From the NCBI GenBank assembly GCA_019637755.1, contig JAHBVC010000001.1, positions 1,020,480 to 1,084,479 on the forward strand: DNA of 64,000 nucleotides, written 5' to 3'. The notes under the pieces are model-generated. The model was not told the DNA's origin and did no database searches. It worked only from the letters and a program-made list of their open reading frames with translations. Of this stretch, positions 1-64,000 are shown piece by piece. This DNA is from Anaerolineales bacterium (GTDB lineage: Bacteria > Chloroflexota > Anaerolineae > Anaerolineales > UBA11579). The position numbers and the translations under genes are program-made. Positions within the stretch are counted from its first letter, which is position 1. Each line of letters opens with the position of its first letter.

Positions 1-608
1 AGGCGATCCCCGTGCCATTGACCGCTGGCCTGCACGTTAGCAAAAGGCATCTCACTATGTACGCCTTGACGCGCCAGGTATTCGGCGTAGGTGTCATCTT
101 CATCGCCCCCTGGAGTGCGCAACCGGCCGGTGAGCAGCACGCCGTCACCATAATGCCACTGCTGGCCCAAGGCCACGCGTGCCAGGGCGCGCCCCCGCAC
201 GGCGTATAGCTGCCCGTCCAGCTCCAGCTGCTCCGCCTCGAACCACAGCTCGGTGTGGTTTTCACGCGCCACGGCCGGCTGGGTCAGATGGCCCCACACC
301 TGTAGCTGCCCCTCGGCATTGTTGTAAAAAGCCAGGTCGGCGGGGGTGAGCTGCGGCTGCGCCGCCTGGTAGCGCAGCGCGCCCAGTGTGAGCAGCAAGG
401 CGGCGAACAAGGCCAGGCGCGCCGCCGCGTGGGGCCAGCGCCACAGCGCGGCGAGTAAGGCCAGTAGGCACAGCGCGGCCAGCCACGGCCAGGCCGCGCC
501 GTGCGGCCAGCGATTGGCGGCCAGGATACCGAGGAGAAATGCCAGACTGGTCCACAAGAGCGGCAAGTGGACGAAGGCCGGCACACGTTTGCTGTCCGCG
601 CCCTGCAT
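1..608 (-). CDS. ComEC/Rec2-like competence protein, N-terminal part (truncated by window edge)
   Basis: The frame is open from an ATG at 608 to the window edge, about 202 residues. It starts with two to three hydrophobic segments (roughly residues 12-75). A soluble region follows that ends in the pattern Y-G-D-G-V-L-L-T-G-R-L, then Y-A-E-Y-L-A-R-Q-G. That pattern is typical of the DUF4131 domain at the N-terminus of ComEC, the membrane channel that takes up single-stranded DNA in transformation. The channel and metallo-beta-lactamase-like parts would lie beyond the edge. The start is supported by a TATAAT box seven bases upstream. Family membership comes from motif recognition only. Confidence 0.72.
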   Translation of the reverse strand, partial: MQGADSKRVPAFVHLPLLWTSLAFLLGILAANRWPHGAAWPWLAALCLLALLAALWRWPHAAARLALFAALLLTLGALRYQAAQPQLTPADLAFYNNAEGQLQVWGHLTQPAVARENHTELWFEAEQLELDGQLYAVRGRALARVALGQQWHYGDGVLLTGRLRTPGGDEDDTYAEYLARQGVHSEMPFANVQASGQWHGDR

Positions 609-615
609 GGCGGGC

Positions 616-621
616 ATTATA
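616..621 (-). promoter_or_regulatory. -10 box of the comEC-like gene (leaderless type)
   Basis: The minus strand reads TATAAT, seven bases, then the ATG at 608. Transcription would begin at or next to the start codon. No good -35 and no Shine-Dalgarno sequence is seen. Confidence 0.55.
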
Positions 622-641
622 AATGGGGGCGATGCGGAAAC

Positions 642-672
642 AAAAATGCCGCCAGGATCTGGCGGCATTTTG
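642..672 (-). terminator. Intrinsic terminator of the rRNA operon
   Basis: A 10-bp stem (644-653 with 661-670) and a 7-base loop, flanked by A-rich and T-rich runs on the two sides. It lies just after the 3' end of 5S rRNA on the minus strand. It sits about 20 bases before the comEC -10 box. Confidence 0.8.
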
Positions 673-689
673 AGTTAAAAGAAAAGTCT

Positions 690-806
690 CTTGGCAATGA
701 CCTACTCTCCCAGGGGGCTGCCCCCCAAGTACCATCGGCGCTAGCGAGCTTAACTGCCGGGTTCGAGATGGGACCGGGTGTACCCTCGCTGCATAAATCA
801 CCAAGA
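690..806 (-). rRNA. rrf: 5S ribosomal RNA
   Basis: About 117 bases with the usual 5S core. The two ends are complementary (CTTGGTGATTT at the 5' side, CATTGCCAAG at the 3' side) and form helix I. It lies downstream of 23S on the same strand, as in a standard operon. Ends are accurate to a few bases. Confidence 0.9.
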
Positions 807-826
807 GACTATTTCACAAGTCTGGT

Positions 827-882
827 AACTGAATAATGACCCTGGGTTGCTGCACGGAAAATCTTCGAGTTCTCCACATTAC

Positions 883-883
<1 letters not shown>
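827..883 (-). other. 3' half of the pre-23S processing stem
   Basis: Two blocks, 827-843 and 855-883, are reverse complements of 3943-3959 and 3857-3885 on the other side of 23S. The first block pairs over 17 bases with one G-U. The second pairs over 29 bases with about three mismatches. Together they bring the 23S ends together in the precursor, the usual substrate of RNase III. Confidence 0.75.
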
Positions 884-3853
<2,970 letters not shown>

Positions 3854-3856
3854 TAT

Positions 3857-3959
3857 GGTAATGCGGAGAAATCGAAAATTTTCCGCAACAAGGAAATATC
3901 AAACTCACGTTTGATAAGACCCTTGTTACATTTTTTGCTATTAGGATCATTATTCAGTT
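3857..3959 (-). other. 5' half of the pre-23S processing stem
   Basis: Blocks 3857-3885 and 3943-3959 pair with 855-883 and 827-843. The outer block contains TCATTATTCAG on the plus strand. That closely matches TCACTATTCAG in the 16S processing stem at 6275-6285. Confidence 0.72.
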
Positions 3960-4130
3960 GGTAAAGTGCACACGAGCATCGCTGCCCGCCTTGGGACTTG
4001 CCCTACGGTTGCTACGCCGCAAAACGCTCCCGTTATGCTCCGGCATCAATAGCCGGCCTGGGGCCCCAGAGGAGCGCCAGGCTGGATATTCATACACGTT
4101 TACTTGTTAATCTCGGGCACCTTAGACAGA

Positions 4131-4155
4131 AGGGCCCGGCGCAACGCCGGGCCCT
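4131..4155 (-). other. Strong hairpin within the rRNA spacer
   Basis: A perfect 11-bp GC-rich inverted repeat (4131-4141 with 4145-4155) around a 3-base loop. It lies between tRNA-Ala and 23S. The transcript continues with TTCTGTCT rather than a clean U-run, so a processing or folding role is more likely than termination. Confidence 0.6.
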
Positions 4156-4298
4156 CGAAACCGAAGCCTCTTGCGTTACGACACGCTTGTTTTTTACGAA
4201 ACCACCAACTGTACAGTCAGAAGTCTTTCTCCGTTTCGTACTACTTCACTGCATTATACCGCACCGCCTTCACTTGTGAAGGCGACCACTCCAGAGAG

Positions 4299-4371
<73 letters not shown>

Positions 4372-4390
4372 GAGCCCCTGGCCGGTAGAG

Positions 4391-4464
4391 TGGGCCTGAG
4401 AGGATTCGAACCTCTGACCTCTGCGTTATCAGCACAGCGCTCTAACCAACTGAGCTACAGGCCC
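4391..4464 (-). tRNA. tRNA-Ile (anticodon GAT)
   Basis: 74 bases with acceptor stem GGGCCTG/CAGGCCC, anticodon loop containing GAT, and T arm GGTTCGAATCC. CCA is not encoded. It is the first of the two spacer tRNAs after 16S. Confidence 0.95.
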
Positions 4465-4504
4465 TTGCGTTGGCACGCAACGCAGCGCTGCGGTACCTTA
4501 ACCG

Positions 4505-4540
4505 CTGAATAGTGATAAGAAGGAGACAGTTTGCATTTTT
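4505..4540 (-). other. 3' half of the pre-16S processing stem
   Basis: 4505-4522 is an exact reverse complement of 6268-6285 (18 bp). Partial pairing continues through about 4540 with about 6249-6263. This lies between tRNA-Ile and the 16S 3' end. Confidence 0.75.
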
Positions 4541-4686
4541 TGCCGCACACTTGTGAGAAAGTGATTGGCAGTTTCGCCTCACCACCGCAGTGAGACTTGG
4601 CATCACTCAGTGAGTGTATGCCTGATGTGGAGAGTGGAGTGCTTCCTCTGCACCACGAGGATGCTGGAGGAGACTCAATGCTCCAG

Positions 4687-6195
<1,509 letters not shown>

Positions 6196-6248
6196 AAAGT
6201 GTGTCTTGCGACACACATAGTTACAAACTTATGCGGTTTGTCAAAAGA

Positions 6249-6285
6249 AAACGCAAGCTATCTTTTACTTCTTATCACTATTCAG
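6249..6285 (-). other. 5' half of the pre-16S processing stem
   Basis: 6268-6285 pairs exactly with 4505-4522, and 6249-6263 pairs partially with about 4526-4540. It sits in the leader, about 50 bases upstream of the 16S 5' end. Confidence 0.75.
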
Positions 6286-6317
6286 ATGTTAAGGTCCGGC
6301 GCATACACAGGGGCGGG

Positions 6318-6346
6318 ATTGTACCTGCACCTTTGTGGCCTGTCAA
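6318..6346 (-). promoter_or_regulatory. Proximal rRNA promoter
   Basis: The minus strand shows TTGACA (6346-6341), a 17-base spacer and TACAAT (6323-6318), a near-consensus sigma-70 promoter. Transcription would start about 115 bases before mature 16S. Confidence 0.82.
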
Positions 6347-6366
6347 GGCTGGCAGACAAGAAAAGT

Positions 6367-6391
6367 CCCGCTGCCGATCAAGGCAGTCGGG
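6367..6391 (-). terminator. Possible terminator before the proximal rRNA promoter
   Basis: The minus-strand RNA can form CCCG-A-CTGCC / GGCAG-CGGG around a 6-base loop, then ACTTTTCTT. It would stop read-through from the dnaX-ybaB-recR operon. It would also lie in the path of any transcript from the distal promoter. Confidence 0.4.
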
Positions 6392-6472
6392 GCCTCCGTC
6401 GCTTCTCAACTTGTTCAGTTGTTAGGGAATGCTGTACTCGCTACAGATATTCCGTTACCAAATGCAAGCGAG

Positions 6473-6500
6473 ATTATATGCAGAATTTCACAAATAGCAA
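6473..6500 (-). promoter_or_regulatory. Distal rRNA promoter (possible)
   Basis: Perfect TATAAT (6478-6473) with TTGCTA 16 bases upstream (6500-6495) on the minus strand, just after the recR stop. The -35 is only a partial match. Confidence 0.45.
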
Positions 6501-6520
6501 GCGATTCTGAATATTTTAAG

Positions 6521-7123
6521 CTACATGTTTTGCCGGCCCGCCAAGGCACGCAGCAGGGTGCTTTGATCGGCATACTCCAGGTCGCCGCCCATCGGCAGGC
6601 CGCGCGCCAAGCGCGTCACCTGCACACCCAATGGCACCACCTGCTGCTGCAGATACATAGCGGTGGCATCGCCCTCCATACTGGGGTTGGTAGCCAGGAT
6701 CAGTTCACGTACCGTGCCTTGCTGCAAACGTTGCAACAACTCAGCAATCTTAAGATCTTCGGGGCCAACGCCTTCGATCGGCGAGAGCGCACCACCGAGC
6801 ACATGGTACAGGCCGCGGTAGCCTTGCGTGCGTTCGATGGCGAGCACATCCAGCGGCTCTTCAACAACGCACAACAATTCTTGCTGGCGCTCCGGGTGGG
6901 CGCAGATCGGGCACAGCGCTTCGCCCGCGGTGGTGATGTTAAAACATTGCTGGCAGGTCGCCGTGCCGGCGCGCAGCCCGCCCAGCGCGCGCGAGATCTC
7001 TTCTGCCAAGCCGCCATCCCCTCGCAACAAAAAGAAAGTCAGGCGCGAGGCGGTTTTAGGCCCCACCCCAGGCAGGCGCGAGAATGCTTCGATGACGCGC
7101 TGGATCGGCTCGGGCAGTAACAC
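6521..7123 (-). CDS. recR: Recombination mediator RecR
   Basis: 200 residues, the usual RecR length. The protein helps load RecA at gaps together with RecF and RecO. The N-terminal helix-hairpin-helix reads L-P-G-V-G-P-K-T-A. A C4 zinc finger follows (C-Q-Q-C about 57-60, C-P-I-C about 71-74). Then comes a Toprim domain with V-V-E-E-P-L-D-V and the A-T-N-P-S-M-E-G-D-A-T segment. It is the last gene of dnaX-ybaB-recR, three bases after ybaB, a combination conserved across bacteria. The rRNA promoters lie directly downstream. Confidence 0.97.
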   Translation of the reverse strand: MLLPEPIQRVIEAFSRLPGVGPKTASRLTFFLLRGDGGLAEEISRALGGLRAGTATCQQCFNITTAGEALCPICAHPERQQELLCVVEEPLDVLAIERTQGYRGLYHVLGGALSPIEGVGPEDLKIAELLQRLQQGTVRELILATNPSMEGDATAMYLQQQVVPLGVQVTRLARGLPMGGDLEYADQSTLLRALAGRQNM

Positions 7124-7126
7124 GGC

Positions 7127-7438
7127 TTAGAGGCCAAACCCCTGCGAGAGCGGGCCTAGCCGGTCCTTCGCCATCTCGCGCGAAGCTTCCAACGCCTGGT
7201 TGGTAGCTTCCATCAGTAGCTTGCTGAGCTTCTGCGGATCGGCGGCCAGCTCAGGGGCGATCTCCAGGCTGGTGATACGTTGATCACCGGTGATGACCAC
7301 TTTGATGGCGCCGCCTTCCACTTCGGCGGTTACCGTCTGGCGGGCCAGCTCTTTCTGTGCCTTGGCCAAGTCACTCTGCAGTTGGCGCAGTTGTTTGAGC
7401 ATGCCACCCATGTCGCCAAGTCCGGGCAATTTATCCAT
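7127..7438 (-). CDS. YbaB/EbfC family nucleoid-associated protein
   Basis: 103 residues, typical for this family of small dimeric DNA-binding proteins. The N-terminus is a helix rich in Q, K and E (M-L-K-Q-L-R-Q-L-Q). The core T-V-T-A-E-V-E-G-G-A-I-K-V-V and the E-A-T-N-Q-A-L-E segment are family hallmarks. It sits between dnaX and recR, its normal place, which suggests a role linked to replication or repair. Confidence 0.95.
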   Translation of the reverse strand: MDKLPGLGDMGGMLKQLRQLQSDLAKAQKELARQTVTAEVEGGAIKVVITGDQRITSLEIAPELAADPQKLSKLLMEATNQALEASREMAKDRLGPLSQGFGL

Positions 7439-7474
7439 AGTTAAAAACTCCGTTCGTTTGTTTTGATATGGCCA

Positions 7475-9016
7475 CTAATCATCTGTGGCTTGATCACTTT
7501 GATCGACAATTTCGCCGCCCAGGCGCACCGCTGCGGCCACGATGCCAGCGCTATCCACACCCGCCGGCAGGTCTGACGCTTTGGCGCTGCTCACAAAGCA
7601 GGTCACCCTGTAAGCGCCGCCCAGCACTTGCTGCAACACAGTTTCCAGCATCTGCAGGTTTTCGGCTTTTTCCATTTTCTCTTTCAATACATCCGTGGCA
7701 AAGCCCAGCATCAATTCCTCGCCGCGCACTTGGCGCGCTTTAGAAGAGTTGAGTAGCGCCGCCAGGTTGGGGCTGTGCTGCCTGGCCACCTCTTTGATCT
7801 TGTTCCACTGGCTACCATCCAGGCCGGCCGCCGCGTGATCTGCAGCCGGCGCCGCAGGAGCCAGCGATGGTGCCGCGGGGCGCGCAGGCGCAGCCCGGCC
7901 GGGCGCAGCGGCCGCGCGCGCAACGGGGACGGCGGCGGCCGGCGCCTGCAGCGCTTCGACCAAGGCCATCTCTAACGGCAGGCCAGGTTGCCAGGCCTGG
8001 CGTACTTCAGCCGCAGCCTCGTTGAACAGGTGCAGGGTGCGCAACACGGCGCGGGTCTCCAACTGCTCGGCCTGGGTTTGCATGCGGCGCATCTCGTCTC
8101 CGGCAAATTCATGCCCCACGCTGGCGCCCATGCGCAGCAACAAGATGCCGCGCAGGGTATTCACGATCTGGCGCGCCAATTGACGGGCATCGCTGCCGCT
8201 ATCCAGCGCCGCGCCCAATTGCTCCAGCCCAGCGGCCGCATCGCCCGCCACGATGGCATCGATCACGGCCAATACCGCTTCGCTGGCCGAGGTGCCCAGC
8301 ACCTGTTGCGTCCAGGCCAACTGCAAGCGTTCGCCGGGCACCGCCAACTGATCCAGCAAGGAAATCGAATCGCGCAGGCTGCCAGTACCCTGGCGGGCGA
8401 TCAACTCCAGCGCTTCCCGCTCCGCATCCACACCCTCGTCATTGGCGATCTTTTCGAGTTGGGCTACCGTCTCGTCGAGCGGCAGGCGACGGAATTCATG
8501 CCGTTGGCAGCGCGAGAGCACCGTAGCCGGCACTTTGTGGGTCTCCGTGGTGGCCAGAATAAAGATGGCGTGCGGCGGCGGCTCCTCCAGCGTTTTTAGC
8601 AGCGCATTGAAAGCTGCAGTGGAGAGCATGTGCACTTCGTCAATGATATAGACTTTGTATTGGCCCTGGTTGGGCGAGAAATTGATCTTGTCGCGCAAGT
8701 CGCGCACGTCGTCCACGCTGGTGTTGGAGGCAGCATCAATTTCGATCAGATCCATAAAGCTGCCGGCTTGCATGGCCAGGCAGTGCTCACAAGTGCAATC
8801 CGGGCGCTCGGCGGCATTGGCGTTGGTGCAGTTAACTGCCTTGGCCAGCAGCCGTGCCACGCTGGTTTTGCCGGTGCCGCGCGGCCCGGAGAACAAGTAG
8901 GCATGCCCTACCCGGCCAGCCGCTACCGCGTTGCGCAGCGTGCTGACCACATGCTCCTGGCCTACGACATCAGACCAATGATTGGGGCGATATTTCCGAT
9001 ACAGAGATTGAGACAT
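7475..9016 (-). CDS. dnaX: DNA polymerase III subunit gamma/tau
   Basis: 513 residues. Clamp-loader ATPase of the replicative polymerase. Visible features are Walker A G-P-R-G-T-G-K-T (residues 44-51), zinc-binding cysteines at about 63, 74, 76 and 79, Walker B D-E-V-H (126-129) and the S-R-C sensor motif (168-170). An Ala/Pro-rich linker (about 365-400) precedes a C-terminal domain. I saw no A6-type slippery site, so a shorter gamma form by frameshifting is not indicated. First gene of dnaX-ybaB-recR. Confidence 0.97.
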   Translation of the reverse strand: MSQSLYRKYRPNHWSDVVGQEHVVSTLRNAVAAGRVGHAYLFSGPRGTGKTSVARLLAKAVNCTNANAAERPDCTCEHCLAMQAGSFMDLIEIDAASNTSVDDVRDLRDKINFSPNQGQYKVYIIDEVHMLSTAAFNALLKTLEEPPPHAIFILATTETHKVPATVLSRCQRHEFRRLPLDETVAQLEKIANDEGVDAEREALELIARQGTGSLRDSISLLDQLAVPGERLQLAWTQQVLGTSASEAVLAVIDAIVAGDAAAGLEQLGAALDSGSDARQLARQIVNTLRGILLLRMGASVGHEFAGDEMRRMQTQAEQLETRAVLRTLHLFNEAAAEVRQAWQPGLPLEMALVEALQAPAAAVPVARAAAAPGRAAPARPAAPSLAPAAPAADHAAAGLDGSQWNKIKEVARQHSPNLAALLNSSKARQVRGEELMLGFATDVLKEKMEKAENLQMLETVLQQVLGGAYRVTCFVSSAKASDLPAGVDSAGIVAAAVRLGGEIVDQSDQATDD

Positions 9017-9077
9017 GGGCCGTTGGGGAGCTTAGCAGCTCTCAACTAGTGTAACAGAGCGCATGCGCAGCTACAAC

Positions 9078-9527
9078 TCAGCCGCGCGCATCGCCGGGTT
9101 GGCAAATGGCCGCAGCCTCCCGCGCCGCGTCAATCAGGGCGCGAGTGAGCTGCACATGGCCCACGGTGAGGTTGTAGTCACGGATGCGTTGATTGAGTTG
9201 CGCCACCAAATCCCCAAACTGCTGCTGGGCCTGCTGCCACTGCACTGCCACAAACGCTGCGCTCATTCCCGCCTGCCCTGCCTGAGTGCGCCAGGCCAAG
9301 TTCTCTGCCAGGCGAGCGCGCCCGGCCGCCAGATCCTGCTCGATAGCTTGGCGCACCTCAATGAAGGCGGGAGCAAAGCCGTTCTCCTTCAGCAAGTGAT
9401 ATGCCAACTGCCAATCCGGCTCTACATACGGGTTATCTTCCAGGCGAAGCGGCTTGCCCGCCCCGCGCAGGTTGTCAAACGCCCCTGCGTCCATTGCCTT
9501 GCGAATGATCTCGTCGATATTAGGCAT
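9078..9527 (-). CDS. DUF1992 (DnaJC28-type conserved domain) protein
   Basis: 149 residues from the ATG at 9527, chosen because the protein there begins with the family pattern M-P-N-I-D-E-I-I-R-K-A. The motif F-D-N-L-R-G-A-G-K-P-L is diagnostic of the domain known from DnaJ homologue subfamily C member 28. No J domain is present, and the molecular function of the family is not established. An upstream in-frame codon at 9560 would add 11 residues with no family similarity. Confidence 0.85.
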   Translation of the reverse strand: MPNIDEIIRKAMDAGAFDNLRGAGKPLRLEDNPYVEPDWQLAYHLLKENGFAPAFIEVRQAIEQDLAAGRARLAENLAWRTQAGQAGMSAAFVAVQWQQAQQQFGDLVAQLNQRIRDYNLTVGHVQLTRALIDAAREAAAICQPGDARG

Positions 9528-9621
9528 AGATACACGGTGAGTAGTGATTAGTGATTCCATGAGTTTATCTCAGTCAACGACAAACCTCTTCACTGTTCAC
9601 TCTTTCACTGTTCATTCTTTC

Positions 9622-10098
9622 TTACGGCACCGTATAGGTCGCCTGCACAGTGCCGCTGGCATCCAGCAGGGTCAATTCTTCGCCACGTTCCCACACGGCC
9701 ACTTGGCGATCCCAGAACAACTCGGCAGCCGTGTTTTCGCCCGTACGCGTGTACACGGATACTTGCCCGCCGGGGTGCAGCACCAACGCAGGGAAGCGAA
9801 ATTCAATGCCGCTGCTGTCGCGCAGCCGCCAGCCCGCCAGCGCCAATTGCTCCGCGCCGCTATGCTCCAAGGTCACGCGCTCATTCTGCAGGTCACCGGC
9901 GGCTACTACCGCAGCAATGCGCAACGGGCTGCTGTTGCCGCCGCCTGCCGCGCTACTGAGGATCGTCAGCTCCGGCGGGTCGCGGAATACGAAGAACGTC
10001 CACAGCGACATGACGATCAGTGCGCTGACAACCGAAACGATGACATTGAGCACCAGATAGCGCATCAAGCGCCGGTCGCTAAGAATTTCGCGCAACAT
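9622..10098 (-). CDS. Membrane-anchored lamin-tail-domain protein
   Basis: 158 residues. An N-terminal membrane helix (about 13-30) is followed by a single Ig-like domain with lamin-tail features: E-R-V-T-L-E-H-S-G near the start, A-G-W-R-L-R-D-S-S-G, then the L-H-P-G-G-Q-V-S-V-Y-T motif. Bacterial lamin-tail domains are usually extracellular and found on surface proteins. The start at 10098 is preferred over an upstream extension because a TATTAT box lies six bases before it and because the longer frame would overlap the divergent gene. Confidence 0.72.
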   Translation of the reverse strand: MLREILSDRRLMRYLVLNVIVSVVSALIVMSLWTFFVFRDPPELTILSSAAGGGNSSPLRIAAVVAAGDLQNERVTLEHSGAEQLALAGWRLRDSSGIEFRFPALVLHPGGQVSVYTRTGENTAAELFWDRQVAVWERGEELTLLDASGTVQATYTVP

Positions 10099-10104
10099 GT
10101 GGCG

Positions 10105-10110
10105 ATAATA
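10105..10110 (-). promoter_or_regulatory. -10 box of the lamin-tail gene (leaderless type)
   Basis: TATTAT on the minus strand, then six bases, then ATG at 10098. Confidence 0.5.
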
Positions 10111-10170
10111 GCAGAAACATCGCCGCATAGCTGCACGGCATCGCAGCACAATCCACTTGGCGCCAAATGG

Positions 10171-10176
10171 TAGACT
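10171..10176 (+). promoter_or_regulatory. -10 box of the 10184 gene (leaderless type)
   Basis: TAGACT, then seven bases, then ATG at 10184. This favours that start over the in-frame codon at 10157. Confidence 0.45.
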
Positions 10177-10183
10177 CTGCCGG

Positions 10184-10618
10184 ATGGACTCTGCAGCCCC
10201 TGCGCACCCGGCTTCCGTTCGCCCGGCGGCGATTACCTTTACCGGCCGCCTGGTCTGCCTGCAAAGCATCGGCCTGATCGTGCTGGCCCTGCTGGCCGCG
10301 CCTGAGCCGCCGATCGCCAACCATGAATGGCGCGAGGTCTGGCGCGCCGGGCTGTACATCACCCTGGCGTTCCTCAGCGCCTGGTCCGGCTTGGGGCTGC
10401 TGCGTTTGCGCCCCTCGGCCTGGAACCTGGCCATGCTAGTGCAAGGCACGGCATTGCTGCACGCCCTGGCGCTCTACCGCGCCGCTGAACGCCCGTTTTA
10501 CATCTATATTCAAATGCTATTGGCCGTGATCATCGTGGTCAATCTCAACCAGGCCAGCCTGCGCGCCAGCTTTCCCACCGAACTGATCGAAGCCACACCC
10601 GCTGAAGAGGCGCGATGA
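10184..10618 (+). CDS. Small integral membrane protein of unknown function
   Basis: 144 residues with about four hydrophobic segments, including one around L-V-C-L-Q-S-I-G-L-I-V-L-A and one around F-Y-I-Y-I-Q-M-L-L-A. I recognise no family. Its stop overlaps the next start in an ATGA arrangement, so it is translated in concert with the Vps62-like protein and may be its membrane partner. It is divergent from the lamin-tail gene. Confidence 0.7.
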   Translation: MDSAAPAHPASVRPAAITFTGRLVCLQSIGLIVLALLAAPEPPIANHEWREVWRAGLYITLAFLSAWSGLGLLRLRPSAWNLAMLVQGTALLHALALYRAAERPFYIYIQMLLAVIIVVNLNQASLRASFPTELIEATPAEEAR

Positions 10619-12447
10619 GCTCGCTTTCCCCGCTGGAGCAGACCGCGCTGTTGCGCCGCTTCGAGCCGGTGCTACGCTTCACCCACGGGGAGCGCTTCTA
10701 CCCGATGGATGTCGAGCGCTATCTACAAAACTGCAGCTATTGGGTGCAGCGCCCCAACCAACCACTCGAGCGCATTCATGCCCAAGGGGCGCTCAGCCTG
10801 GATAGCCTGGCGCACAGCCGGCTGGAGCCCTTCGGTACGATCCAATTTCTGAAGTTTATTGAGCCGCTCACCATCACCGAGCTGGCCTCCTACCAACTCC
10901 AACAGACCCTGACGCGGGCCGGGCGCGAGCAGGCCTTTCACGCCGGCGCCGGGCGGCTGGCCCGCGTGGGCTACGGCTCGCGCCTGCTCGATGCGTTGTT
11001 CTCGCTGAGCTTGTTCGTGCGCGGCCGCGTCCCCGGTGATACCGCCGCCGCCGCGGCGATGCGCTATAAGCAATTGCAAAGCGAAGCCGAGCAATACCAA
11101 TACTATGGCCGCGTGGTAGAGCAAGAAGGCTGGTTGGTGTTGCAATACTGGTACTTTTACGCCTTCAACAATTGGCGCTCTGGCTTTTCAGGGGTGAATG
11201 ACCACGAGGCCGATTGGGAAATGGTGTGCCTCTACCTCTACAAAGACGATAGCGGCAGCTGGCAACCGGAATGGTCTGGCTATGCCAGCCATGATTTTGA
11301 CGGCGATGACCTGCGCCGGCGGTGGGATGACCCTGAGCTGGAGAAGATTGGCGAACACCCGGTGGTGTATGTGGGCGCCGGCTCGCACGCCAGCTACTAC
11401 CAGGCCGGCGAATACCTCACTGAGCTTGAGCTGCCACTGCTCTCACCGCTCTCGGCGTTCTGGGGCCGCGTGCGTGCCACCTGGGAGCGCCTGCTGCGCA
11501 CCGAGGACGGCTCGCGGCCCAATGCCACCCTGTTCCGCATCCCCTTCGTGGATTATGCCCGCGGCGATGGCCAGTGCATCGGCCCCGGCCAGCCGCAGCC
11601 CTGGGCCGAGCCGGTACTGCTCAGCCCCGCCCCGGCCTGGGTGCGCAGCTACCGCGGCCTGTGGGGCCTGTGGGCGCGTGACCCGATTGCCGGCGAGAAC
11701 GCGCCCGCCGGCCCAATGTATGACCGCAACGGCACGGTGCGTCGCACCTGGTACGACCCGCTGGGCTGGGCCGGGCTGGATAAGCAAGTGCCGCCCAACC
11801 GCGCCCAAGATCGCGCCCGCCGCCGCCAGCACATGATCCAGCAGCGCCAGGATGCGCTAAAGATCAGCATTGCCGAAAAAACGCGCGAATTACGTGACCT
11901 GGAGATCGAGGCGGAAGCACTATTGGAGCAGCCGCACATGCAAGCGCTGCACCACGAGCGCAAAGAGCGCATTCGCCAACTAGCGCAGGAGATTGACGGC
12001 CTGCGCGCCCAGCTCTCCCAAGACGGCGCGTTGCGCGAAGCGCTGGGCCTGTATGCAGCGCGTCTTGGCGGCGGCTATAAGGTGGGTGCGCGTTCGCACA
12101 TTCACCGCGCCCATCACCCCGCCAGCGCCATTGGCTTGCGCCTAAGCCGCATCGCCGAAGTGTGGGCTGCGGCCAGCATTGGCCTGGTGCTTTTGACCTT
12201 TGTGGGGATTGTGCTGTTTGCCCGCCAGTATTTGCTGATTGGCGTCGTCGCCATGCTCGGCATCGTGGCGGTGATCGAGGCGGTGTTCCGCAGCCGCCTG
12301 GGCTGGTTGCTCAGCCGGCTTACCAATGCCTTGGCGCTGATTGCCACTCTCGTGCTGCTCTACCAATTCTTCTGGCCCTTGCTGATCGGCCTCATTATCG
12401 TGGCCGGCACTTACATCCTCTGGGAAAACCTGCGCGAGCTCAATTAG
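10615..12447 (+). CDS. Vps62-like domain protein with coiled coil and C-terminal membrane helices
   Basis: 610 residues. The middle part has Y-W-Y-F-Y-A-F-N-N-W (about 179-188), N-D-H-E-A-D-W-E-M-V (about 196-205) and P-V-V-Y-V-G-A-G-S-H-A-S-Y-Y (about 249-262). This is the pattern of the Vps62/DUF946 family. A charged, heptad-like region (about 400-475) looks like a coiled coil. The last 90 residues hold three to four membrane helices. I place the large domain in the cytoplasm because there is no signal peptide. The function is not known. The stop overlaps the convergent sulfatase-like gene by eight bases. Confidence 0.72.
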   Translation: MSSLSPLEQTALLRRFEPVLRFTHGERFYPMDVERYLQNCSYWVQRPNQPLERIHAQGALSLDSLAHSRLEPFGTIQFLKFIEPLTITELASYQLQQTLTRAGREQAFHAGAGRLARVGYGSRLLDALFSLSLFVRGRVPGDTAAAAAMRYKQLQSEAEQYQYYGRVVEQEGWLVLQYWYFYAFNNWRSGFSGVNDHEADWEMVCLYLYKDDSGSWQPEWSGYASHDFDGDDLRRRWDDPELEKIGEHPVVYVGAGSHASYYQAGEYLTELELPLLSPLSAFWGRVRATWERLLRTEDGSRPNATLFRIPFVDYARGDGQCIGPGQPQPWAEPVLLSPAPAWVRSYRGLWGLWARDPIAGENAPAGPMYDRNGTVRRTWYDPLGWAGLDKQVPPNRAQDRARRRQHMIQQRQDALKISIAEKTRELRDLEIEAEALLEQPHMQALHHERKERIRQLAQEIDGLRAQLSQDGALREALGLYAARLGGGYKVGARSHIHRAHHPASAIGLRLSRIAEVWAAASIGLVLLTFVGIVLFARQYLLIGVVAMLGIVAVIEAVFRSRLGWLLSRLTNALALIATLVLLYQFFWPLLIGLIIVAGTYILWENLRELN

Positions 12448-13987
12448 CTGCCGGAACGCAGCTATTCGGGGTCAGCACACCTTCGCTCAGGTTAGGGGTA
12501 TGCCCGTAGTAGCTCAGGTCCTCCAGAGGTGGGTACTCGGCGCCAAAGTAATACGAGAAGAGTGTGCGCAAGCTGTTGACTGGGGTGATGTGATCATAGA
12601 GCTGTTCATCGCCACCGTACGGGAAGTAGTAGGCATTCAAGATCGGCAGCAACAGATCGGGCTGTGAACCATTCGGGCCGTGATCTCCTTGCAAGATAAT
12701 GATCGGCGGCTGGGCCGAGTTTGCCAGGATTTGCTCGATGACTTCGGCAATGCGCCGATCGATAAACTCGGCATTGTTGCGATAGCCCTCCGTAAAATCA
12801 TCCTGCATATTGCGATAGACGTATGCCCCGCTGGCATCGAAGATAAAGGGTTCATGCGGCACAAGAAGGTGCGCATACACAAACTTAGGCGATTCGAGGT
12901 ATGCCAATTCAGGCAGTTGCTCAAGGATGTAATTGGTTTGGCGGTAGTGCCGCAAGTACGCAGCGGCCTGCGCATCCAGAGCGCCTGCGGGGAGCAAGTG
13001 ACGATAATTGCCCACCAGTTGCAGCCAGGAGTGTAGCCAGGTGGTGCGGATCACATTGGCTTCAAAATCATTCAGACTCGCCAAAGAATAGAAGTCTTCA
13101 TACAAGGTTTCCTGGCGCGCGCTGGCAAGCAACACATCCTCGCCCAGATCTTGATTATTGATCTCGTTGGCGCGCGTTTCAAAGGTCACCACCTGGTAGC
13201 CAAGCTGCCGCAGATTTTGCAGCGCGGCACTCACCTTCCAGTCAGGCAGTGCGCTTTCGTTGTCGTACTCAGGGCCAAAGTATTCCATGCGCAACGTGGC
13301 GCCCACGGAGAATGTGGTGAGCCAGTAGTTCGCCTGGCTGCAACTGGCGACATAAAAGCCCATTGCTTCCAACTTCTGCACAAATGGAGAACTGTCATAG
13401 CCAAAGCGCGCCATCACATCCGGCCGGGTATGCGCATCCAGAATGATGTAATAAATATCTGGCCGGCCAAAATTGGTCGCGGCCCCGATCGCCCCGGTTT
13501 GTTCCAGGCTGGCCTGGTTAGCACGCCGGCGCGCCACTTCATACGTGAGGATGTTGGCAAAGTTGAAGGTTGCCACCAGCGCAGTCATCACCAGCACGAT
13601 CTGGGTAAAGCGCGCCGCCTGCGCAGGATGCCGCAGCAGCCATACGGCGCCCACCAGCAAGAGCAGCACCCAGGCACCCGAAAAAAGCAGATTGCGAACG
13701 GGCAACCAGCGGCTGAGCAGATCGAAGATGTGGCCGTACAAGAAGAAAAGCAAGAGAAACAGAATAGTCAACGCGGCTGCCGTATAGGGCCGCCGCAAGA
13801 TCACCCATGCGAACAAAAACAGCCCCACGGCCAGCGCTATGGCCACCCACAGGGTACGCACCACCGCAGGGGGCTGGATGTACTGGATGTTGAAGTTATG
13901 CAGTGCGAGGATTGGCGCCAGTGCCGTACATAGCACGGCCCCCAGAGATTGGATAAATCCGTTGGTACTCGTACCGTTCTCTGTCAT
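12440..13987 (-). CDS. Membrane sulfatase-like (alkaline phosphatase superfamily) protein
   Basis: 515 residues. The N-terminal half has about four to five membrane helices. A soluble domain starts at about residue 170 with P-D-I-Y-Y-I-I-L-D-A-H-T-R-P-D. Later motifs are H-L-L-V-P-H-E-P-F-I-F and I-I-L-Q-G-D-H-G-P. This matches the sulfatase/LtaS-like fold, where the D after the first strand and the D-H near the end bind metal. The canonical C/S-x-P-x-R is absent; T-R-P at H-T-R-P-D may hold the nucleophile, an inference. An envelope polymer or lipid modification is plausible. Weak SD GAGG precedes the ATG. Confidence 0.78.
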   Translation of the reverse strand: MTENGTSTNGFIQSLGAVLCTALAPILALHNFNIQYIQPPAVVRTLWVAIALAVGLFLFAWVILRRPYTAAALTILFLLLFFLYGHIFDLLSRWLPVRNLLFSGAWVLLLLVGAVWLLRHPAQAARFTQIVLVMTALVATFNFANILTYEVARRRANQASLEQTGAIGAATNFGRPDIYYIILDAHTRPDVMARFGYDSSPFVQKLEAMGFYVASCSQANYWLTTFSVGATLRMEYFGPEYDNESALPDWKVSAALQNLRQLGYQVVTFETRANEINNQDLGEDVLLASARQETLYEDFYSLASLNDFEANVIRTTWLHSWLQLVGNYRHLLPAGALDAQAAAYLRHYRQTNYILEQLPELAYLESPKFVYAHLLVPHEPFIFDASGAYVYRNMQDDFTEGYRNNAEFIDRRIAEVIEQILANSAQPPIIILQGDHGPNGSQPDLLLPILNAYYFPYGGDEQLYDHITPVNSLRTLFSYYFGAEYPPLEDLSYYGHTPNLSEGVLTPNSCVPAAN

Positions 13988-14009
13988 CGTTGCCTCTGTC
14001 TAGTCGGTG

Positions 14010-14081
14010 TGGGCCCGCCAGGACTCGAACCTGAAACCTAGCGGTTATGAGCCGCCTGCTCTGCCATTGAGCTACGGGCCC
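14010..14081 (-). tRNA. tRNA with CAT anticodon (Met elongator, or Ile2)
   Basis: 72 bases with acceptor stem GGGCCCG/CGGGCCC, D arm, anticodon loop CTCATAA and T arm GGTTCGAGTCC. The first base pair is a normal G-C, so it is not an initiator tRNA. A CAT anticodon may belong to elongator Met or to lysidine-modified Ile; I cannot separate the two by eye. It lies 22 bases upstream of the sulfatase-like gene on the same strand. Confidence 0.92.
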
Positions 14082-14166
14082 GTGCTTCCGGTGAACTGTA
14101 GCGCAGCCGTATGCAACGGCCGCATGCGTGAATTATTGTAATGGGAACTTGAGGGGCCGGCGCGGC

Positions 14167-14547
14167 TCAGTGGGGCGCATACAGATCGATACGGTAGCCA
14201 TCCGGGTCTTGCACGATCGCATAGCGCTGCCCCCACGGGGCATCCCACGGCTCCCTTATAAGCGGGTGCCCAGCCGCTTTGACGGCCGCCGAAACTCGAT
14301 CCACCTCGGCCGCGCTAGCAAGCTGCAGCGCAAACACCGCGTGGTTGCCCGGCCGCGGCGCTTCGCCCAACAGGTCAGCCAGCAGGCTGGCGGCATCGAT
14401 CATCAGCCGCGCCGAGCCTTGCGGCGTGCGCGGTTCTACATGCTGAGCATCCGCATCATATGCATCAAATTGGAAGCCAAGCAGCTTATAAAAAGCCATC
14501 GTGTTTTTCATGTTGGTAGAGCTCACCGCCACGGCATCAATTTTCAT
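14167..14547 (-). CDS. VOC (glyoxalase/bleomycin resistance fold) family protein
   Basis: 126 residues. One VOC module is split in two beta-alpha-beta halves: F-Y-K-L-L-G-F near residue 20 and Q-D-P-D-G-Y-R-I-D-L-Y at the end, both hallmarks of the family. The substrate cannot be predicted. The ATG at 14547 shares a base with the stop of the rhodanese gene (TGATG), and GGAGGAG lies upstream, so the pair is co-translated. A GTG three bases earlier is in frame but less likely. Confidence 0.9.
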   Translation of the reverse strand: MKIDAVAVSSTNMKNTMAFYKLLGFQFDAYDADAQHVEPRTPQGSARLMIDAASLLADLLGEAPRPGNHAVFALQLASAAEVDRVSAAVKAAGHPLIREPWDAPWGQRYAIVQDPDGYRIDLYAPH

Positions 14548-15029
14548 CACGTCTCCTCCGCACGAACCGGCCCAGAGGTCGGGTATCCCTGCTTGAACCA
14601 GCCATCCGCGCCGCCCGCCAGGCTCGTCACCCGTTCAAAGCCTACCTCTGCCATGATCTCAGCCGCCACCAGCGAGAAGCCGCCGCCAGGGCAGATTGTG
14701 ACCACTTCGTGCGGCTTATAGGCCTCGATCTCGGCAAATTGCGCCTCCACCATGCTGACCGCCTGCTTGAATTTACTTGCGCTCGGAAAAGTGCCGACCA
14801 GCTCCATTAGAGGGATCAGCCGTGCGGTTGGCAAATGCCCATACGCGGTAGTGAACTCGGTGTGTGAGCGCACGTCGATAAGTAACGGCGGTTTGGCCGA
14901 GCTCAGCTTCTCAAACAATTGCTCAGCCGAGATCTCGCTCACATTGGGGTAGCTATACTCGCCCTTGATAAGCTTGCTGCCTACCAGGCGCACAATCCGA
15001 AAGATCATTCCCCTACGCGTGAGCTTCAT
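14547..15029 (-). CDS. Rhodanese-like sulfurtransferase domain protein
   Basis: 160 residues. A single rhodanese domain with L-L-I-D-V-R-S-H-T-E-F, H-L-P-T-A-R-L-I-P and an active-site loop containing Cys (V-V-T-I-C-P-G-G-G-F-S). It may carry a persulfide on that Cys. The start is uncertain: ATG codons at 15035 and 15029 both lie just after tRNA-Gly. Any longer frame would run through the tRNA, so I reject it. Coupled to the VOC gene by TGATG. Confidence 0.85.
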   Translation of the reverse strand: MKLTRRGMIFRIVRLVGSKLIKGEYSYPNVSEISAEQLFEKLSSAKPPLLIDVRSHTEFTTAYGHLPTARLIPLMELVGTFPSASKFKQAVSMVEAQFAEIEAYKPHEVVTICPGGGFSLVAAEIMAEVGFERVTSLAGGADGWFKQGYPTSGPVRAEET

Positions 15030-15040
15030 CGTCATTCGAG

Positions 15041-15112
15041 AGCGGGCGGCGGGATTCGAACCCGCGTATGTCAGCTTGGAAGGCTGATGCCTTACCACTT
15101 GGCGACGCCCGC
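15041..15112 (-). tRNA. tRNA-Gly (anticodon TCC)
   Basis: 72 bases. Acceptor stem GCGGGCG/CGCCCGC, anticodon stem TCAGC/GCTGA with loop CTTCCAA, T arm GGGTTCGAATCCC. CCA is not encoded. The rhodanese gene starts only 5 or 11 bases after the tRNA 3' end. Confidence 0.95.
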
Positions 15113-15128
15113 AGTTAACTTCGCCACG

Positions 15129-15134
15129 ATTATA
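15129..15134 (-). promoter_or_regulatory. -10 box upstream of tRNA-Gly
   Basis: TATAAT on the minus strand, ending 16 bases before the tRNA. No convincing -35 is seen. Confidence 0.4.
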
Positions 15135-15222
15135 TTCCATTGTGGCCACTCGCCCGCGCTTACCTCGCGGCCCCACACTCACACCTTAATCCTACGCTCG
15201 TACAATTCTCTCTGTAGAAGAA

Positions 15223-15228
15223 TAAAAT
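15223..15228 (+). promoter_or_regulatory. -10 box of the GT-C-like gene (leaderless type)
   Basis: TAAAAT, then six bases, then ATG at 15235. Confidence 0.45.
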
Positions 15229-15234
15229 AAATAC

Positions 15235-17184
15235 ATGCTCGTGAAATTCAAAAAGCTTCCTTTCCCGCTATTCCTTGTACTGATCGCCATCGCCGCCTTT
15301 GGCCTGCTCATCCCTCGGCTCGGCTTCTACTGGGACGATTGGCCGCTGATCCTGCTGGCGCAGGAAGGCTCCCCCGAATTACTGCGCGGCTTTTTCAGCT
15401 ACATTCGCCCGCTATCGTTTTGGACCTATTCGCTCACCATGCCCATCCTGGGCGTCACCCCTCTCCACTGGCATCTCTTCTTTCTAGGCCTGCGCATCCT
15501 GGCGGCGGCACAATTGTGGCTCACGTTGCGCACCCTGTGGCCGCGCGCAGATCAGCTGGCCGGCATGGCCAGCCTGCTATTTCTTGTCTACCCGTCCTTC
15601 AGCCAAGGTTCGATCGCGGTGGCCTATAGCCAGCATTTCATCGTATACAACCTGTGCATCTTTTCGCTGTATGCCATGCTGCGCTCACTGTCTGCGCAGC
15701 CACGGCGCAATCTCTGGCGGGCGCTTGCCATCCTGGCCGCCATCGCCCACCTGTTCACAATGGAATACTTCGCCGGCTTGGAACTGCTGCGTCCGTTGCT
15801 ACTACTGGTCTGGTTCTATCCGCGCCATGGCTCCTTCAAGCAATCGTTGCTCAGCGCAGCACGCCAATGGCTGCCCTATCTGGCCGTCCTCGTGGGCTTT
15901 TTCATCTGGCGTACCACCCTGGTGATCCCTGAGGATCCCAACCGATTGGAATGGATCGGCATCCCCGCCTTCCTTCAAGCCACCCTGCAGAACGGGGTCA
16001 GGATGATCGTGGATGCCTGGGCAAATACCCTCAACGCCGCACTGATCGATTTCTCTAATCGCACCGCCATGTTCTCGCTGGCACTGGCCGCCATCACCGC
16101 CGCCACGTGCTTTGCCTACTTCCGCCTCCTGCCGGCAGAAGAGCAGCCCAGCCAGCAACCTGGCCGCCAGGCGGTATGGCTTGGCGCCGCCGGCATCGTG
16201 CTCAGCTTGCTGCCGATCCAACTCACTGGCCGCACGCTGCTGGGCGGCCTATTTGTCGACAGGTTCTCGTTGCCCGCTATGCTGGGGGCTGGCCTACTGC
16301 TCGCGGGTTTGTTGCACACCCTGGTGGCCAACCGCCTGCCGCGCATCCTGCTGCTGGCTACGCTGGTGGGGCTGGCCGCCGGCGCTCAGCTGCGCTTCGC
16401 CAATGAATACCGCTGGGATTGGGAAGAACAGCAACGCATGTACTGGCAGTTCTACTGGCGCGCCCCCAGCTTGGCCGCAGGCACCTCATTGGTTGGCCCC
16501 GAAGTGATGACTGCCTACACCAGCAGCTACGCAGCCGCCGCGGCGATCAATACGCTCTACCATGCCCCGATCTCGCCCACAGGCCAGGTTGACTACTGGG
16601 TTCTGGATTATTACGACAATCTCCTTAGCCACGAAGAAGACCTGGAGAGCGGCATCGAGCTCGATTTTCACATCAGCAATTTGCACTTCACCGCAGATGC
16701 GCACAAGCTGATCCTTTACGACAATTCCAATTATGGGCAATGTGTCTGGTTTCTAAACGAGATGGATCAGTACAACCGGCTGGCAGATCCCGCCATCAGC
16801 AGCATCGCCCCACTCAGCCAGCTGAGTCTCGCCTCCTCCGTTCCCGGGCCATTGCCCAATCCCGCCATCTTCGGTGCAGAGCCAGAGCATACCTGGTGCT
16901 ACTACTTCCAAAAGATGGATCTGGCCCAGCAACAAGGCGAGTGGGATGAGGTGTTGGCGTTATGGGAAGAAAGTAAAGCCCAGGGCTATACCTCCAACCT
17001 GCAGTTTGGCCGTTTCCCTGCCGTGGAAGCCCTGCTGATGACCGGCCGCGAACAAGAAGCACGCCTGCTCAGTGCGGATATACTGCTCAAGCAGCCAGCC
17101 GCGCGAGACAAGCTTTGCCATGCCTGGAAAACATGGCGGCCCGATGCCCAGCTCCCGCAAGAACTTGCCGAGCCCGGCTGCTAG
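15235..17184 (+). CDS. Polytopic membrane protein, putative GT-C glycosyltransferase
   Basis: 649 residues. The first membrane helix is followed by F-Y-W-D-D-W-P-L, an acidic motif in the first external loop typical of GT-C enzymes that use polyprenyl-phosphate sugars. About ten further hydrophobic segments run to about residue 390. The last 250 residues are soluble, presumably extracytoplasmic, and end in helical repeats resembling TPR ([15 protein letters not shown]). The donor and acceptor are unknown. The assignment rests on topology and the acidic motif, so a non-catalytic membrane protein is possible. Confidence 0.65.
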
Positions 17185-17210
17185 CCAGTCACCCTACGGG
17201 AGGGTTTAGC

Positions 17211-17750
17211 ATGCGTTTAGAAGCCATCACTCACGGCCCCAATGTGCCGCATGAAGTCAACGTCATCATCGAAGTGCCCACCGGCGGTGAGCCGATCAAG
17301 TATGAATTCGACAAGCAGATCGGTGCTCTGGTCGTAGACCGTTTCCTCTACACGCCTATGCACTACCCGGGCAACTATGGCTTCATCCCCAACACCCTCT
17401 CCGGCGATGGCGATCCCTGCGATGTGCTGGTGGCCAACACCCGCGCCCTGATCCCCGGGGCGCTGATCCGCGTGCGCCCGATCGGCGTACTCATCATGCA
17501 AGACGAAGCCGGCCCCGACGAGAAGATCCTGGCCGTACCCGCGCCGCAACTCACCAAGCGCTACGCCCACGTATTCGAAGCCCACGATCTGCCCGCCATC
17601 ACCCTGCAACAGATCGAGCACTTCTTCGCCCATTACAAAGATCTGGAAGAAGACAAGTGGGTCAAGATCCTCCGCTGGGGAGACGCCGCCGAAGCACGCC
17701 AAATGATCCAGCAAGCCTTTGAAAATTTCCAGTCTGCCAAGGCTGGCTAA
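17211..17750 (+). CDS. ppa: Inorganic pyrophosphatase (family I)
   Basis: 179 residues, normal for soluble family I enzymes that hydrolyse pyrophosphate to phosphate. Key segments are I-K-Y-E-F-D-K near 37, Y-P-G-N-Y-G-F-I-P and the signature D-G-D-P-C-D-V-L-V. The three Asp of the signature bind metal. The ATG at 17211 has GGGAGGG nine bases upstream, so this is an SD-led gene; the longer frame would overlap the preceding gene. lipA follows 37 bases later behind its own -10 box. Confidence 0.96.
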
Positions 17751-17775
17751 GCCCACCGCCGCCAGCCCGCACAGG

Positions 17776-17781
17776 TAAAAT
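17776..17781 (+). promoter_or_regulatory. -10 box of lipA (leaderless type)
   Basis: TAAAAT, then six bases, then ATG at 17788. No SD sequence is present. Confidence 0.5.
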
Positions 17782-17787
17782 AGTCAC

Positions 17788-18735
17788 ATGGTTGCTCCCA
17801 CTCGAAATCGCATCCCGCTGGAAGATATCCAGTTGGCCCCCAAGCCTAGCCGCCGCCCGGATTGGATCCGCGTGCGCGCCCCAATGGGCGAGAGTTACGA
17901 GAACATCAAGCGCCTCATGCGCAGCAAAGCGCTGCACACCGTGTGCGAAGAAGCGATGTGCCCCAACATCGGGGAATGCTGGGGAGACGGCACCGCCACC
18001 TTCCTGATGCTGGGCGATGTCTGCACGCGCTCCTGTGGCTTCTGCGACATCAAGCGCGGCATGCCCAATGCGATGGACTGGGCCGAACCGCTGCGCGTGG
18101 CCCAGGCCGTCAAAGACATGGGCCTCAGCCACGCAGTCATCACCAGCGTCAACCGTGATGAGCGCGCCGATGGTGGCGCGCCGATCCTGGCCTTGGTGGT
18201 CAAGCGCATTCGCCAGATCCACCCCGGCTGCTCGATCGAATTGCTCATTCCTGACTTCAAGGGCAGCCCCGAGGCGCTCAAGATCGTGATGGATGCCCGC
18301 CCCGAGATCCTCAACCACAATGTGGAAACCGTGCCGCGCCTGTTCAAGAAGGTGCAGCCGCAAGACAATTACGCCTGGGCCGCGGCCACGCTGAGCAACG
18401 CCAAAAAGATGGACCCCGAAGTGCTGACCAAGAGCGGCATCATGCTCGGCCTGGGTGAGACCAACGAAGAGGTCAAAGCCGTCATGCGTGATCAGCGTGA
18501 GTGGGGCGTAGACATCCTGACCCTCGGCCAGTACCTGCAGCCCAGCAAGCAGCACCTGCCGATCGAGCGCTACGTCACTCCCGAAGAATTTGCCGATTTC
18601 AAAGCCTACGGCCTCAGCATTGGCTTCAAGTGGGTTGAAAGCGGCCCTCTGGTGCGCAGCAGCTACCACGCCGCCGATCAGGTGCGTGCGCTCAGCGCGG
18701 TGCACCGCAAGCTCTACGGCCAGGCCGCCGCCTAA
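17788..18735 (+). CDS. lipA: Lipoyl synthase
   Basis: 315 residues. Radical-SAM enzyme that inserts two sulfur atoms into protein-bound octanoyl groups. The auxiliary cluster cysteines are C53, C58 and C64, with R-S-S-Y near the C-terminus. The radical-SAM cluster is C79-x3-C83-x2-C86. All are in place, so the protein should be active. No lipB is nearby. The lipoyl-domain protein at 60678 is a candidate recipient of its product in this window. A bidirectional terminator follows. Confidence 0.98.
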
Positions 18736-18751
18736 CCAGGCTCACAAAAAC

Positions 18752-18780
18752 AAAAAGCCCGCAAAGATTGCGGGCTTTTT
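18752..18780. terminator. Bidirectional terminator between lipA and the HAD gene
   Basis: A run of A, AGCCCGCAA / TTGCGGGCT stem with a short loop, then a run of T. It can serve lipA on the plus strand and the HAD gene on the minus strand. Confidence 0.85.
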
Positions 18781-18798
18781 CATCAACAGTCTTTACGG

Positions 18799-19476
18799 CT
18801 ATGCACGCCGTGCTTCCACGTGTGCAATCAACTCCACCAGGCTCATCGCATCCAGCGAAGGCAGGCGCAAATCCGCATGGTCCAGGGTCAGTTGCCCGGT
18901 AACCTGGTTTGGGATCGCCACGGCAAACACGCCAGCGGCATTCGCTGCCAGCACTCCATTGGGCGAATCTTCCAACACAATCGCCTCGTGCGGCGCAACG
19001 CCCAGCTCTGCCATCGCCAGAGTGTACAACTCCGGGTCTGGTTTGGTGCGCTGCACGTCGTCGGCGGTCTTCACCACATCAAAGCGATCATACAAGCCCA
19101 GGCGCGCCAAGTGGCCGCGCACCCAGTTCTCCGGCGAGCTGGAGGCCACCGCCAGCAGCAGCCCCAGATCCTCGGCGGCGTCCAGGTAATCGATTACCCC
19201 GGGCAACACCGGTTGCTCACTGATATTGCTCAGGTATTTTTGGCGGCGGTTCACCCAGATCTCTTCGCGGTCCACTGGCTTGCCGCTGAGATGCTCCAGA
19301 TAGGTATAGGGGTCAAAGTCTGTGGCGCCATTGCCGCCCACGATCTGCCCCCAGGTTTCGATGGGCAGCTCACAGCCGTGGGCGCGGTAGACCTCCTGCC
19401 ACGATTCGTAATCGGGCAGCTCCGTATCCAGGATCAAACCATCGAAATCAAATAACAGGGCGCGTATCTTCGCCAT
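18799..19476 (-). CDS. HAD-superfamily hydrolase, beta-phosphoglucomutase-like
   Basis: 225 residues. Motif I is D-F-D-G (nucleophile D10, acid/base D12). An S-S-S-P segment gives motif II, K-P-D-P-E motif III, and E-D-S-P-N-G motif IV. A helical cap lies between about residues 17 and 90. This layout is that of small phosphomonoesterases and beta-phosphoglucomutases. The substrate cannot be named. Confidence 0.92.
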   Translation of the reverse strand: MAKIRALLFDFDGLILDTELPDYESWQEVYRAHGCELPIETWGQIVGGNGATDFDPYTYLEHLSGKPVDREEIWVNRRQKYLSNISEQPVLPGVIDYLDAAEDLGLLLAVASSSPENWVRGHLARLGLYDRFDVVKTADDVQRTKPDPELYTLAMAELGVAPHEAIVLEDSPNGVLAANAAGVFAVAIPNQVTGQLTLDHADLRLPSLDAMSLVELIAHVEARRA

Positions 19477-19484
19477 AAGGTAAG

Positions 19485-19490
19485 ACTATA
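19485..19490 (-). promoter_or_regulatory. -10 box of the HAD gene (leaderless type)
   Basis: TATAGT on the minus strand, then eight bases, then ATG at 19476. It lies in the 34-base gap after nuoN. Confidence 0.45.
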
Positions 19491-19510
19491 ACCCAGAAGC
19501 GCAGTGCCGC

Positions 19511-20959
19511 TTAGAAGATTCTCAGCAACGCCTGGGTGGCCCAGGCTACCAGCGGCTCAGAGAAGATGAACAAGCCCACCGTAGCCAGTGCGCTCACCCC
19601 GGCGGTGAGGTTGAGCCAACGCTCGCTGTGCACCTCTGGCTCGCCATCCTGCATGAACATCACTACGATCAGGCGCAAGTAGTAATAGGCCGAGATCAAC
19701 GAAGCCAGCGCACCCACGATCGCCAGCCACACGTAACCACCCTCGAGCACGGCGCGGAATAAATAGAATTTGCCCGCGAAGCCCAAGGTGGGCGGCACGC
19801 CGGTGAACGAGAGCATGAAGATCATCATCGCCACGGCCAGCGCCGGGCTACGGCGAAACAGGCCGGCATAATCACTGAACTCCAAGCCGCGGCCGAGGCT
19901 TTTCTCTACCGCCATCACCACCGCCCACGAGCCGAAACTGGCGAAGGTGAAGGCCAGCAGGTAAAACAAGGCCGAGGAAACTACATCAAAGCGCGCCGCA
20001 TCGTTGCCATAGGCCACCACGGCCATCAAGATAAAGCCGGCATGCGAGATGCTGGAGTAGGCCAGCATGCGCTTCACATTATTTTGTTTGATCGCCAGCA
20101 GGTTGCCCACCAACAAAGTGGCCGTGCACATCACATACAGCACCGGGGTGATCTGCTCGCTGATCGAGGGGAACGCCACGACAAAGATGCGCAGCAGCGC
20201 CGCGAACCCGGCGGCTTTGGCACCCACCGCCATAAACGCCGTCACCGAGGTGGGCGCGCCGTCGTACACATCCGGCGTCCACATATGGAAGGGTACCGCC
20301 GCTACTTTGAAGCCCAGCCCGACCAGGATCAAGCCCGCGCCGAGCACCAGATAGATCGGGTAGGCCAGCCCGGCCGCCACCGCGGCCACAATGCCGCTCA
20401 TCAGCGTGGTGCCGGTGGCACCATACACCAGGGCAATGCCATACACCAGAAAACCGCTGGCGAACGCGCCCAGCAGGAAGTATTTCAAACCGGCTTCTTC
20501 CGAACGGCTGTCTGGCCGTGCGATCGCCGCCAACACATACAACGGGATGGACAGCAACTCCAGCCCAAGAAACACAATGATCAGATCCGCGGCAGAAGCC
20601 ATCAGCATCATGCCGCTGATCGAGAACAGCATCAGCACATAGTATTCAGGCTTGGCGATCTGCATGCGTTGAATGTAGCCGTAAGAGAGCGCCACACTCA
20701 GCACGCCGCCCAGGATCAATACCAGATTGATGAAGATGGAGAAGCCATCCGTGACGAACATGCCCCCAAACGCATCGGCCTGCAGGCCCATCTGGCTCAC
20801 CAGCAGGTACTCCGTCAGCAGCAGGCCGGCCAGCGAGAGCGCCGGCAGCAGCCCAGGGCGCCGGCCGGCGAACACCGCCACCAGCAGCAATACGCAGGCC
20901 CACACCACCAGAAAGACGATGGGCAGCGCAGTAATCAGGTCAGCAGATGAGAAGCTCAT
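19511..20959 (-). CDS. nuoN: NADH-quinone oxidoreductase subunit N
   Basis: 482 residues, an antiporter-like membrane subunit of complex I with about 14 helices. A conserved Glu lies in L-G-L-E-L-L-S-I-P, and Lys residues in the F-K-V-A-A-V-P-F-H-M-W-T-P-D segment belong to the proton path. N-N-V-K-R-M-L-A-Y-S-S-I-S-H-A-G is the family signature. Last gene of the nuo operon, six bases after nuoM. I see no terminator in the short gap behind it. Confidence 0.96.
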   Translation of the reverse strand: MSFSSADLITALPIVFLVVWACVLLLVAVFAGRRPGLLPALSLAGLLLTEYLLVSQMGLQADAFGGMFVTDGFSIFINLVLILGGVLSVALSYGYIQRMQIAKPEYYVLMLFSISGMMLMASAADLIIVFLGLELLSIPLYVLAAIARPDSRSEEAGLKYFLLGAFASGFLVYGIALVYGATGTTLMSGIVAAVAAGLAYPIYLVLGAGLILVGLGFKVAAVPFHMWTPDVYDGAPTSVTAFMAVGAKAAGFAALLRIFVVAFPSISEQITPVLYVMCTATLLVGNLLAIKQNNVKRMLAYSSISHAGFILMAVVAYGNDAARFDVVSSALFYLLAFTFASFGSWAVVMAVEKSLGRGLEFSDYAGLFRRSPALAVAMMIFMLSFTGVPPTLGFAGKFYLFRAVLEGGYVWLAIVGALASLISAYYYLRLIVVMFMQDGEPEVHSERWLNLTAGVSALATVGLFIFSEPLVAWATQALLRIF

Positions 20960-20965
20960 AGGTCC

Positions 20966-22474
20966 TTAGTGGATTGCCGCGGTCTGGAACAAAGTCACCA
21001 GTTGTTCCACCGCCGGGTGCATCAGGGCAAAGAAGGGCTTGGGATACAAGCCGATCCAGAAGATCACAATCAACAGCGGGATCATCACCGCCAGTTCACG
21101 CCAGCTCAAATCTTTGAGGGCTTCGTTGGCTTTCACCGTCACCGGCCCCAGGAACATCTTGTTGAACATGTAGAGGATATAGACCGCCGCCAGGATCACG
21201 CCCAGCGCCGCAAATACCGTAAACCAGATCGAGCCCAGCGCGCCGCCTTCGCCAGCGCCCCAGGCGCCCAGCAGAATGGTGAACTCACCCACGAAGCCGT
21301 TCAGGCCAGGCAGGCCCATCGAGGAGAGCGAGACGATCAGCGCCAACACCGCATACACCGGCATCACCTTCCACAGACCGCCAAACTCGCTGAATTCACG
21401 CGTGTGGCGGCGCTCGTAGATGAACCCGACGATCAAGAACAACGCACCGGTGCTGATACCGTGGTTGATCATCTGCAAAATAGCGCCTTCAATACCCTGA
21501 GCGTTCAGGGCAAACAAGCCCAGCATCACAAAACCCAAGTGGCTGATCGAAGAATACGCCACCAGCTTCTTCACATCCTTCTGGGAGTACGACACGATCG
21601 CGCCGTACACAATGCCGATCACCGCCAGCGTGGCCATTGCCGGGGCCAGCTCGATCGACGCCTGCGGGAAGAGCGGCAGGTTGAAGCGCAGGAAGCCATA
21701 GGTACCCATCTTGAGCAGTACGCCGGCCAGGATCACCGAGCCAGCGGTGGGCGCCTGCACGTGAGCATCAGGCAGCCAAGAGTGCAGCGGCCACATCGGC
21801 ACCTTGATCGCAAAGGCGGCGGCGAACGCCAGGAACAGCCAGAACTGCGCCTCCGCCGGAATGCCGCCCATGGCGATCAGATCCGGCAAATGGAAGGTGC
21901 CCTGGTTGATGCCCAGCCACAAAATCGCCAGCAACATCAGGATCGAACCTGCCATCGTATAGAGGAAGAACTTGATGGCAGCGTACATGCGCTGGGCACC
22001 ACCCCAGATACCGATGAGGAAGTACATCGGCACCAGCGTGAATTCCCAGAAGATATAGAAGAGGAACAGATCCTGCGCCAGGAACACACCCAGCATGCCC
22101 AGCTCGAGCAGCAGGAAGAAGACCATGAAGTCGCGCACGCGCTCTTCGACCGCATTCCAGGTGGAAAGAATGGCGATCGGCGACAGGAAGGTGGTCAACA
22201 ACACCAGCAGAATGCTGAGGCCGTCAATCCCCATGGCGTATTTGATCGTCCAGCCTGCAGCCTGGATCCAGTTGTAGGCAAAGTCAAGCTGCAAGCCAGC
22301 TTCCTCGGCACGGAACAAGCTCAATACCCACAGCGAGATACCGAAGGTGAGCAATGAGGTGACCAACGCCACCCAGCGGCTGGCATTCTTCTGTTCACGC
22401 AAGAACAAAAGAACGAGTACGCCAACAAGTGGGAAAAACGTCAGCACATTCAGGGGTTGTAAAAGAAATTCCAT
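20966..22474 (-). CDS. nuoM: NADH-quinone oxidoreductase subunit M
   Basis: 502 residues, antiporter-like proton-pumping subunit. Visible are the conserved Glu region (F-Y-I-F-W-E-F-T-L-V-P), K-V-P-M-W-P-L-H-S-W-L-P-D-A-H and the D-V-K-K-L-V-A-Y-S-S-I-S-H-L-G signature. Ten bases separate it from nuoL. Length and motifs are normal. Confidence 0.97.
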   Translation of the reverse strand: MEFLLQPLNVLTFFPLVGVLVLLFLREQKNASRWVALVTSLLTFGISLWVLSLFRAEEAGLQLDFAYNWIQAAGWTIKYAMGIDGLSILLVLLTTFLSPIAILSTWNAVEERVRDFMVFFLLLELGMLGVFLAQDLFLFYIFWEFTLVPMYFLIGIWGGAQRMYAAIKFFLYTMAGSILMLLAILWLGINQGTFHLPDLIAMGGIPAEAQFWLFLAFAAAFAIKVPMWPLHSWLPDAHVQAPTAGSVILAGVLLKMGTYGFLRFNLPLFPQASIELAPAMATLAVIGIVYGAIVSYSQKDVKKLVAYSSISHLGFVMLGLFALNAQGIEGAILQMINHGISTGALFLIVGFIYERRHTREFSEFGGLWKVMPVYAVLALIVSLSSMGLPGLNGFVGEFTILLGAWGAGEGGALGSIWFTVFAALGVILAAVYILYMFNKMFLGPVTVKANEALKDLSWRELAVMIPLLIVIFWIGLYPKPFFALMHPAVEQLVTLFQTAAIH

Positions 22475-22484
22475 TATTTCGTCC

Positions 22485-24566
22485 TCAGCTCGAAAAGACC
22501 AGGTATCCGATCATCAACACAACACCGAAAAAGACCATCAGGGCATAGTTGCGCACAAAACCGCTCTGCACGCTGCTCAACACCCGGCTGAGCCCATTGG
22601 CCAACGCGGCCAAGGCTCGCGAGATGCCATCCACCACGCCCAGGTCCACCGGCTCCGCCAGGAAGCGTGCAAAGCCGCGGAAGCCGCGCGCGATCAAGCT
22701 ATCGTGCACCCAATCGTGCCAGAAGCGCCAATCCACCACATCCGCCAGGAAGGCGGCCAGGCGCCGGTAGGGCTGGATGATGGCAGCATCGTACAGCTCA
22801 TCCACCCACCACTTGCGCTCCATGCCGGTGAACACAAATCCCAGGCGCCGCTTCAGCGGGTCGGCTTCGCCAGCCGCCAAGGGCTTGCGCCCATACAGCC
22901 GCCACGAAAGATAGATGGCCGCCAGCGCCAATACGGTGGAGAAGGTTGCCACCCCGAAGTTGAAGCTGGTGGGATGAGCGAACTCATGCCCCAGGGTGTG
23001 TTCCAGCCAGTGGGTCAGCGGGTGCAGCACGGGCATATTGATCAGCCCGCCCAGAATAGAAAGGGCCGCCAGAATGCCCAGCGGGATCAGCATGGTCAGC
23101 GGGCTTTCAACCGCTTCCTTGGCGGCCTTGGTGCGTGCCTCGCCAAAGAACACCAGCCAGATCTGGCGCCCCATGTAGAACGCGGTCAGGAAGGCAGCCG
23201 CGGTCAGCAACACCCATACGGGCAGATTGGCATGCAATGCGTCCGTCAAAATTTCATCTTTGGAGAAGAAACCCGCCAACGGCGGCAGGCCGGCCAAGGC
23301 CAGCGCGCCGATGAGGTACACGCGGTAGGTGGCCGGGATCTGCTTGCGCAGCCCGCCCATGTTGCGCATATCTTGCGGGTCAAAGGGCGCATGATGATCA
23401 TCGTGATGCTCATCATGGTGTTCGTCGTGATGCCCATCCAAGGGATGGTGAGCACGTTCCACTGCCAGGATCACTGAGCCCGAGCCCAGGAACAACAGCG
23501 CCTTGAAGAAGGCATGCGTGATCAGATGGAACATGCCCGCCACATACGCGCCCATGCCGACCGCCGCCACCATAAAGCCCAGTTGGCTAATGGTGGAGTA
23601 CGCCAGCACTTTCTTGATGTCGTACTGGCCCACCGCGATCGTCGCGGCGAAGAACGCAGTGATGCCCCCCACGATCGCCACCACGTTACCGGCATCCGGC
23701 ACGGCAGCAAACAGCGGCGCCGAGCGCGTCACCAGATATACGCCGGCCGTCACCATCGTGGCGGCATGGATCAGCGCCGATACCGGCGTGGGGCCGGCCA
23801 TCGCGTCCGGCAGCCAGATGTACAGCGGCAGTTGCGCCGATTTACCGGTGACACCGATCAGCATGCACAAGGTGATCGCCATGATGATGCGCGGATCGAC
23901 GCTGGCGGCCTGCGGCAGCACCTGGTCAAAGGTCAGCGAGCCAAACGCCCAAAAGGTCAGGAACATGGCCAGCAAGAAGCCGAAATCGCCGACGCGGTTG
24001 GCCACAAACGCCTTCTTGGCCGCTTGCGAGTTCAAAATGCCCTTGTTGCCATCCGGGTTGCGCGCATACCAGAACCCGATCAGCAGGTAAGAGCACAAAC
24101 CTACGCCCTCCCAGCCGACGAAGAGCATCAGGTAGCTATTGCCGCTCACCAGGATCATCATGGCGGCAATGAAGAGGTTCAAATACACGAAGAAGCGGTT
24201 GAAGCTTCCCGGGTCTTCTTTGTAACGCACGTCATAGTGCATATAGCCGGCGGCGTAGATATGGATCAGCGTGCCTACGCCGGAGACCACCAGCATCATC
24301 GTCACCGAAAGTGAATCGACGTTGAAGGCCCACGGGATCTGCAGGCTGCCGATGCTGATCCAATCCGCCAACGGCACGACCTGCCCGTGCGGGTGGGCCT
24401 GCAAGCTAAGGAACTGCAGCACCGCCACGCCGAACGCTGCCAGCACCGCCAGCGTGCCAACCACGGAGCTGAAGCGCTCCCCCAACCGGCGGCCAAAGGC
24501 CAGATTGATCACCAGGCCGATCAGCGGGAAAAAAACAATCCAGGGGACGAGTGCGAAGGCATCCAT
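22485..24566 (-). CDS. nuoL: NADH-quinone oxidoreductase subunit L
   Basis: 693 residues. The largest antiporter-like subunit, with the extra C-terminal part that forms the lateral helix along the membrane arm. Motifs include W-E-G-V-G-L-C-S-Y, the L-Y-I-W-L-P-D-A-M-A-G-P-T-P-V-S-A-L-I-H segment and D-I-K-K-V-L-A-Y-S-T-I-S-Q-L-G. Residues 373-392 form a loop with about ten His mixed with Asp and Glu, absent from the NuoL I know from E. coli. The rest is ordinary. Confidence 0.97.
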   Translation of the reverse strand: MDAFALVPWIVFFPLIGLVINLAFGRRLGERFSSVVGTLAVLAAFGVAVLQFLSLQAHPHGQVVPLADWISIGSLQIPWAFNVDSLSVTMMLVVSGVGTLIHIYAAGYMHYDVRYKEDPGSFNRFFVYLNLFIAAMMILVSGNSYLMLFVGWEGVGLCSYLLIGFWYARNPDGNKGILNSQAAKKAFVANRVGDFGFLLAMFLTFWAFGSLTFDQVLPQAASVDPRIIMAITLCMLIGVTGKSAQLPLYIWLPDAMAGPTPVSALIHAATMVTAGVYLVTRSAPLFAAVPDAGNVVAIVGGITAFFAATIAVGQYDIKKVLAYSTISQLGFMVAAVGMGAYVAGMFHLITHAFFKALLFLGSGSVILAVERAHHPLDGHHDEHHDEHHDDHHAPFDPQDMRNMGGLRKQIPATYRVYLIGALALAGLPPLAGFFSKDEILTDALHANLPVWVLLTAAAFLTAFYMGRQIWLVFFGEARTKAAKEAVESPLTMLIPLGILAALSILGGLINMPVLHPLTHWLEHTLGHEFAHPTSFNFGVATFSTVLALAAIYLSWRLYGRKPLAAGEADPLKRRLGFVFTGMERKWWVDELYDAAIIQPYRRLAAFLADVVDWRFWHDWVHDSLIARGFRGFARFLAEPVDLGVVDGISRALAALANGLSRVLSSVQSGFVRNYALMVFFGVVLMIGYLVFSS
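23389..23450 (-). repeat. His-Asp-Glu rich repeat inside nuoL
   Basis: Short tandem codons give H-H-D-E-H-H-D-E-H-H-D-D-H-H in NuoL. The loop lies between membrane helices and before the Q-D-M-R-N-M-G-G-L-R segment. It may bind metal or simply be a low-complexity insertion. Confidence 0.75.
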
Positions 24567-24567
24567 A

Positions 24568-24870
24568 TTAGCCCTTGAGGTTACTCATTTCATCAATATC
24601 GATACTCTGGCGATTGCGGAAGATGATCACGATCAAGGCCAGGCCCACCGCCACCTCGGCGGCCGCCACGGCGATCACGAAGAACACGATCACCTGGCCA
24701 CTGATCGCCTCGTTGGCGCGCGCAAAGGCCACAAACAGCAAATTGGCCGCATTCAACATCAATTCGATCGACATGAACACAATGATGGCATTACGGCGGA
24801 TCAACACACCCAACGCGCCCAGCGAAAACAAAATGGCCGAAAGGGCAAAGTAATACGAGATCGGGATCAT
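24568..24870 (-). CDS. nuoK: NADH-quinone oxidoreductase subunit K
   Basis: 100 residues, three membrane helices. Conserved Glu residues lie in [10 protein letters not shown] and in the second-third helix region ([10 protein letters not shown]). They belong to the proton channel near the quinone site. The start overlaps nuoJ by four bases (ATGA). Confidence 0.97.
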
Positions 24871-25391
24871 TCCTGGCCACCTGCACGCTTTTTGTCTTCT
24901 TTGACCAATACAATCGCACCCACCATCGCTGCCAGCAGCAGGATCGAGGTGACTTCAAACGGCAGCAGGTACTCACTAAACAGCAGCATGCCGATGGCCT
25001 GCGGGTTGCCGTAGTCCGAGGCGGCCGGCTGCAGCACCGTCAGCAGGTCACTCCGCGTAAAGATCAAATAGGCGCTTTCGGCCAGCAACACCAGCGTCAG
25101 CAGCATCGCCAGCGGGCGCTGCCAGCCGCGGCGCGCGGCATGCTGGATATGCTCGGCGCCCAGCAGCATGATCACAAACAAGAACAGCACCATGATCGCG
25201 CCGGCATACACGGTCACCTGCGCCATGGCAATGAACGGCGCCCCCAGCAGCAGGAAGAACACCGCCACCGTGGCAAAGTTCAAGATCAGGAACAACGCCG
25301 AATACACTGCGTTGCGGCTGAACAACATGCCCAGCGCCGCGCCAATCGCCACGGCAGCCAGAACAAAGAAGAGAATTAGTTCACCATTCAT
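24867..25391 (-). CDS. nuoJ: NADH-quinone oxidoreductase subunit J
   Basis: 174 residues, five membrane helices. The pattern [16 protein letters not shown] in the third helix is the family signature and includes the pi-bulge helix that couples quinone reduction to proton transfer. 15 bases after nuoI, overlapping nuoK. Confidence 0.96.
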
Positions 25392-25406
25392 GTCAGCACT
25401 CGTTCA

Positions 25407-25916
25407 TTATTCCGGGTTCTTCATCACCGGGATCGAGCGGTTGAAGGTGCCCGGCTCCACTTGCTGCGGGGTCGGCTGGCCGCCCGGCGGCACCGGCACC
25501 AGTAGCTTCTCGCGGGTGTAGATCGATTGCGAGCGATCGGTAAAGGTCAACTCGTAGTTGTCGCCCAGCACGATGGCCTGCGTCGGGCAGGCATCTTCGC
25601 AATAGCCGCAGAAGATGCAGCGCAGCATATTGATCTCATAGGTGCTGGCATAACGCTCACCGGGCGAGAAGCGCTGCGCGTCGGTATTCTCGGAAGCCTC
25701 AACAAAGATGGCATCCGCCGGGCAGGCTGCCGCGCACAGGGCGCAGCCAATGCAGCGCTCCAGGCCGTTCTCATAGCGGCGCAGTTCGTGGCGCCCTTTG
25801 AAACGCGTGCGTACCGGGCGCTTTTGTTCGGGGTATTGGTAGGTCTGGCGGCGCTTAAAGATCTGCTTGCCGGTCAGCCACATACCCCTGGCAATTTCGA
25901 AAATTCCTCTCAGCAT
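25407..25916 (-). CDS. nuoI: NADH-quinone oxidoreductase subunit I (ferredoxin-like)
   Basis: 169 residues from the ATG at 25916, one base after the nuoH stop. Two 4Fe-4S motifs are visible: C-I-G-C-A-L-C-A-A-A-C-P and C-I-F-C-G-Y-C-E-D-A-C-P. These carry clusters N6a and N6b, which pass electrons to NuoB. The N-terminal amphipathic part (F-E-I-A-R-G-M-W-L-T-G-K) lies on the membrane. A longer frame to 25937 would overlap nuoH and has no family support. Confidence 0.97.
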   Translation of the reverse strand: MLRGIFEIARGMWLTGKQIFKRRQTYQYPEQKRPVRTRFKGRHELRRYENGLERCIGCALCAAACPADAIFVEASENTDAQRFSPGERYASTYEINMLRCIFCGYCEDACPTQAIVLGDNYELTFTDRSQSIYTREKLLVPVPPGGQPTPQQVEPGTFNRSIPVMKNPE

Positions 25917-25917
25917 C

Positions 25918-26928
25918 TTACAGTCCCAACGCCACAATCACCACAGCGGTGATGAGCACATTAAACAAGGCGAGCGGTAACAGAACCTTCCAGCCAAAGG
26001 CCATCAGGCGGTCATAACGCAAACGTGGGAAGGTGGCACGGATCCAGATCATCACGCCCAGGCTTGCCACGATCTTCAAGAAGAAATACAGCGGCCCCAA
26101 CACCGGCAACTGATCGACGAACGGGCCGCGGTAGCCGCCCAGGAACAAGCTGGCGAAGATGCCGCTCACCGCGGCCATCTTGATGTACTCGCCCATGAAG
26201 AACAGCGAGAATTTCATCCCCGAGTATTCCGTGTGGTAGCCGGCGGTCAGCTCTTGTTCCGCTTCAGGCATGTCGAAGGGCGCCCGGTTGACTTCGGCCA
26301 ACATGGCGATGTAGAAGATGATCGCGCCCAGCGGCTGATAGATGATGAACCACACATTGCGCTGCGCATCGATGATATCGGTCAGGCTCATCGAACCGGC
26401 GATCAGGATCGGGCCAATGAAAGCCAGGCCCAGCGCCAGTTCGTAGCTCAACATCTGCGCCGAGGAGCGCAAGCCACCCAGCATCGAGTATTTGTTGTTC
26501 GAGGCCCAGCCGGCCAGCACAATGCCGTACACCGAGATCGAGGCCACCGAAAGAATGTACAGCACGGCCACATTGATATCGGCAATGTGCAGCGGCACCA
26601 TGCGGCCAAAGAAGTTGATCACATCGCCCCACGGCACCACCGCCATGATCACCAGGGCGGGCACCACAGTGAGGATCGGGGCCAACACAAAGACAAACTT
26701 ATACGCTTCCGCCGGGGTGAACTCTTCCTTGAAGATGAGCTTTACACCATCGGCGGCCGGTTGCAGCCAGCCGCCCGGGCCGGCGCGGTTGGGACCAATG
26801 CGCAACTGGATCAGCGCGGCCAGCTTGCGTTCATAGAACGTGGTGTAGGCAAAGCCGGTAAGCAGGATGAATACGAGCACTATGCTCTTGATCACCCATT
26901 CCAGCACCAGCGCCCAATCAACAACCAT
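25918..26928 (-). CDS. nuoH: NADH-quinone oxidoreductase subunit H
   Basis: 336 residues, eight membrane helices. Motifs are R-I-G-P-N-R-A-G-P-G-G (quinone chamber), W-A-S-N-N-K-Y and the E-V-N-R-A-P-F-D-M-P-E-A-E-Q-E-L segment of the E-channel. Spacing to nuoG and nuoI is one base each. Confidence 0.98.
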   Translation of the reverse strand: MVVDWALVLEWVIKSIVLVFILLTGFAYTTFYERKLAALIQLRIGPNRAGPGGWLQPAADGVKLIFKEEFTPAEAYKFVFVLAPILTVVPALVIMAVVPWGDVINFFGRMVPLHIADINVAVLYILSVASISVYGIVLAGWASNNKYSMLGGLRSSAQMLSYELALGLAFIGPILIAGSMSLTDIIDAQRNVWFIIYQPLGAIIFYIAMLAEVNRAPFDMPEAEQELTAGYHTEYSGMKFSLFFMGEYIKMAAVSGIFASLFLGGYRGPFVDQLPVLGPLYFFLKIVASLGVMIWIRATFPRLRYDRLMAFGWKVLLPLALFNVLITAVVIVALGL

Positions 26929-26929
26929 C

Positions 26930-29464
26930 TCAGGCCTCCACTTTCAGTGCATACGGGCCGCTGATCGGCAAGCCCAGGCTGCGTGGAATGAGCACCGTGC
27001 CGCGCGGCAGGCTGTTGTCTACATAGGCCGTCACTGCCGCCTGCACGCCGTTCACCGTCACCTTGGTGGCCTGGCCGTGCTCGAGGCCCAGCGCCTCGGC
27101 ATCCTCGGGGTTCAGGGTCACCTGCGCCGGCTGCAAGCGATTGTGCAGCAGGGTGGATTTCGAGATCATGTTGCCGTGGTCATACAGCTTGGTTACCGGC
27201 ACGGCCAGCAAGCCATCCGCGCGGGCGCGTTCGAAGGGTTGTGCAAACGAGAGCACTGGCGTTTCGCCGCGCTCGGCCGCCGTGGGCACCTGCACGCCCA
27301 GGCCGCTCTTGTTGTCGTAGGTGGTGCCACCGTAGTACACATCGGCACGGCCAATGATCGGCCACTGCTCGGTGACTTCGGCCAATTGCTGCATGCTCAA
27401 CCCGGCGTAGGCCGCATAGCCCTGCGCCACCTGGGCGAACACGCGCCCGGCGCTCACGGCTTCCAGACTGCTGCCCAGCAACTGGGCCAACTGGGCCGCG
27501 ATGGTGAAGTCAGCCCGCGTGCCCTCGACGGCAGGCACCGCCGGGTAGGCGCGCTGGACGCGGCGCTCACCCGAGGTGTAGGTAGCCTCACGTTCGGTAA
27601 AGGCCTGGGCCGGCAGCACTACATCGGCGGCTTGCGTCGTCTTCGTGGCGGCCAGTTCCTGCACCACCACGAACTTGGCGCTCTCCACGGCGGCGGCCAG
27701 TTGCGGGTCATCGCCGCTCGGGTCCACCCCCACCAGATACAGCACTTCGGCATCCTTCATCAGCGCCGCCAGATCGCCGCTCGGGCGCAAGCCCTGTTCC
27801 CAGGCGCCCTGCAGGTTGCCCTTCTCCCACACCGCCACCAGGCCATTGTTGGGCTTGCCCACATGGCCGGTAGCGATCAGCAGATTGGCAGCCGCGGCGG
27901 CCAGCGATTCGGAGGCAGCCAGATCGGTGCCTTCGCTGCCGTAGAAGACCACCAGGTTTTGCGCTTCAGCAATATCCTTGGCGGCGGCCTTAATTTCTTC
28001 CTGGGTCATCAAGCGCTTGACCGTTTCGGTTTGCTCGGGGCGCTTGGCGGAGATGCTGTCGATCAAGGCGTGCACCGCCGCGGCTTCTTCGCCGTAGCTG
28101 TAGCGCACCACATGCGTGGCCTCGCGCTCCAGCTTGGTGCGGCGCGGGGTAGCGACGATCAGCGTAGCGCCGCGCTCGGCGGCCTGCTTGATGCGTAGCC
28201 ACCACACCGGCGCCTCTTCTTCGAGGTCGCTGGCCACCACCAGGATCACACTGCCCTTGCCCAGCGCAGACAGGTTGCTGCCCTGGCCCAAACCAACCTG
28301 GCTCACCAGGTCGCCGCCGGCCATGTGGCTGTACAGCGCGATCTGGCCCTTGGCTGCCTCGGTGAAGGCCTTGAGGTTGAAGTAGTCTTCGTTGCTCAAG
28401 CCACCACTCACCACGGTGGTGAGCTTGCCGCCGGCTTTCTTGACCTTGTCGGCGACGGCCGCCAAGGCCTCATCCCAACTGGCCGCTTCCATTTGATTGT
28501 TCTTGCGTAGCAGCGGCTGCGTCAGGCGGTTGGCCGCTTCCGTATATTGGTAGACAAAGCGGCCCTTATCGCACAGCCAGATCTCATTCACCATTTCGTT
28601 CTGGCGCGGCATCACGCGCTTGACCACCGGCTTGCCGCCGGCCTTGGCCTCGCGGCGCGTGTTGAGCGTGGTGTTGCAGTTCACCGGACAGTGCGTGCAG
28701 ATCGAAGCCACCGGCTTGAGCTCCCACGGGCGGGCGCCAAAGCGGAAATCCGCCGTGGTCAGCGCACCCACCGGGCAAATGTCGGTGGTGTTGCCGGACC
28801 AGTACGAGTCGAAGCCCGGGTCCGAGAAAGTCACGATCTCCAGCTTGCGGCCGCGCTCGTTGAAGCCGATCACCGGGTCATCGGCGATCTCAGTCTGGAA
28901 GCGCGTGCAGCGCGCGCACTGGATGCAGCGCTCACGGTCGAGGTAGATCAAATCACCCAGCGGCACGTGCTTATCCAGGTGAATCTTTTCGTCATACAAG
29001 TAACGCGATTGGCCCGGCCCAAAGCGCATGGTCAGGTTCTGCAGCGGGCACTCACCACCCTTATCGCAAATCGGGCAATCCAGCGGGTGCGAAGTGAGCA
29101 AAAACTCCAGCACTTCGTTGCGCGCGTCTTTCACCTTCTCGGTGTAGCCGCGCACCACCATGCCCTCGCTCACCGGCACGGTGCAGCCGGTCTCGAGCTT
29201 GGGGCCAAACTGGATCTGCGGCAGGCCATCCTCGCCGATGGCGGGTTGGCCGGTGGCCCGATCGATCACCGGGCGGCCCACTTCCACCAGGCACATACGG
29301 CACATGCCCACCGGTTCCATCTTGGGGTGGTAGCAGAAGACAGGAATATCAATGCCGGCGCGCTTGGCGGCATCCACCACCAGAGTGCCCGGCGCTACGC
29401 TGATCTGCTGTTCATCAATGGTCAGCGTGACCAATTTTTGTTGGGTGGTATCGGCAACGGCCAT
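26930..29464 (-). CDS. nuoG: NADH-quinone oxidoreductase subunit G
   Basis: 844 residues. N-terminal 2Fe-2S domain (F-C-Y-H-P and G-M-C-R-M-C-L-V) carries N1b. Next come the His-Cys cluster segment (H-P-L-D-C-P-I-C-D-K-G-G-E-C) and two Cys motifs (C-I-Q-C-A-R-C and C-P-V-G-A). The large C-terminal part has a molybdopterin-oxidoreductase fold. The motif C-T-H-C-P-V-N-C plus a later Cys (I-W-L-C-D-K-G-R-F) is the N7 site, present in some bacteria only. Encoded between nuoF and nuoH. Confidence 0.97.
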   Translation of the reverse strand: MAVADTTQQKLVTLTIDEQQISVAPGTLVVDAAKRAGIDIPVFCYHPKMEPVGMCRMCLVEVGRPVIDRATGQPAIGEDGLPQIQFGPKLETGCTVPVSEGMVVRGYTEKVKDARNEVLEFLLTSHPLDCPICDKGGECPLQNLTMRFGPGQSRYLYDEKIHLDKHVPLGDLIYLDRERCIQCARCTRFQTEIADDPVIGFNERGRKLEIVTFSDPGFDSYWSGNTTDICPVGALTTADFRFGARPWELKPVASICTHCPVNCNTTLNTRREAKAGGKPVVKRVMPRQNEMVNEIWLCDKGRFVYQYTEAANRLTQPLLRKNNQMEAASWDEALAAVADKVKKAGGKLTTVVSGGLSNEDYFNLKAFTEAAKGQIALYSHMAGGDLVSQVGLGQGSNLSALGKGSVILVVASDLEEEAPVWWLRIKQAAERGATLIVATPRRTKLEREATHVVRYSYGEEAAAVHALIDSISAKRPEQTETVKRLMTQEEIKAAAKDIAEAQNLVVFYGSEGTDLAASESLAAAAANLLIATGHVGKPNNGLVAVWEKGNLQGAWEQGLRPSGDLAALMKDAEVLYLVGVDPSGDDPQLAAAVESAKFVVVQELAATKTTQAADVVLPAQAFTEREATYTSGERRVQRAYPAVPAVEGTRADFTIAAQLAQLLGSSLEAVSAGRVFAQVAQGYAAYAGLSMQQLAEVTEQWPIIGRADVYYGGTTYDNKSGLGVQVPTAAERGETPVLSFAQPFERARADGLLAVPVTKLYDHGNMISKSTLLHNRLQPAQVTLNPEDAEALGLEHGQATKVTVNGVQAAVTAYVDNSLPRGTVLIPRSLGLPISGPYALKVEA

Positions 29465-29465
29465 C

Positions 29466-30761
29466 TTAGTTGCTCACTTGCTCTTTCAGGTCAGCCTGGG
29501 CCGGCGCGCTCAGCGGCGCGCCCACCTTGGCTTCAAAATCACTGCGGAAGCGAGTGATGCTGGAGATCACCGCTTCGGTGGAAAAATCGCCCAGGGCGCA
29601 CAAACACTTGCCCTTTACGTTGCTGGCCACATCCTGCAGCATGATGACATCATCCCAGGTGGCCTGGTTGTGGTGAATGCGCTCGGTCAAGTGGCGCATC
29701 CAATAGGTACCTTCACGGCACGGGGTGCACTTGCCGCACGACTCGTGCTGGAAGAAGTGCATGGTCTTGTTGATCAGCCAGTCCATGCTCACCGTCTCGT
29801 CCACCACGATGATGGAAGCCGAGCCGAGCATGGCGCCCACGCTGGGCACGCTTTCGTAATCCATCGGCGTATCCAACGCCTTGTCATCCGCCACGATCAG
29901 CGAAGACGAGGCGCCGGCCGGCATGATCGCTTTGATCGCATGCCCATCCAGAATGCCGCCGCCGTGGGTATAGATCAACTCGCGGAAGGTGGTGCCCAAC
30001 GGCAATTCATAGTTGCCCGGCTTGACTACATGGCCAGACAAGCTGAAGATCTTGTTGCCCGGGCTCTTCTCGGTGCCAAAGCCACGGAACCAATCGACAC
30101 CCTTATGCACGATCATCGGCACATTGGTGAGCGTTTCCACGTTGTTCACGATCGTTGGCTTGCCATACAAGCCAAAGCTGGGCGGGAACGGCGGGCGCAG
30201 CCGCGGCTGGCCCAACTTGCCCTCCAGCGATTCGAGCAGCGCGGTTTCCTCACCGCAGATATACGCGCCTGCGCCCAAATGGGTGTAGATGCGCAAGTTG
30301 AAATCGCTGCCAAACAAGCCATCGCCCAGCAAGCCGTCTTTTTCCATCTCGGCAATGCAAGCATCCAGGTGAGCGGCCAATTCCCAAAACTCACCGCGCA
30401 GATAAATATAGGCCGCGTGGGCGCCCACCGCGTAGGCGCACAGCATCACGCCTTCCAGGAACTGGAACGGATTGCGCTCCATGATCTCGCGATCTTTGAA
30501 GGTGCCCGGCTCAGATTCATCCGCATTGACCACTACATAGTGCGGCCAGGCGTTCTTATCAATGAACGACCATTTCATGCCGGTGGAGAAGCCGGCGCCA
30601 CCACGCCCGCGCAGGCCAGACGCCTTGACCAGCTCAATCAGCTCGTCTGGCTGCATGCCGGTCACCGCTTGCTTGATCGCCTCAAAACCAGCCTGCTGGC
30701 GATACCCGGCCAGTTGGCCGATCTCGGGGAATTCGCGATGCCGCAGAAGGATCTCGTTCAT
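29466..30761 (-). CDS. nuoF: NADH-quinone oxidoreductase subunit F
   Basis: 431 residues from the ATG at 30761, preceded by AAGGAGG and overlapping the nuoE stop by four bases. It is the FMN- and NADH-binding subunit. G-R-G-G-A-G-F-S-T-G-M-K-W is the glycine-rich FMN/NADH site. E-S-C-G-K-C-T-P-C-R-E-G-T plus a later Cys holds cluster N3. A frame extending to 30782 adds seven residues and is less likely. Confidence 0.98.
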   Translation of the reverse strand: MNEILLRHREFPEIGQLAGYRQQAGFEAIKQAVTGMQPDELIELVKASGLRGRGGAGFSTGMKWSFIDKNAWPHYVVVNADESEPGTFKDREIMERNPFQFLEGVMLCAYAVGAHAAYIYLRGEFWELAAHLDACIAEMEKDGLLGDGLFGSDFNLRIYTHLGAGAYICGEETALLESLEGKLGQPRLRPPFPPSFGLYGKPTIVNNVETLTNVPMIVHKGVDWFRGFGTEKSPGNKIFSLSGHVVKPGNYELPLGTTFRELIYTHGGGILDGHAIKAIMPAGASSSLIVADDKALDTPMDYESVPSVGAMLGSASIIVVDETVSMDWLINKTMHFFQHESCGKCTPCREGTYWMRHLTERIHHNQATWDDVIMLQDVASNVKGKCLCALGDFSTEAVISSITRFRSDFEAKVGAPLSAPAQADLKEQVSN

Positions 30762-31261
30762 TTGCCTTCCTCCTTGCGCCATTCATCCACCAGGGCAATC
30801 GTGCTCGCCACCGTCTGGTTCTCGTGATAGCTGATGCCCTCCGCGCTCTGCACCTGGAACATCGGCGCCTTGTCGCAGGCCGCCAGGCACATCACCGCTT
30901 CCACGCTCACCACGCCATCTTCAGTCGTCTCGCCGGGCTTGACGCCCAGGTGATCACACACGCCATCCAAAAATGCATCGGCACCGCGCAGCGCGCAGGG
31001 CAGATCGTTGCAGATCTGCAGGCGATATTTGCCGCCCGGCTTGTCATGATACAGCGTATAGAACCCAACAATGGAAGAGACTTCCGTCGCCGAGATGGCC
31101 AGCAGCTCGCCGATCTGGCCGAGGTGCTCGCGGGTAACGTAGCCGTGCTCGCGCTGGGCTACATACAGCAAAGGCATCACCGCCGAGCGCTTTTGCTCCG
31201 GCGGGTACTTCGCCAGGATCTCATCGATCTCCTGGCCGTATCGCTCGCGTAGCGGATTCAC
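30758..31261 (-). CDS. nuoE: NADH-quinone oxidoreductase subunit E
   Basis: 167 residues, thioredoxin-like 2Fe-2S subunit. The four cluster ligands are C-N-D-L-P-C and, 36 residues later, C-L-A-A-C, with the spacing known for cluster N1a. Overlaps nuoD and nuoF by four bases each. Confidence 0.97.
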   Translation of the reverse strand: MNPLRERYGQEIDEILAKYPPEQKRSAVMPLLYVAQREHGYVTREHLGQIGELLAISATEVSSIVGFYTLYHDKPGGKYRLQICNDLPCALRGADAFLDGVCDHLGVKPGETTEDGVVSVEAVMCLAACDKAPMFQVQSAEGISYHENQTVASTIALVDEWRKEEGK

Positions 31262-32508
31262 CGGTCGGTATCTCCCAACACAATATCGATGCTACCGATG
31301 ATCGCCACCAGGTCGGCCACATAGCAGCCTTGCGAGATCTTCGGCAGAATTTGCAAATTGACGAACGAGGGCGTGCGCCAGTGGCAGCGATACGGCTTGG
31401 GGCCGCCGTCGCCTTCCAGCAAAACGCCCAGTTCCCCACGCGGGGATTCCACCGGCAGGTACACCGAATTCTTGGGGGCCGGGAAGCCTTCGGTCCACAA
31501 CTTGAAGTGGTGGATCACGGCTTCCATGCTCTCGCCCAGTTCAGCGCGCGGTGGCGGCACAAACTTACGATTGTTGCTGCGGAACGGGCCACTGGGCAGC
31601 GTATCCAGCGCCTGGGTAATGATCTTCAGCGATTCGCGCAGCTCACGCATGCGCACCCGATAGCGGGCGTATACATCGCCCTCTGCTTCGGTGCACACCT
31701 CAAAGTCATATTGCTCATAGCCGCTATACGGCTCCGCTTTGCGCAGATCATAGGCTACGCCCGAACCGCGCAGCGAAGGGCCAGTGATGCCCCAGGCAAT
31801 GCCCTCGGCGCCGCTGTAGACGCCAATCCCCTTGGTGCGATCGAGGAAGATCGGGTTCTTATCCAGCAGGCCTTCGTAGAGATCAATCTCGGCCGGGAAG
31901 CTGCTGACGAAATCGCGCACCGCCTGGGTGAACTCAGGGGTGACGTCACGCCACAGGCCACCGGGGCGGAAGTAGGTGGTCATCATGCGCTGGCCGGCGC
32001 ACATTTCCATAATGTCGAGGATGCGCTCGCGCTGGTTGAAGCAATAGAAGAACATCGACATCGCCGCCAGGTCCAGCGCGTGGGTTGCCAGCCACACCAG
32101 GTGCGAGGCGATGCGTTGCAACTCGGCAAAGATCACGCGCACCGTCTGGGCGCGCGCCGGCACATCCAGATCCACCAGCTTTTCCACGGCCAGGCAGTAA
32201 GCCAGGTTGTTACCCATCGTATTGAGGTAATCCAGGCGGTCGGTCATTACCTCGGCCTTCTCATACGTCTTGGCTTCCATATTCTTTTCGATACCGGTAT
32301 GCAGAAAGCCGATATCCGGAATGCAATTGACGACGATTTCGCCGTCCAGCTCCAGCAGCAAACGCAGCACGCCGTGCGTGCTGGGGTGCTGCGGGCCCAT
32401 GTTGAGCAGCAGGGTTTCGCCAGTATGCGCACGCGCCGAAACCAGATGTTTCAGCTCATCCGCAGTGATCTCCATCTGAGAGACGTTCATCGGTTGCGAA
32501 GCGTTCAT
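31258..32508 (-). CDS. nuoD: NADH-quinone oxidoreductase subunit D
   Basis: 416 residues, the 49-kDa-type subunit that forms the quinone pocket with NuoB. N-M-G-P-Q-H-P-S-T-H-G-V-L-R carries the conserved His near the quinone head. G-I-E-K-N-M-E and the C-terminal D-I-V-L-G-D-T-D-R end are typical. The nuoC and nuoD genes are separate, not fused as in E. coli. Confidence 0.98.
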   Translation of the reverse strand: MNASQPMNVSQMEITADELKHLVSARAHTGETLLLNMGPQHPSTHGVLRLLLELDGEIVVNCIPDIGFLHTGIEKNMEAKTYEKAEVMTDRLDYLNTMGNNLAYCLAVEKLVDLDVPARAQTVRVIFAELQRIASHLVWLATHALDLAAMSMFFYCFNQRERILDIMEMCAGQRMMTTYFRPGGLWRDVTPEFTQAVRDFVSSFPAEIDLYEGLLDKNPIFLDRTKGIGVYSGAEGIAWGITGPSLRGSGVAYDLRKAEPYSGYEQYDFEVCTEAEGDVYARYRVRMRELRESLKIITQALDTLPSGPFRSNNRKFVPPPRAELGESMEAVIHHFKLWTEGFPAPKNSVYLPVESPRGELGVLLEGDGGPKPYRCHWRTPSFVNLQILPKISQGCYVADLVAIIGSIDIVLGDTDR

Positions 32509-32513
32509 AGGGT

Positions 32514-33026
32514 TTAGTCCTGCGGGCGCGGCTTGCGCTGATCGATCTCTTCGAAGTTGAAGCTGAACTGCACTTCTTCGTAGCCCAGCGGGTAATCCTT
32601 GCGCAGCGGGTGCCCCACCCAGTCGGCCGGCATCAGAATGCGGCGCAGATCCGGGTGCCCGGTGATGTGGATGCCAAACATGTCCCAGAGCTCACGCTCG
32701 TGCCAATTGGCATTCGGGAACACCTCAGTCAGCGAGGGCAGTTGCGGCTCATCGCCGTCCAGCGGCACGCGCACTTCAAAGCGCAGGTTCTGGGTCAGAT
32801 TTTTAAACTGGTACACCGCGTGAAAGCGCGGCTGGCGCTGCGGCCAGTAATCCACCGCGCTCAGGCTAGCCAGCATGGCGAAACCATGCGTATCCCGCAG
32901 GCTGCGCGCCGCCGCCACGATGTGCTCGGCGGCCAGCAGGGCGCGCGGCTGCCCGCGAAACTCGCTGATCTCTGCACCGAACGCGCGTTGCAGCGCGTCC
33001 ATCACCGCTTGGAGTTCTGCGTTCAT
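32514..33026 (-). CDS. nuoC: NADH-quinone oxidoreductase subunit C
   Basis: 170 residues, 30-kDa-type peripheral subunit. The signature E-R-E-L-W-D-M-F-G-I-H-I-T-G-H-P-D-L-R-R and the D-W-V-G-H-P-L-R-K-D-Y-P-L-G-Y motif are both present. Four bases after nuoB and five before nuoD. Confidence 0.97.
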   Translation of the reverse strand: MNAELQAVMDALQRAFGAEISEFRGQPRALLAAEHIVAAARSLRDTHGFAMLASLSAVDYWPQRQPRFHAVYQFKNLTQNLRFEVRVPLDGDEPQLPSLTEVFPNANWHERELWDMFGIHITGHPDLRRILMPADWVGHPLRKDYPLGYEEVQFSFNFEEIDQRKPRPQD

Positions 33027-33030
33027 GCGC

Positions 33031-33513
33031 TTACGCCCAGTCCTTAAAGGTCTCGCCCTTGATGCGCTCGTGCAGGGTCATAATGCCGTGGATCAATGCT
33101 TCCGGGCGCGGCGGGCAGCCAGCCACATACACATCCACCGGCACGATCTCATCCACCCCCTGCACGATGGCGTAGTTGTTGAATACGCCACCACAGGAAG
33201 CACAATCACCCATCGAGATCACCCATTTGGGCGAGGGCATCTGGTCATACAAACGGCGCAATACCGGCGCCATCTTGCGGCTCAAACGGCCCGCCACGAT
33301 CATCAGATCCGCCTGGCGGGGAGAGGCACGCATCAGTTCCATACCAAAGCGGCTGGCATCGTAATCAGCGCCTTGCGAAGCCATCATCTCGATGGCGCAG
33401 CACGCCAAACCAAACAGCATCGGCCACATGGCGCGCGTGCGGCTCCAGTTCACCACCTGTTCCAAGGTGGTGGTGACGATGCCCATATTGCCAAGTTTTT
33501 GCTCTATTCCCAT
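33031..33513 (-). CDS. nuoB: NADH-quinone oxidoreductase subunit B
   Basis: 160 residues. Carries the terminal cluster N2. Ligands C38, C39, C104 and C133 have the spacing of E. coli C63, C64, C129 and C158. Overlaps the nuoA stop by ten bases. Confidence 0.98.
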
Positions 33514-33860
33514 TCCAGCGCGCCTTTCTTCCAGGCGTACACATAGCCAACCAGCAGGATGGCGATGAACACAAACATTTCGATCAAACCGAAAACACCC
33601 AGCTGGCGAAAAACCACCGCCCAGGGCAGGAAAAAGACGACTTCAATGTCAAACAGGATGAACAGGACCGCGATCAAGTAGAAGCGCACCGGCATACGCC
33701 GGGTGCCTGGGCCAATCGGGCGCATACCCGATTCGTAGGGAGCCGTCTTGCGGCTATCCGTACGGCGCGGGCCAATGATGTTGCCGATGATCACGATCAA
33801 CACCGCCAACCCCGTGGCGACAATCAACAGTACAGCGATAGGTAGGTAGTCTTGCAACAT
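33504..33860 (-). CDS. nuoA: NADH-quinone oxidoreductase subunit A
   Basis: 118 residues with three membrane helices. The loop P-Y-E-S-G-M and the second-helix motif [10 protein letters not shown] are family signatures. First gene of the operon. The promoter at 33920-33948 predicts a leader of about 50 bases. Confidence 0.97.
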
Positions 33861-33919
33861 AGGTAGTTGCCTACAATGCTAAACCAGAGCGAATATTCTG
33901 ATGATTGTAGGTTAAGTTC

Positions 33920-33948
33920 AGTTTATCACAGGGGTTAAAAGGTGTCAA
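33920..33948 (-). promoter_or_regulatory. Promoter of the nuo operon
   Basis: On the minus strand: perfect TTGACA (33948-33943), a 17-base spacer and TAAACT (33925-33920), with TGA directly before the -10 (extended -10). One of the best sigma-70-type promoters in the window, fitting for a 14-gene operon. Confidence 0.82.
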
Positions 33949-33987
33949 ATTTCACAAACGAAACGGGCGCATAGGCCAGCTGCCGGG

Positions 33988-36135
33988 CTAAAACTCCACC
34001 GGCTTGCCCGTTTGCAACGATTGCAGCGCCCCAAAAGCCGCCCGCGCCCCGCCAAACAGCTCCTCATAGGGGATCGGCGCGGGGCCGCCGGCGCTAATGG
34101 CGCCAAAGAACGCCTCCAGCCCGGCGCGGTGGCCCTTGTCTTGCCGCCCGCGCAGCGTGCGCGTGCGGCCCTCTGCGGTCAGCTCCAGCCGGCGAAAATC
34201 ATCCAGCACGGCCACTTTGCCGCCACAAAAGACTTCGAGGCGCTCCTTCGGTAACGCGCGGTCGCCATTCGCCAGGTAGCTCACCGTAGCCAGCGAGCCC
34301 TCGGCAAAGCGCAGCGTGATCTGAACGTTATCTTGCTGGTAACGCGCGTCATCCGGCAGCGCCTCGGCATACACCGTGTACGGCGCCTGCCCCACCAGGT
34401 AGATCATAAAATCAATAAAGTGGCACGCCTCGCCCACAATGCGCCCGCCGCCCAGCTGCGCGTCGTGCAGCCAGTGGGTGGCCGGCAGCGCCCCGGCGTT
34501 GACGCGGTAGTGCGCCGCCAGCGGCTGGCTGCGGCCGGCCAGGAATTGTTTGGTAGCCTGGCCCAGCGGGGCAAAGCGCCGGTTGAAGCCACCCATCAGC
34601 AAGGGGCTGCCCGCTTTGCCTGCCTGGCGCTCCAACGCGGCCAGTTCCTTTTCATTCAATGCCAGCGGCTTCTCACAGAAGACGTGCTTGCCGGCCTTAA
34701 GCGCCGCCAGGCTCTGGCGGGCATGCAAATGATGCCGGGTCAGGATCACCAGCGCGGCCACGCGGCGATCGGCCAATACTTGGGCTTCGTCGCTGGCGGC
34801 GTATTGAAAGCCAAAGCGCCGCCCCAGATCGGCCGCGGCGCGCCCGCTGGCCGAGCTGATCGCCACGCGCTCCACGCCCGCCAGCCCGCGCAGCGCCGGC
34901 AATAAGGTGTTGCGCGCGTAGTTGCCGGCCCCCAGAATGCCCACTCCTAGCGTGCCTTGCTGGCGCGGCTGGCTTGCAAAGGTGACGCGGCGGCTGGCGG
35001 CGCGCGGCGGGCGCGGGACCAGCGTGCCAGGATACGTGATCAGCACGCCCAAAAATGGGCTGCGGCTCTGGATCAAGTCATACGCCTCCGGCGCCTGGGC
35101 GATCGCAAAGCGGTGGCTGATCAGCTTGCCAACATCCACACGGCCCGCCGCCAGCAGATCCACAAAGGCCTGCAGGTTGCGCCCTTCGCTCCAACGCACA
35201 TAGCCGATCGGGTAGTCGCGCCCGCCTTCTTCGTAACCCGGGTCGTAGCGGCCGGGGCCATACGAGCGCGAGACCACGAAACGCAGCTCCTTGGCATAGT
35301 AGCTGCGTCGCGGCACATCCATGCCCACCGCGCCCACCGCCACCACCGTGGCGCGATCGCGCGCCAACTCCCCCGCCAACGCTACCGGGTCATTCGATTC
35401 AGTGTCGGCGCAGATCAGCACGGCGTCAAAGCCTTGCCCGGCGGTAAAACTGGCGCCGCGCGCCGCGGCCTCGCCGCGCCCGGTAGCTGCTAAGCCGCGC
35501 GCCCGCGCCAGCGCCACGCGCTCCGTGTCGAGGTCGATGCCCAGCACCTGGCAGCCGGCGGCGGCGGCGAGGCTGGCGGCCAATTGGCCCAGCAAGCCCA
35601 GCCCCACCACGGCGACGCGCGCGCCGACTTGCACTTCGGCCAGGCGAAAGCCATGCAGGGCGATCGCCCCCAGCGTGGTGAAGGCAGCTTCATCAAAGCT
35701 CACGTTTTTTGGCAGGCTGGCAACCAGGTTGCGCGGCACGCTGACATACTCGGCATGCACCGCATAGTTGCCGCCGGCGCAGGCCACCGGCTGCCCAACC
35801 CGCAACCCCTGCACGCCCTCACCCAGCTCAACCACTATTCCAGCACTAGAATATCCGAGAGGGACCGGCTCCCCCAGGCGCCCCAGGGCGGCCTGGGCGG
35901 TGCTCACCACGCCTTCGCGCCGCGCCTTATCCAGGGTCTGGCGCACCAGATCGGGCCGCGAACGCGCCTTGCCCAGCAGCGAAGCGCTGGCAAATTCCAC
36001 GAGCATGCGCTCCGTGCCCGCCGAGACCAGCGAGGCCACAGTGCGCACCAGCACAAAGCCAGGCGGCGGAGTGGGCACCGGCACTTCGGCCAGGTGGGGG
36101 CGGCGCGCGCGCATGTTTTGCAATAATTGTTTCAT
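33988..36135 (-). CDS. Bi-domain oxidoreductase: medium-chain dehydrogenase fused to Gfo/Idh/MocA dehydrogenase
   Basis: 715 residues from the ATG at 36135, where the typical M-K-Q-L-L-Q-N-M opening begins. Residues about 20-390 are a zinc-type alcohol dehydrogenase fold with an NAD motif (V-A-V-V-G-L-G-L-L-G-Q-L-A). Residues about 410-700 are a Gfo/Idh/MocA fold with G-V-G-I-L-G-A-G-N-Y-A-R and the E-K-P-L-A-L motif. Such fusions are known and often lie in polysaccharide clusters; none is adjacent here. The sugar-like substrate is unknown. A frame to 36204 has no family similarity. Confidence 0.85.
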   Translation of the reverse strand: MKQLLQNMRARRPHLAEVPVPTPPPGFVLVRTVASLVSAGTERMLVEFASASLLGKARSRPDLVRQTLDKARREGVVSTAQAALGRLGEPVPLGYSSAGIVVELGEGVQGLRVGQPVACAGGNYAVHAEYVSVPRNLVASLPKNVSFDEAAFTTLGAIALHGFRLAEVQVGARVAVVGLGLLGQLAASLAAAAGCQVLGIDLDTERVALARARGLAATGRGEAAARGASFTAGQGFDAVLICADTESNDPVALAGELARDRATVVAVGAVGMDVPRRSYYAKELRFVVSRSYGPGRYDPGYEEGGRDYPIGYVRWSEGRNLQAFVDLLAAGRVDVGKLISHRFAIAQAPEAYDLIQSRSPFLGVLITYPGTLVPRPPRAASRRVTFASQPRQQGTLGVGILGAGNYARNTLLPALRGLAGVERVAISSASGRAAADLGRRFGFQYAASDEAQVLADRRVAALVILTRHHLHARQSLAALKAGKHVFCEKPLALNEKELAALERQAGKAGSPLLMGGFNRRFAPLGQATKQFLAGRSQPLAAHYRVNAGALPATHWLHDAQLGGGRIVGEACHFIDFMIYLVGQAPYTVYAEALPDDARYQQDNVQITLRFAEGSLATVSYLANGDRALPKERLEVFCGGKVAVLDDFRRLELTAEGRTRTLRGRQDKGHRAGLEAFFGAISAGGPAPIPYEELFGGARAAFGALQSLQTGKPVEF

Positions 36136-36248
36136 GGGCTTTTCTTTAAGGTTAAGCTGAGCGCATTCTACCATTCGGGCGCTGCGCCTGATCGATTTTT
36201 GCATCGGCGGATTATGCGCGCCGCGCAGTGAGGCCAGACCTGCGGGCT

Positions 36249-36254
36249 TATAAT
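36249..36254 (+). promoter_or_regulatory. -10 box of the M29 aminopeptidase gene
   Basis: Perfect TATAAT, 23 bases before the ATG at 36278. AAGGAG at 36265-36270 gives a normal SD, so this gene is leadered, unlike many neighbours. Confidence 0.5.
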
Positions 36255-36277
36255 GCGCGCACCCTAAGGAGATCTAC

Positions 36278-37381
36278 ATGGCCGACCCACGCATTGAGAA
36301 TTTTGCCCGCATCCTTGTCGAATATTCTACGGATATCCAACCCGGCGATCGCGTCATCATCGAAGCCAGCACCGAGGCGCTACCGCTGATTGAAGAAGTA
36401 TTCAAGAAGGTGATTTTGCGCGGCGGCCGCCCGCACCTGCAACTGGAGTTTCCTGAGCAGCGTGCCTTGTTCCTACAGTTGGCCTCGCCTGAGCTGCTCA
36501 GCATGCAGAACGAATTCGTAGCCCTGGCCTACCGCGAGTTCGAAGCGCGCATTCGCCTATGGTCTGAGGCCAACACGCGCGCCCTCAGCAATGTCGATCC
36601 GGCCAAGCAGTCGGCCGCCGCGGCCGCCTTCTCGCCCAGCCTCAAAAATCAGTTCAAACGCTCGGCCGCCGGGCAATTCAAATGGGTCACCAGCATCTAC
36701 CCCACGCAGGGCTATGCCATGCAAGCCGGAATGAGCCTGAGCGAGTACACCGATTTCGTTTTGCGCTCAGTGCACGCCCACGAGGCCGATCCGGTGGCGC
36801 ATTGGCTCAAGATCAAAGAGCAGCAGCAATACTATATGGATGCGCTGGCCGGGCACGACCGCGTGCAGTTGCGTGGCCCCAATGTGGATCTGACGCTTTC
36901 GATCAAGGATCGTACGTGGAAGAATTCGTACGGGCGCTACAACATGCCCGATGGGGAGATCTACACCGGCCCCGTGGAAGACTCGCTCAACGGCTGGGTG
37001 CGCTACACCTACCCCGCCATGGAGGGCGGCGTCGTGGTGGAAGGCGCCGAGCTGCACTTCAAGGACGGCAAGGTCGTGCAAGCCACGGCGCGCAGCCAGG
37101 AAGCCCACCTGAAACAAATGCTAGCCACCGACCCCGGTGCCAGCTATGTGGGCGAATTTGCCATCGGCCTCAACAAGGATATTGACCGCTTCACCGGCCA
37201 CATCCTACTGGACGAGAAGATCGGCGGCTCTTTCCACATGGCCCTCGGTATGGGCTACCCCGAAACAGGCAACACCAACGTCAGCGCCATCCACTGGGAC
37301 ATGATCTGCGATCTGCGCACCGACTCGGAGATCCACGTAGACGGCGAGCTCTTCTATAAGAATGGTGAGTTTGTAATTTAG
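36278..37381 (+). CDS. M29 family aminopeptidase
   Basis: 367 residues, the usual length. Metal ligands of the family can be placed: Glu in V-V-V-E-G-A-E-L, Glu in Y-V-G-E-F-A-I-G-L-N, His and Tyr in G-S-F-H-M-A-L-G-M-G-Y, and His/Asp in A-I-H-W-D-M-I-C-D. The enzyme removes N-terminal residues from peptides in the cytoplasm, using two metal ions. Clear SD. Confidence 0.93.
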   Translation: MADPRIENFARILVEYSTDIQPGDRVIIEASTEALPLIEEVFKKVILRGGRPHLQLEFPEQRALFLQLASPELLSMQNEFVALAYREFEARIRLWSEANTRALSNVDPAKQSAAAAAFSPSLKNQFKRSAAGQFKWVTSIYPTQGYAMQAGMSLSEYTDFVLRSVHAHEADPVAHWLKIKEQQQYYMDALAGHDRVQLRGPNVDLTLSIKDRTWKNSYGRYNMPDGEIYTGPVEDSLNGWVRYTYPAMEGGVVVEGAELHFKDGKVVQATARSQEAHLKQMLATDPGASYVGEFAIGLNKDIDRFTGHILLDEKIGGSFHMALGMGYPETGNTNVSAIHWDMICDLRTDSEIHVDGELFYKNGEFVI

Positions 37382-37821
37382 CCTGCGCCCGCCGCTGCCA
37401 CCAGCGCGGCGGCGTCTTCGTACACCTGGCGTGCCCAACGGCGCACATCTTCGCAATAATGCGCGGCTGTGTCCAGGCGCACGCCAGCGATAGTGAAGCC
37501 CCAGGTTATCTGCTCCACGCCGGGCAGCCTCTCGCCGCGCACAATGCTGAATGTACGCCTGCCTGAATCCACCTCATGCTTGTATTTCTGGCGCGCGCCT
37601 TGTGGGGTTAGGCCATCATATACAAATTCGCCTAACAATTTGTGCATCGTCAGCCAGCCTTCACGTGAGTACATGTTGTGCTGCAGGTAATAGGCGGGAA
37701 CACTCAAATGATGAACAGCATAATAGGCAGGGTCATCGCCCTCCAATATCTGCCCCTCCCAGAATCGGTCGGCGCACTGCGCTCCATCGGGCACTTTCGC
37801 GCTGCATTGTGTGCAAATCAT
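37378..37821 (-). CDS. DUF5946-like protein with N-terminal Cys motif
   Basis: 147 residues from the ATG at 37821, where M-I-C-T-Q-C begins and a third Cys follows at G-A-Q-C. The centre Y-A-V-H-H-L-S-V-P-A-Y-Y-L-Q-H, then S-R-E-G-W-L, resembles DUF5946. The function is unknown. The Cys and His residues could bind a metal. It overlaps the end of the convergent aminopeptidase gene by four bases. Confidence 0.68.
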   Translation of the reverse strand: MICTQCSAKVPDGAQCADRFWEGQILEGDDPAYYAVHHLSVPAYYLQHNMYSREGWLTMHKLLGEFVYDGLTPQGARQKYKHEVDSGRRTFSIVRGERLPGVEQITWGFTIAGVRLDTAAHYCEDVRRWARQVYEDAAALVAAAGAG

Positions 37822-37977
37822 CCTAGGGCCTCGTAAGCGGAACAGAAGCGGCGCTTGAGATACCCGGCTCAGCCGAGTTGCAATGCCCACGCAGCCAAGG
37901 CACAGGCGAAGCACCCATGCAGTTCGGGCCACAAAAGCAACTTGATGGGCCTCGCCGGCGCTGGCGAAACCGGCGCA

Positions 37978-38502
37978 TCAGCCCCAAAAGCCGCGCCGCA
38001 GCGGCCGCGTCTCTTCGCTGGTGATAAAGGCGGTGCCATCCACCGCCTCCACGATCGTCTGCACCTCGTCCACTTCCTTGCGGCGCACGCTCAGGTTCAG
38101 CAGGCTCACCGTGCCGTCTTTGCCGCGCGCGGGGATCTCGGTGACGCCAAAGCCGGCCTCGCGCAAGCGCTGCACCATGGCGGTGCCGCGCTTGGGGCTA
38201 ACGATGCGCAAATTAATAAAGCCGATCGCCAGGCGGTCTTCCACCCACATACCCAGGGTATTGCCGGTGGCAAAGCCCGCCGAATAGCCAATGATGTTGA
38301 GGATATTGTCGAGGCCGGAGATCACCGAGCTCAACGCCACCACAAAGATCGCCGTCTCCACAAAGCCCAGGATCCAGGTGGAGAGCCGGCGGCCGCGCAA
38401 CATCATCACCACTCGCAGCGTATCCAGGCTCTGGTTGACCACGCGCAGCATGAAGATGCCCAGCGCCATCAGAATTTCTTGTTGCGTGAACGAAAACTCC
38501 AT
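37978..38502 (-). CDS. UPF0316 family membrane protein (DUF5698/DUF2179)
   Basis: 174 residues. Three membrane helices in the first 95 residues (Q-S-L-D-T-L-R-V-V-M-M-L-R-G-R-R lies in the first loop) are followed by a small soluble DUF2179-like domain. E-T-A-I-F-V-V-A-L-S-S-V and N-I-I-G-Y-S-A-G-F-A-T-G-N are family patterns. Function unknown. The ATG shares a base with the stop of the phosphorylase gene (TAATG), so the two are co-translated. Confidence 0.88.
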   Translation of the reverse strand: MEFSFTQQEILMALGIFMLRVVNQSLDTLRVVMMLRGRRLSTWILGFVETAIFVVALSSVISGLDNILNIIGYSAGFATGNTLGMWVEDRLAIGFINLRIVSPKRGTAMVQRLREAGFGVTEIPARGKDGTVSLLNLSVRRKEVDEVQTIVEAVDGTAFITSEETRPLRRGFWG

Positions 38503-40667
38503 TAGTCGAACTCCACTGAATCGGCGGCGGCATCCATCGCCCGCACATACAGGCTATTCATATAGTCTTTCACCATGCGCCGGGCGCTGAATTGCGGCGC
38601 CAGGCTGCTGATCGATTCCTTCACCATCTGCAGCCAGCCAGTTGAGGGCTGGTTGCCCAAGCGTTCCCCATAGTACAACGGGATGATCTGGTTCTCTAAT
38701 ACGTCATACAAGCTGTGCGCATCGGCCAGGTCTTGTTCGCTTGCATCGGCATATTCCTGCTCGGTGCCAATTGCCCAGCCATTCTTGCCGTTGTAGCCCT
38801 CGCGCCACCAGCCATCCAGGATCGAGAAGTTGAGCGCACCGTTCAACGCCGCCTTCTGCCCCGAAGTACCCGAGGCCTCCAGCGGGCGGCGCGGCGTGTT
38901 GAGCCACACATCCACGCCCTGCACCAGATAGCGCGCCAACTCCATGTCATAGCCTTCCAGGAACACCAGCCGCCCGCCGGCTTCGGCCTTCTTGACCACG
39001 CGGTAGACCTCCTGGATCAGCAGCTTGCCACCTTCATCGGCCGGGTGGGCCTTCCCGGCGAAGATGATCTGCACCGGCCGGTCAGGCTTATTGATCAGCG
39101 CCAGCAGGTGCTCCACATCCTGCAAGACCAGGTTGGCGCGCTTGTACGTGGCGAAGCGACGGGCGAAGCCGATCGTCAGCGCGTACGGGTCGAGCAGCGC
39201 ACCGCCGGCCACCACCTGCACCGGGTGAATGCCATCGTGCAACCATTGCTGGCGCACCCGTTCGCGCACATAGAAGGCCAGCTTGCGCTTGGCATGGCGG
39301 CGGGCGCGCCACAGCTCGGCATCGGGGATGGTATGGATCGCCTGCCAGGCCTGCGCATCATCCAGCCGCTCGCTCAGCGGGCCGAGATGCTTGCGATACA
39401 GTTGGCCCATACGCTTACTCAGCCAGGTAGGCGTATGGATGCCATTGGTAATATGCCCGATCGGCACCTGGCGCTCCTCCAACTGCGGCCACAAGCCGTG
39501 CCACATGCGCCGGGCCACCTGGCCGTGCAGCTCAGATACTCCGTTGTGCTGCGCCGAAAAGCGCAGCGCCAACACCGGCATACTGAACGCTTCGCCCCAA
39601 CTGACTTGCTGAAAGGCCAGCTTCACAAACCCCGCCTGGTCCAGCCCCAGATCAGGCCAGTACTGTGAGAAATAGCGATCGACCAGCCAGATCGGAAATT
39701 CATCATTGCCGGCCGGCACGGGGGTGTGCGTGGTGAACACGTTGCCGGCGCGCACCGCCCGGATCGCCTCCACCAGGGGCATGCCGCCCTGCACGCGCTC
39801 GCGTGCCTGCTCCAGCCCCAAAAACGCCGAATGGCCTTCGTTCATATGCCACACGGTGGGGTTGTAGCCCAGCATGCGCAGGGCGCGCACGCCGCCAATG
39901 CCCAGCAGCATCTCCTGCGAGATGCGCAGGTCCAGATCGCTACTGTAGAGGCGCGCGGTCAGCTCGCGGTCGGCCGGGGTGTTGAGCTCTACATTGCTAT
40001 CCAGCAGGTAGAGTGGCACACGGCCCACGCGAATTTGCCAAATACGCGCATGCAAGCTGCGCCCAGGCAGCTCGATCGAGACCATCAGCGGCTCGCCCTG
40101 CGCATCGTTGACCGCCAGCACGGGCATCTCGTCAAACTTCAGCGTCACCGGGCGCGAGTCTTGCCAGCCGTCCTCACTGATATGTTGGAAGAAGTAGCCG
40201 TGGGTATACAAGAAGCCCACCGCCACCAGCGGCAACCCGAGATCACTGGCTTCTTTCAAATGATCGCCGGCCAGCACGCCCAAGCCACCGGCATAGATCG
40301 GCAGGGTTTCGTGCAAGCCAAATTCGGAGGAGAAGTAGGCGATCGGCTTGTGGGTGTGCTGTGGATAGGTTTGCTGGAACCAGGTAGCCGGCGTGCGCAG
40401 ATACTCATCGAAGGCTGCCACCACGCGGTCATAGTGCTCGGTAAAGTTCAGGTCAGCGCTGGCGCTCTGCAAAATCAACGGCGGCACATCGCGCAGAAAG
40501 ACCACAGGGTTGTGCCCACTGGCCTGCCATTGCAACGGGTCAATGCGCTGGAACAAATCCTGCGCATCCGGTTGCCAGGTCCACCATAGGTTATAGGCCA
40601 GGTCGGCCAGACGAGCCACACGCTCAGGCAGCGCCAATTGCAACAGGGGTTGTGAGTTAAACGGCAT
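38502..40667 (-). CDS. glgP: Alpha-glucan phosphorylase (GT35)
   Basis: 721 residues from the ATG at 40667. It releases glucose-1-phosphate from glycogen or maltodextrin. It begins with the N-terminal domain typical of the shorter bacterial and archaeal form (L-A-Y-N-L-W-W-T-W-Q-P-D-A). Y-F-S-S-E-F-G-L and the E-A-S-G-T-S-G-Q-K segment are present; in the family the Lys here holds pyridoxal phosphate. An ATG ten codons earlier is possible. Confidence 0.96.
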   Translation of the reverse strand: MPFNSQPLLQLALPERVARLADLAYNLWWTWQPDAQDLFQRIDPLQWQASGHNPVVFLRDVPPLILQSASADLNFTEHYDRVVAAFDEYLRTPATWFQQTYPQHTHKPIAYFSSEFGLHETLPIYAGGLGVLAGDHLKEASDLGLPLVAVGFLYTHGYFFQHISEDGWQDSRPVTLKFDEMPVLAVNDAQGEPLMVSIELPGRSLHARIWQIRVGRVPLYLLDSNVELNTPADRELTARLYSSDLDLRISQEMLLGIGGVRALRMLGYNPTVWHMNEGHSAFLGLEQARERVQGGMPLVEAIRAVRAGNVFTTHTPVPAGNDEFPIWLVDRYFSQYWPDLGLDQAGFVKLAFQQVSWGEAFSMPVLALRFSAQHNGVSELHGQVARRMWHGLWPQLEERQVPIGHITNGIHTPTWLSKRMGQLYRKHLGPLSERLDDAQAWQAIHTIPDAELWRARRHAKRKLAFYVRERVRQQWLHDGIHPVQVVAGGALLDPYALTIGFARRFATYKRANLVLQDVEHLLALINKPDRPVQIIFAGKAHPADEGGKLLIQEVYRVVKKAEAGGRLVFLEGYDMELARYLVQGVDVWLNTPRRPLEASGTSGQKAALNGALNFSILDGWWREGYNGKNGWAIGTEQEYADASEQDLADAHSLYDVLENQIIPLYYGERLGNQPSTGWLQMVKESISSLAPQFSARRMVKDYMNSLYVRAMDAAADSVEFD

Positions 40668-40751
40668 ACGAAGTCCTATTCTGTGCACAAAATCCACAAA
40701 ATGCTACCATGCCCAAGATGGGCATACCCTAAGCGCTGAAGGGGCGGCGGG

Positions 40752-40757
40752 TATAAT
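40752..40757 (+). promoter_or_regulatory. -10 box upstream of dnaG
   Basis: Perfect TATAAT, 29 bases before the dnaG ATG. No clear -35. It lies in the divergent gap between glgP and dnaG. Confidence 0.45.
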
Positions 40758-40786
40758 GCCCATCCTGCCCCCAGCAGACGGACAGT

Positions 40787-42697
40787 ATGAGCAATGTCGA
40801 GGAGATCAAGGCACGCGTAGCCATTGAAGACATCGTCTCGGAGAGCGGTGTCCAGCTCCGTCGCGCCGGCAAGAATCTAAGCGGCTTCTGCCCCTTCCAT
40901 AGCAACACGCGCACGCCATCTTTTGTCGTCTTCCCTGAATCAGGCACCTGGCGTTGCTTCGGCCAGTGCAACGAGGGCGGCGATGTTTTCAAATATGTAA
41001 TGAAAAAAGAAGGGCTCGATTTTGCAGAAGCCCTGCGCCGCCTGGCCGACCGGGCGGGTATCCAGCTGCGCGCACCCAGCCCCGGCGAACAAGCCGCCAA
41101 GGAACAGCACGGCCGCCTGCGTGCCGTGCTGGAAGCGACGGTGCGTTTTTACCAGGCGCAATTGCAAACCCCCGCCGGCGCCCGCGTGCTGGCCTACCTG
41201 CATGGCCGCAGCCTTACGGATGAAACGATTGCCGCCTTTGAGCTCGGCTACGCCCCCGAAGCGCTCGAGCCACTCAGCGCCGCGCTGCAAGCCGCCGGCT
41301 TCACGCTGGAGGAGATGCTCGAAGCAGGCGTCCTCAGCCAGTCCGAGGACGGGCGCCGCTACCCGCGCTTTCGCCATCGCTTGATGTTTCCCATTCGCGA
41401 TGCAAATGGCAAGATGGCCGGCTTCGGCGCCCGCGCCCTCAGTGAGGAAGCGCTACCCAAATACCTCAACTCCGCCCAGAACCCGCTGTTTGACAAGGGC
41501 AACCTGCTCTACGGCATGGATAAAGCGCGCAAGCACATCCGTAGCCAGGATGAAGCCGTGCTGGTGGAAGGCTATATGGATGTCATCGCCTTGCATCAGG
41601 CCGGCTACCCCAACGCCGTCTCCCCGATGGGCACGGCCCTCGGCGAGCAACAGCTGCGCGCCCTCAAGCGCCTCAGCACGCGCATTGTGCTGGCGCTGGA
41701 TGCTGACGCCGCCGGCGACAAAGCCACGCTGCGCGGCCTGGAAGTGGCCCGCAAAAGCCTCGACCGCCAGGCCGACCCGGTCTTCGATGCGCGCGGTTTG
41801 CTGCGCCACGAGGGCCGCCTGCAAGCCGACATCCGCGTCACTACCTTGCCGGAGGGCAAGGATCCGGATGAGATCGTCGCCGCCGACCCGGCGGCCTGGC
41901 CCGGCATCCTGCAGGCGGCGCGTCCCATCGTTGAGCATGTGATGTACAGCCTGGCCGCCGGCAAAGATCTGCAAGACGCCAAGGTCAAGCAAGCGCTGGC
42001 GACGCAGATTTTGCCACTGATCGCCGATGTGCCCAGCCCGGTGGAGCGCGATAGCTATACCCAAAAATTGGCGCGCTTGCTGCAAGTAGATGAACGCAGC
42101 CTGATGGCCGAACGCCCGCGGCGCGCTGCGCCCCGCGCCCGGCGCAGCCAGGCCGCGGCGAAGCCGCCGCCTTTGCAACTGCCCGTGGCCAAAGACAGCC
42201 TGGCCCTGCTGGAAGCGCATTGCCTCAGCCTACTCATTCGCCACCCCGAATCGTTGTATCGTGCCGACCGGGCCCTATTGGCAGCCGGCTTGCCACGCCT
42301 GTCGCAAAGCGAGTTTGAGCACAGCGACCATCAGGAGTTATTTCGCCTGGTGCGCGAAGCCTTGGAGCAAAACGAGCAAGAGCCCAACAGCTATGTGATG
42401 CAACAAGTGCCCCCGGCGCTATTCGACCGGGTGGAGCAACTGATCAAGCAATCCGAAAAACTAGACCCGCAGGACGATAAAGTCTTCGAAGATTTGCTGC
42501 GCACCTTCCTGCTGCTGCGCCGGCGCGTACTGCACAAGAGCAACGAGCAAATGCGCTTCCTGCAGCAGGAAGCCCAACAAGAGGGCGATCCAAAAGCCAG
42601 CGAGTACCAACAGCTAATGGTACAAAACACCCTAACCTTGCGACGCCTGGATCAAGCCCTGGCCAACGGCCCGCAAACGCGCTCAGCCACCCGATAG
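40787..42697 (+). CDS. dnaG: DNA primase
   Basis: 636 residues. Synthesises RNA primers at the replication fork. CHC2 zinc finger with C35, H38, C57 and C61. Toprim motifs E-G-Y-M-D-V and D-A-D-A-A-G-D follow. The C-terminal helical part should contact the DnaB helicase. Directly followed by rpoD, as in the conserved macromolecular synthesis operon, but without rpsU. Confidence 0.97.
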   Translation: MSNVEEIKARVAIEDIVSESGVQLRRAGKNLSGFCPFHSNTRTPSFVVFPESGTWRCFGQCNEGGDVFKYVMKKEGLDFAEALRRLADRAGIQLRAPSPGEQAAKEQHGRLRAVLEATVRFYQAQLQTPAGARVLAYLHGRSLTDETIAAFELGYAPEALEPLSAALQAAGFTLEEMLEAGVLSQSEDGRRYPRFRHRLMFPIRDANGKMAGFGARALSEEALPKYLNSAQNPLFDKGNLLYGMDKARKHIRSQDEAVLVEGYMDVIALHQAGYPNAVSPMGTALGEQQLRALKRLSTRIVLALDADAAGDKATLRGLEVARKSLDRQADPVFDARGLLRHEGRLQADIRVTTLPEGKDPDEIVAADPAAWPGILQAARPIVEHVMYSLAAGKDLQDAKVKQALATQILPLIADVPSPVERDSYTQKLARLLQVDERSLMAERPRRAAPRARRSQAAAKPPPLQLPVAKDSLALLEAHCLSLLIRHPESLYRADRALLAAGLPRLSQSEFEHSDHQELFRLVREALEQNEQEPNSYVMQQVPPALFDRVEQLIKQSEKLDPQDDKVFEDLLRTFLLLRRRVLHKSNEQMRFLQQEAQQEGDPKASEYQQLMVQNTLTLRRLDQALANGPQTRSATR

Positions 42698-42712
42698 GCC
42701 AGCCCAAGTGCT

Positions 42713-44275
<1,563 letters not shown>

Positions 44276-44291
44276 CCTTATATAGAGAAAC

Positions 44292-44323
44292 AAAAGCGGC
44301 TCCGAATTCGGAGCCGCTTTTTT
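44292..44323. terminator. Bidirectional terminator between rpoD and the LysW-like gene
   Basis: A perfect stem AAGCGGCTCCGA / TCGGAGCCGCTT centred on an ATT-type loop, with A-run and T-run flanks. It serves both converging units. Confidence 0.88.
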
Positions 44324-44341
44324 GTGCATCGACCGGGCAGG

Positions 44342-44524
44342 TCATTCATCTTCATAGGCATCAAAGTCGTCATCGTCTTCGATCGGCCAGTCCAACTCCA
44401 GCGGGTCTAGCCAGACCACATCCAACTCCGTTGAGCAAGAGGAACAGGTGACACTCATGCCGATTTTTGCGGTGCCCTTTACTTTCACCGTAGCACCACA
44501 CGAGGGGCAAACAGCATCGCTCAT
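44342..44524 (-). CDS. LysW-like zinc-ribbon carrier protein
   Basis: 60 residues. One zinc ribbon (C-P-S-C-G near 6-10, C-S-S-C near 27-30), a V-V-W-L-D-P-L-E-L segment as in LysW, and a very acidic tail. LysW is an amino-group carrier that binds aminoadipate or glutamate through its C-terminal Glu, usually in E-D-W-G-E. Here the end is Y-E-D-E, so the terminal Glu is kept but the motif is not. No lysX or argJ-like genes are near. SD AAAGGAAG precedes the ATG. Confidence 0.72.
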   Translation of the reverse strand: MSDAVCPSCGATVKVKGTAKIGMSVTCSSCSTELDVVWLDPLELDWPIEDDDDFDAYEDE

Positions 44525-44683
44525 GCAAGCTTCCTTTCAGCCACAGGCAGGCTGCAAATAGAGTGGATGGCAATGTAGCGCAATTGCTAGCGAAGCGCAC
44601 AGGAAAACTATCTTGGATTTTGGGGACCGAAGAAAGCTTATCTGGGGGAGGCTTGAAGACTAGCAGACCGCATTTTAGCGAAC

Positions 44684-45415
44684 CTATCGAACCTCGCTAG
44701 CGCTCTTCTCCGTCTTGCTGAACATACGCTGCTGGTCAGGCTCAGGCTCGAAGTAATAGCCGATACCCGCATCGGTCATGATGTAGCGCGGGTTCGAGGG
44801 ATCCGGCTCGATCTTGCCGCGCAAGCGGCTGATCAAACCACGCACCAGGCCCTGGCTGCCCTCGCCGCCGTAGCCCCACACGTACTCCACCAAGTTCTCG
44901 GAGGGGATGATGCGCCCCGGGTGGGTCATCAGTGCGTACAGCAGGCGGAACTCCAGTTGCGTCAGGCGCGTCGGCGCGTCTTTGCCCACCTGTACACTGC
45001 GCTTCGCAGGATCCAGCGTGATGCCCGCCTGGCTCAGCGCCGGCAGGCTAAAGTAAGGCAGGCCCGAGCTGCGACGCATCAGGGCGCGCAATTGCGCCAC
45101 CATGAATTTGTGGCTATACGGGCGGCTGAACACCAAATCGGCGCCGGCTTCGATGAAATCGATCTGCGCGCCTTCATTGCCGGCTTCCATCAGCATCACG
45201 ATCGGCGCCTGATTCTCCAGGCGCAACTGGCTGATGAACTCAGAAGTAATCGCTTTTTCGGTAGTAAACGCGAAGAAGAAAAGCTCCGCCGGGCGATCGC
45301 CTTGCGAAAGCTGGTCGAGCTCAGTAACCAGGCGGACTTCGAAGCCAGCGCGTTGAAGAATAAGAGTGAGTACAGCTGCTTCGTCTGCGTCCGGGGCGAA
45401 CAATAAAGTCAGCAT
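44684..45415 (-). CDS. OmpR-type response regulator with degenerate receiver
   Basis: 243 residues. The receiver-like domain (1-115) lacks the usual phospho-acceptor Asp: its third strand reads A-E-L-F-F-F-A-F. The Thr is replaced (I-V-M-L-M) and the Lys is replaced by Arg (S-R-P-Y-S). A winged-helix domain follows (about 125-230) with L-T-Q-L-E-F-R-L-L and the G-Y-Y-F-E hairpin. No histidine kinase is adjacent. Probably regulated without phosphorylation, an inference. Confidence 0.85.
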   Translation of the reverse strand: MLTLLFAPDADEAAVLTLILQRAGFEVRLVTELDQLSQGDRPAELFFFAFTTEKAITSEFISQLRLENQAPIVMLMEAGNEGAQIDFIEAGADLVFSRPYSHKFMVAQLRALMRRSSGLPYFSLPALSQAGITLDPAKRSVQVGKDAPTRLTQLEFRLLYALMTHPGRIIPSENLVEYVWGYGGEGSQGLVRGLISRLRGKIEPDPSNPRYIMTDAGIGYYFEPEPDQQRMFSKTEKSASEVR

Positions 45416-45446
45416 TGAAAGCGCGTTACGTTATTGTATATCACCT

Positions 45447-47171
45447 TCACGCATTCGTGGTAGTGCGCACGGCGTCCATTAATTCGCGCGCCGATTGCAA
45501 AGTACCTTCACTCACTTCGCCAAACATGTTGGCCAGCTCGTGAATACGCGCCTCTTCTTTCAAGCGCACAGCCTGGGTTTGCGTGCGCCCTTCGCTCACT
45601 ACTTTTTCCACCTTGAAGTGCTGGTCCCCATACGCGGCCAGTTGCGGCAAGTGCGTCACGCACAAGACTTGATGGGCGCGTGCCAAGCGCCATAGTTTCT
45701 CCCCCACCACACTGCCCACGCGCCCGCCGATGCCCTGGTCGATCTCGTCAAAGATCAGCGTGGGGGTGTGGTCTGCGCGCGCCAGCACATTCTTCATCGC
45801 CAGCATCAGGCGCGCCGTCTCACCTCCTGAGGCGATCTTGACCAGTGGCTTCAACCCCTCGCCGGGGTTGGGCGCCACCAGAAACTCGATCGTTTCGTGC
45901 CCGTGCGCATCAAAGGCGAAGCGTTGGCCCGCGATGGCCAGGCCGGCCGCGTCCGGCGTAGTGCGGAAATCCACCCCGAAGCGCGCCGCCTCCATCTTGA
46001 GGTCGTCCAGCTCCACTTCGATGCCCTTGCTCAGCTCGGCGGCGGCCGCATGGCGCTTGGCGGAGAGCGCCTGCGCGTCCTGGGCCAATTGCGCCAGCAA
46101 TTCGCCCTCGCCGTGTTGCAGCGCAGCCAGGCGCTCCTCCGCATTCGAGATATTCTCGAGGTCTTTGCGGGCGCGTTGGCCAAATTCTAAAATGGCGGGA
46201 ATATCCTCACCATACTTGCGTTTGAGGCCCTGCAGCAGTGCCAGGCGTTCTTCCACTTCTTCGAGCCGCTTGGGGTTGAACTCGATCTGTTCCAAATAGC
46301 TGCGCAGATCACGCGCCACATCCGCCATTTCATCCAGCAGGCCCTGGGCACGCTTGTGCAGCCCGGCCTGCGAGGCATCCACGCGGGCCAGGCCGCTGAG
46401 CGCATCCACCGCGGCGCCCATACGGTCATTGGCCGCGGGGCTTTCATCCCCGCTCTCATCCAGCGCGGCCAGCGCCAGGGTGGCGTTGGCGGCCAGGCTC
46501 TCGGCGTTGGCCAGGCGCGTGCGCTCATCGCGCAGGCTGGCTTCTTCCTCCGGCTGCAGCTTGGCCGCCTCGATCTCCTGCACCTGAAAGCTGAGCAATT
46601 CGATGCGCCGGGCGGCATCCGCCTCGGCTTCACGCAGGCTGGCCAGCTCACGGCGCAGGCCCTGCAATTGGCCATAGGTTTTTTGATAGGCGGCCAGCTC
46701 GCGCTCCACCCCGGCATAGCGATCCAACAGCACCCGATGGGCCGGCACGCGCAGCAGCGAGAGATGCTCAGATTGGCCGTGCAGATCGATCAGCAGCTCG
46801 CCCAGTTCGCGCACCAACGCCAGCGTCGAGGGGCGGCCATTGATGCGCACGACATTGCGCCCCTCGCGGCGGAACTCGCGCGCGATCTGCACATAATCGC
46901 CATCATCCAGCAGCTCTTCGCGCTGCAAAATGGCGTGGATCAGCTCGCGGGTGACATCGGGAATGCGAAAGGTGCCCTCTACCGAGGCGCGCTCGTCACC
47001 GGCGCGGATCAGGCTCAGGTCGGCGCGCACCCCCAGCAGGGTTTCCACCGCGTCGATCAGGATCGATTTGCCCGCCCCGGTCTCGCCCGAGAAGGTCACC
47101 AGGCCACTGCCCAGCTCCAGGGTCAGGTCTTCGATGATGGCAAAGTTTTGAATACGCAGTTCGGTCAGCAT
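45447..47171 (-). CDS. recN: DNA repair protein RecN
   Basis: 574 residues from the ATG at 47171, one base after the upstream stop. SMC-like ATPase for double-strand-break repair. Walker A is G-E-T-G-A-G-K-S, followed by the long coiled coil with a central turn. The signature is A-S-G-G-E-T-A-R-L and Walker B is T-L-I-F-D-E-I-D. Last gene of the ssb operon. No SOS-like box is visible at that operon's promoter. Confidence 0.97.
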   Translation of the reverse strand: MLTELRIQNFAIIEDLTLELGSGLVTFSGETGAGKSILIDAVETLLGVRADLSLIRAGDERASVEGTFRIPDVTRELIHAILQREELLDDGDYVQIAREFRREGRNVVRINGRPSTLALVRELGELLIDLHGQSEHLSLLRVPAHRVLLDRYAGVERELAAYQKTYGQLQGLRRELASLREAEADAARRIELLSFQVQEIEAAKLQPEEEASLRDERTRLANAESLAANATLALAALDESGDESPAANDRMGAAVDALSGLARVDASQAGLHKRAQGLLDEMADVARDLRSYLEQIEFNPKRLEEVEERLALLQGLKRKYGEDIPAILEFGQRARKDLENISNAEERLAALQHGEGELLAQLAQDAQALSAKRHAAAAELSKGIEVELDDLKMEAARFGVDFRTTPDAAGLAIAGQRFAFDAHGHETIEFLVAPNPGEGLKPLVKIASGGETARLMLAMKNVLARADHTPTLIFDEIDQGIGGRVGSVVGEKLWRLARAHQVLCVTHLPQLAAYGDQHFKVEKVVSEGRTQTQAVRLKEEARIHELANMFGEVSEGTLQSARELMDAVRTTTNA

Positions 47172-47172
47172 A

Positions 47173-47688
47173 TTAGGAATTGATCTCAATGCCTGCCAAG
47201 CGATAGTAGGTGGTTGAGACCGCCAGCGAAAGATAGGCCAGCGGCCACAGCGCACTCAGGAAGGCGCCCAACCCTGCCCCGCCAAAGACATACGCCAGCG
47301 GCAGCAACACGAAAGGCGCCGCTCCCAGGCCCACCGCCAGGGCGGTCAACTGAAACAGCCGCGGCGAGCGGCGCCGCCCCGTGACGCGGCGCACCGCCGC
47401 GGCGATCAGGTTGCCCGCCAGCGGCGCCAGGAACAGGGTGAAGAAGCCGATACGCAGCGCAAGGTAGCCACCCAACGCCGAAAGCAGCGTGGCTACGAGG
47501 ATGGCCAGTACATAATCGCGCGAGGTGCTGGTATCAAACACCTTTTGCTGGCCACGCACACACTCTCTGCAGCGGTAGCCAGTGGGAGTGTGGATGGCGC
47601 ACTGGGCACAGATGTATTTCTCACACTGGTTGCAGCGCAGCCCAGTTTCACGCGTCGGGTGGTTGGCACAATAAGTTGCAGTCGTCAT
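47173..47688 (-). CDS. B-box zinc-finger membrane protein
   Basis: 171 residues. The N-terminus has six Cys and two His in C-A-N-H-P, C-N-Q-C, C-A-Q-C-A-I-H and C-R-E-C, a B-box-type zinc finger. Three to four membrane helices follow (about 58-165). Bacterial proteins of this layout are common but uncharacterised. Overlaps nadK by four bases and precedes recN by one base. Confidence 0.8.
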   Translation of the reverse strand: MTTATYCANHPTRETGLRCNQCEKYICAQCAIHTPTGYRCRECVRGQQKVFDTSTSRDYVLAILVATLLSALGGYLALRIGFFTLFLAPLAGNLIAAAVRRVTGRRRSPRLFQLTALAVGLGAAPFVLLPLAYVFGGAGLGAFLSALWPLAYLSLAVSTTYYRLAGIEINS

Positions 47689-48554
47689 GCGGCAGCTCCT
47701 GCCGAAGGATTGGTGGCCATCAAAGATAACAGCCGTTGATAAAAATAGCTGGCCTCGCGGAAGCGCAGAAAATGCAGGCTGTGCTCACTGGCGCGCACGT
47801 CCACACAATCGCCGATCTGCATCGCCTCGGGCGCCTGGCCATCCACGCTCAGCACGGCTTCATCGCCGCGTTCCAGGCACACAGTAATGCTGGCGCCTTG
47901 ATCCAACACCAGGGCGCGTTCCACGCTGAGGTGCGGCGCCACCGGCAACAGCAGCACATTGCGCAGCGTGGGCGGCAGGATCGGCCCGCCGGCGGCCAGG
48001 GCATAGGCCGTGGAGCCGGTGGGCGTGGCGATGATCACGCCGTCAGCCACATAGGTGGTCAGCGCAGTGCCATCCACGCTGGCGCTCAGGTGCACCGGGC
48101 GCACCACGCGGCCGCGGCCCACCATCGCTTCGTTGAGCGCTTCCCAGGTTCCCAGAACCGTTTCGCCGCGGCGCAACTGCACATGCAGCAGCATGCGTTT
48201 TTCCAGGCTGTATTCGCCGCTGGCCAAGCGTGGCAGGTAGTGCTGCCATTCCTGCGGGCCGAGCTCGATCAGGAAGCCGAAGTTGCCATAATTAATGCCC
48301 AGCAATGGAATGTTCAGCGGAGCGCACAGGTGCCCGGCGCGCAACATGGTGCCATCGCCGCCCAGCGCAACCACCAAATCAGTGCCCTGCTGCTGCAATT
48401 CGGCCTGGGTGGTAGCGCCCTGCAGCACGGCGCGGCTGGCTGGCAGCTGGTGCTGCTGCAAGAAAGCTACTACGTCGGCACACAACGCCATCGCTGCAGG
48501 GTTGGACGCGCTGGCCAGCACGGTGACATGATTGAACGCAGGCATGGGTACCAT
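47685..48554 (-). CDS. nadK: NAD kinase
   Basis: 289 residues. Phosphorylates NAD to NADP. The nucleotide motif is G-G-D-G-T-M-L-R-A. G-I-N-Y-G-N-F-G-F-L and T-P-T-G-S-T-A-Y-A-L-A-A-G-G are diagnostic. A second ATG three codons in is possible. It sits upstream of recN, a frequent pairing in bacteria. Confidence 0.96.
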   Translation of the reverse strand: MVPMPAFNHVTVLASASNPAAMALCADVVAFLQQHQLPASRAVLQGATTQAELQQQGTDLVVALGGDGTMLRAGHLCAPLNIPLLGINYGNFGFLIELGPQEWQHYLPRLASGEYSLEKRMLLHVQLRRGETVLGTWEALNEAMVGRGRVVRPVHLSASVDGTALTTYVADGVIIATPTGSTAYALAAGGPILPPTLRNVLLLPVAPHLSVERALVLDQGASITVCLERGDEAVLSVDGQAPEAMQIGDCVDVRASEHSLHFLRFREASYFYQRLLSLMATNPSAGAAA

Positions 48555-48559
48555 CTTTC

Positions 48560-49075
48560 TTAGTGTATCCGTTCAGTACAATCCTGGCGGTAACCGCAGG
48601 ACTGGCAGCGCGCCGCCTGCTGGTGCGAACGGTGCACCTCCACCTGGCGCATGCTCTGGCGCATGGCGCTGAGCAGCTCGAGCACCTCGGCCTCCAACGC
48701 GGCGGTGAACTCCACCTGGAAGCTACGCTGCGGATAGCGCAAAATGCCATACGGTGGCCGGCGCTGCAAGCTGCGCGCCACCAGCAAGCAGTAGGCGGCC
48801 AATTGGTACACATGCGAAGGATAGGGCCTGGCCGGCGTGCGGCCACTTTTGACCTCTACCGGCACCAACCCGGCGGCGCTTTCCACTAAGTAATCCGGCC
48901 GCCCCACCAGCCCCAACGCCTCGTCAAACAAGGCCTGCTCCACACGGCGCTCTACTCCCGTGTCGGAGTACACCACCGCCCCGGCGGGCAAGCCCAAGCC
49001 GGCGCGCTGGCGCTGGCTCCAGCCCCACAGCAGCACAGCCAGCAAAAATAGAAGCGCGGCCCAGGCAGCGTACAT
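48560..49075 (-). CDS. Cas4-like nuclease, C-terminal half, membrane-anchored
   Basis: 171 residues. A membrane helix (about 4-18) is followed by the catalytic half of a Cas4/PD-(D/E)XK nuclease: D61 in G-R-P-D-Y-L, E74-V-K76 in V-P-V-E-V-K-S-G, Q91-x3-Y95 and three C-terminal Cys (157, 160, 166). Cas4 enzymes need a fourth Cys from the N-terminal half, which is encoded by the preceding ORF. No other cas gene or CRISPR array is present, so a CRISPR role is unlikely. Starts two bases after the stop of that ORF, in another frame. Confidence 0.78.
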   Translation of the reverse strand: MYAAWAALLFLLAVLLWGWSQRQRAGLGLPAGAVVYSDTGVERRVEQALFDEALGLVGRPDYLVESAAGLVPVEVKSGRTPARPYPSHVYQLAAYCLLVARSLQRRPPYGILRYPQRSFQVEFTAALEAEVLELLSAMRQSMRQVEVHRSHQQAARCQSCGYRQDCTERIH

Positions 49076-49077
49076 AT

Positions 49078-49314
49078 CTAGCCCGCCCACTGCCGCGCCA
49101 GCAGCAGCACGGCTGCCAGCAGCAAGGCCAGCGCCAGCCCGCGCTGCCAGGCCAGCGCCTGCCAGCGCCGCCCGTGGCGCAGATGCTGGCGGCTGCCCTC
49201 GAGCAGCTCGGCGATGTTTGCCTGCGGCACACCCTGGCGGCGCAACCACCAGGCCCGCTGGCAATAGATGTACTCGCCGATCTCAGAAGCTTTGATCCAC
49301 TCGCGGCTGCTCAT
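49078..49314 (-). CDS. Cas4-like N-terminal half with membrane helix
   Basis: 78 residues. It has S-E-I-G-E-Y-I-Y-C18-Q-R-A-W-W-L, matching the start of Cas4 nucleases (Y-C-P-R pattern). G40-x3-H44 follows, the usual metal-binding His. Residues 59-74 form a membrane helix, and the ORF ends three residues later. It and the next ORF together contain all Cas4 motifs once. It overlaps the translin-like gene by four bases (ATGA). Confidence 0.72.
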   Translation of the reverse strand: MSSREWIKASEIGEYIYCQRAWWLRRQGVPQANIAELLEGSRQHLRHGRRWQALAWQRGLALALLLAAVLLLARQWAG

Positions 49315-49952
49315 GCGTCGTTGAGCTTCTCCTCGAGCGAGTGCAGGCGCGCCTCCAGGCGTTGCTGGCGCAGGCTGATGGTCATGTCACCACGCGTGCG
49401 CTCCACCAGGCTGCGACAGATGTCCGTCAGGCGGCGCAACCCGCGCGTGACCGCATCGGGGTAATCCATCGTCACCAATACGGCGTAGATCTCATCCATT
49501 TCGCCGAGCAGGCGCTCGGCTTCCTCGGAATGGCCGTGACGCAGGATGTCCAGGCAGCGCCGGCGCAGTTCGCCCACCGCTTCGGAGAGGCCCTGCAAGT
49601 AGGTCGCCGATTCCACCTGTAGCTCCTGCGGGCTGGGCAGCGCGGCATTGTTCACCAGGGCGCGCACCAGATTGGCTTCAGCATATTCTTTGAGGGCATC
49701 CTGGGTGTAGCCGGCAAAATACAGATCGGGAAAGTTCTGCAAGCCGGCGCGCAGCGCCGCGGCCAGATCGGCCGCCGCCTGCAGCTCGGCGGCCGCGGCG
49801 TCGGGCTCGTCGCGGTGAATGGCGCGAATGGCTTGCGAGCAATGCCGGGTGAGCTGGCGGGTTTGCGCCAGGGCGGCATCGCGCGCTGCGGTTTGGGCTT
49901 CCAGGTCCGTGCGAATGCTGTCTGCGATCATGGCAAGGCGCGGCGCGCTCAT
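49311..49952 (-). CDS. Translin-family protein
   Basis: 213 residues, all-helical. Recognised from the order of conserved segments: S-Q-A-I-R-A-I-H-R, F-P-D-L-Y-F-A-G-Y-T-Q-D-A-L-K-E-Y-A-E-A, then Y-L-Q-G-L-S-E-A-V-G-E-L-R-R, and M-D-Y-P-D-A-V-T-R-G-L-R-R. Eukaryotic translin binds single-stranded DNA and RNA as a ring. Archaeal and some bacterial forms exist, but their role is unclear. Its place between ssb/DUF3467 and a nuclease fits single-stranded nucleic acid work, an inference. Confidence 0.75.
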   Translation of the reverse strand: MSAPRLAMIADSIRTDLEAQTAARDAALAQTRQLTRHCSQAIRAIHRDEPDAAAAELQAAADLAAALRAGLQNFPDLYFAGYTQDALKEYAEANLVRALVNNAALPSPQELQVESATYLQGLSEAVGELRRRCLDILRHGHSEEAERLLGEMDEIYAVLVTMDYPDAVTRGLRRLTDICRSLVERTRGDMTISLRQQRLEARLHSLEEKLNDA

Positions 49953-50281
49953 GTCTCCGGCTCCTCGGGAGTGTGCAGCGCGCCGAACAGATCGTCGGCC
50001 AGGCTCTTGCCTTCGGGCAGCTTCACTTCCCCAAATTGGCTTTCATAGCGGGCCAGGTTCTCCTGCAAGGCGCGCTGCAGCAGCTTGGCGCTGAGCGGCG
50101 ACATGAGCACGCGACCTTTGATGAACACATCCAGTTCGCCGGGCAGCCGCCGGCCGAAATCGAAGACGAATTCGGCCGGCGAATGCGCCACGCGCACCAC
50201 ATTGCTGTACAAGGCATCTACGCCCGGTGCGATCACCAGGCGTGGGCGCCGCGGCGGGGTGGGATCGGTAGGCTGGGCCAT
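49949..50281 (-). CDS. DUF3467 family protein
   Basis: 110 residues. Y-S-N-V-V-R-V-A-H-S-P-A-E-F-V-F-D-F-G and R-V-L-M-S-P-L-S-A-K-L-L are the family signature. Function unknown. Six bases after ssb and overlapping the translin gene (ATGA). Confidence 0.88.
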   Translation of the reverse strand: MAQPTDPTPPRRPRLVIAPGVDALYSNVVRVAHSPAEFVFDFGRRLPGELDVFIKGRVLMSPLSAKLLQRALQENLARYESQFGEVKLPEGKSLADDLFGALHTPEEPET

Positions 50282-50287
50282 GGCTGC

Positions 50288-50737
50288 CTAGAAGGGGATC
50301 TCGTCCTCGCTGCCGCCCAGCATGCCATCCGGCTCCGCCGGTACGCCGCCGTAGTCGCCGCCGCCAGCGCCCATATCGCCACCGCCGCCGCGCCCGCCGA
50401 GGAAGACGACGCGTTCAGCGGTGACCTCATACGAGGCGGCCGGGGTGCCATCCTGGCGCGTCCACACCCGCGGGCCACCGCTGGCTTTATCCGGGGTCAT
50501 GCGCCCCTCGATCATTACCTGGCTGCCGGTCTTCAGGTATTGGTTGCAGATCTCCGCCTGGCGCCCCCACGCCGAGATGCGGAACCACACCGTTTCTTTG
50601 ATCTTCTCGCCATTTGAGCCGGTGTACTGGCGATTGCTGGCTACGTTAAAGTTGGTGACCGCCTGGCCCCCGGGGGTATAGCGCATCTCAGGGTCACGCC
50701 CCAAATTGCCGACGATGGTGATCTTGTGATAAGACAT
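50288..50737 (-). CDS. ssb: Single-stranded DNA-binding protein
   Basis: 149 residues. OB fold with K-I-T-I-V-G-N-L-G-R-D-P-E, W-F-R-I-S-A-W-G-R-Q-A and V-M-I-E-G-R-M. A Gly-rich linker leads to the acidic tip E-D-E-I-P-F that binds partner proteins. First gene of an eight-gene operon. The start has AGGAG six to seven bases upstream. Confidence 0.97.
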   Translation of the reverse strand: MSYHKITIVGNLGRDPEMRYTPGGQAVTNFNVASNRQYTGSNGEKIKETVWFRISAWGRQAEICNQYLKTGSQVMIEGRMTPDKASGGPRVWTRQDGTPAASYEVTAERVVFLGGRGGGGDMGAGGGDYGGVPAEPDGMLGGSEDEIPF

Positions 50738-50897
50738 GTTTTTCTCCTGTTCCCAAAATAGGTACGCAAAATAGAGTTAACAAAACTCAAGGGTTTTAGC
50801 TATTCAGTTAAGTCGTTGGTGGGGCTCCTTTTCGGATGAGCGTTTGAGTACGTTTCCCAGGCTGATTACCCGGTGCTAAATAAAATTCACTCACCGA
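50738..50897 (-). other. Long leader of the ssb operon
   Basis: About 160 bases between the predicted start site and the ssb ATG. Small stems can be drawn, for example CCGGG/CCTGG (complement near 50859-50875) and GCTC/GAGC (near 50823-50842). I do not recognise a known riboswitch. The length is unusual for this window. Confidence 0.45.
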
Positions 50898-50904
50898 CAC
50901 TTAA

Positions 50905-50934
50905 ATTATAGACCATCTGTGCGAAACAAGTCAA
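50905..50934 (-). promoter_or_regulatory. Promoter of the ssb-recN operon
   Basis: TTGACT (50934-50929), an 18-base spacer and perfect TATAAT (50910-50905) on the minus strand. It begins eight bases before the end of the ABC permease gene at 50942. Confidence 0.8.
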
Positions 50935-50941
50935 CAGGGGG

Positions 50942-51748
50942 CTAAAACGCCTCCAGTGTGCCGCGCCGCTTGGCAAACGCTTCAAACCAGCGGAACATGA
51001 GGTAACCCAGCGCAACATAAACGAAGCCAAACAACAGCTCCCCGGCCAGCAAGTGGCTGACCTCAGCCAGGCTGGCCCCGCCCACGATCTGGCGCGCCGC
51101 GGCAATGCCGCGGGTCAGCGGCAGCGCCTGGCCGATCGCCTGCGCCCAGGCGGGCAACAGCGCGGTTTGCACATTGGCGCCCGAGAACAACAGCAGCAGG
51201 AAGAACACCGTGTTGTTGACGAACATTACATTCAAAGTCACCAGGCTAAGGCAGCCGCACAGCAGCCCCAGGCCGCAGGTACTGAAGGTGGTGATCACGA
51301 TCACCAGCGCCAGCGCGCCCAGGTTGGCCTGCGAGAGATCCAGCCCCAGCAGCACCACGCCCCAGAAGAAGCCCAGCACTACGCCGAAGGCACCGTCAAT
51401 GATGTGCATAAAGGCGCGCCCGAAAAAGACGGTCAGGCGATTGGCCGGCGAGCCAAACAGATACAGCAAAGTACCGTCCCGCCGGTCACCGCCGATGCTC
51501 ATGGTGACGCCGTAAATGCCGCTGCTCGCGGCGATCTGGAGCGCATTGCCAACAATATAGAAGCTGGCCTCGCTGCCATTGCTGGCGTACTTGCCCAGGA
51601 ATACAAAAAAGAGCATATAGCTGAGCGGGCTGACCACCTTGGAGGCCAGGTAGGTCATCGGGCGGAGCCAACGGAACAGCGCCACATACGAGAGCAGCGC
51701 ACCCTCAAAGAAGAGACGGAAGTTGTTGCGCAGTGTGCGTAGGCTCAT
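50942..51748 (-). CDS. ABC-2 type transporter permease
   Basis: 268 residues with six membrane helices in the ABC-2 pattern and G-D-R-R-D-G-T-L-L-Y-L-F-G-S-P between helices two and three, as in drug or polysaccharide exporters. Second permease of a three-gene exporter; start overlaps the first permease by four bases. The substrate is unknown. Confidence 0.88.
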   Translation of the reverse strand: MSLRTLRNNFRLFFEGALLSYVALFRWLRPMTYLASKVVSPLSYMLFFVFLGKYASNGSEASFYIVGNALQIAASSGIYGVTMSIGGDRRDGTLLYLFGSPANRLTVFFGRAFMHIIDGAFGVVLGFFWGVVLLGLDLSQANLGALALVIVITTFSTCGLGLLCGCLSLVTLNVMFVNNTVFFLLLLFSGANVQTALLPAWAQAIGQALPLTRGIAAARQIVGGASLAEVSHLLAGELLFGFVYVALGYLMFRWFEAFAKRRGTLEAF

Positions 51749-52542
51749 TGCATTCCCAGCGTGCCTTCAACGCGCGCCTTGTAGAGTACATAGCGAAACA
51801 GCCAGCGGCTGCCCAGTAGATACAGCGCGCTGAAGCCCAGCATCATGCCCCAGCACAGCAGCATTTCCTGCGGGGTGGCGCTGCCGGCGGCGCTGGCCTG
51901 CAAGGCGCGCCCGGCCCAATACGGAGTCAGCAGCCAGCTCAATGGCGTGGTCCAGCCTGGCAACAGCGCGATCGGAAACAAAAAGCCACACAAGATGTAC
52001 ACCGGGAACTCCAGCCCGTTCTGCCAGTGCTGCACCGCCGGGCTGATGATGAACAGCGAGGCGATGATCAGCCCAAAACAGATGAAAGCCACCACCGTTA
52101 CCACCAGGCTGGCGATAAAAAGGCCGGGTTGGGCAATGCGCACATCCAACTGGAACAGCCAGGCCACCAGCGTGTAGCTCACCACCATGGAGAGCAGCGA
52201 TTGCAGCACGCTGGCCAGATTCTTGCCGAAGACGATGACCTGCAGCGGGATCGGCACGGCCACCAAATTCTCCAGCGTACCGGTCCAACGCTCGCCGGTG
52301 ATGCTATTGCCGCATACGAACAGCAGGCTGCTCCACAGGCCGGTCATGCCGCTGCCCACCACCACGAACATCGCCTGGTCGCCGCCGCGCGCTTGCAGCA
52401 TCCACAACGCCAACAGGGCGATGATCATCGGCTGCACCAGCACAGTGAAGATCACGAACGCATCCACAAAAACCTGCTTGATGGTGATCTCACCGCTCAG
52501 CGCGGCCGCATGCCAGTATTGGCGCAACTTAGTCAGTGACAC
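51745..52542 (-). CDS. ABC-2 type transporter permease
   Basis: 265 residues from a GTG at 52542 preceded by GGGAGA; an in-frame codon at 52572 would lie deep in the ATPase gene. Six membrane helices and the G-E-R-W-T-G-T-L-E-N-L coupling segment. Pairs with the other permease to form a heterodimeric channel, an inference from gene order. Confidence 0.86.
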   Translation of the reverse strand: MSLTKLRQYWHAAALSGEITIKQVFVDAFVIFTVLVQPMIIALLALWMLQARGGDQAMFVVVGSGMTGLWSSLLFVCGNSITGERWTGTLENLVAVPIPLQVIVFGKNLASVLQSLLSMVVSYTLVAWLFQLDVRIAQPGLFIASLVVTVVAFICFGLIIASLFIISPAVQHWQNGLEFPVYILCGFLFPIALLPGWTTPLSWLLTPYWAGRALQASAAGSATPQEMLLCWGMMLGFSALYLLGSRWLFRYVLYKARVEGTLGMQ

Positions 52543-53509
52543 GCGTGTCTCCCACCAGGCGCACATAAGCATCTTCCAGGGTCGGCTCGCGCGAGGTCAC
52601 CCGCCCGATGCGCTGGCCTTCCAGCATATGCATCAGATCCGGGATGGCTTCGGCGCCACGCTGGGTATGGATGGAGAGCAGTTGCGTCTGCTCGTAATCC
52701 TTGATCGAAACGTTATCCACAAAGGCTGCGGCGCGCAGGCGCGCCACGATCTCCTCGGCAATGCCGAAGCCTTCGATTTCGATCACCGATAGGTCTTGCA
52801 CCAGGGTCTTGAGCTTGGCGGGCGTATCCAGCGCGACGATGCGGCCCTTGTTGACCACGGCGATGCGCTGGCACAGCGCATCCGCCTCAAACATGTAGTG
52901 CGTGGTGAGCAGGATCGTCTTCTTCTGCGCCTGTAGGTTGCGCACCACCTGGCGCAGATCGCGCGCCCCCACCGGGTCAAGCCCGATGGTGGGCTCATCC
53001 AGGAAGAGGATGTTGGGGTCATGGATCAAGGCGCGGGCGATGTGCAAGCGCTGCTTCATGCCGCGCGAGTAACCTTCCACTTTCTCGTGCGCCCGTTCGC
53101 GCAGGCTGACCATTTCGAGCAGTTCAGGAATACGGCGAGCGGCCACGTCCGGATCCACGCCGTACAAGCTGGCAAAGTAGCGCAAATTATCCCAGGCAGA
53201 CAGGCGCCAATACAGGCCGCGCTCCCCACCGAAAATGAAGCCGATGCGGCTGCGAATGGCTTCGGCCTGGCGCACCACATCGTAGCCGCCCACGCGCGCC
53301 TCGCCGCCACTGGGGGCCAGCAGCGTAGTGAGCATCTTGGTGGTGGTGGTCTTGCCGGCGCCATTGGGGCCCAGCAAGCCGAACAGCTCGCCTTCCTCAA
53401 CGGCAAAAGAAACATCTTCCACCGCCACCACTTCTTTCACCTGGCGGCGGAAGTGCCCCACGTGGGTCTTGTAGACCCGGCGCAAATGGCTAACTTCGAT
53501 CGCGTTCAC
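52529..53509 (-). CDS. ABC transporter ATP-binding protein
   Basis: 326 residues from the GTG at 53509, which has GGAGC upstream; the frame reaches 53557 but would overlap the lipoprotein gene. Walker A G-P-N-G-A-G-K-T-T, signature Y-S-R-G-M-K-Q-R, Walker B I-L-F-L-D-E-P-T. The extended C-terminus ends in the E-P-T-L-E-D-A-Y motif of DrrA/NatA-type exporters. Overlaps the next permease by 14 bases. Confidence 0.93.
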   Translation of the reverse strand: MNAIEVSHLRRVYKTHVGHFRRQVKEVVAVEDVSFAVEEGELFGLLGPNGAGKTTTTKMLTTLLAPSGGEARVGGYDVVRQAEAIRSRIGFIFGGERGLYWRLSAWDNLRYFASLYGVDPDVAARRIPELLEMVSLRERAHEKVEGYSRGMKQRLHIARALIHDPNILFLDEPTIGLDPVGARDLRQVVRNLQAQKKTILLTTHYMFEADALCQRIAVVNKGRIVALDTPAKLKTLVQDLSVIEIEGFGIAEEIVARLRAAAFVDNVSIKDYEQTQLLSIHTQRGAEAIPDLMHMLEGQRIGRVTSREPTLEDAYVRLVGDTRVTD

Positions 53510-53538
53510 TACAGCTCCTACATTGCCATGGCGGCGGG

Positions 53539-54303
53539 CTAACGCTCCACCTGCCACACCTTCAGATCCGAGAACCCCACCGAGATGTCGCTTTCGCTGG
53601 CGGCGTGTACAAAGGCGCCCAGTGTGCCGCGATACAAGAGCGAATCGGTCACGCTGAACAGATAAAAATCATTGACGAAGAAATGCATCTGCCCGCCGGC
53701 CGCCCACACCCCCAGCCGGGTAGTGCTGGGCGCCAGGGAGGGCACGGCCCCGCTGCTCAGCCAGTCGGCCTGGCGGCTCAGGGCGCCGTTGTAAAAACGA
53801 TCCACCTTGGCACGGCCATCGCACGAGAGCGAAAAGCGGAAATGGTTGCCGTCCTGGGCGCGTAGCACCAGGCCGTATTCATCCTCAGCGTGGCAATAGC
53901 TGGTGGTGGCGGTCAACTCTGCATAGAAATCGCGAAACACCGGCTCGCTGCGCGTGCTCACCAGGTAACTGTGCGCGCTCTTCAGCACCAGGGTCAAGCG
54001 CCCATTGGCGATCTGCGCACTGGCGCTGGCCGAACGGCTGGTGCTCCATAGGCTCGCATCGCTAAAATCATCCGCCAGCAGCAGCTCCGTGACGCCGGGG
54101 CGCATATCCGGCGTGGGGCTCAATACCGCCGTGGGGAACGGCGAGGGCGTGGGCGTCGGCGGGAACCACACCGGCGTTTCGCTGGCGGTGGCCGTGGGCA
54201 GCAAGGCCTCGGTGGGCAGCTCCTGCGCGGCGAGCGGCACAAAGCAGGCAGACAGTAAGACGCTGCCCATCAGCAACGTCAAAAAAGAACGGCGCAAGAT
54301 CAC
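53539..54303 (-). CDS. Lipoprotein with Thr-Pro linker and sugar-binding-like domain
   Basis: 254 residues. Signal peptide with lipobox L-L-S-A-C (Cys20). A Thr/Pro-rich linker (about 37-66) leads to a beta-rich domain of about 180 residues with F-S-D-A-S-L-W and F-F-V-N-D-F-Y-L-F, resembling the concanavalin-like/DUF1080 fold. Starts with GTG at 54303 behind a perfect TATAAT six bases upstream. 29 bases before the ABC exporter, possibly co-transcribed with it. Confidence 0.75.
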   Translation of the reverse strand: MILRRSFLTLLMGSVLLSACFVPLAAQELPTEALLPTATASETPVWFPPTPTPSPFPTAVLSPTPDMRPGVTELLLADDFSDASLWSTSRSASASAQIANGRLTLVLKSAHSYLVSTRSEPVFRDFYAELTATTSYCHAEDEYGLVLRAQDGNHFRFSLSCDGRAKVDRFYNGALSRQADWLSSGAVPSLAPSTTRLGVWAAGGQMHFFVNDFYLFSVTDSLLYRGTLGAFVHAASESDISVGFSDLKVWQVER

Positions 54304-54309
54304 GGCGTT

Positions 54310-54315
54310 ATTATA
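54310..54315 (-). promoter_or_regulatory. -10 box of the lipoprotein gene (leaderless type)
   Basis: TATAAT on the minus strand, six bases, then the GTG at 54303. Confidence 0.55.
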
Positions 54316-54337
54316 GCCAGCGCCCCCAGCCAGGGAG

Positions 54338-54343
54338 TAGAAT
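54338..54343 (+). promoter_or_regulatory. -10 box of panD (leaderless type)
   Basis: TAGAAT, eight bases, then the ATG at 54352. Divergent from the lipoprotein promoter. Confidence 0.45.
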
Positions 54344-54351
54344 CAGCCCCT

Positions 54352-54693
54352 ATGCGCATCCTCGTTCGCTCTAAGATCCACAATGCCACGGTCACCGAAG
54401 CCAATCTGGCGTACATCGGCAGTATTACGATTGACGAAGAATTGGTGGAACGCGCCGGGCTGTGGCCGGGCGAAAAAGTGCTGGTGGTCAGCAATACCAG
54501 CGGGCAGCGCCTGGAAACCTATGTGATCGTCGGCCCGCGCGGCAGCGGCACGATCACGATGAACGGCGCCGCCGCCCACCTGGTGAAAGCCGGCGAGCAA
54601 ATCATCATCATGGCTTTCGAGATCAGCGCCGAGCCGGTGGAAGCCACCTTCATCCTGGTGGACGAGAACAACAAGTTCGTGCGCTACTTGTGA
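54352..54693 (+). CDS. panD: Aspartate 1-decarboxylase
   Basis: 113 residues. Makes beta-alanine for pantothenate and CoA. Self-cleavage between G23 and S24 in Y-I-G-S-I-T-I-D yields the pyruvoyl cofactor. T-Y-V-I-V-G-P-R-G-S-G and N-G-A-A-A-H are conserved. No panC or panB nearby. Overlaps the convergent mmcQ-like gene by ten bases. Confidence 0.95.
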   Translation: MRILVRSKIHNATVTEANLAYIGSITIDEELVERAGLWPGEKVLVVSNTSGQRLETYVIVGPRGSGTITMNGAAAHLVKAGEQIIIMAFEISAEPVEATFILVDENNKFVRYL

Positions 54694-55058
54694 GCGCGGC
54701 GCGGCTTGCGCTCCAGCAAGCGGTGCCCTTCCTGCAGTAAGCGCTGCAGCTCATCCCAATCCGTACCTTCATCCAGATACGCACCGATCCAGCCCTGGCT
54801 GCCCTGATAGGGTGGCACAAAATAGCGCTGCGGCGCGGCCTGCACCAACAGGTCGCGTTCGGCCGCTTCGGCCTTGATCCACAGCGCGTTGCGCCCGGCT
54901 CCATGATGGTTGGCGGCACTGGCGAACATGGCATACATGCGCCCGCCGCGCCGCCAGGTGGGCTCGCCCCAGGCAGCCTGCTCTACACTCCCTGGCAGCG
55001 CGGCGCACAGCCGGCGCACCCGCGCCAGGGCGCGCGGGGTGGCCGCAGGTGGCTTCAT
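54684..55058 (-). CDS. MmcQ/YjbR family protein
   Basis: 124 residues. C-A-A-L-P-G-S-V-E-Q near the start, W-G-E-P-T-W-R and W-I-K-A are typical of the family, as is the W-I-G-A-Y-L-D segment. The family has a CyaY-like fold; function not firmly known. Overlaps the SDR gene by four bases. Confidence 0.87.
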   Translation of the reverse strand: MKPPAATPRALARVRRLCAALPGSVEQAAWGEPTWRRGGRMYAMFASAANHHGAGRNALWIKAEAAERDLLVQAAPQRYFVPPYQGSQGWIGAYLDEGTDWDELQRLLQEGHRLLERKPRRAHK

Positions 55059-56071
55059 GCGGCCTGATAGCGTTGGCGAATGGCCGGCACGAGATATTCG
55101 TCAAAACAGCGCGCCTGGTCCAACTCGGGCGCCCAACCCCAATCGGCGCGCGCGGCGGCATCCTGCATGTCCATCGGCCAGGCATCCACGATGCCCTGGC
55201 GCTGGGCATGCGGCGCAAAGGTGATTTGCGCCGCCGGAAAGGCGGCCAGCACCTGCTGGCGGAAGGCTTCGGCGGAGAGGCTGAAACTGGTGACGTTATA
55301 GGCGTGCCGGGTTAGGGCGGCACGCGGCGCGGCGGCCAACTGCAACAGGGCGCGCACGCCATCCGGCATGGCCATAAAGGGGATTGTGGCATCTGGGCGC
55401 ACAAAGCAGGCATACGCCTGGCCCTGGGCGGCGGCGTGCAACATCTCCGGCCCGTAATCGCTGGTGCCGCCGGTGGGCAACGTGAAGGCGCTGATCAAGC
55501 CGGGAAAGCGCAACGCGCGGAAATCCACGCGCACCGGGGGCTGCTCATCCAACTGGCGATAGTTCTCGGCGTAGTAGCTGCCCAACAGTTCCACCGCCAG
55601 CTTATTGGCCCCGTACATCGTGGTGGGGTGCAGGTGCTCTTCTTCGGCCAGCGCACCGGCGGCGTGCTTGGCCTCCAGGCTGGGCAAGCCGTAGACCGCC
55701 ATCGAACTGGGGAAGAGAAATTTCACCGCCTCGCCGTGCGCCGCCGATTGCGCCGCGGCCAGCTCCAACAGCAAAACGCTGGCCTCCACGTTCACTTCGT
55801 GGGCCAGCGCTGGGGAGTGCTCTGCTCGGGTGGAAAGCAGGGCGGCCAGATGGAAAATAGTATCGAGGTGGTGCTCGGCCGCAATCTGCTCCAGCACCGC
55901 CGGGTCAGCCACGCTGCCGCGCACATGCGTAGTCAGCGCGGCCAGCTCGGCCGGCATCGGCGCCAAATCCAGGGTGAGCAGCCGGTGCGTGCCAGCCGCG
56001 GCCAGGGCGCGCACCAGCGCCTGGCCAATTTCGCCGGCCGCGCCGGTGATCAAGATCGTCTTTTTCTGCAT
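55055..56071 (-). CDS. NAD-dependent epimerase/dehydratase family, L-threonine dehydrogenase-like
   Basis: 338 residues, extended SDR fold. NAD motif G-A-A-G-E-I-G near the N-terminus; active-site Y-G-A-N-K (Y-x3-K). The stretch R-F-P-G-L-I-S-A then G-G-T-S-D-Y-G-P-E-M and I-P-F-M-A-M-P-D is what I know from SDR-type L-threonine 3-dehydrogenases. A sugar epimerase is the alternative. Confidence 0.82.
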   Translation of the reverse strand: MQKKTILITGAAGEIGQALVRALAAAGTHRLLTLDLAPMPAELAALTTHVRGSVADPAVLEQIAAEHHLDTIFHLAALLSTRAEHSPALAHEVNVEASVLLLELAAAQSAAHGEAVKFLFPSSMAVYGLPSLEAKHAAGALAEEEHLHPTTMYGANKLAVELLGSYYAENYRQLDEQPPVRVDFRALRFPGLISAFTLPTGGTSDYGPEMLHAAAQGQAYACFVRPDATIPFMAMPDGVRALLQLAAAPRAALTRHAYNVTSFSLSAEAFRQQVLAAFPAAQITFAPHAQRQGIVDAWPMDMQDAAARADWGWAPELDQARCFDEYLVPAIRQRYQAA

Positions 56072-56165
56072 CGCAACCTAGCGTTTTCGCTGAGCGGCAG
56101 GTGCCGCACGCTGCGTATTATAAAAGGCTGCACCACGCTCCCCACCAAATCTGGCTTCAAGGCGC

Positions 56166-56195
56166 TTGACGCAGAACGCTTGTTCATGTTATTCT
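56166..56195 (+). promoter_or_regulatory. Promoter of lexA
   Basis: TTGACG (56166-56171), 18-base spacer, TATTCT (56190-56195). The spacer contains the LexA box. The leader would be about 45 bases. Confidence 0.65.
56174..56185 (+). promoter_or_regulatory. Putative LexA operator
   Basis: Perfect palindrome GAAC-GCTT-GTTC between -35 and -10 of the lexA promoter. It matches the Gram-positive-type SOS box core GAAC-N4-GTTC and would give autorepression. Confidence 0.72.
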
Positions 56196-56245
56196 GTATT
56201 AGCACAAATGACCTACAAAGCGAGTCAAGTGCTGGGAGTACGCAA

Positions 56246-56947
56246 ATGATGATGGCCAAGAGACGCAAAGGTTTGAGCGAACGCCACAAGAAGATCCTGG
56301 ATCTGCTGGAACGCTACCAGGATGAAAATGGCTACCCGCCCTCCATCCGCGAGATCGGCAAGCAGACCGGCATCTCCTCCACCTCGGTGGTCAACTACTA
56401 CCTCAACCAGCTCGAAGAAGAAGGCTACATCGAGCGCGATCGCAAGATCTCGCGCGGCGTGCGCCTGGTGAAGGGCATCAGCTCTGCCGCCACTGCGGTG
56501 CGCGAAGCCATCGAAGATCTGATCAAAGTGCCGGTGGTTGGCCGCATCGTGGCCGGTGCGCCCATGCCGGTGCCCGGCTCTGACTTCGCCTATTACGATC
56601 AGGATAGCGGCGTTGAGATCGCCCGCAGCCTGCTCGGCCCCGGCGACAAAGAAGAAGACCTCTTCGCCCTTGAAGTGCAGGGTGACTCGATGGTCGATGC
56701 CATGGTCAATGATGGTGACATCGTGGTAATGAAAAAGGCCCAGGATGCACGCAACGGCGAAATGGTGGCCGTGTGGCTCACCGATCGCGACGAGACCACC
56801 TTGAAATACTTCTACAAAGAGAACGGTGGCATTCGCTTGCAGCCCGCCAACCCCACCATGCAGCCGATCTTTGTGGATAACCCGCGCGCCGTACAAGTGC
56901 AGGGCAAAGTGGTCATGGTCATCCGCCAGATGGCCGCCCCCAACTAA
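56246..56947 (+). CDS. lexA: SOS repressor LexA
   Basis: 233 residues. Winged-helix N-terminus with G-Y-P-P-S-I-R-E-I-G. Cleavage site A103-G104 in V-A-G-A-P; catalytic S148 (G-D-S-M) and K187. Activated RecA triggers self-cleavage. Three ATGs in a row (56246, 56249, 56252) leave the start open by two codons; GGGAG lies about seven bases before the first. A longer frame upstream runs through the promoter and is rejected. Confidence 0.97.
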   Translation: MMMAKRRKGLSERHKKILDLLERYQDENGYPPSIREIGKQTGISSTSVVNYYLNQLEEEGYIERDRKISRGVRLVKGISSAATAVREAIEDLIKVPVVGRIVAGAPMPVPGSDFAYYDQDSGVEIARSLLGPGDKEEDLFALEVQGDSMVDAMVNDGDIVVMKKAQDARNGEMVAVWLTDRDETTLKYFYKENGGIRLQPANPTMQPIFVDNPRAVQVQGKVVMVIRQMAAPN

Positions 56948-56977
56948 CCTACTCCTGCACCCAACCCTACTAACCCG

Positions 56978-57002
56978 AAAGCCCGCCATCCGCGGGCTTT
57001 TG
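56978..57002 (+). terminator. Terminator of lexA
   Basis: AAAGCCCG / CGGGCTTT stem with a short loop and trailing T residues. Confidence 0.82.
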
Positions 57003-57061
57003 TTATCTCGCCAACCCTCGCGCCGGCCGCAAACTGGCCCAGCAGTTTTGCTGCATACGCT

Positions 57062-57067
57062 TAGAAT
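57062..57067 (+). promoter_or_regulatory. -10 box of the ATP-grasp gene (leaderless type)
   Basis: TAGAAT, seven bases, then the ATG at 57075. Confidence 0.45.
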
Positions 57068-57074
57068 ATGGCGC

Positions 57075-58037
57075 ATGTCCAGCCCACGCGAACGTATCCT
57101 GGTGACGCTGCTGCGCGAGATCGCCGCGGAACAAGGCTATCGCTTCACTAGCTTCTCGCAAGATTGGATCCTGCGCCTGGCGCGCCAGGGCCAGGCGCGC
57201 CACGTGTTCGGCTTCAACTTTGAGATCAACTCGGCCACCGCGCTCTCGCTGGCCGGCGACAAGGCGGCCGTGGCCGCCCTGCTCGCCGATCAAGGCGTGG
57301 CGCACATCGAGCATCGCTTTTTCCTCAACCCCAGCCGGGCCGCCTATGTGCCCGATCACGGGCATTGGCCGGCCATCCTCGCCTACGCCGAAGCGCAGCA
57401 CTACCAACTGGTGGCCAAGCCCAACGACGGCACCGGCGGGCTGGGCGTGACGCATGTGCAAACCCAGGCGCAATTGGAACGCGCCGTGCAAACCATCTTC
57501 CAGCGCGGCCAATCGCTCAGCCTGTCACCCTTCTATCCCATTGATAACGAATTCCGCCTGGTGATGCTGGATGCCGAATGCCAACTGGCCTATAGCAAGC
57601 AACGCCCCGCGCTGCATGGCGATGGCCATAGCCACCTGCGCAGCTTGCTGGCGGCCGCCCTGCTCTCCGGGCAGATCAGCCAGGCCCAGGCCAGCGAGGC
57701 GCTGGAGCAGCACCAGGGCCAACTGGAGCGCGTGCTGGCCGCTGGCGAGTCGCTCACGATCAGCTGGAAGCACAACCTGGGTGCCGGGGCCACCCCGCGC
57801 CCATTGGCCGCCGGGCCGCAGTTGGCCGCGTTGGCGCGCCTGGCCCAGGCCGCCGCCCAGGCGATCAACATTCGCTTTGCCTCGGTCGATATTGTTGAGG
57901 TCAGCGGCGAGCTGCGCGTGCTGGAAGTGAATTCGGGCATCATGATGGAGCACTTCGCCCGCCACCGCCCCGAGAACCGCGCCCTAGCCAAGGCGATCTA
58001 TGCGCGGGCGGTGGAAAAGATGTTTGCCCCGCACTGA
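57075..58037 (+). CDS. ATP-grasp family protein
   Basis: 320 residues. L-V-A-K-P-N-D-G-T-G-G-L-G-V is the ATP-grasp nucleotide site. A magnesium-binding segment near the end is E-L-R-V-L-E-V-N-S-G-I-M-M-E. Such enzymes join a carboxylate to an amine or thiol through an acyl phosphate. The substrate is unknown; RimK-like and cyanophycin-synthetase-like proteins are the nearest types I recall. First of a five-gene cluster with a sugar transferase. Confidence 0.85.
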   Translation: MSSPRERILVTLLREIAAEQGYRFTSFSQDWILRLARQGQARHVFGFNFEINSATALSLAGDKAAVAALLADQGVAHIEHRFFLNPSRAAYVPDHGHWPAILAYAEAQHYQLVAKPNDGTGGLGVTHVQTQAQLERAVQTIFQRGQSLSLSPFYPIDNEFRLVMLDAECQLAYSKQRPALHGDGHSHLRSLLAAALLSGQISQAQASEALEQHQGQLERVLAAGESLTISWKHNLGAGATPRPLAAGPQLAALARLAQAAAQAINIRFASVDIVEVSGELRVLEVNSGIMMEHFARHRPENRALAKAIYARAVEKMFAPH

Positions 58038-58043
58038 TAAAAT
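58038..58043 (+). promoter_or_regulatory. -10 box of the sugar transferase gene (leaderless type)
   Basis: TAAAAT directly after the ATP-grasp stop codon, then six bases to the GTG at 58050. Confidence 0.4.
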
Positions 58044-58049
58044 CGGTGC

Positions 58050-58691
58050 GTGCCCCCGCGTCTCACCATTCCGCGTAGCAAGCGCCTGCTCGATCTGGCC
58101 CTGGCCATATTCGGCGGCATCCTGCTGCTGCCGCTGATCCTGCTGCTGGCGCTGCTGGTGCGCCTGTTCCTCGGCCACCCGGTACTCTTCCGCCAGCCGC
58201 GCCCGGGCATCGGCGGCCTGCCCTTCACGCTCTACAAGTTTCGCACGATGCGCGAGGCCAGCGGCCCCGACGGGCAACCGCTGCCCGATGCCCAGCGCCT
58301 CACCGGCTTTGGGCGCCTGCTGCGCGCCACCAGCCTGGATGAGCTGCCCGAGCTGTGGAACGTGCTGCGCGGCGAAATGAGCCTGGTGGGGCCGCGCCCC
58401 TTGCTGATGCGCTACCTCGATCGCTACACCCCGCAGCAGTTCCGCCGCCACCTCACCTTGCCGGGCATCACCGGCTGGGCGCAGATCAACGGGCGCAACA
58501 ATGTTTCCTGGGAAGATAAGTTCGCCCTGGATGTTTGGTATGTAGACCATTGGTCCTTGTGGCTGGATATAAAGATCCTGCTGCTTACCCCGTTCAAAGT
58601 GCTGCGCCGCGAAGGTATCAACCAGCCCGGCAACGCCACCGCCATGGAGTTCATGGGCAGCTCCGCCGCCGAAAAGCACCCGCCGTTATAA
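58050..58691 (+). CDS. Initiating sugar-phosphate transferase (PglC/WbaP-like)
   Basis: 213 residues, the short monotopic form. Hydrophobic segment at about 13-42 (the re-entrant helix). Then P-G-I-G-G, L-Y-K-F-R-T-M, the catalytic D-E in S-L-D-E-L-P-E-L-W-N-V-L-R-G, and S-L-V-G-P-R-P. It moves a phospho-sugar from a UDP-sugar to undecaprenyl phosphate, the first step of glycan assembly. C. jejuni PglC acts next to PglD; here a PglD-like protein is encoded three genes later. Confidence 0.93.
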   Translation: MPPRLTIPRSKRLLDLALAIFGGILLLPLILLLALLVRLFLGHPVLFRQPRPGIGGLPFTLYKFRTMREASGPDGQPLPDAQRLTGFGRLLRATSLDELPELWNVLRGEMSLVGPRPLLMRYLDRYTPQQFRRHLTLPGITGWAQINGRNNVSWEDKFALDVWYVDHWSLWLDIKILLLTPFKVLRREGINQPGNATAMEFMGSSAAEKHPPL

Positions 58692-58692
58692 T
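58687..58692 (+). promoter_or_regulatory. -10 box of the E1 alpha gene (leaderless type)
   Basis: TATAAT overlapping the preceding stop codon, seven bases, then the ATG at 58700. Confidence 0.5.
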
Positions 58693-58699
58693 GCGCGCC

Positions 58700-59614
58700 A
58701 TGCCTACCCACGCCGCGCTGTACCGGCAGCTCTACACCATTCGCCGTTTTGAAGAAACATTGTTGGAAGCCTTCCCCAGCGGCGCATTCTACGGCACTAC
58801 CCATACCTACATCGGGCAGGAGGCCAACGCCGTGGGCGTATTAGCCCACCTGCAGCCCGGCGATATCGTCTTCAGCAATCACCGCTGCCACGGCCACTTC
58901 CTCGCCTATGGCGGCGAGCCCCACGGCTTGTTTGCCGAGCTAATGGGCAAGGCCACCGGGGTGTGCGCCGGCCTGGGCGGCTCGCAGCACCTGCATTGGA
59001 AGGATTTCTATTCCAACGGAGTGCTGGGCAGCACCGCGCCGATTGCGGTGGGCACTGCCCTGGCCGAAAAAGAAAAGGGCAGCCCGGCGATCTGTGTCCT
59101 CTTCCTGGGCGATGGCGCCATGGGCGAAGGCGTAGTCTACGAGAGCCTCAACCTGGCGGCGCTGTGGGGTGCGCCGGTCTTGTTCGTGGTGGAGAACAAT
59201 CACATCGCCCAAACTACGCCCACTGAGCTGGCGCTGGCCGGCAGCCTGGCAGCACGCTTTGCCGCCTTTGGTATCCCGGTCAACGAGCTGGATAGCAACG
59301 ATGTCGATGTGATCTATGCCGCCGCCGCCAGCGAATTTGCCGCATTGCGGCACACTGCTGCCCCGCGGGCGTTGATCCTCAACACCACGCGCTTCGGGCC
59401 GCATTCCAAAGGTGACGATACGCGCGATCCGGCGCTGGTGGCCAGTTGGCGCGCCACGCGTGACCCGCTGACCCTGCAAGCGGCGCGCCTGGAGCCCGCC
59501 GCCCGCCAGGCACTCGAAAGCGCCGTCGATGCGGAGATCGCGCGTGCCTATGCCCAGGCCGAAGCCGACCCGTTACCTAGCCTCCCCGCGCTCACACAGG
59601 CAGGCCGCCAATGA
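58700..59614 (+). CDS. 2-oxo-acid dehydrogenase E1 subunit alpha (TPP-dependent)
   Basis: 304 residues. The thiamine diphosphate motif G-D-G-A-M-G-E-G ends in V-V-E-N-N about 27 residues later. H-R-C-H-G-H and G-G-S-Q-H-L are usual for PDH/acetoin-type E1 alpha. It decarboxylates a 2-oxo acid and, with E1 beta, hands the acyl group to a lipoyl arm. The start at 58700 is chosen from the TATAAT box; an ATG at 58691 is also in frame. The context is a glycan cluster, not a PDH operon. Confidence 0.88.
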   Translation: MPTHAALYRQLYTIRRFEETLLEAFPSGAFYGTTHTYIGQEANAVGVLAHLQPGDIVFSNHRCHGHFLAYGGEPHGLFAELMGKATGVCAGLGGSQHLHWKDFYSNGVLGSTAPIAVGTALAEKEKGSPAICVLFLGDGAMGEGVVYESLNLAALWGAPVLFVVENNHIAQTTPTELALAGSLAARFAAFGIPVNELDSNDVDVIYAAAASEFAALRHTAAPRALILNTTRFGPHSKGDDTRDPALVASWRATRDPLTLQAARLEPAARQALESAVDAEIARAYAQAEADPLPSLPALTQAGRQ

Positions 59615-59654
59615 TCTGCCAGGCGCAGCATTCACGCTTTACGGGCATGCGGCG

Positions 59655-60671
59655 ATGACTAGCGTACTCGAAGCGCTTACCCGCGGCTTGCATGCCGCCT
59701 TTGCCCAGGATGGGCGCGTCTACCTGATCGGCGAAGATCTGCTCGATCCCTATGGGGGCGCGTTCAAGGTCAGCCGCGGGCTTTCCAGCCAATACCCCGG
59801 GCGCGTGTGGAGCAGCCCAGTCTCTGAGGCCGCCATCACCGGCGTGGCCGCCGGTATGGCGCTGCGCGGTCTGCGCCCCGTGGTGGAGCTGATGTTCGGT
59901 GATTTCAGTACGCTAATAGCCGACCAACTGATCAACAGCATCACCAAGTTCCCGGCCATGTTCAACGGCACGGTGCGCGTGCCGATCGTCATCCGCACGC
60001 CGATGGGCGGGCGCCGTGGCTACGGTCCAACGCACAGCCAAACCCTGGAGAAACTTTATCTGGGCGTGCCCGGGCTGCGGGTGTTGGCGCCCAACACGCT
60101 CAGTGATCCGGGCGAGTTGTTGCGCCGCGCCATCCTCGAGCAGGACGATCCAGTTTTCTTCGTCGAAAACAAAGTTTTGTATCCCAAGCCCGTGCTGGAC
60201 GCGCAAACCCTGCAGGATTTTGAGATCGAGCAGACGCAGGGCGAGTTTGCCCCGGTGCACACCCTGCGCCTCAAAGGCGCCCCGCCCCCTACGCTGACGT
60301 TGAGCGCCTACGGCTATATGGCTGAGCTGGCCCGCGAAGCGCTGACCCGCCTGGCCTTCGAGCACGAGATTTTCGCCGAGTTGGTGGTGCCTACGCAGTT
60401 GGCGCCGCTGCCAGCGGGCGGCGGCCTGGAGCCGGCCTTGGCCGCCGCGCTGCAACGCAGCGGCCGCCTGCTCACGATCGAAGAGGGCACCTATTCGCTT
60501 GGCTGGGGCGCGGAGCAACTGGCACGTGCCAGCCAAGCGCTGGGGCCGCGGCTACTGGCCGCCCGCCGTCTGGCAGCGCACGAAGCGCCCATTCCGGCGG
60601 TGCGTGCGCTGGAAGAGGCGGCCCTGCCCTCCGTGGCAGACATCCTCCGCACCGCGCGGGAAATGGTATAA
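59655..60671 (+). CDS. 2-oxo-acid dehydrogenase E1 subunit beta
   Basis: 338 residues. P-V-S-E-A-A-I-T-G-V-A-A-G-M-A-L-R-G-L-R-P-V contains the E1 beta Glu that activates thiamine. R-G-Y-G-P-T-H-S-Q-T-L-E and A-P-N-T-L-S-D are also conserved. The C-terminal domain has the usual E1 beta/transketolase-C layout. The start is the first ATG that gives family-like sequence; the gap to E1 alpha is 40 bases. Substrate not deducible by eye. Confidence 0.92.
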   Translation: MTSVLEALTRGLHAAFAQDGRVYLIGEDLLDPYGGAFKVSRGLSSQYPGRVWSSPVSEAAITGVAAGMALRGLRPVVELMFGDFSTLIADQLINSITKFPAMFNGTVRVPIVIRTPMGGRRGYGPTHSQTLEKLYLGVPGLRVLAPNTLSDPGELLRRAILEQDDPVFFVENKVLYPKPVLDAQTLQDFEIEQTQGEFAPVHTLRLKGAPPPTLTLSAYGYMAELAREALTRLAFEHEIFAELVVPTQLAPLPAGGGLEPALAAALQRSGRLLTIEEGTYSLGWGAEQLARASQALGPRLLAARRLAAHEAPIPAVRALEEAALPSVADILRTAREMV

Positions 60672-60677
60672 AGCCTC

Positions 60678-61775
60678 ATGGCTGATGCCCATCTCATCCG
60701 GGTTCCCCTGATCAACCCCAACGAAACCGAAGCGCGGCTGGTGAACCTGGCCGTGAGCAACGGCGCTGAGGTTGCCAAAGGCGATGTACTCGCCACCCTC
60801 GAAACCACCAAATCCACCTTCGAGCTGCTCGCCGAGGCGCAAGGCTTTGTGGCCGGCTTGCAAGCCCGCCAGGGCCAGATGCTGGCCGCTGGGCAAGTCT
60901 TCCTGTACATCGCCCCCAGCCCCGATTGGCAGCCGCCTGCCGCCAGCCCGGCCACCGCAGAAAGCGGCGCACTGCCCGATGGCCTGCGCATTACCCAGCC
61001 CGCTTTGCAATTAGCCCAGCAACACAACATCCCGCTGGCGAGCCTGCCCATCGGCCCAATCGTTACAGAAGCGTTGATTTCGAAGCTGGCGGCCCAACAA
61101 GCCGGCGCCCGCGCCATCACCGTCCCGGAGGCGGCCAAGCTGCCCAACGCGGTCATCGTATACGGCGGCGGCGGCCACGGCAAAGCAGTGATCGACCTCT
61201 TGCGCGCCGCGGGTGGCTACACACTGGCCGGCGTGATCGACGACAGCCGCCAGCCGGGCGAGCTAGTGTTGGATGCCGCCGTTATCGCTGGCGAGGCAGC
61301 CCTGGCGCCACTGCACGCCGCCGGCTGCCGCCTGGCGCTGAATGCGGTGGGCGGCATCGGCGCAATGAGCAGCCGCATCGCCGTATTTGAGCGCCTCGAG
61401 GCGGCCGGCTTTGAGCTGCCCAGCCTGATCCATCCTAGCGCCGTGGTGGAGCCCAGTGCGCAACTGGCCGCCGGGGTACACGTCTTTCCGCACGCGTACA
61501 TCGGCTCGGACGCGCGTATCGGTCAAGGCGCCATCATCAATACCGGCGCCATCGTTTCGCACGATTGTGAGCTAGCCGAATACACCAATCTTTCGCCTGG
61601 CAGCATTCTGGCCGGCAACGTGCGCGTGGGCCGCGGCACGCTGGTGGGCATGGGCGTTACCGTCAATCTGGGCGTGCGCATCGGCAGCCTGGCGCGCATC
61701 GGCAACGGCGCCACGGTGAAAGATGACGTGCCGGATGGCGGCGTGGTGCGTGCCGGCGCGGTGTGGCCCAGCTAG
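60678..61775 (+). CDS. Lipoyl domain - E3-binding-like segment - PglD/NeuD sugar acyltransferase fusion
   Basis: 365 residues. Residues 1-80 form a lipoyl domain; K45 in L-E-T-T-K-S-T is the lipoylation site. Residues 103-138 (T-Q-P-A-L-Q-L-A-Q-Q-H and I-V-T-E-A-L-I-S-K-L) look like the peripheral-subunit-binding domain of E2 proteins. From 158 on it is a PglD/NeuD protein: Y-G-G-G-G-H-G-K (162-169), then left-handed beta-helix repeats with a His (H295 in S-H-D-C) at the place of the PglD catalytic base. An E2 CAT domain is missing. Six bases after E1 beta. No E3 gene is nearby. Confidence 0.82.
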   Translation: MADAHLIRVPLINPNETEARLVNLAVSNGAEVAKGDVLATLETTKSTFELLAEAQGFVAGLQARQGQMLAAGQVFLYIAPSPDWQPPAASPATAESGALPDGLRITQPALQLAQQHNIPLASLPIGPIVTEALISKLAAQQAGARAITVPEAAKLPNAVIVYGGGGHGKAVIDLLRAAGGYTLAGVIDDSRQPGELVLDAAVIAGEAALAPLHAAGCRLALNAVGGIGAMSSRIAVFERLEAAGFELPSLIHPSAVVEPSAQLAAGVHVFPHAYIGSDARIGQGAIINTGAIVSHDCELAEYTNLSPGSILAGNVRVGRGTLVGMGVTVNLGVRIGSLARIGNGATVKDDVPDGGVVRAGAVWPS

Positions 61776-61796
61776 GCGCCCAAATTATCTCTAGCC

Positions 61797-61821
61797 AAAC
61801 CCGCAGGCTGGCTGCGGTTTT
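61797..61821 (+). terminator. Terminator of the E1/lipoyl-PglD cluster
   Basis: CCGCAG / CTGCGG stem (61801-61806 with 61812-61817), A-rich before and TTTT after. The next gene has its own -10 box just behind it. Confidence 0.72.
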
Positions 61822-61825
61822 CTGT

Positions 61826-61831
61826 TACATT
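61826..61831 (+). promoter_or_regulatory. -10 box of the DNA methyltransferase gene (leaderless type)
   Basis: TACATT, seven bases, then the ATG at 61839. Confidence 0.4.
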
Positions 61832-61838
61832 TCAACCT

Positions 61839-62732
61839 ATGGCGGCAGACAAACCGGATCGCAAGAAAGGCACGCGCAGCCGCGCCTTTGGCTCCTCCAG
61901 TCGCGAAAATCACGATGCCAGCAGTTTCTACAATAGCTCGTTGTATGCCTCGCTGCCGGTAGAGAGCACAGCCGCCTATACTCAAGCCGAACTGCCCGCC
62001 GAGCTACACAACCGTATTCTTAACCACAGCAGTGAAGCGATGCACGAGCTACCTGATAATAGCGTGCATCTGATGGTGACCTCACCGCCCTACAACGCCG
62101 GCAAGGAATATGATCTTGACCTGGACCTGGGCGAATACCTGGCCTTGCTGCGGCGCGTGTGGGCTGAGACCCTGCGCGTGCTGGTGCCTGGCGGGCGCGC
62201 CTGCATCAACGTGGCCAATTTGGGCCGCAAGCCCTACCTGCCGCTGCACGCCTTCATCATCAACGACATGCTTTCGCTGGGCTACCTGATGCGCGGCGAG
62301 ATCATCTGGGATAAGGCCAGCTCGGCCGGCGGTTCGACGGCCTGGGGCTCCTGGCGCAGCGCCAGCAACCCCACGCTGCGCGATGTGCACGAATACATCC
62401 TCGTGTTCAGCAAGCAGCGCTTCGGCCGCCCAGCACCTGCGGGCAGCAAGCGCTACAGCGTGCCGCGCGATGACTTCCTGCAGAACACGAAGAGCGTGTG
62501 GAGCTTCCCCACGGTGTCGGCGCGCAAGATCGGCCATCCGGCGCCCTTTCCGTTGGAGCTGCCGCGCCGCCTGATCGAGCTATACACCTTCCCCGGCGAA
62601 GTGGTGCTGGATCCTTTTATGGGCAGCGGCACTACGGCGCTGGCCGCCCAAACTATGCAGCGCGTCTACCTAGGCTACGAGCTGGACAAAAAGTACATTC
62701 ACCTTGCCAATCAACGTCTCGAGGGAAAATAA
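61839..62732 (+). CDS. DNA methyltransferase (N4-cytosine/N6-adenine type, beta class)
   Basis: 297 residues. Catalytic motif IV T-S-P-P-Y-N (about residue 81) comes before the SAM motif I D-P-F-M-G-S-G-T-T (near 256), the beta order. S-P-P-Y favours N4-cytosine, though N6-adenine is possible. A charged N-terminal tail of about 40 residues is extra. No restriction endonuclease is in the window on either side, so it may be solitary. The O-methyltransferase ATG follows the stop directly. Confidence 0.9.
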   Translation: MAADKPDRKKGTRSRAFGSSSRENHDASSFYNSSLYASLPVESTAAYTQAELPAELHNRILNHSSEAMHELPDNSVHLMVTSPPYNAGKEYDLDLDLGEYLALLRRVWAETLRVLVPGGRACINVANLGRKPYLPLHAFIINDMLSLGYLMRGEIIWDKASSAGGSTAWGSWRSASNPTLRDVHEYILVFSKQRFGRPAPAGSKRYSVPRDDFLQNTKSVWSFPTVSARKIGHPAPFPLELPRRLIELYTFPGEVVLDPFMGSGTTALAAQTMQRVYLGYELDKKYIHLANQRLEGK

Positions 62733-63386
62733 ATGGAAAGCCTGTGGCACTCCGTAGATCAATTTGCCGAGCAGCACCTCCACCCCAATGACCCTGCCTT
62801 GACGCAGGCCCTCGCCGCGGCACAAGACGCCAAGCTGCCCAACATCCAGGTGTCGGCGATGCAGGGGCAATTCCTGCACATTCTGGCACGTGCCATTGGG
62901 GCGCGCCACATTTTAGAAATCGGCACGCTGGCCGGCTACAGCGCCATCTGCCTGGCCCGCGCCCTGCGGGCGGATGGTTTGCTGGTCACGCTGGAGGCGG
63001 ACGCCACGCATGCCGAGGTGGCGCAAGCCAACTTCGCCGCCGCCGGCCTGGCGCCGCGCATTCGCCTGCTGGTGGGGCCAGCCTTGGAGACGCTGCCTAC
63101 CCTGCTGGCGGAGTTTGCCCAGCGTTTCGATCTGTGCTTTTTGGATGCCGACAAGGCCAACTTGCCCGCCTATTTCGATTGGGCGCGCCAACTGACCCGC
63201 AAAGGCGGCTTGATCATTAGTGACAATGTGGTGCGCGGCGGCCAGGTGTTGGCAGGCGAAGATGCGAACAGTGCGGGGGCACGCACGTTGGTGGAGCTGC
63301 TGGGCAGGCAGGCTGGGCCGAGCACGCTGCTGCAAACCGTGGGCAGCAAAGGCTACGATGGCTTTGCGATCAGCCTGGTGGAGTAA
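62733..63386 (+). CDS. O-methyltransferase (caffeoyl-CoA/catechol type)
   Basis: 217 residues. SAM site L-E-I-G-T-L-A-G-Y-S-A; metal-binding D-A-D-K-A-N and the D-N-V-V-R-G-G motif are characteristic of family 3 O-methyltransferases. The substrate is unknown. Directly abuts the DNA methyltransferase stop. Confidence 0.92.
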   Translation: MESLWHSVDQFAEQHLHPNDPALTQALAAAQDAKLPNIQVSAMQGQFLHILARAIGARHILEIGTLAGYSAICLARALRADGLLVTLEADATHAEVAQANFAAAGLAPRIRLLVGPALETLPTLLAEFAQRFDLCFLDADKANLPAYFDWARQLTRKGGLIISDNVVRGGQVLAGEDANSAGARTLVELLGRQAGPSTLLQTVGSKGYDGFAISLVE

Positions 63387-64000
63387 CTAGCCACCTTCGT
63401 CTTGATTGTAGAAATCCACCACGCGCGGCGGCGTCTTGCTGGCGATCATCTCGAAGAAGTATTGCGCTTCCTCGTAGCTGCCATCGTGGCCCTGGTGGCC
63501 AATGGCCGGTTGCACGCGCAGCCCCAGCCAGCCCTTCTTGTCTTCGTAGCATTGCAATAACGGCAAGGTTGCACTGCCAAACGGGTTCGTGCGATCGTAC
63601 TGGTTTTGGATCAGAAACAAGGGCGGTAAGCTTTGCGCCGCGCGGGCTTCAGCATAGATATCCGGCACGCGCTGCAAGCGCGCATCCTCGGCGGCAGCCA
63701 CTTCGGTATAGCTGGTTTGGATGTTGCGCTTGCGGTAATCATCAATCTTGCTCTTCAGGTCAATGATCGGCGTCATAGCATACACACCGTCTGCCGCGTG
63801 CTTGATGCCATGATACAGGGCGGCAAAGCCGCCCATCGAAGCGCCAACGCAAAACCAGCGAGTCTGGCCGCGTTGCTGCAGGGTCTTTTGAATCAGTGCC
63901 TGCGTCATCTGCTCAACGTAATTCTCGCCGCCCGTACCCCAGAACCAACTGCCCAGCGACTTCCAGCCGAAGTTGTCATACGGGATCAGCAAATCAAAAT
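63387..64000 (-). CDS. Alpha/beta hydrolase-like protein (truncated by window edge)
   Basis: The last 204 residues or so; the N-terminus lies beyond the edge because the frame stays open to 64000. The nucleophile elbow reads G-A-S-M-G-G. A later Asp (N-Q-Y-D-R-T) and His (I-G-H-Q-G-H) could complete a triad. The substrate is unknown; an acetyl xylan esterase or accessory secretion hydrolase is possible. Convergent with the O-methyltransferase gene with no gap. Confidence 0.7.
   Translation of the reverse strand, partial: FDLLIPYDNFGWKSLGSWFWGTGGENYVEQMTQALIQKTLQQRGQTRWFCVGASMGGFAALYHGIKHAADGVYAMTPIIDLKSKIDDYRKRNIQTSYTEVAAAEDARLQRVPDIYAEARAAQSLPPLFLIQNQYDRTNPFGSATLPLLQCYEDKKGWLGLRVQPAIGHQGHDGSYEEAQYFFEMIASKTPPRVVDFYNQDEGG

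Follow-up and report, generated by a model that had tools for sequence, protein, structure and literature searches.

A lipoyl-PglD/NeuD fusion encoded beside E1 genes suggests CoA-independent acylation of cell-surface sugars in Anaerolineales

Three adjacent genes in a 64,000-nucleotide stretch of an Anaerolineales genome (here called the window) encode the alpha and beta subunits of an E1 enzyme and a protein in which a lipoyl domain and a probable subunit-binding domain are fused to a PglD/NeuD-type sugar acyltransferase. We propose, with a probability of about 0.6, that the three proteins form a machine that N-acylates a nucleotide 4-amino sugar independently of CoA, in which a two-carbon unit, glycolyl being the likelier one, would be carried by a lipoyl group on Lys45 of the fusion. 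The operon is common across a widespread group of Chloroflexota and points to an undescribed CoA-free acylation (perhaps with glycolyl) of cell-surface sugars. To our knowledge, the NeuD/PglD enzymes known so far take the acyl group from acyl-CoA. If our proposal is correct, a lipoyl-tethered donor would represent a second mechanism in bacterial glycan biosynthesis, and the catalytic core of an E2 protein would be replaceable by an unrelated trimeric acyltransferase.

The operon comprising E1 alpha, E1 beta, and the fusion spans positions 58691 to 61775 (Table 1). This gene order had been read from the open reading frames in a first-pass annotation, and profile searches matched the domains of all three products. 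E1 alpha more likely starts at the ATG at 58691 than at 58700; the former overlaps the stop codon (58689-58691) of a PglC-like transferase gene, whose assignment, also made in the first pass, is certain (PF02397, ~209 bits). Since the genes are separated by 40 and 6 bases, too few for an acyl carrier protein (ACP) gene, the operon has none, and its open reading frames include no second acyltransferase. The gene for LipA, which supplies the lipoyl cofactor, lies at a distance from the operon inside the same window; LipA, LipB, and E3 are all encoded in the genome.

Table 1. Features of the operon and related genes in the window
Feature	Coordinates	Strand	Basis
ATP-grasp-like protein (RimK/cyanophycin-synthetase-like)	57075..58037	+	matches weak, under curated cut-offs
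PglC-type phosphoglycosyl transferase (Bac_transf)	58050..58691	+	PF02397, 208.9 bits
E1 alpha (ThDP-binding half), NRPS-cluster/QncN-like subfamily	58691..59614	+	PF00676, 184 bits; trees
E1 beta (transketolase pyrimidine and C-terminal domains)	59655..60671	+	PF02779, PF02780; trees
Fusion: lipoyl domain, probable subunit-binding domain, and PglD/NeuD sugar N-acyltransferase	60678..61775	+	
Lipoyl domain of fusion (residues 7-81)	60696..60920	+	PF00364; VIA-align
Peripheral subunit-binding-domain fold of fusion (residues 101-142)	60978..61103	+	models; Foldseek
PglD N-terminal nucleotide-sugar-binding domain of fusion	61146..61403	+	PF17836
Left-handed beta-helix acyltransferase domain of fusion	61422..61772	+	structure match to PerB
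Lipoyl synthase LipA	17788..18735	+	TIGR00510, 377.9 bits, over cut-off

Of 400 genomes sampled from the order, about 116 carry the fusion. A search for other lipoyl-PglD/NeuD proteins with adjacent E1 genes, the check proposed in the first pass, showed that the linkage is conserved: in another collection, E1 beta lies directly upstream of the fusion in 79 of 80 loci, and both E1 genes stand beside it in 73, a linkage far beyond chance. Further E1-linked loci carry both the ETTK motif and the binding-domain motif (23/23), and other families of the class have divergent fusions (28% identity) with an unchanged gene order. No plasmid-borne full-length fusions were found, nor any fusions on viral contigs when the divergent L235 fusion was used as the query. 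In a single case (L234), E1 subunits occur without an adjacent lipoyl protein.

The fusion has 365 residues and matches PF00364 (residues 7-77), PF17836 (residues 159-240), and PF00132. Lys45 (codon 60810-60812) lies within ETTK, a lipoyl rather than a biotin motif; it is kept in 80 of 80 loci, and the domain aligns with the lipoyl domains of PDH E2 proteins (VIA-align Z of 13), in agreement with the lipoyl domain originally recognized there. A profile search found no match to the E2 CAT domain (PF00198) in the fusion, although this domain is present in all three canonical E2s of the same genome. Identification of the intervening binding segment by Pfam was weak, with E3_binding matching 1 of 24 members (E of 0.035) and the L235 fusion below the cut-off (E of 0.003), and a fold search was used in its place. 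The segment has a pLDDT of about 87-93 in the full predicted model; searched alone with Foldseek, it gave peripheral subunit-binding domains in all eight PDB chains listed, at E-values of 0.4-6 that are weak because the segment has only 49 residues. Its resemblance to an E3/E1-binding domain is thus probable from the fold, at weak E-values.

The E1 subunits bear on the nature of the donor. Trees of E1 alpha and E1 beta both join the window sequences with E1s from NRPS clusters (RenH and relatives), with support of 100/99 and 100/100 (99/96 and 100/100 with more rows), and separate them from canonical E1s, on which ground a plain PDH reading was rejected. The fusion and the NRPS-cluster lipoyl proteins also have in common the lipoyl start motif NxN[ED]; the gene order in Streptomyces is ACP-E1a-E1b-E2, and the renieramycin cluster has RenH-RenI. 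The group is probably that of NapB/QncN, a placement of NapB, QncN, and SclQ2 that rests on gene content and RenH. E1s of the NapB/QncN type have been proposed to draw a two-carbon unit from a ketose phosphate and hand it to an ACP. Because the window pair falls in the NRPS-cluster group, a ketose phosphate may serve as its donor, with glycolyl, by this kinship more likely than acetyl, as the acyl group. Alternatively, the same machine could use pyruvate, forming acetyl-lipoyl and an N-acetyl sugar; the cell would then gain independence from acetyl-CoA without any novelty in the acyl group. Among solved structures, human PDH E1 alpha and beta are indeed the closest, and PDH_E1_alph_y is the best NCBIfam match, far under its cut-off (227 versus 394 bits). 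Yet the trees place these E1s apart from canonical ones, and acetyl-CoA should be available to the cell, since canonical E1a-E1b-E2 operons occur twice in the genome, alongside a further E2-E3 pair; we consider pyruvate a rather unlikely donor.

Downstream of the binding segment, the fusion matches NeuD_NnaD (TIGR03570) with 174.5 bits, against a cut-off of 160.8. Asp188, Asp189, and His167 are conserved in its N-terminal domain, the two aspartates in 79 of 79 sequences; an Asp pair that binds uridine has been described (PMC8040287). The beta-helix domain superimposes on PerB (4eaa/4eab) with a Z of 22.5, and His295 (codon 61560-61562), proposed in the first pass to occupy the position of the PglD base, aligns with PerB His141, the residue mutated in both structures, and is kept in 76 of 77 fusions. 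The C-terminal tail is AGAVWPS instead of GxPA[KR], which is usual in the NeuD/PglD family, if not strictly defining. More broadly, a CoA-type tail (GxPA[KRTS]) occurs in 0 of 77 fusions versus 22 of 28 NeuDs from other clades. A related lipoyl-NeuD fusion, L243, ends in GVPAK and has no E1 nearby on its short contig.

Seventeen loci encode an orthologue of the acyltransferase that lacks the lipoyl lysine. None has an E1 neighbor, and their genomes lack this E1 beta, full-length matches being at most 40% identical versus 55-86% in E1-bearing genomes. Thus, loss of E1 is nearly always accompanied by loss of the lipoyl lysine or of the entire lipoyl part; L072 and L079 retain a relic lipoyl domain with ETTK changed to ESRR/ESRH. 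The E1-less orthologues occupy the same chromosomal slot, and an E1-linked clade is basal in the acyltransferase tree, so E1 loss is secondary. In L057, a fusion that shares its contig with L107, Gln stands in place of the His and the lipoyl lysine is kept, in a genome without the specific E1.

These losses also bear on whether the acyltransferase might use acyl-CoA after all, with the lipoyl domain and E1 serving regulation or the charging of another acceptor and the fusion merely tethering neighbors. Structurally solved NeuD/PglD relatives bind CoA, the E1-less orthologues in the same slot are presumably CoA-dependent, and L243 would fit such a role; however, Lys45, the binding domain, and E1 are retained or lost jointly in nearly all loci, the operon has no room for an alternative acyltransferase or ACP gene, and all 77 fusions lack the CoA-type tail. 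We judge this explanation unlikely. The missing tail is not decisive as proof of a lipoyl donor, since E1-less members share AGxxW, which alone cannot separate lipoyl from CoA donors. That E1 and the lipoyl domain make free acyl-CoA, with the beta-helix domain in the role of an E2 core, is very improbable: E2 cores and PglD are alike in being trimeric and in having the catalytic His between subunits, but the sugar-nucleotide-binding residues (Asp188, Asp189, His167, and His295) are conserved, the CoA tail is missing, and the neighbors are PglC and a sugar aminotransferase. Equally improbable is a role of the E1 pair as a carboligase or other ThDP enzyme, with the lipoyl domain only as an oxidant, as L234 might suggest, given that nearly all loci have the lipoyl-acyltransferase in the same operon and that the nearest E1 relatives adjoin a lipoyl-E2 gene.

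The surroundings of the operon point to a glycan. In 38 of 80 loci, PglC is found no more than 6 kb away, and inspection of neighboring clusters for aminotransferases revealed a frequent DegT-family neighbor resembling PseC and perosamine synthetase; the window's own cluster has no 4-aminotransferase, and a likely orthologue is found at C1:1213253. Because PglC and the PseC-like enzyme are frequent neighbors, a nucleotide 4-amino sugar is the probable acceptor. The ATP-grasp gene, counted in the first pass as part of the cluster, did not hold up as a core component: it accompanied the operon only within the window's own family and was present in 7 of 80 loci.

In the mechanism we favor, the ThDP-dependent E1 would transfer a two-carbon unit, with oxidation, from a small donor to the lipoyl group of Lys45, while the binding domain would hold E1 and/or the cell's E3, which would re-oxidize the dihydrolipoyl group. 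The lipoyl arm would reach into the site between the subunits of the trimeric PglD/NeuD part; there His295 would take a proton from the sugar nucleotide's 4-amino group before acyl transfer, and PglC would then pass the sugar phosphate to undecaprenyl phosphate. The first-pass route from a 2-oxo acid through acyl-lipoyl to a nucleotide sugar without free acyl-CoA is therefore kept in its acyl-lipoyl part, on the strength of the operon, the conserved Lys and His, the co-loss, the absence of CAT, and the glycan context, but not in its assumption of a general 2-oxo-acid dehydrogenase E1, given the trees. More tentatively, a glycolyl group derived from a ketose phosphate and carried by lipoyl into the PglD/NeuD site, without glycolyl-CoA or a hydroxylase, may be the normal surface-glycan route in many Anaerolineales. 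The proposal predicts something that can be tested on the surface sugars of a large and for the most part uncultivated group of bacteria. The genomes that have the acyltransferase without E1 and the lipoyl lysine offer a natural control on the donor question.

The system has E1, a lipoyl domain, and probably a subunit-binding domain in common with canonical pyruvate and branched-chain dehydrogenases but differs from them in lacking CAT and an adjoining E3 gene and in having an E1 outside the canonical clade. Acetoin dehydrogenase with an AcoC-type E2 (Rhizobium, L203) likewise has E1a-E1b followed by a lipoyl protein without CAT; there, however, the core is an alpha/beta hydrolase, the context looks catabolic, and the E1s are among the canonical ones. 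With PglD, NeuD, and PerB, the fusion shares the nucleotide-sugar domain, the beta-helix, the catalytic His, and the uridine-binding Asp pair; unlike them, it is joined to a lipoyl and a probable subunit-binding domain, is linked to E1, and lacks the GxPA[KR] tail. The closest parallel is glycolicacyl (hydroxyethyl) loading by NapB/NapD, QncN/QncL, SclQ2-4, and DinU/DinS, which also comprises E1 alpha, E1 beta, and a lipoyl protein; NRPS-cluster E1s fall in one clade with those of the window, and the lipoyl start motif is shared. In these systems, lipoyl delivers the acyl group to something other than CoA (PMC6335953, PMC7570522). A 2-oxoacid_dh-type CAT follows their lipoyl domain, and an ACP accepts the acyl group, whereas in the window fusion PglD/NeuD replaces CAT. 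The open literature searched contained no prior description of a lipoyl domain joined to a NeuD, PglD, hexapeptide, or beta-helix acyltransferase. The first-pass view that no comparable system had been characterized is nevertheless narrowed: lipoyl-to-ACP transfer is a precedent, which leaves the sugar acceptor and the exchange of the catalytic core as the new elements.

The four genes of the operon (see table) lie in a genome of 2.26 Mb, and their layout and domain matches bear out the first-pass annotation, which had listed E1alpha, E1beta and a lipoyl-NeuD fusion in this gene order. Beside the adjacent DNA methyltransferase gene, no restriction gene was seen.

Features of the window (C1:1020480-1084479)
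Feature	Coordinates	Remark
LipA	17788-18735	
PglC	58050-58691	first gene of the operon
E1alpha	58691-59614	start overlaps the PglC stop
E1beta	59655-60671	40-base gap after E1alpha
Fusion (lipoyl-NeuD)	60678-61775	6-base gap after E1beta
N6/N4 DNA methyltransferase	61839-62732	immediately 3' of the operon; position conserved in the window's family

Pfam and NCBIfam assign lipoyl, PglD_N and hexapeptide domains to the fusion, and the NeuD family model scores above its cut-off. An AlphaFold2 model, run with 61 natural sequences, shows a lipoyl domain, predicted with confidence, joined by a linker to a small two-helix domain; a further linker leads to a PglD-like domain, the beta-helix part of which has lower pLDDT (about 60-82). 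Residues 1-89 superpose on PDH lipoyl domains (VIA-align, Z 13) and residues 148-365 on PerB (Z 22.5); together with the family matches, this agrees with the earlier claim of a lipoyl domain and a PglD/NeuD acyltransferase in one protein. When the two-helix segment was modelled alone, all eight PDB matches were peripheral subunit-binding domains, with weak E-values on a short segment.

Matches that start in the lipoyl domain and reach the acyltransferase's C-terminal end occur in about 116 of 400 sampled genomes of the order, among the matches listed and with the genome under study included; these relatives are Anaerolineales (Chloroflexota) metagenome-assembled genomes. A second, independent genome collection was scanned, yielding 130 relatives, 80 of which were kept for locus counts. 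The first-pass annotation had proposed looking for further lipoyl-NeuD proteins with adjacent E1 genes: E1beta lies directly upstream in 79 of the 80 loci (median gap of 29 bases between aligned ends), and E1alpha is also present in 73. Six loci lack E1alpha only, at least four of them being cut by a contig end. Lys45, the predicted lipoyl attachment site, and Arg104 are invariant (80/80 each), as are Asp188/Asp189 (79/79), and His295 is found in 76 of 77. At one locus (L069:6247-8409), E1alpha and E1beta form a single continuous open frame. Carriers are nearly all Anaerolineales. One metagenome-assembled genome named Acidimicrobiia (L130) carries the Anaerolineales operon, through misbinning or transfer; its assignment may be a binning error. 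The same arrangement, E1alpha and E1beta followed by a protein with lipoyl, binding and NeuD domains, recurs among more distant relatives (28% identity, E 3e-31): L235, L233 and the truncated L232, from two families that belong to the class but not to the order.

One family has the operon between genes for a DNA glycosylase and a bactofilin-like protein. Other genomes carry in that position the acyltransferase domain alone, without E1 or the lipoyl lysine, at 47-60% identity to the window's domain. E1beta of this type is absent from these genomes altogether: no full-length match exceeds 40% identity, the level of canonical E1s, versus 55-86% in E1-bearing genomes. Two loci without the specific E1 genes in their genomes (L072:9357-10298 and L079:8684-9715) retain relic lipoyl domains with ESRR or ESRH in place of ETTK, and their binding domain is deleted. 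In a quick acyltransferase tree with several open forks, an E1-linked clade branches at the base and the sequences without E1 lie nested, suggesting that E1 loss postdates the fusion. Given their joint loss, E1 and the lipoyl lysine thus behave as a single functional unit. An exception, the fusion at L107:6001-7107 (same contig as L057), keeps the lipoyl domain in a genome without the specific E1, has His295 replaced by Gln and seems to be either in decay or repurposed. Within one family, the (lipoyl-)NeuD gene is followed immediately by a bactofilin-like gene, with or without E1 (L065-L068, L072, L075, L076, L082 and L088).

His295 and Asp188/Asp189 correspond to PglD His125 and Asp35/Asp36, which contact the UDP-sugar (PMC8040287), in line with the earlier claim of a histidine at the PglD base position. 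PglC lies within 6 kb of the fusion in 38 of the 80 loci. Of the neighbours earlier proposed for inspection, a DegT aminotransferase gene, closest to the 4-aminotransferases PseC, LegC and perosamine synthetase, does follow the fusion in several genomes, but in the window's genome the likely orthologue lies away from the operon (C1:1213253). The sugar-contact residues and these neighbours point to a nucleotide 4-amino-4,6-dideoxy sugar as the likely acceptor.

As for the donor, 22 of 28 other-clade NeuD proteins end in a CoA-type tail, GxPA[KRTS], versus none of 77 fusions. A relative with bound CoA has a cis Asn212-Pro213 peptide in its last turn, a bond known to be trans when CoA is absent (PMC8040287); from its position, we infer the bond to be part of the GxPA motif. 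The missing tail fits a non-CoA donor but is no proof of one, because the E1-less clade members also lack it (0/17). One lipoyl-NeuD fusion comes from a different class of Chloroflexota (L243:2913-4122); it adjoins PglC and a Gfo/Idh gene, retains a GVPAK tail and has no visible binding domain, and no E1 was found on its 7.5-kb contig.

For cofactor supply, LipA is encoded in the window itself, and LipB and an E3 are encoded elsewhere in the genome, both above their cut-offs. The genome also has three canonical E2 proteins. It could be argued that where acetyl-CoA is present it would be odd to keep a second dedicated acetyl route, but not odd to have one for an unusual acyl group such as glycolyl. 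In the E1alpha and E1beta trees, the window's family groups with E1s of natural-product clusters (support 100/99 and 100/100; 99/96 and 100/100 after adding divergent Anaerolineae loci), apart from both canonical E1s of the genome under study and from those of acetoin type. Matches to E1alpha in a plasmid collection include a Nonomuraea protein (51% over 239 residues) whose relatives lie in such clusters. Among the loci are a Streptomyces ACP-E1a-E1b-E2 set adjoining an NRPS gene, a Paenibacillus locus that has an E2 alongside two ACP genes, and the renieramycin cluster, with RenH/RenI. Most members of this grouping also share the lipoyl start motif PxxNxN[ED]. In an uncharacterised Nonomuraea gerenzanensis locus (L204:9944-12959), a thioester-reductase-like gene is followed by E1-E1-lipoyl-CAT genes of QncN/QncL-like type, and a same-clade E1alpha-E1beta pair (L234:1035-3071) stands without an adjoining lipoyl-acyltransferase, beside HypE-like and SorC-like genes.

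The QncN/L/M and SclQ1-4 sets are described as forming and attaching a C2-glycolicacyl unit (PMC6335953), and DinU/DinS, homologues of NapB/D, as moving a hydroxyethyl unit from xylulose-5-phosphate to ACP (PMC7570522). The link of our E1s to NapB, QncN and SclQ2 is drawn from gene content, their sequences lying outside the collections compared. The first-pass annotation had the acyl group pass from a 2-oxo acid to a nucleotide sugar without free acyl-CoA. Its reading as a hybrid, lipoyl-fed sugar acyltransferase machine is well supported by the comparative evidence; we infer the catalysis entirely. For the acyl group, a C2 unit such as NapB/QncN-type systems use is more probable than the product of a general 2-oxo acid. 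The E2 proteins of the natural-product clusters carry a 2-oxoacid_dh CAT core after the lipoyl domain, whereas in the fusion that core is exchanged; the exchanged core and the class of acceptor would be what is new here in lipoyl-dependent acyl transfer.
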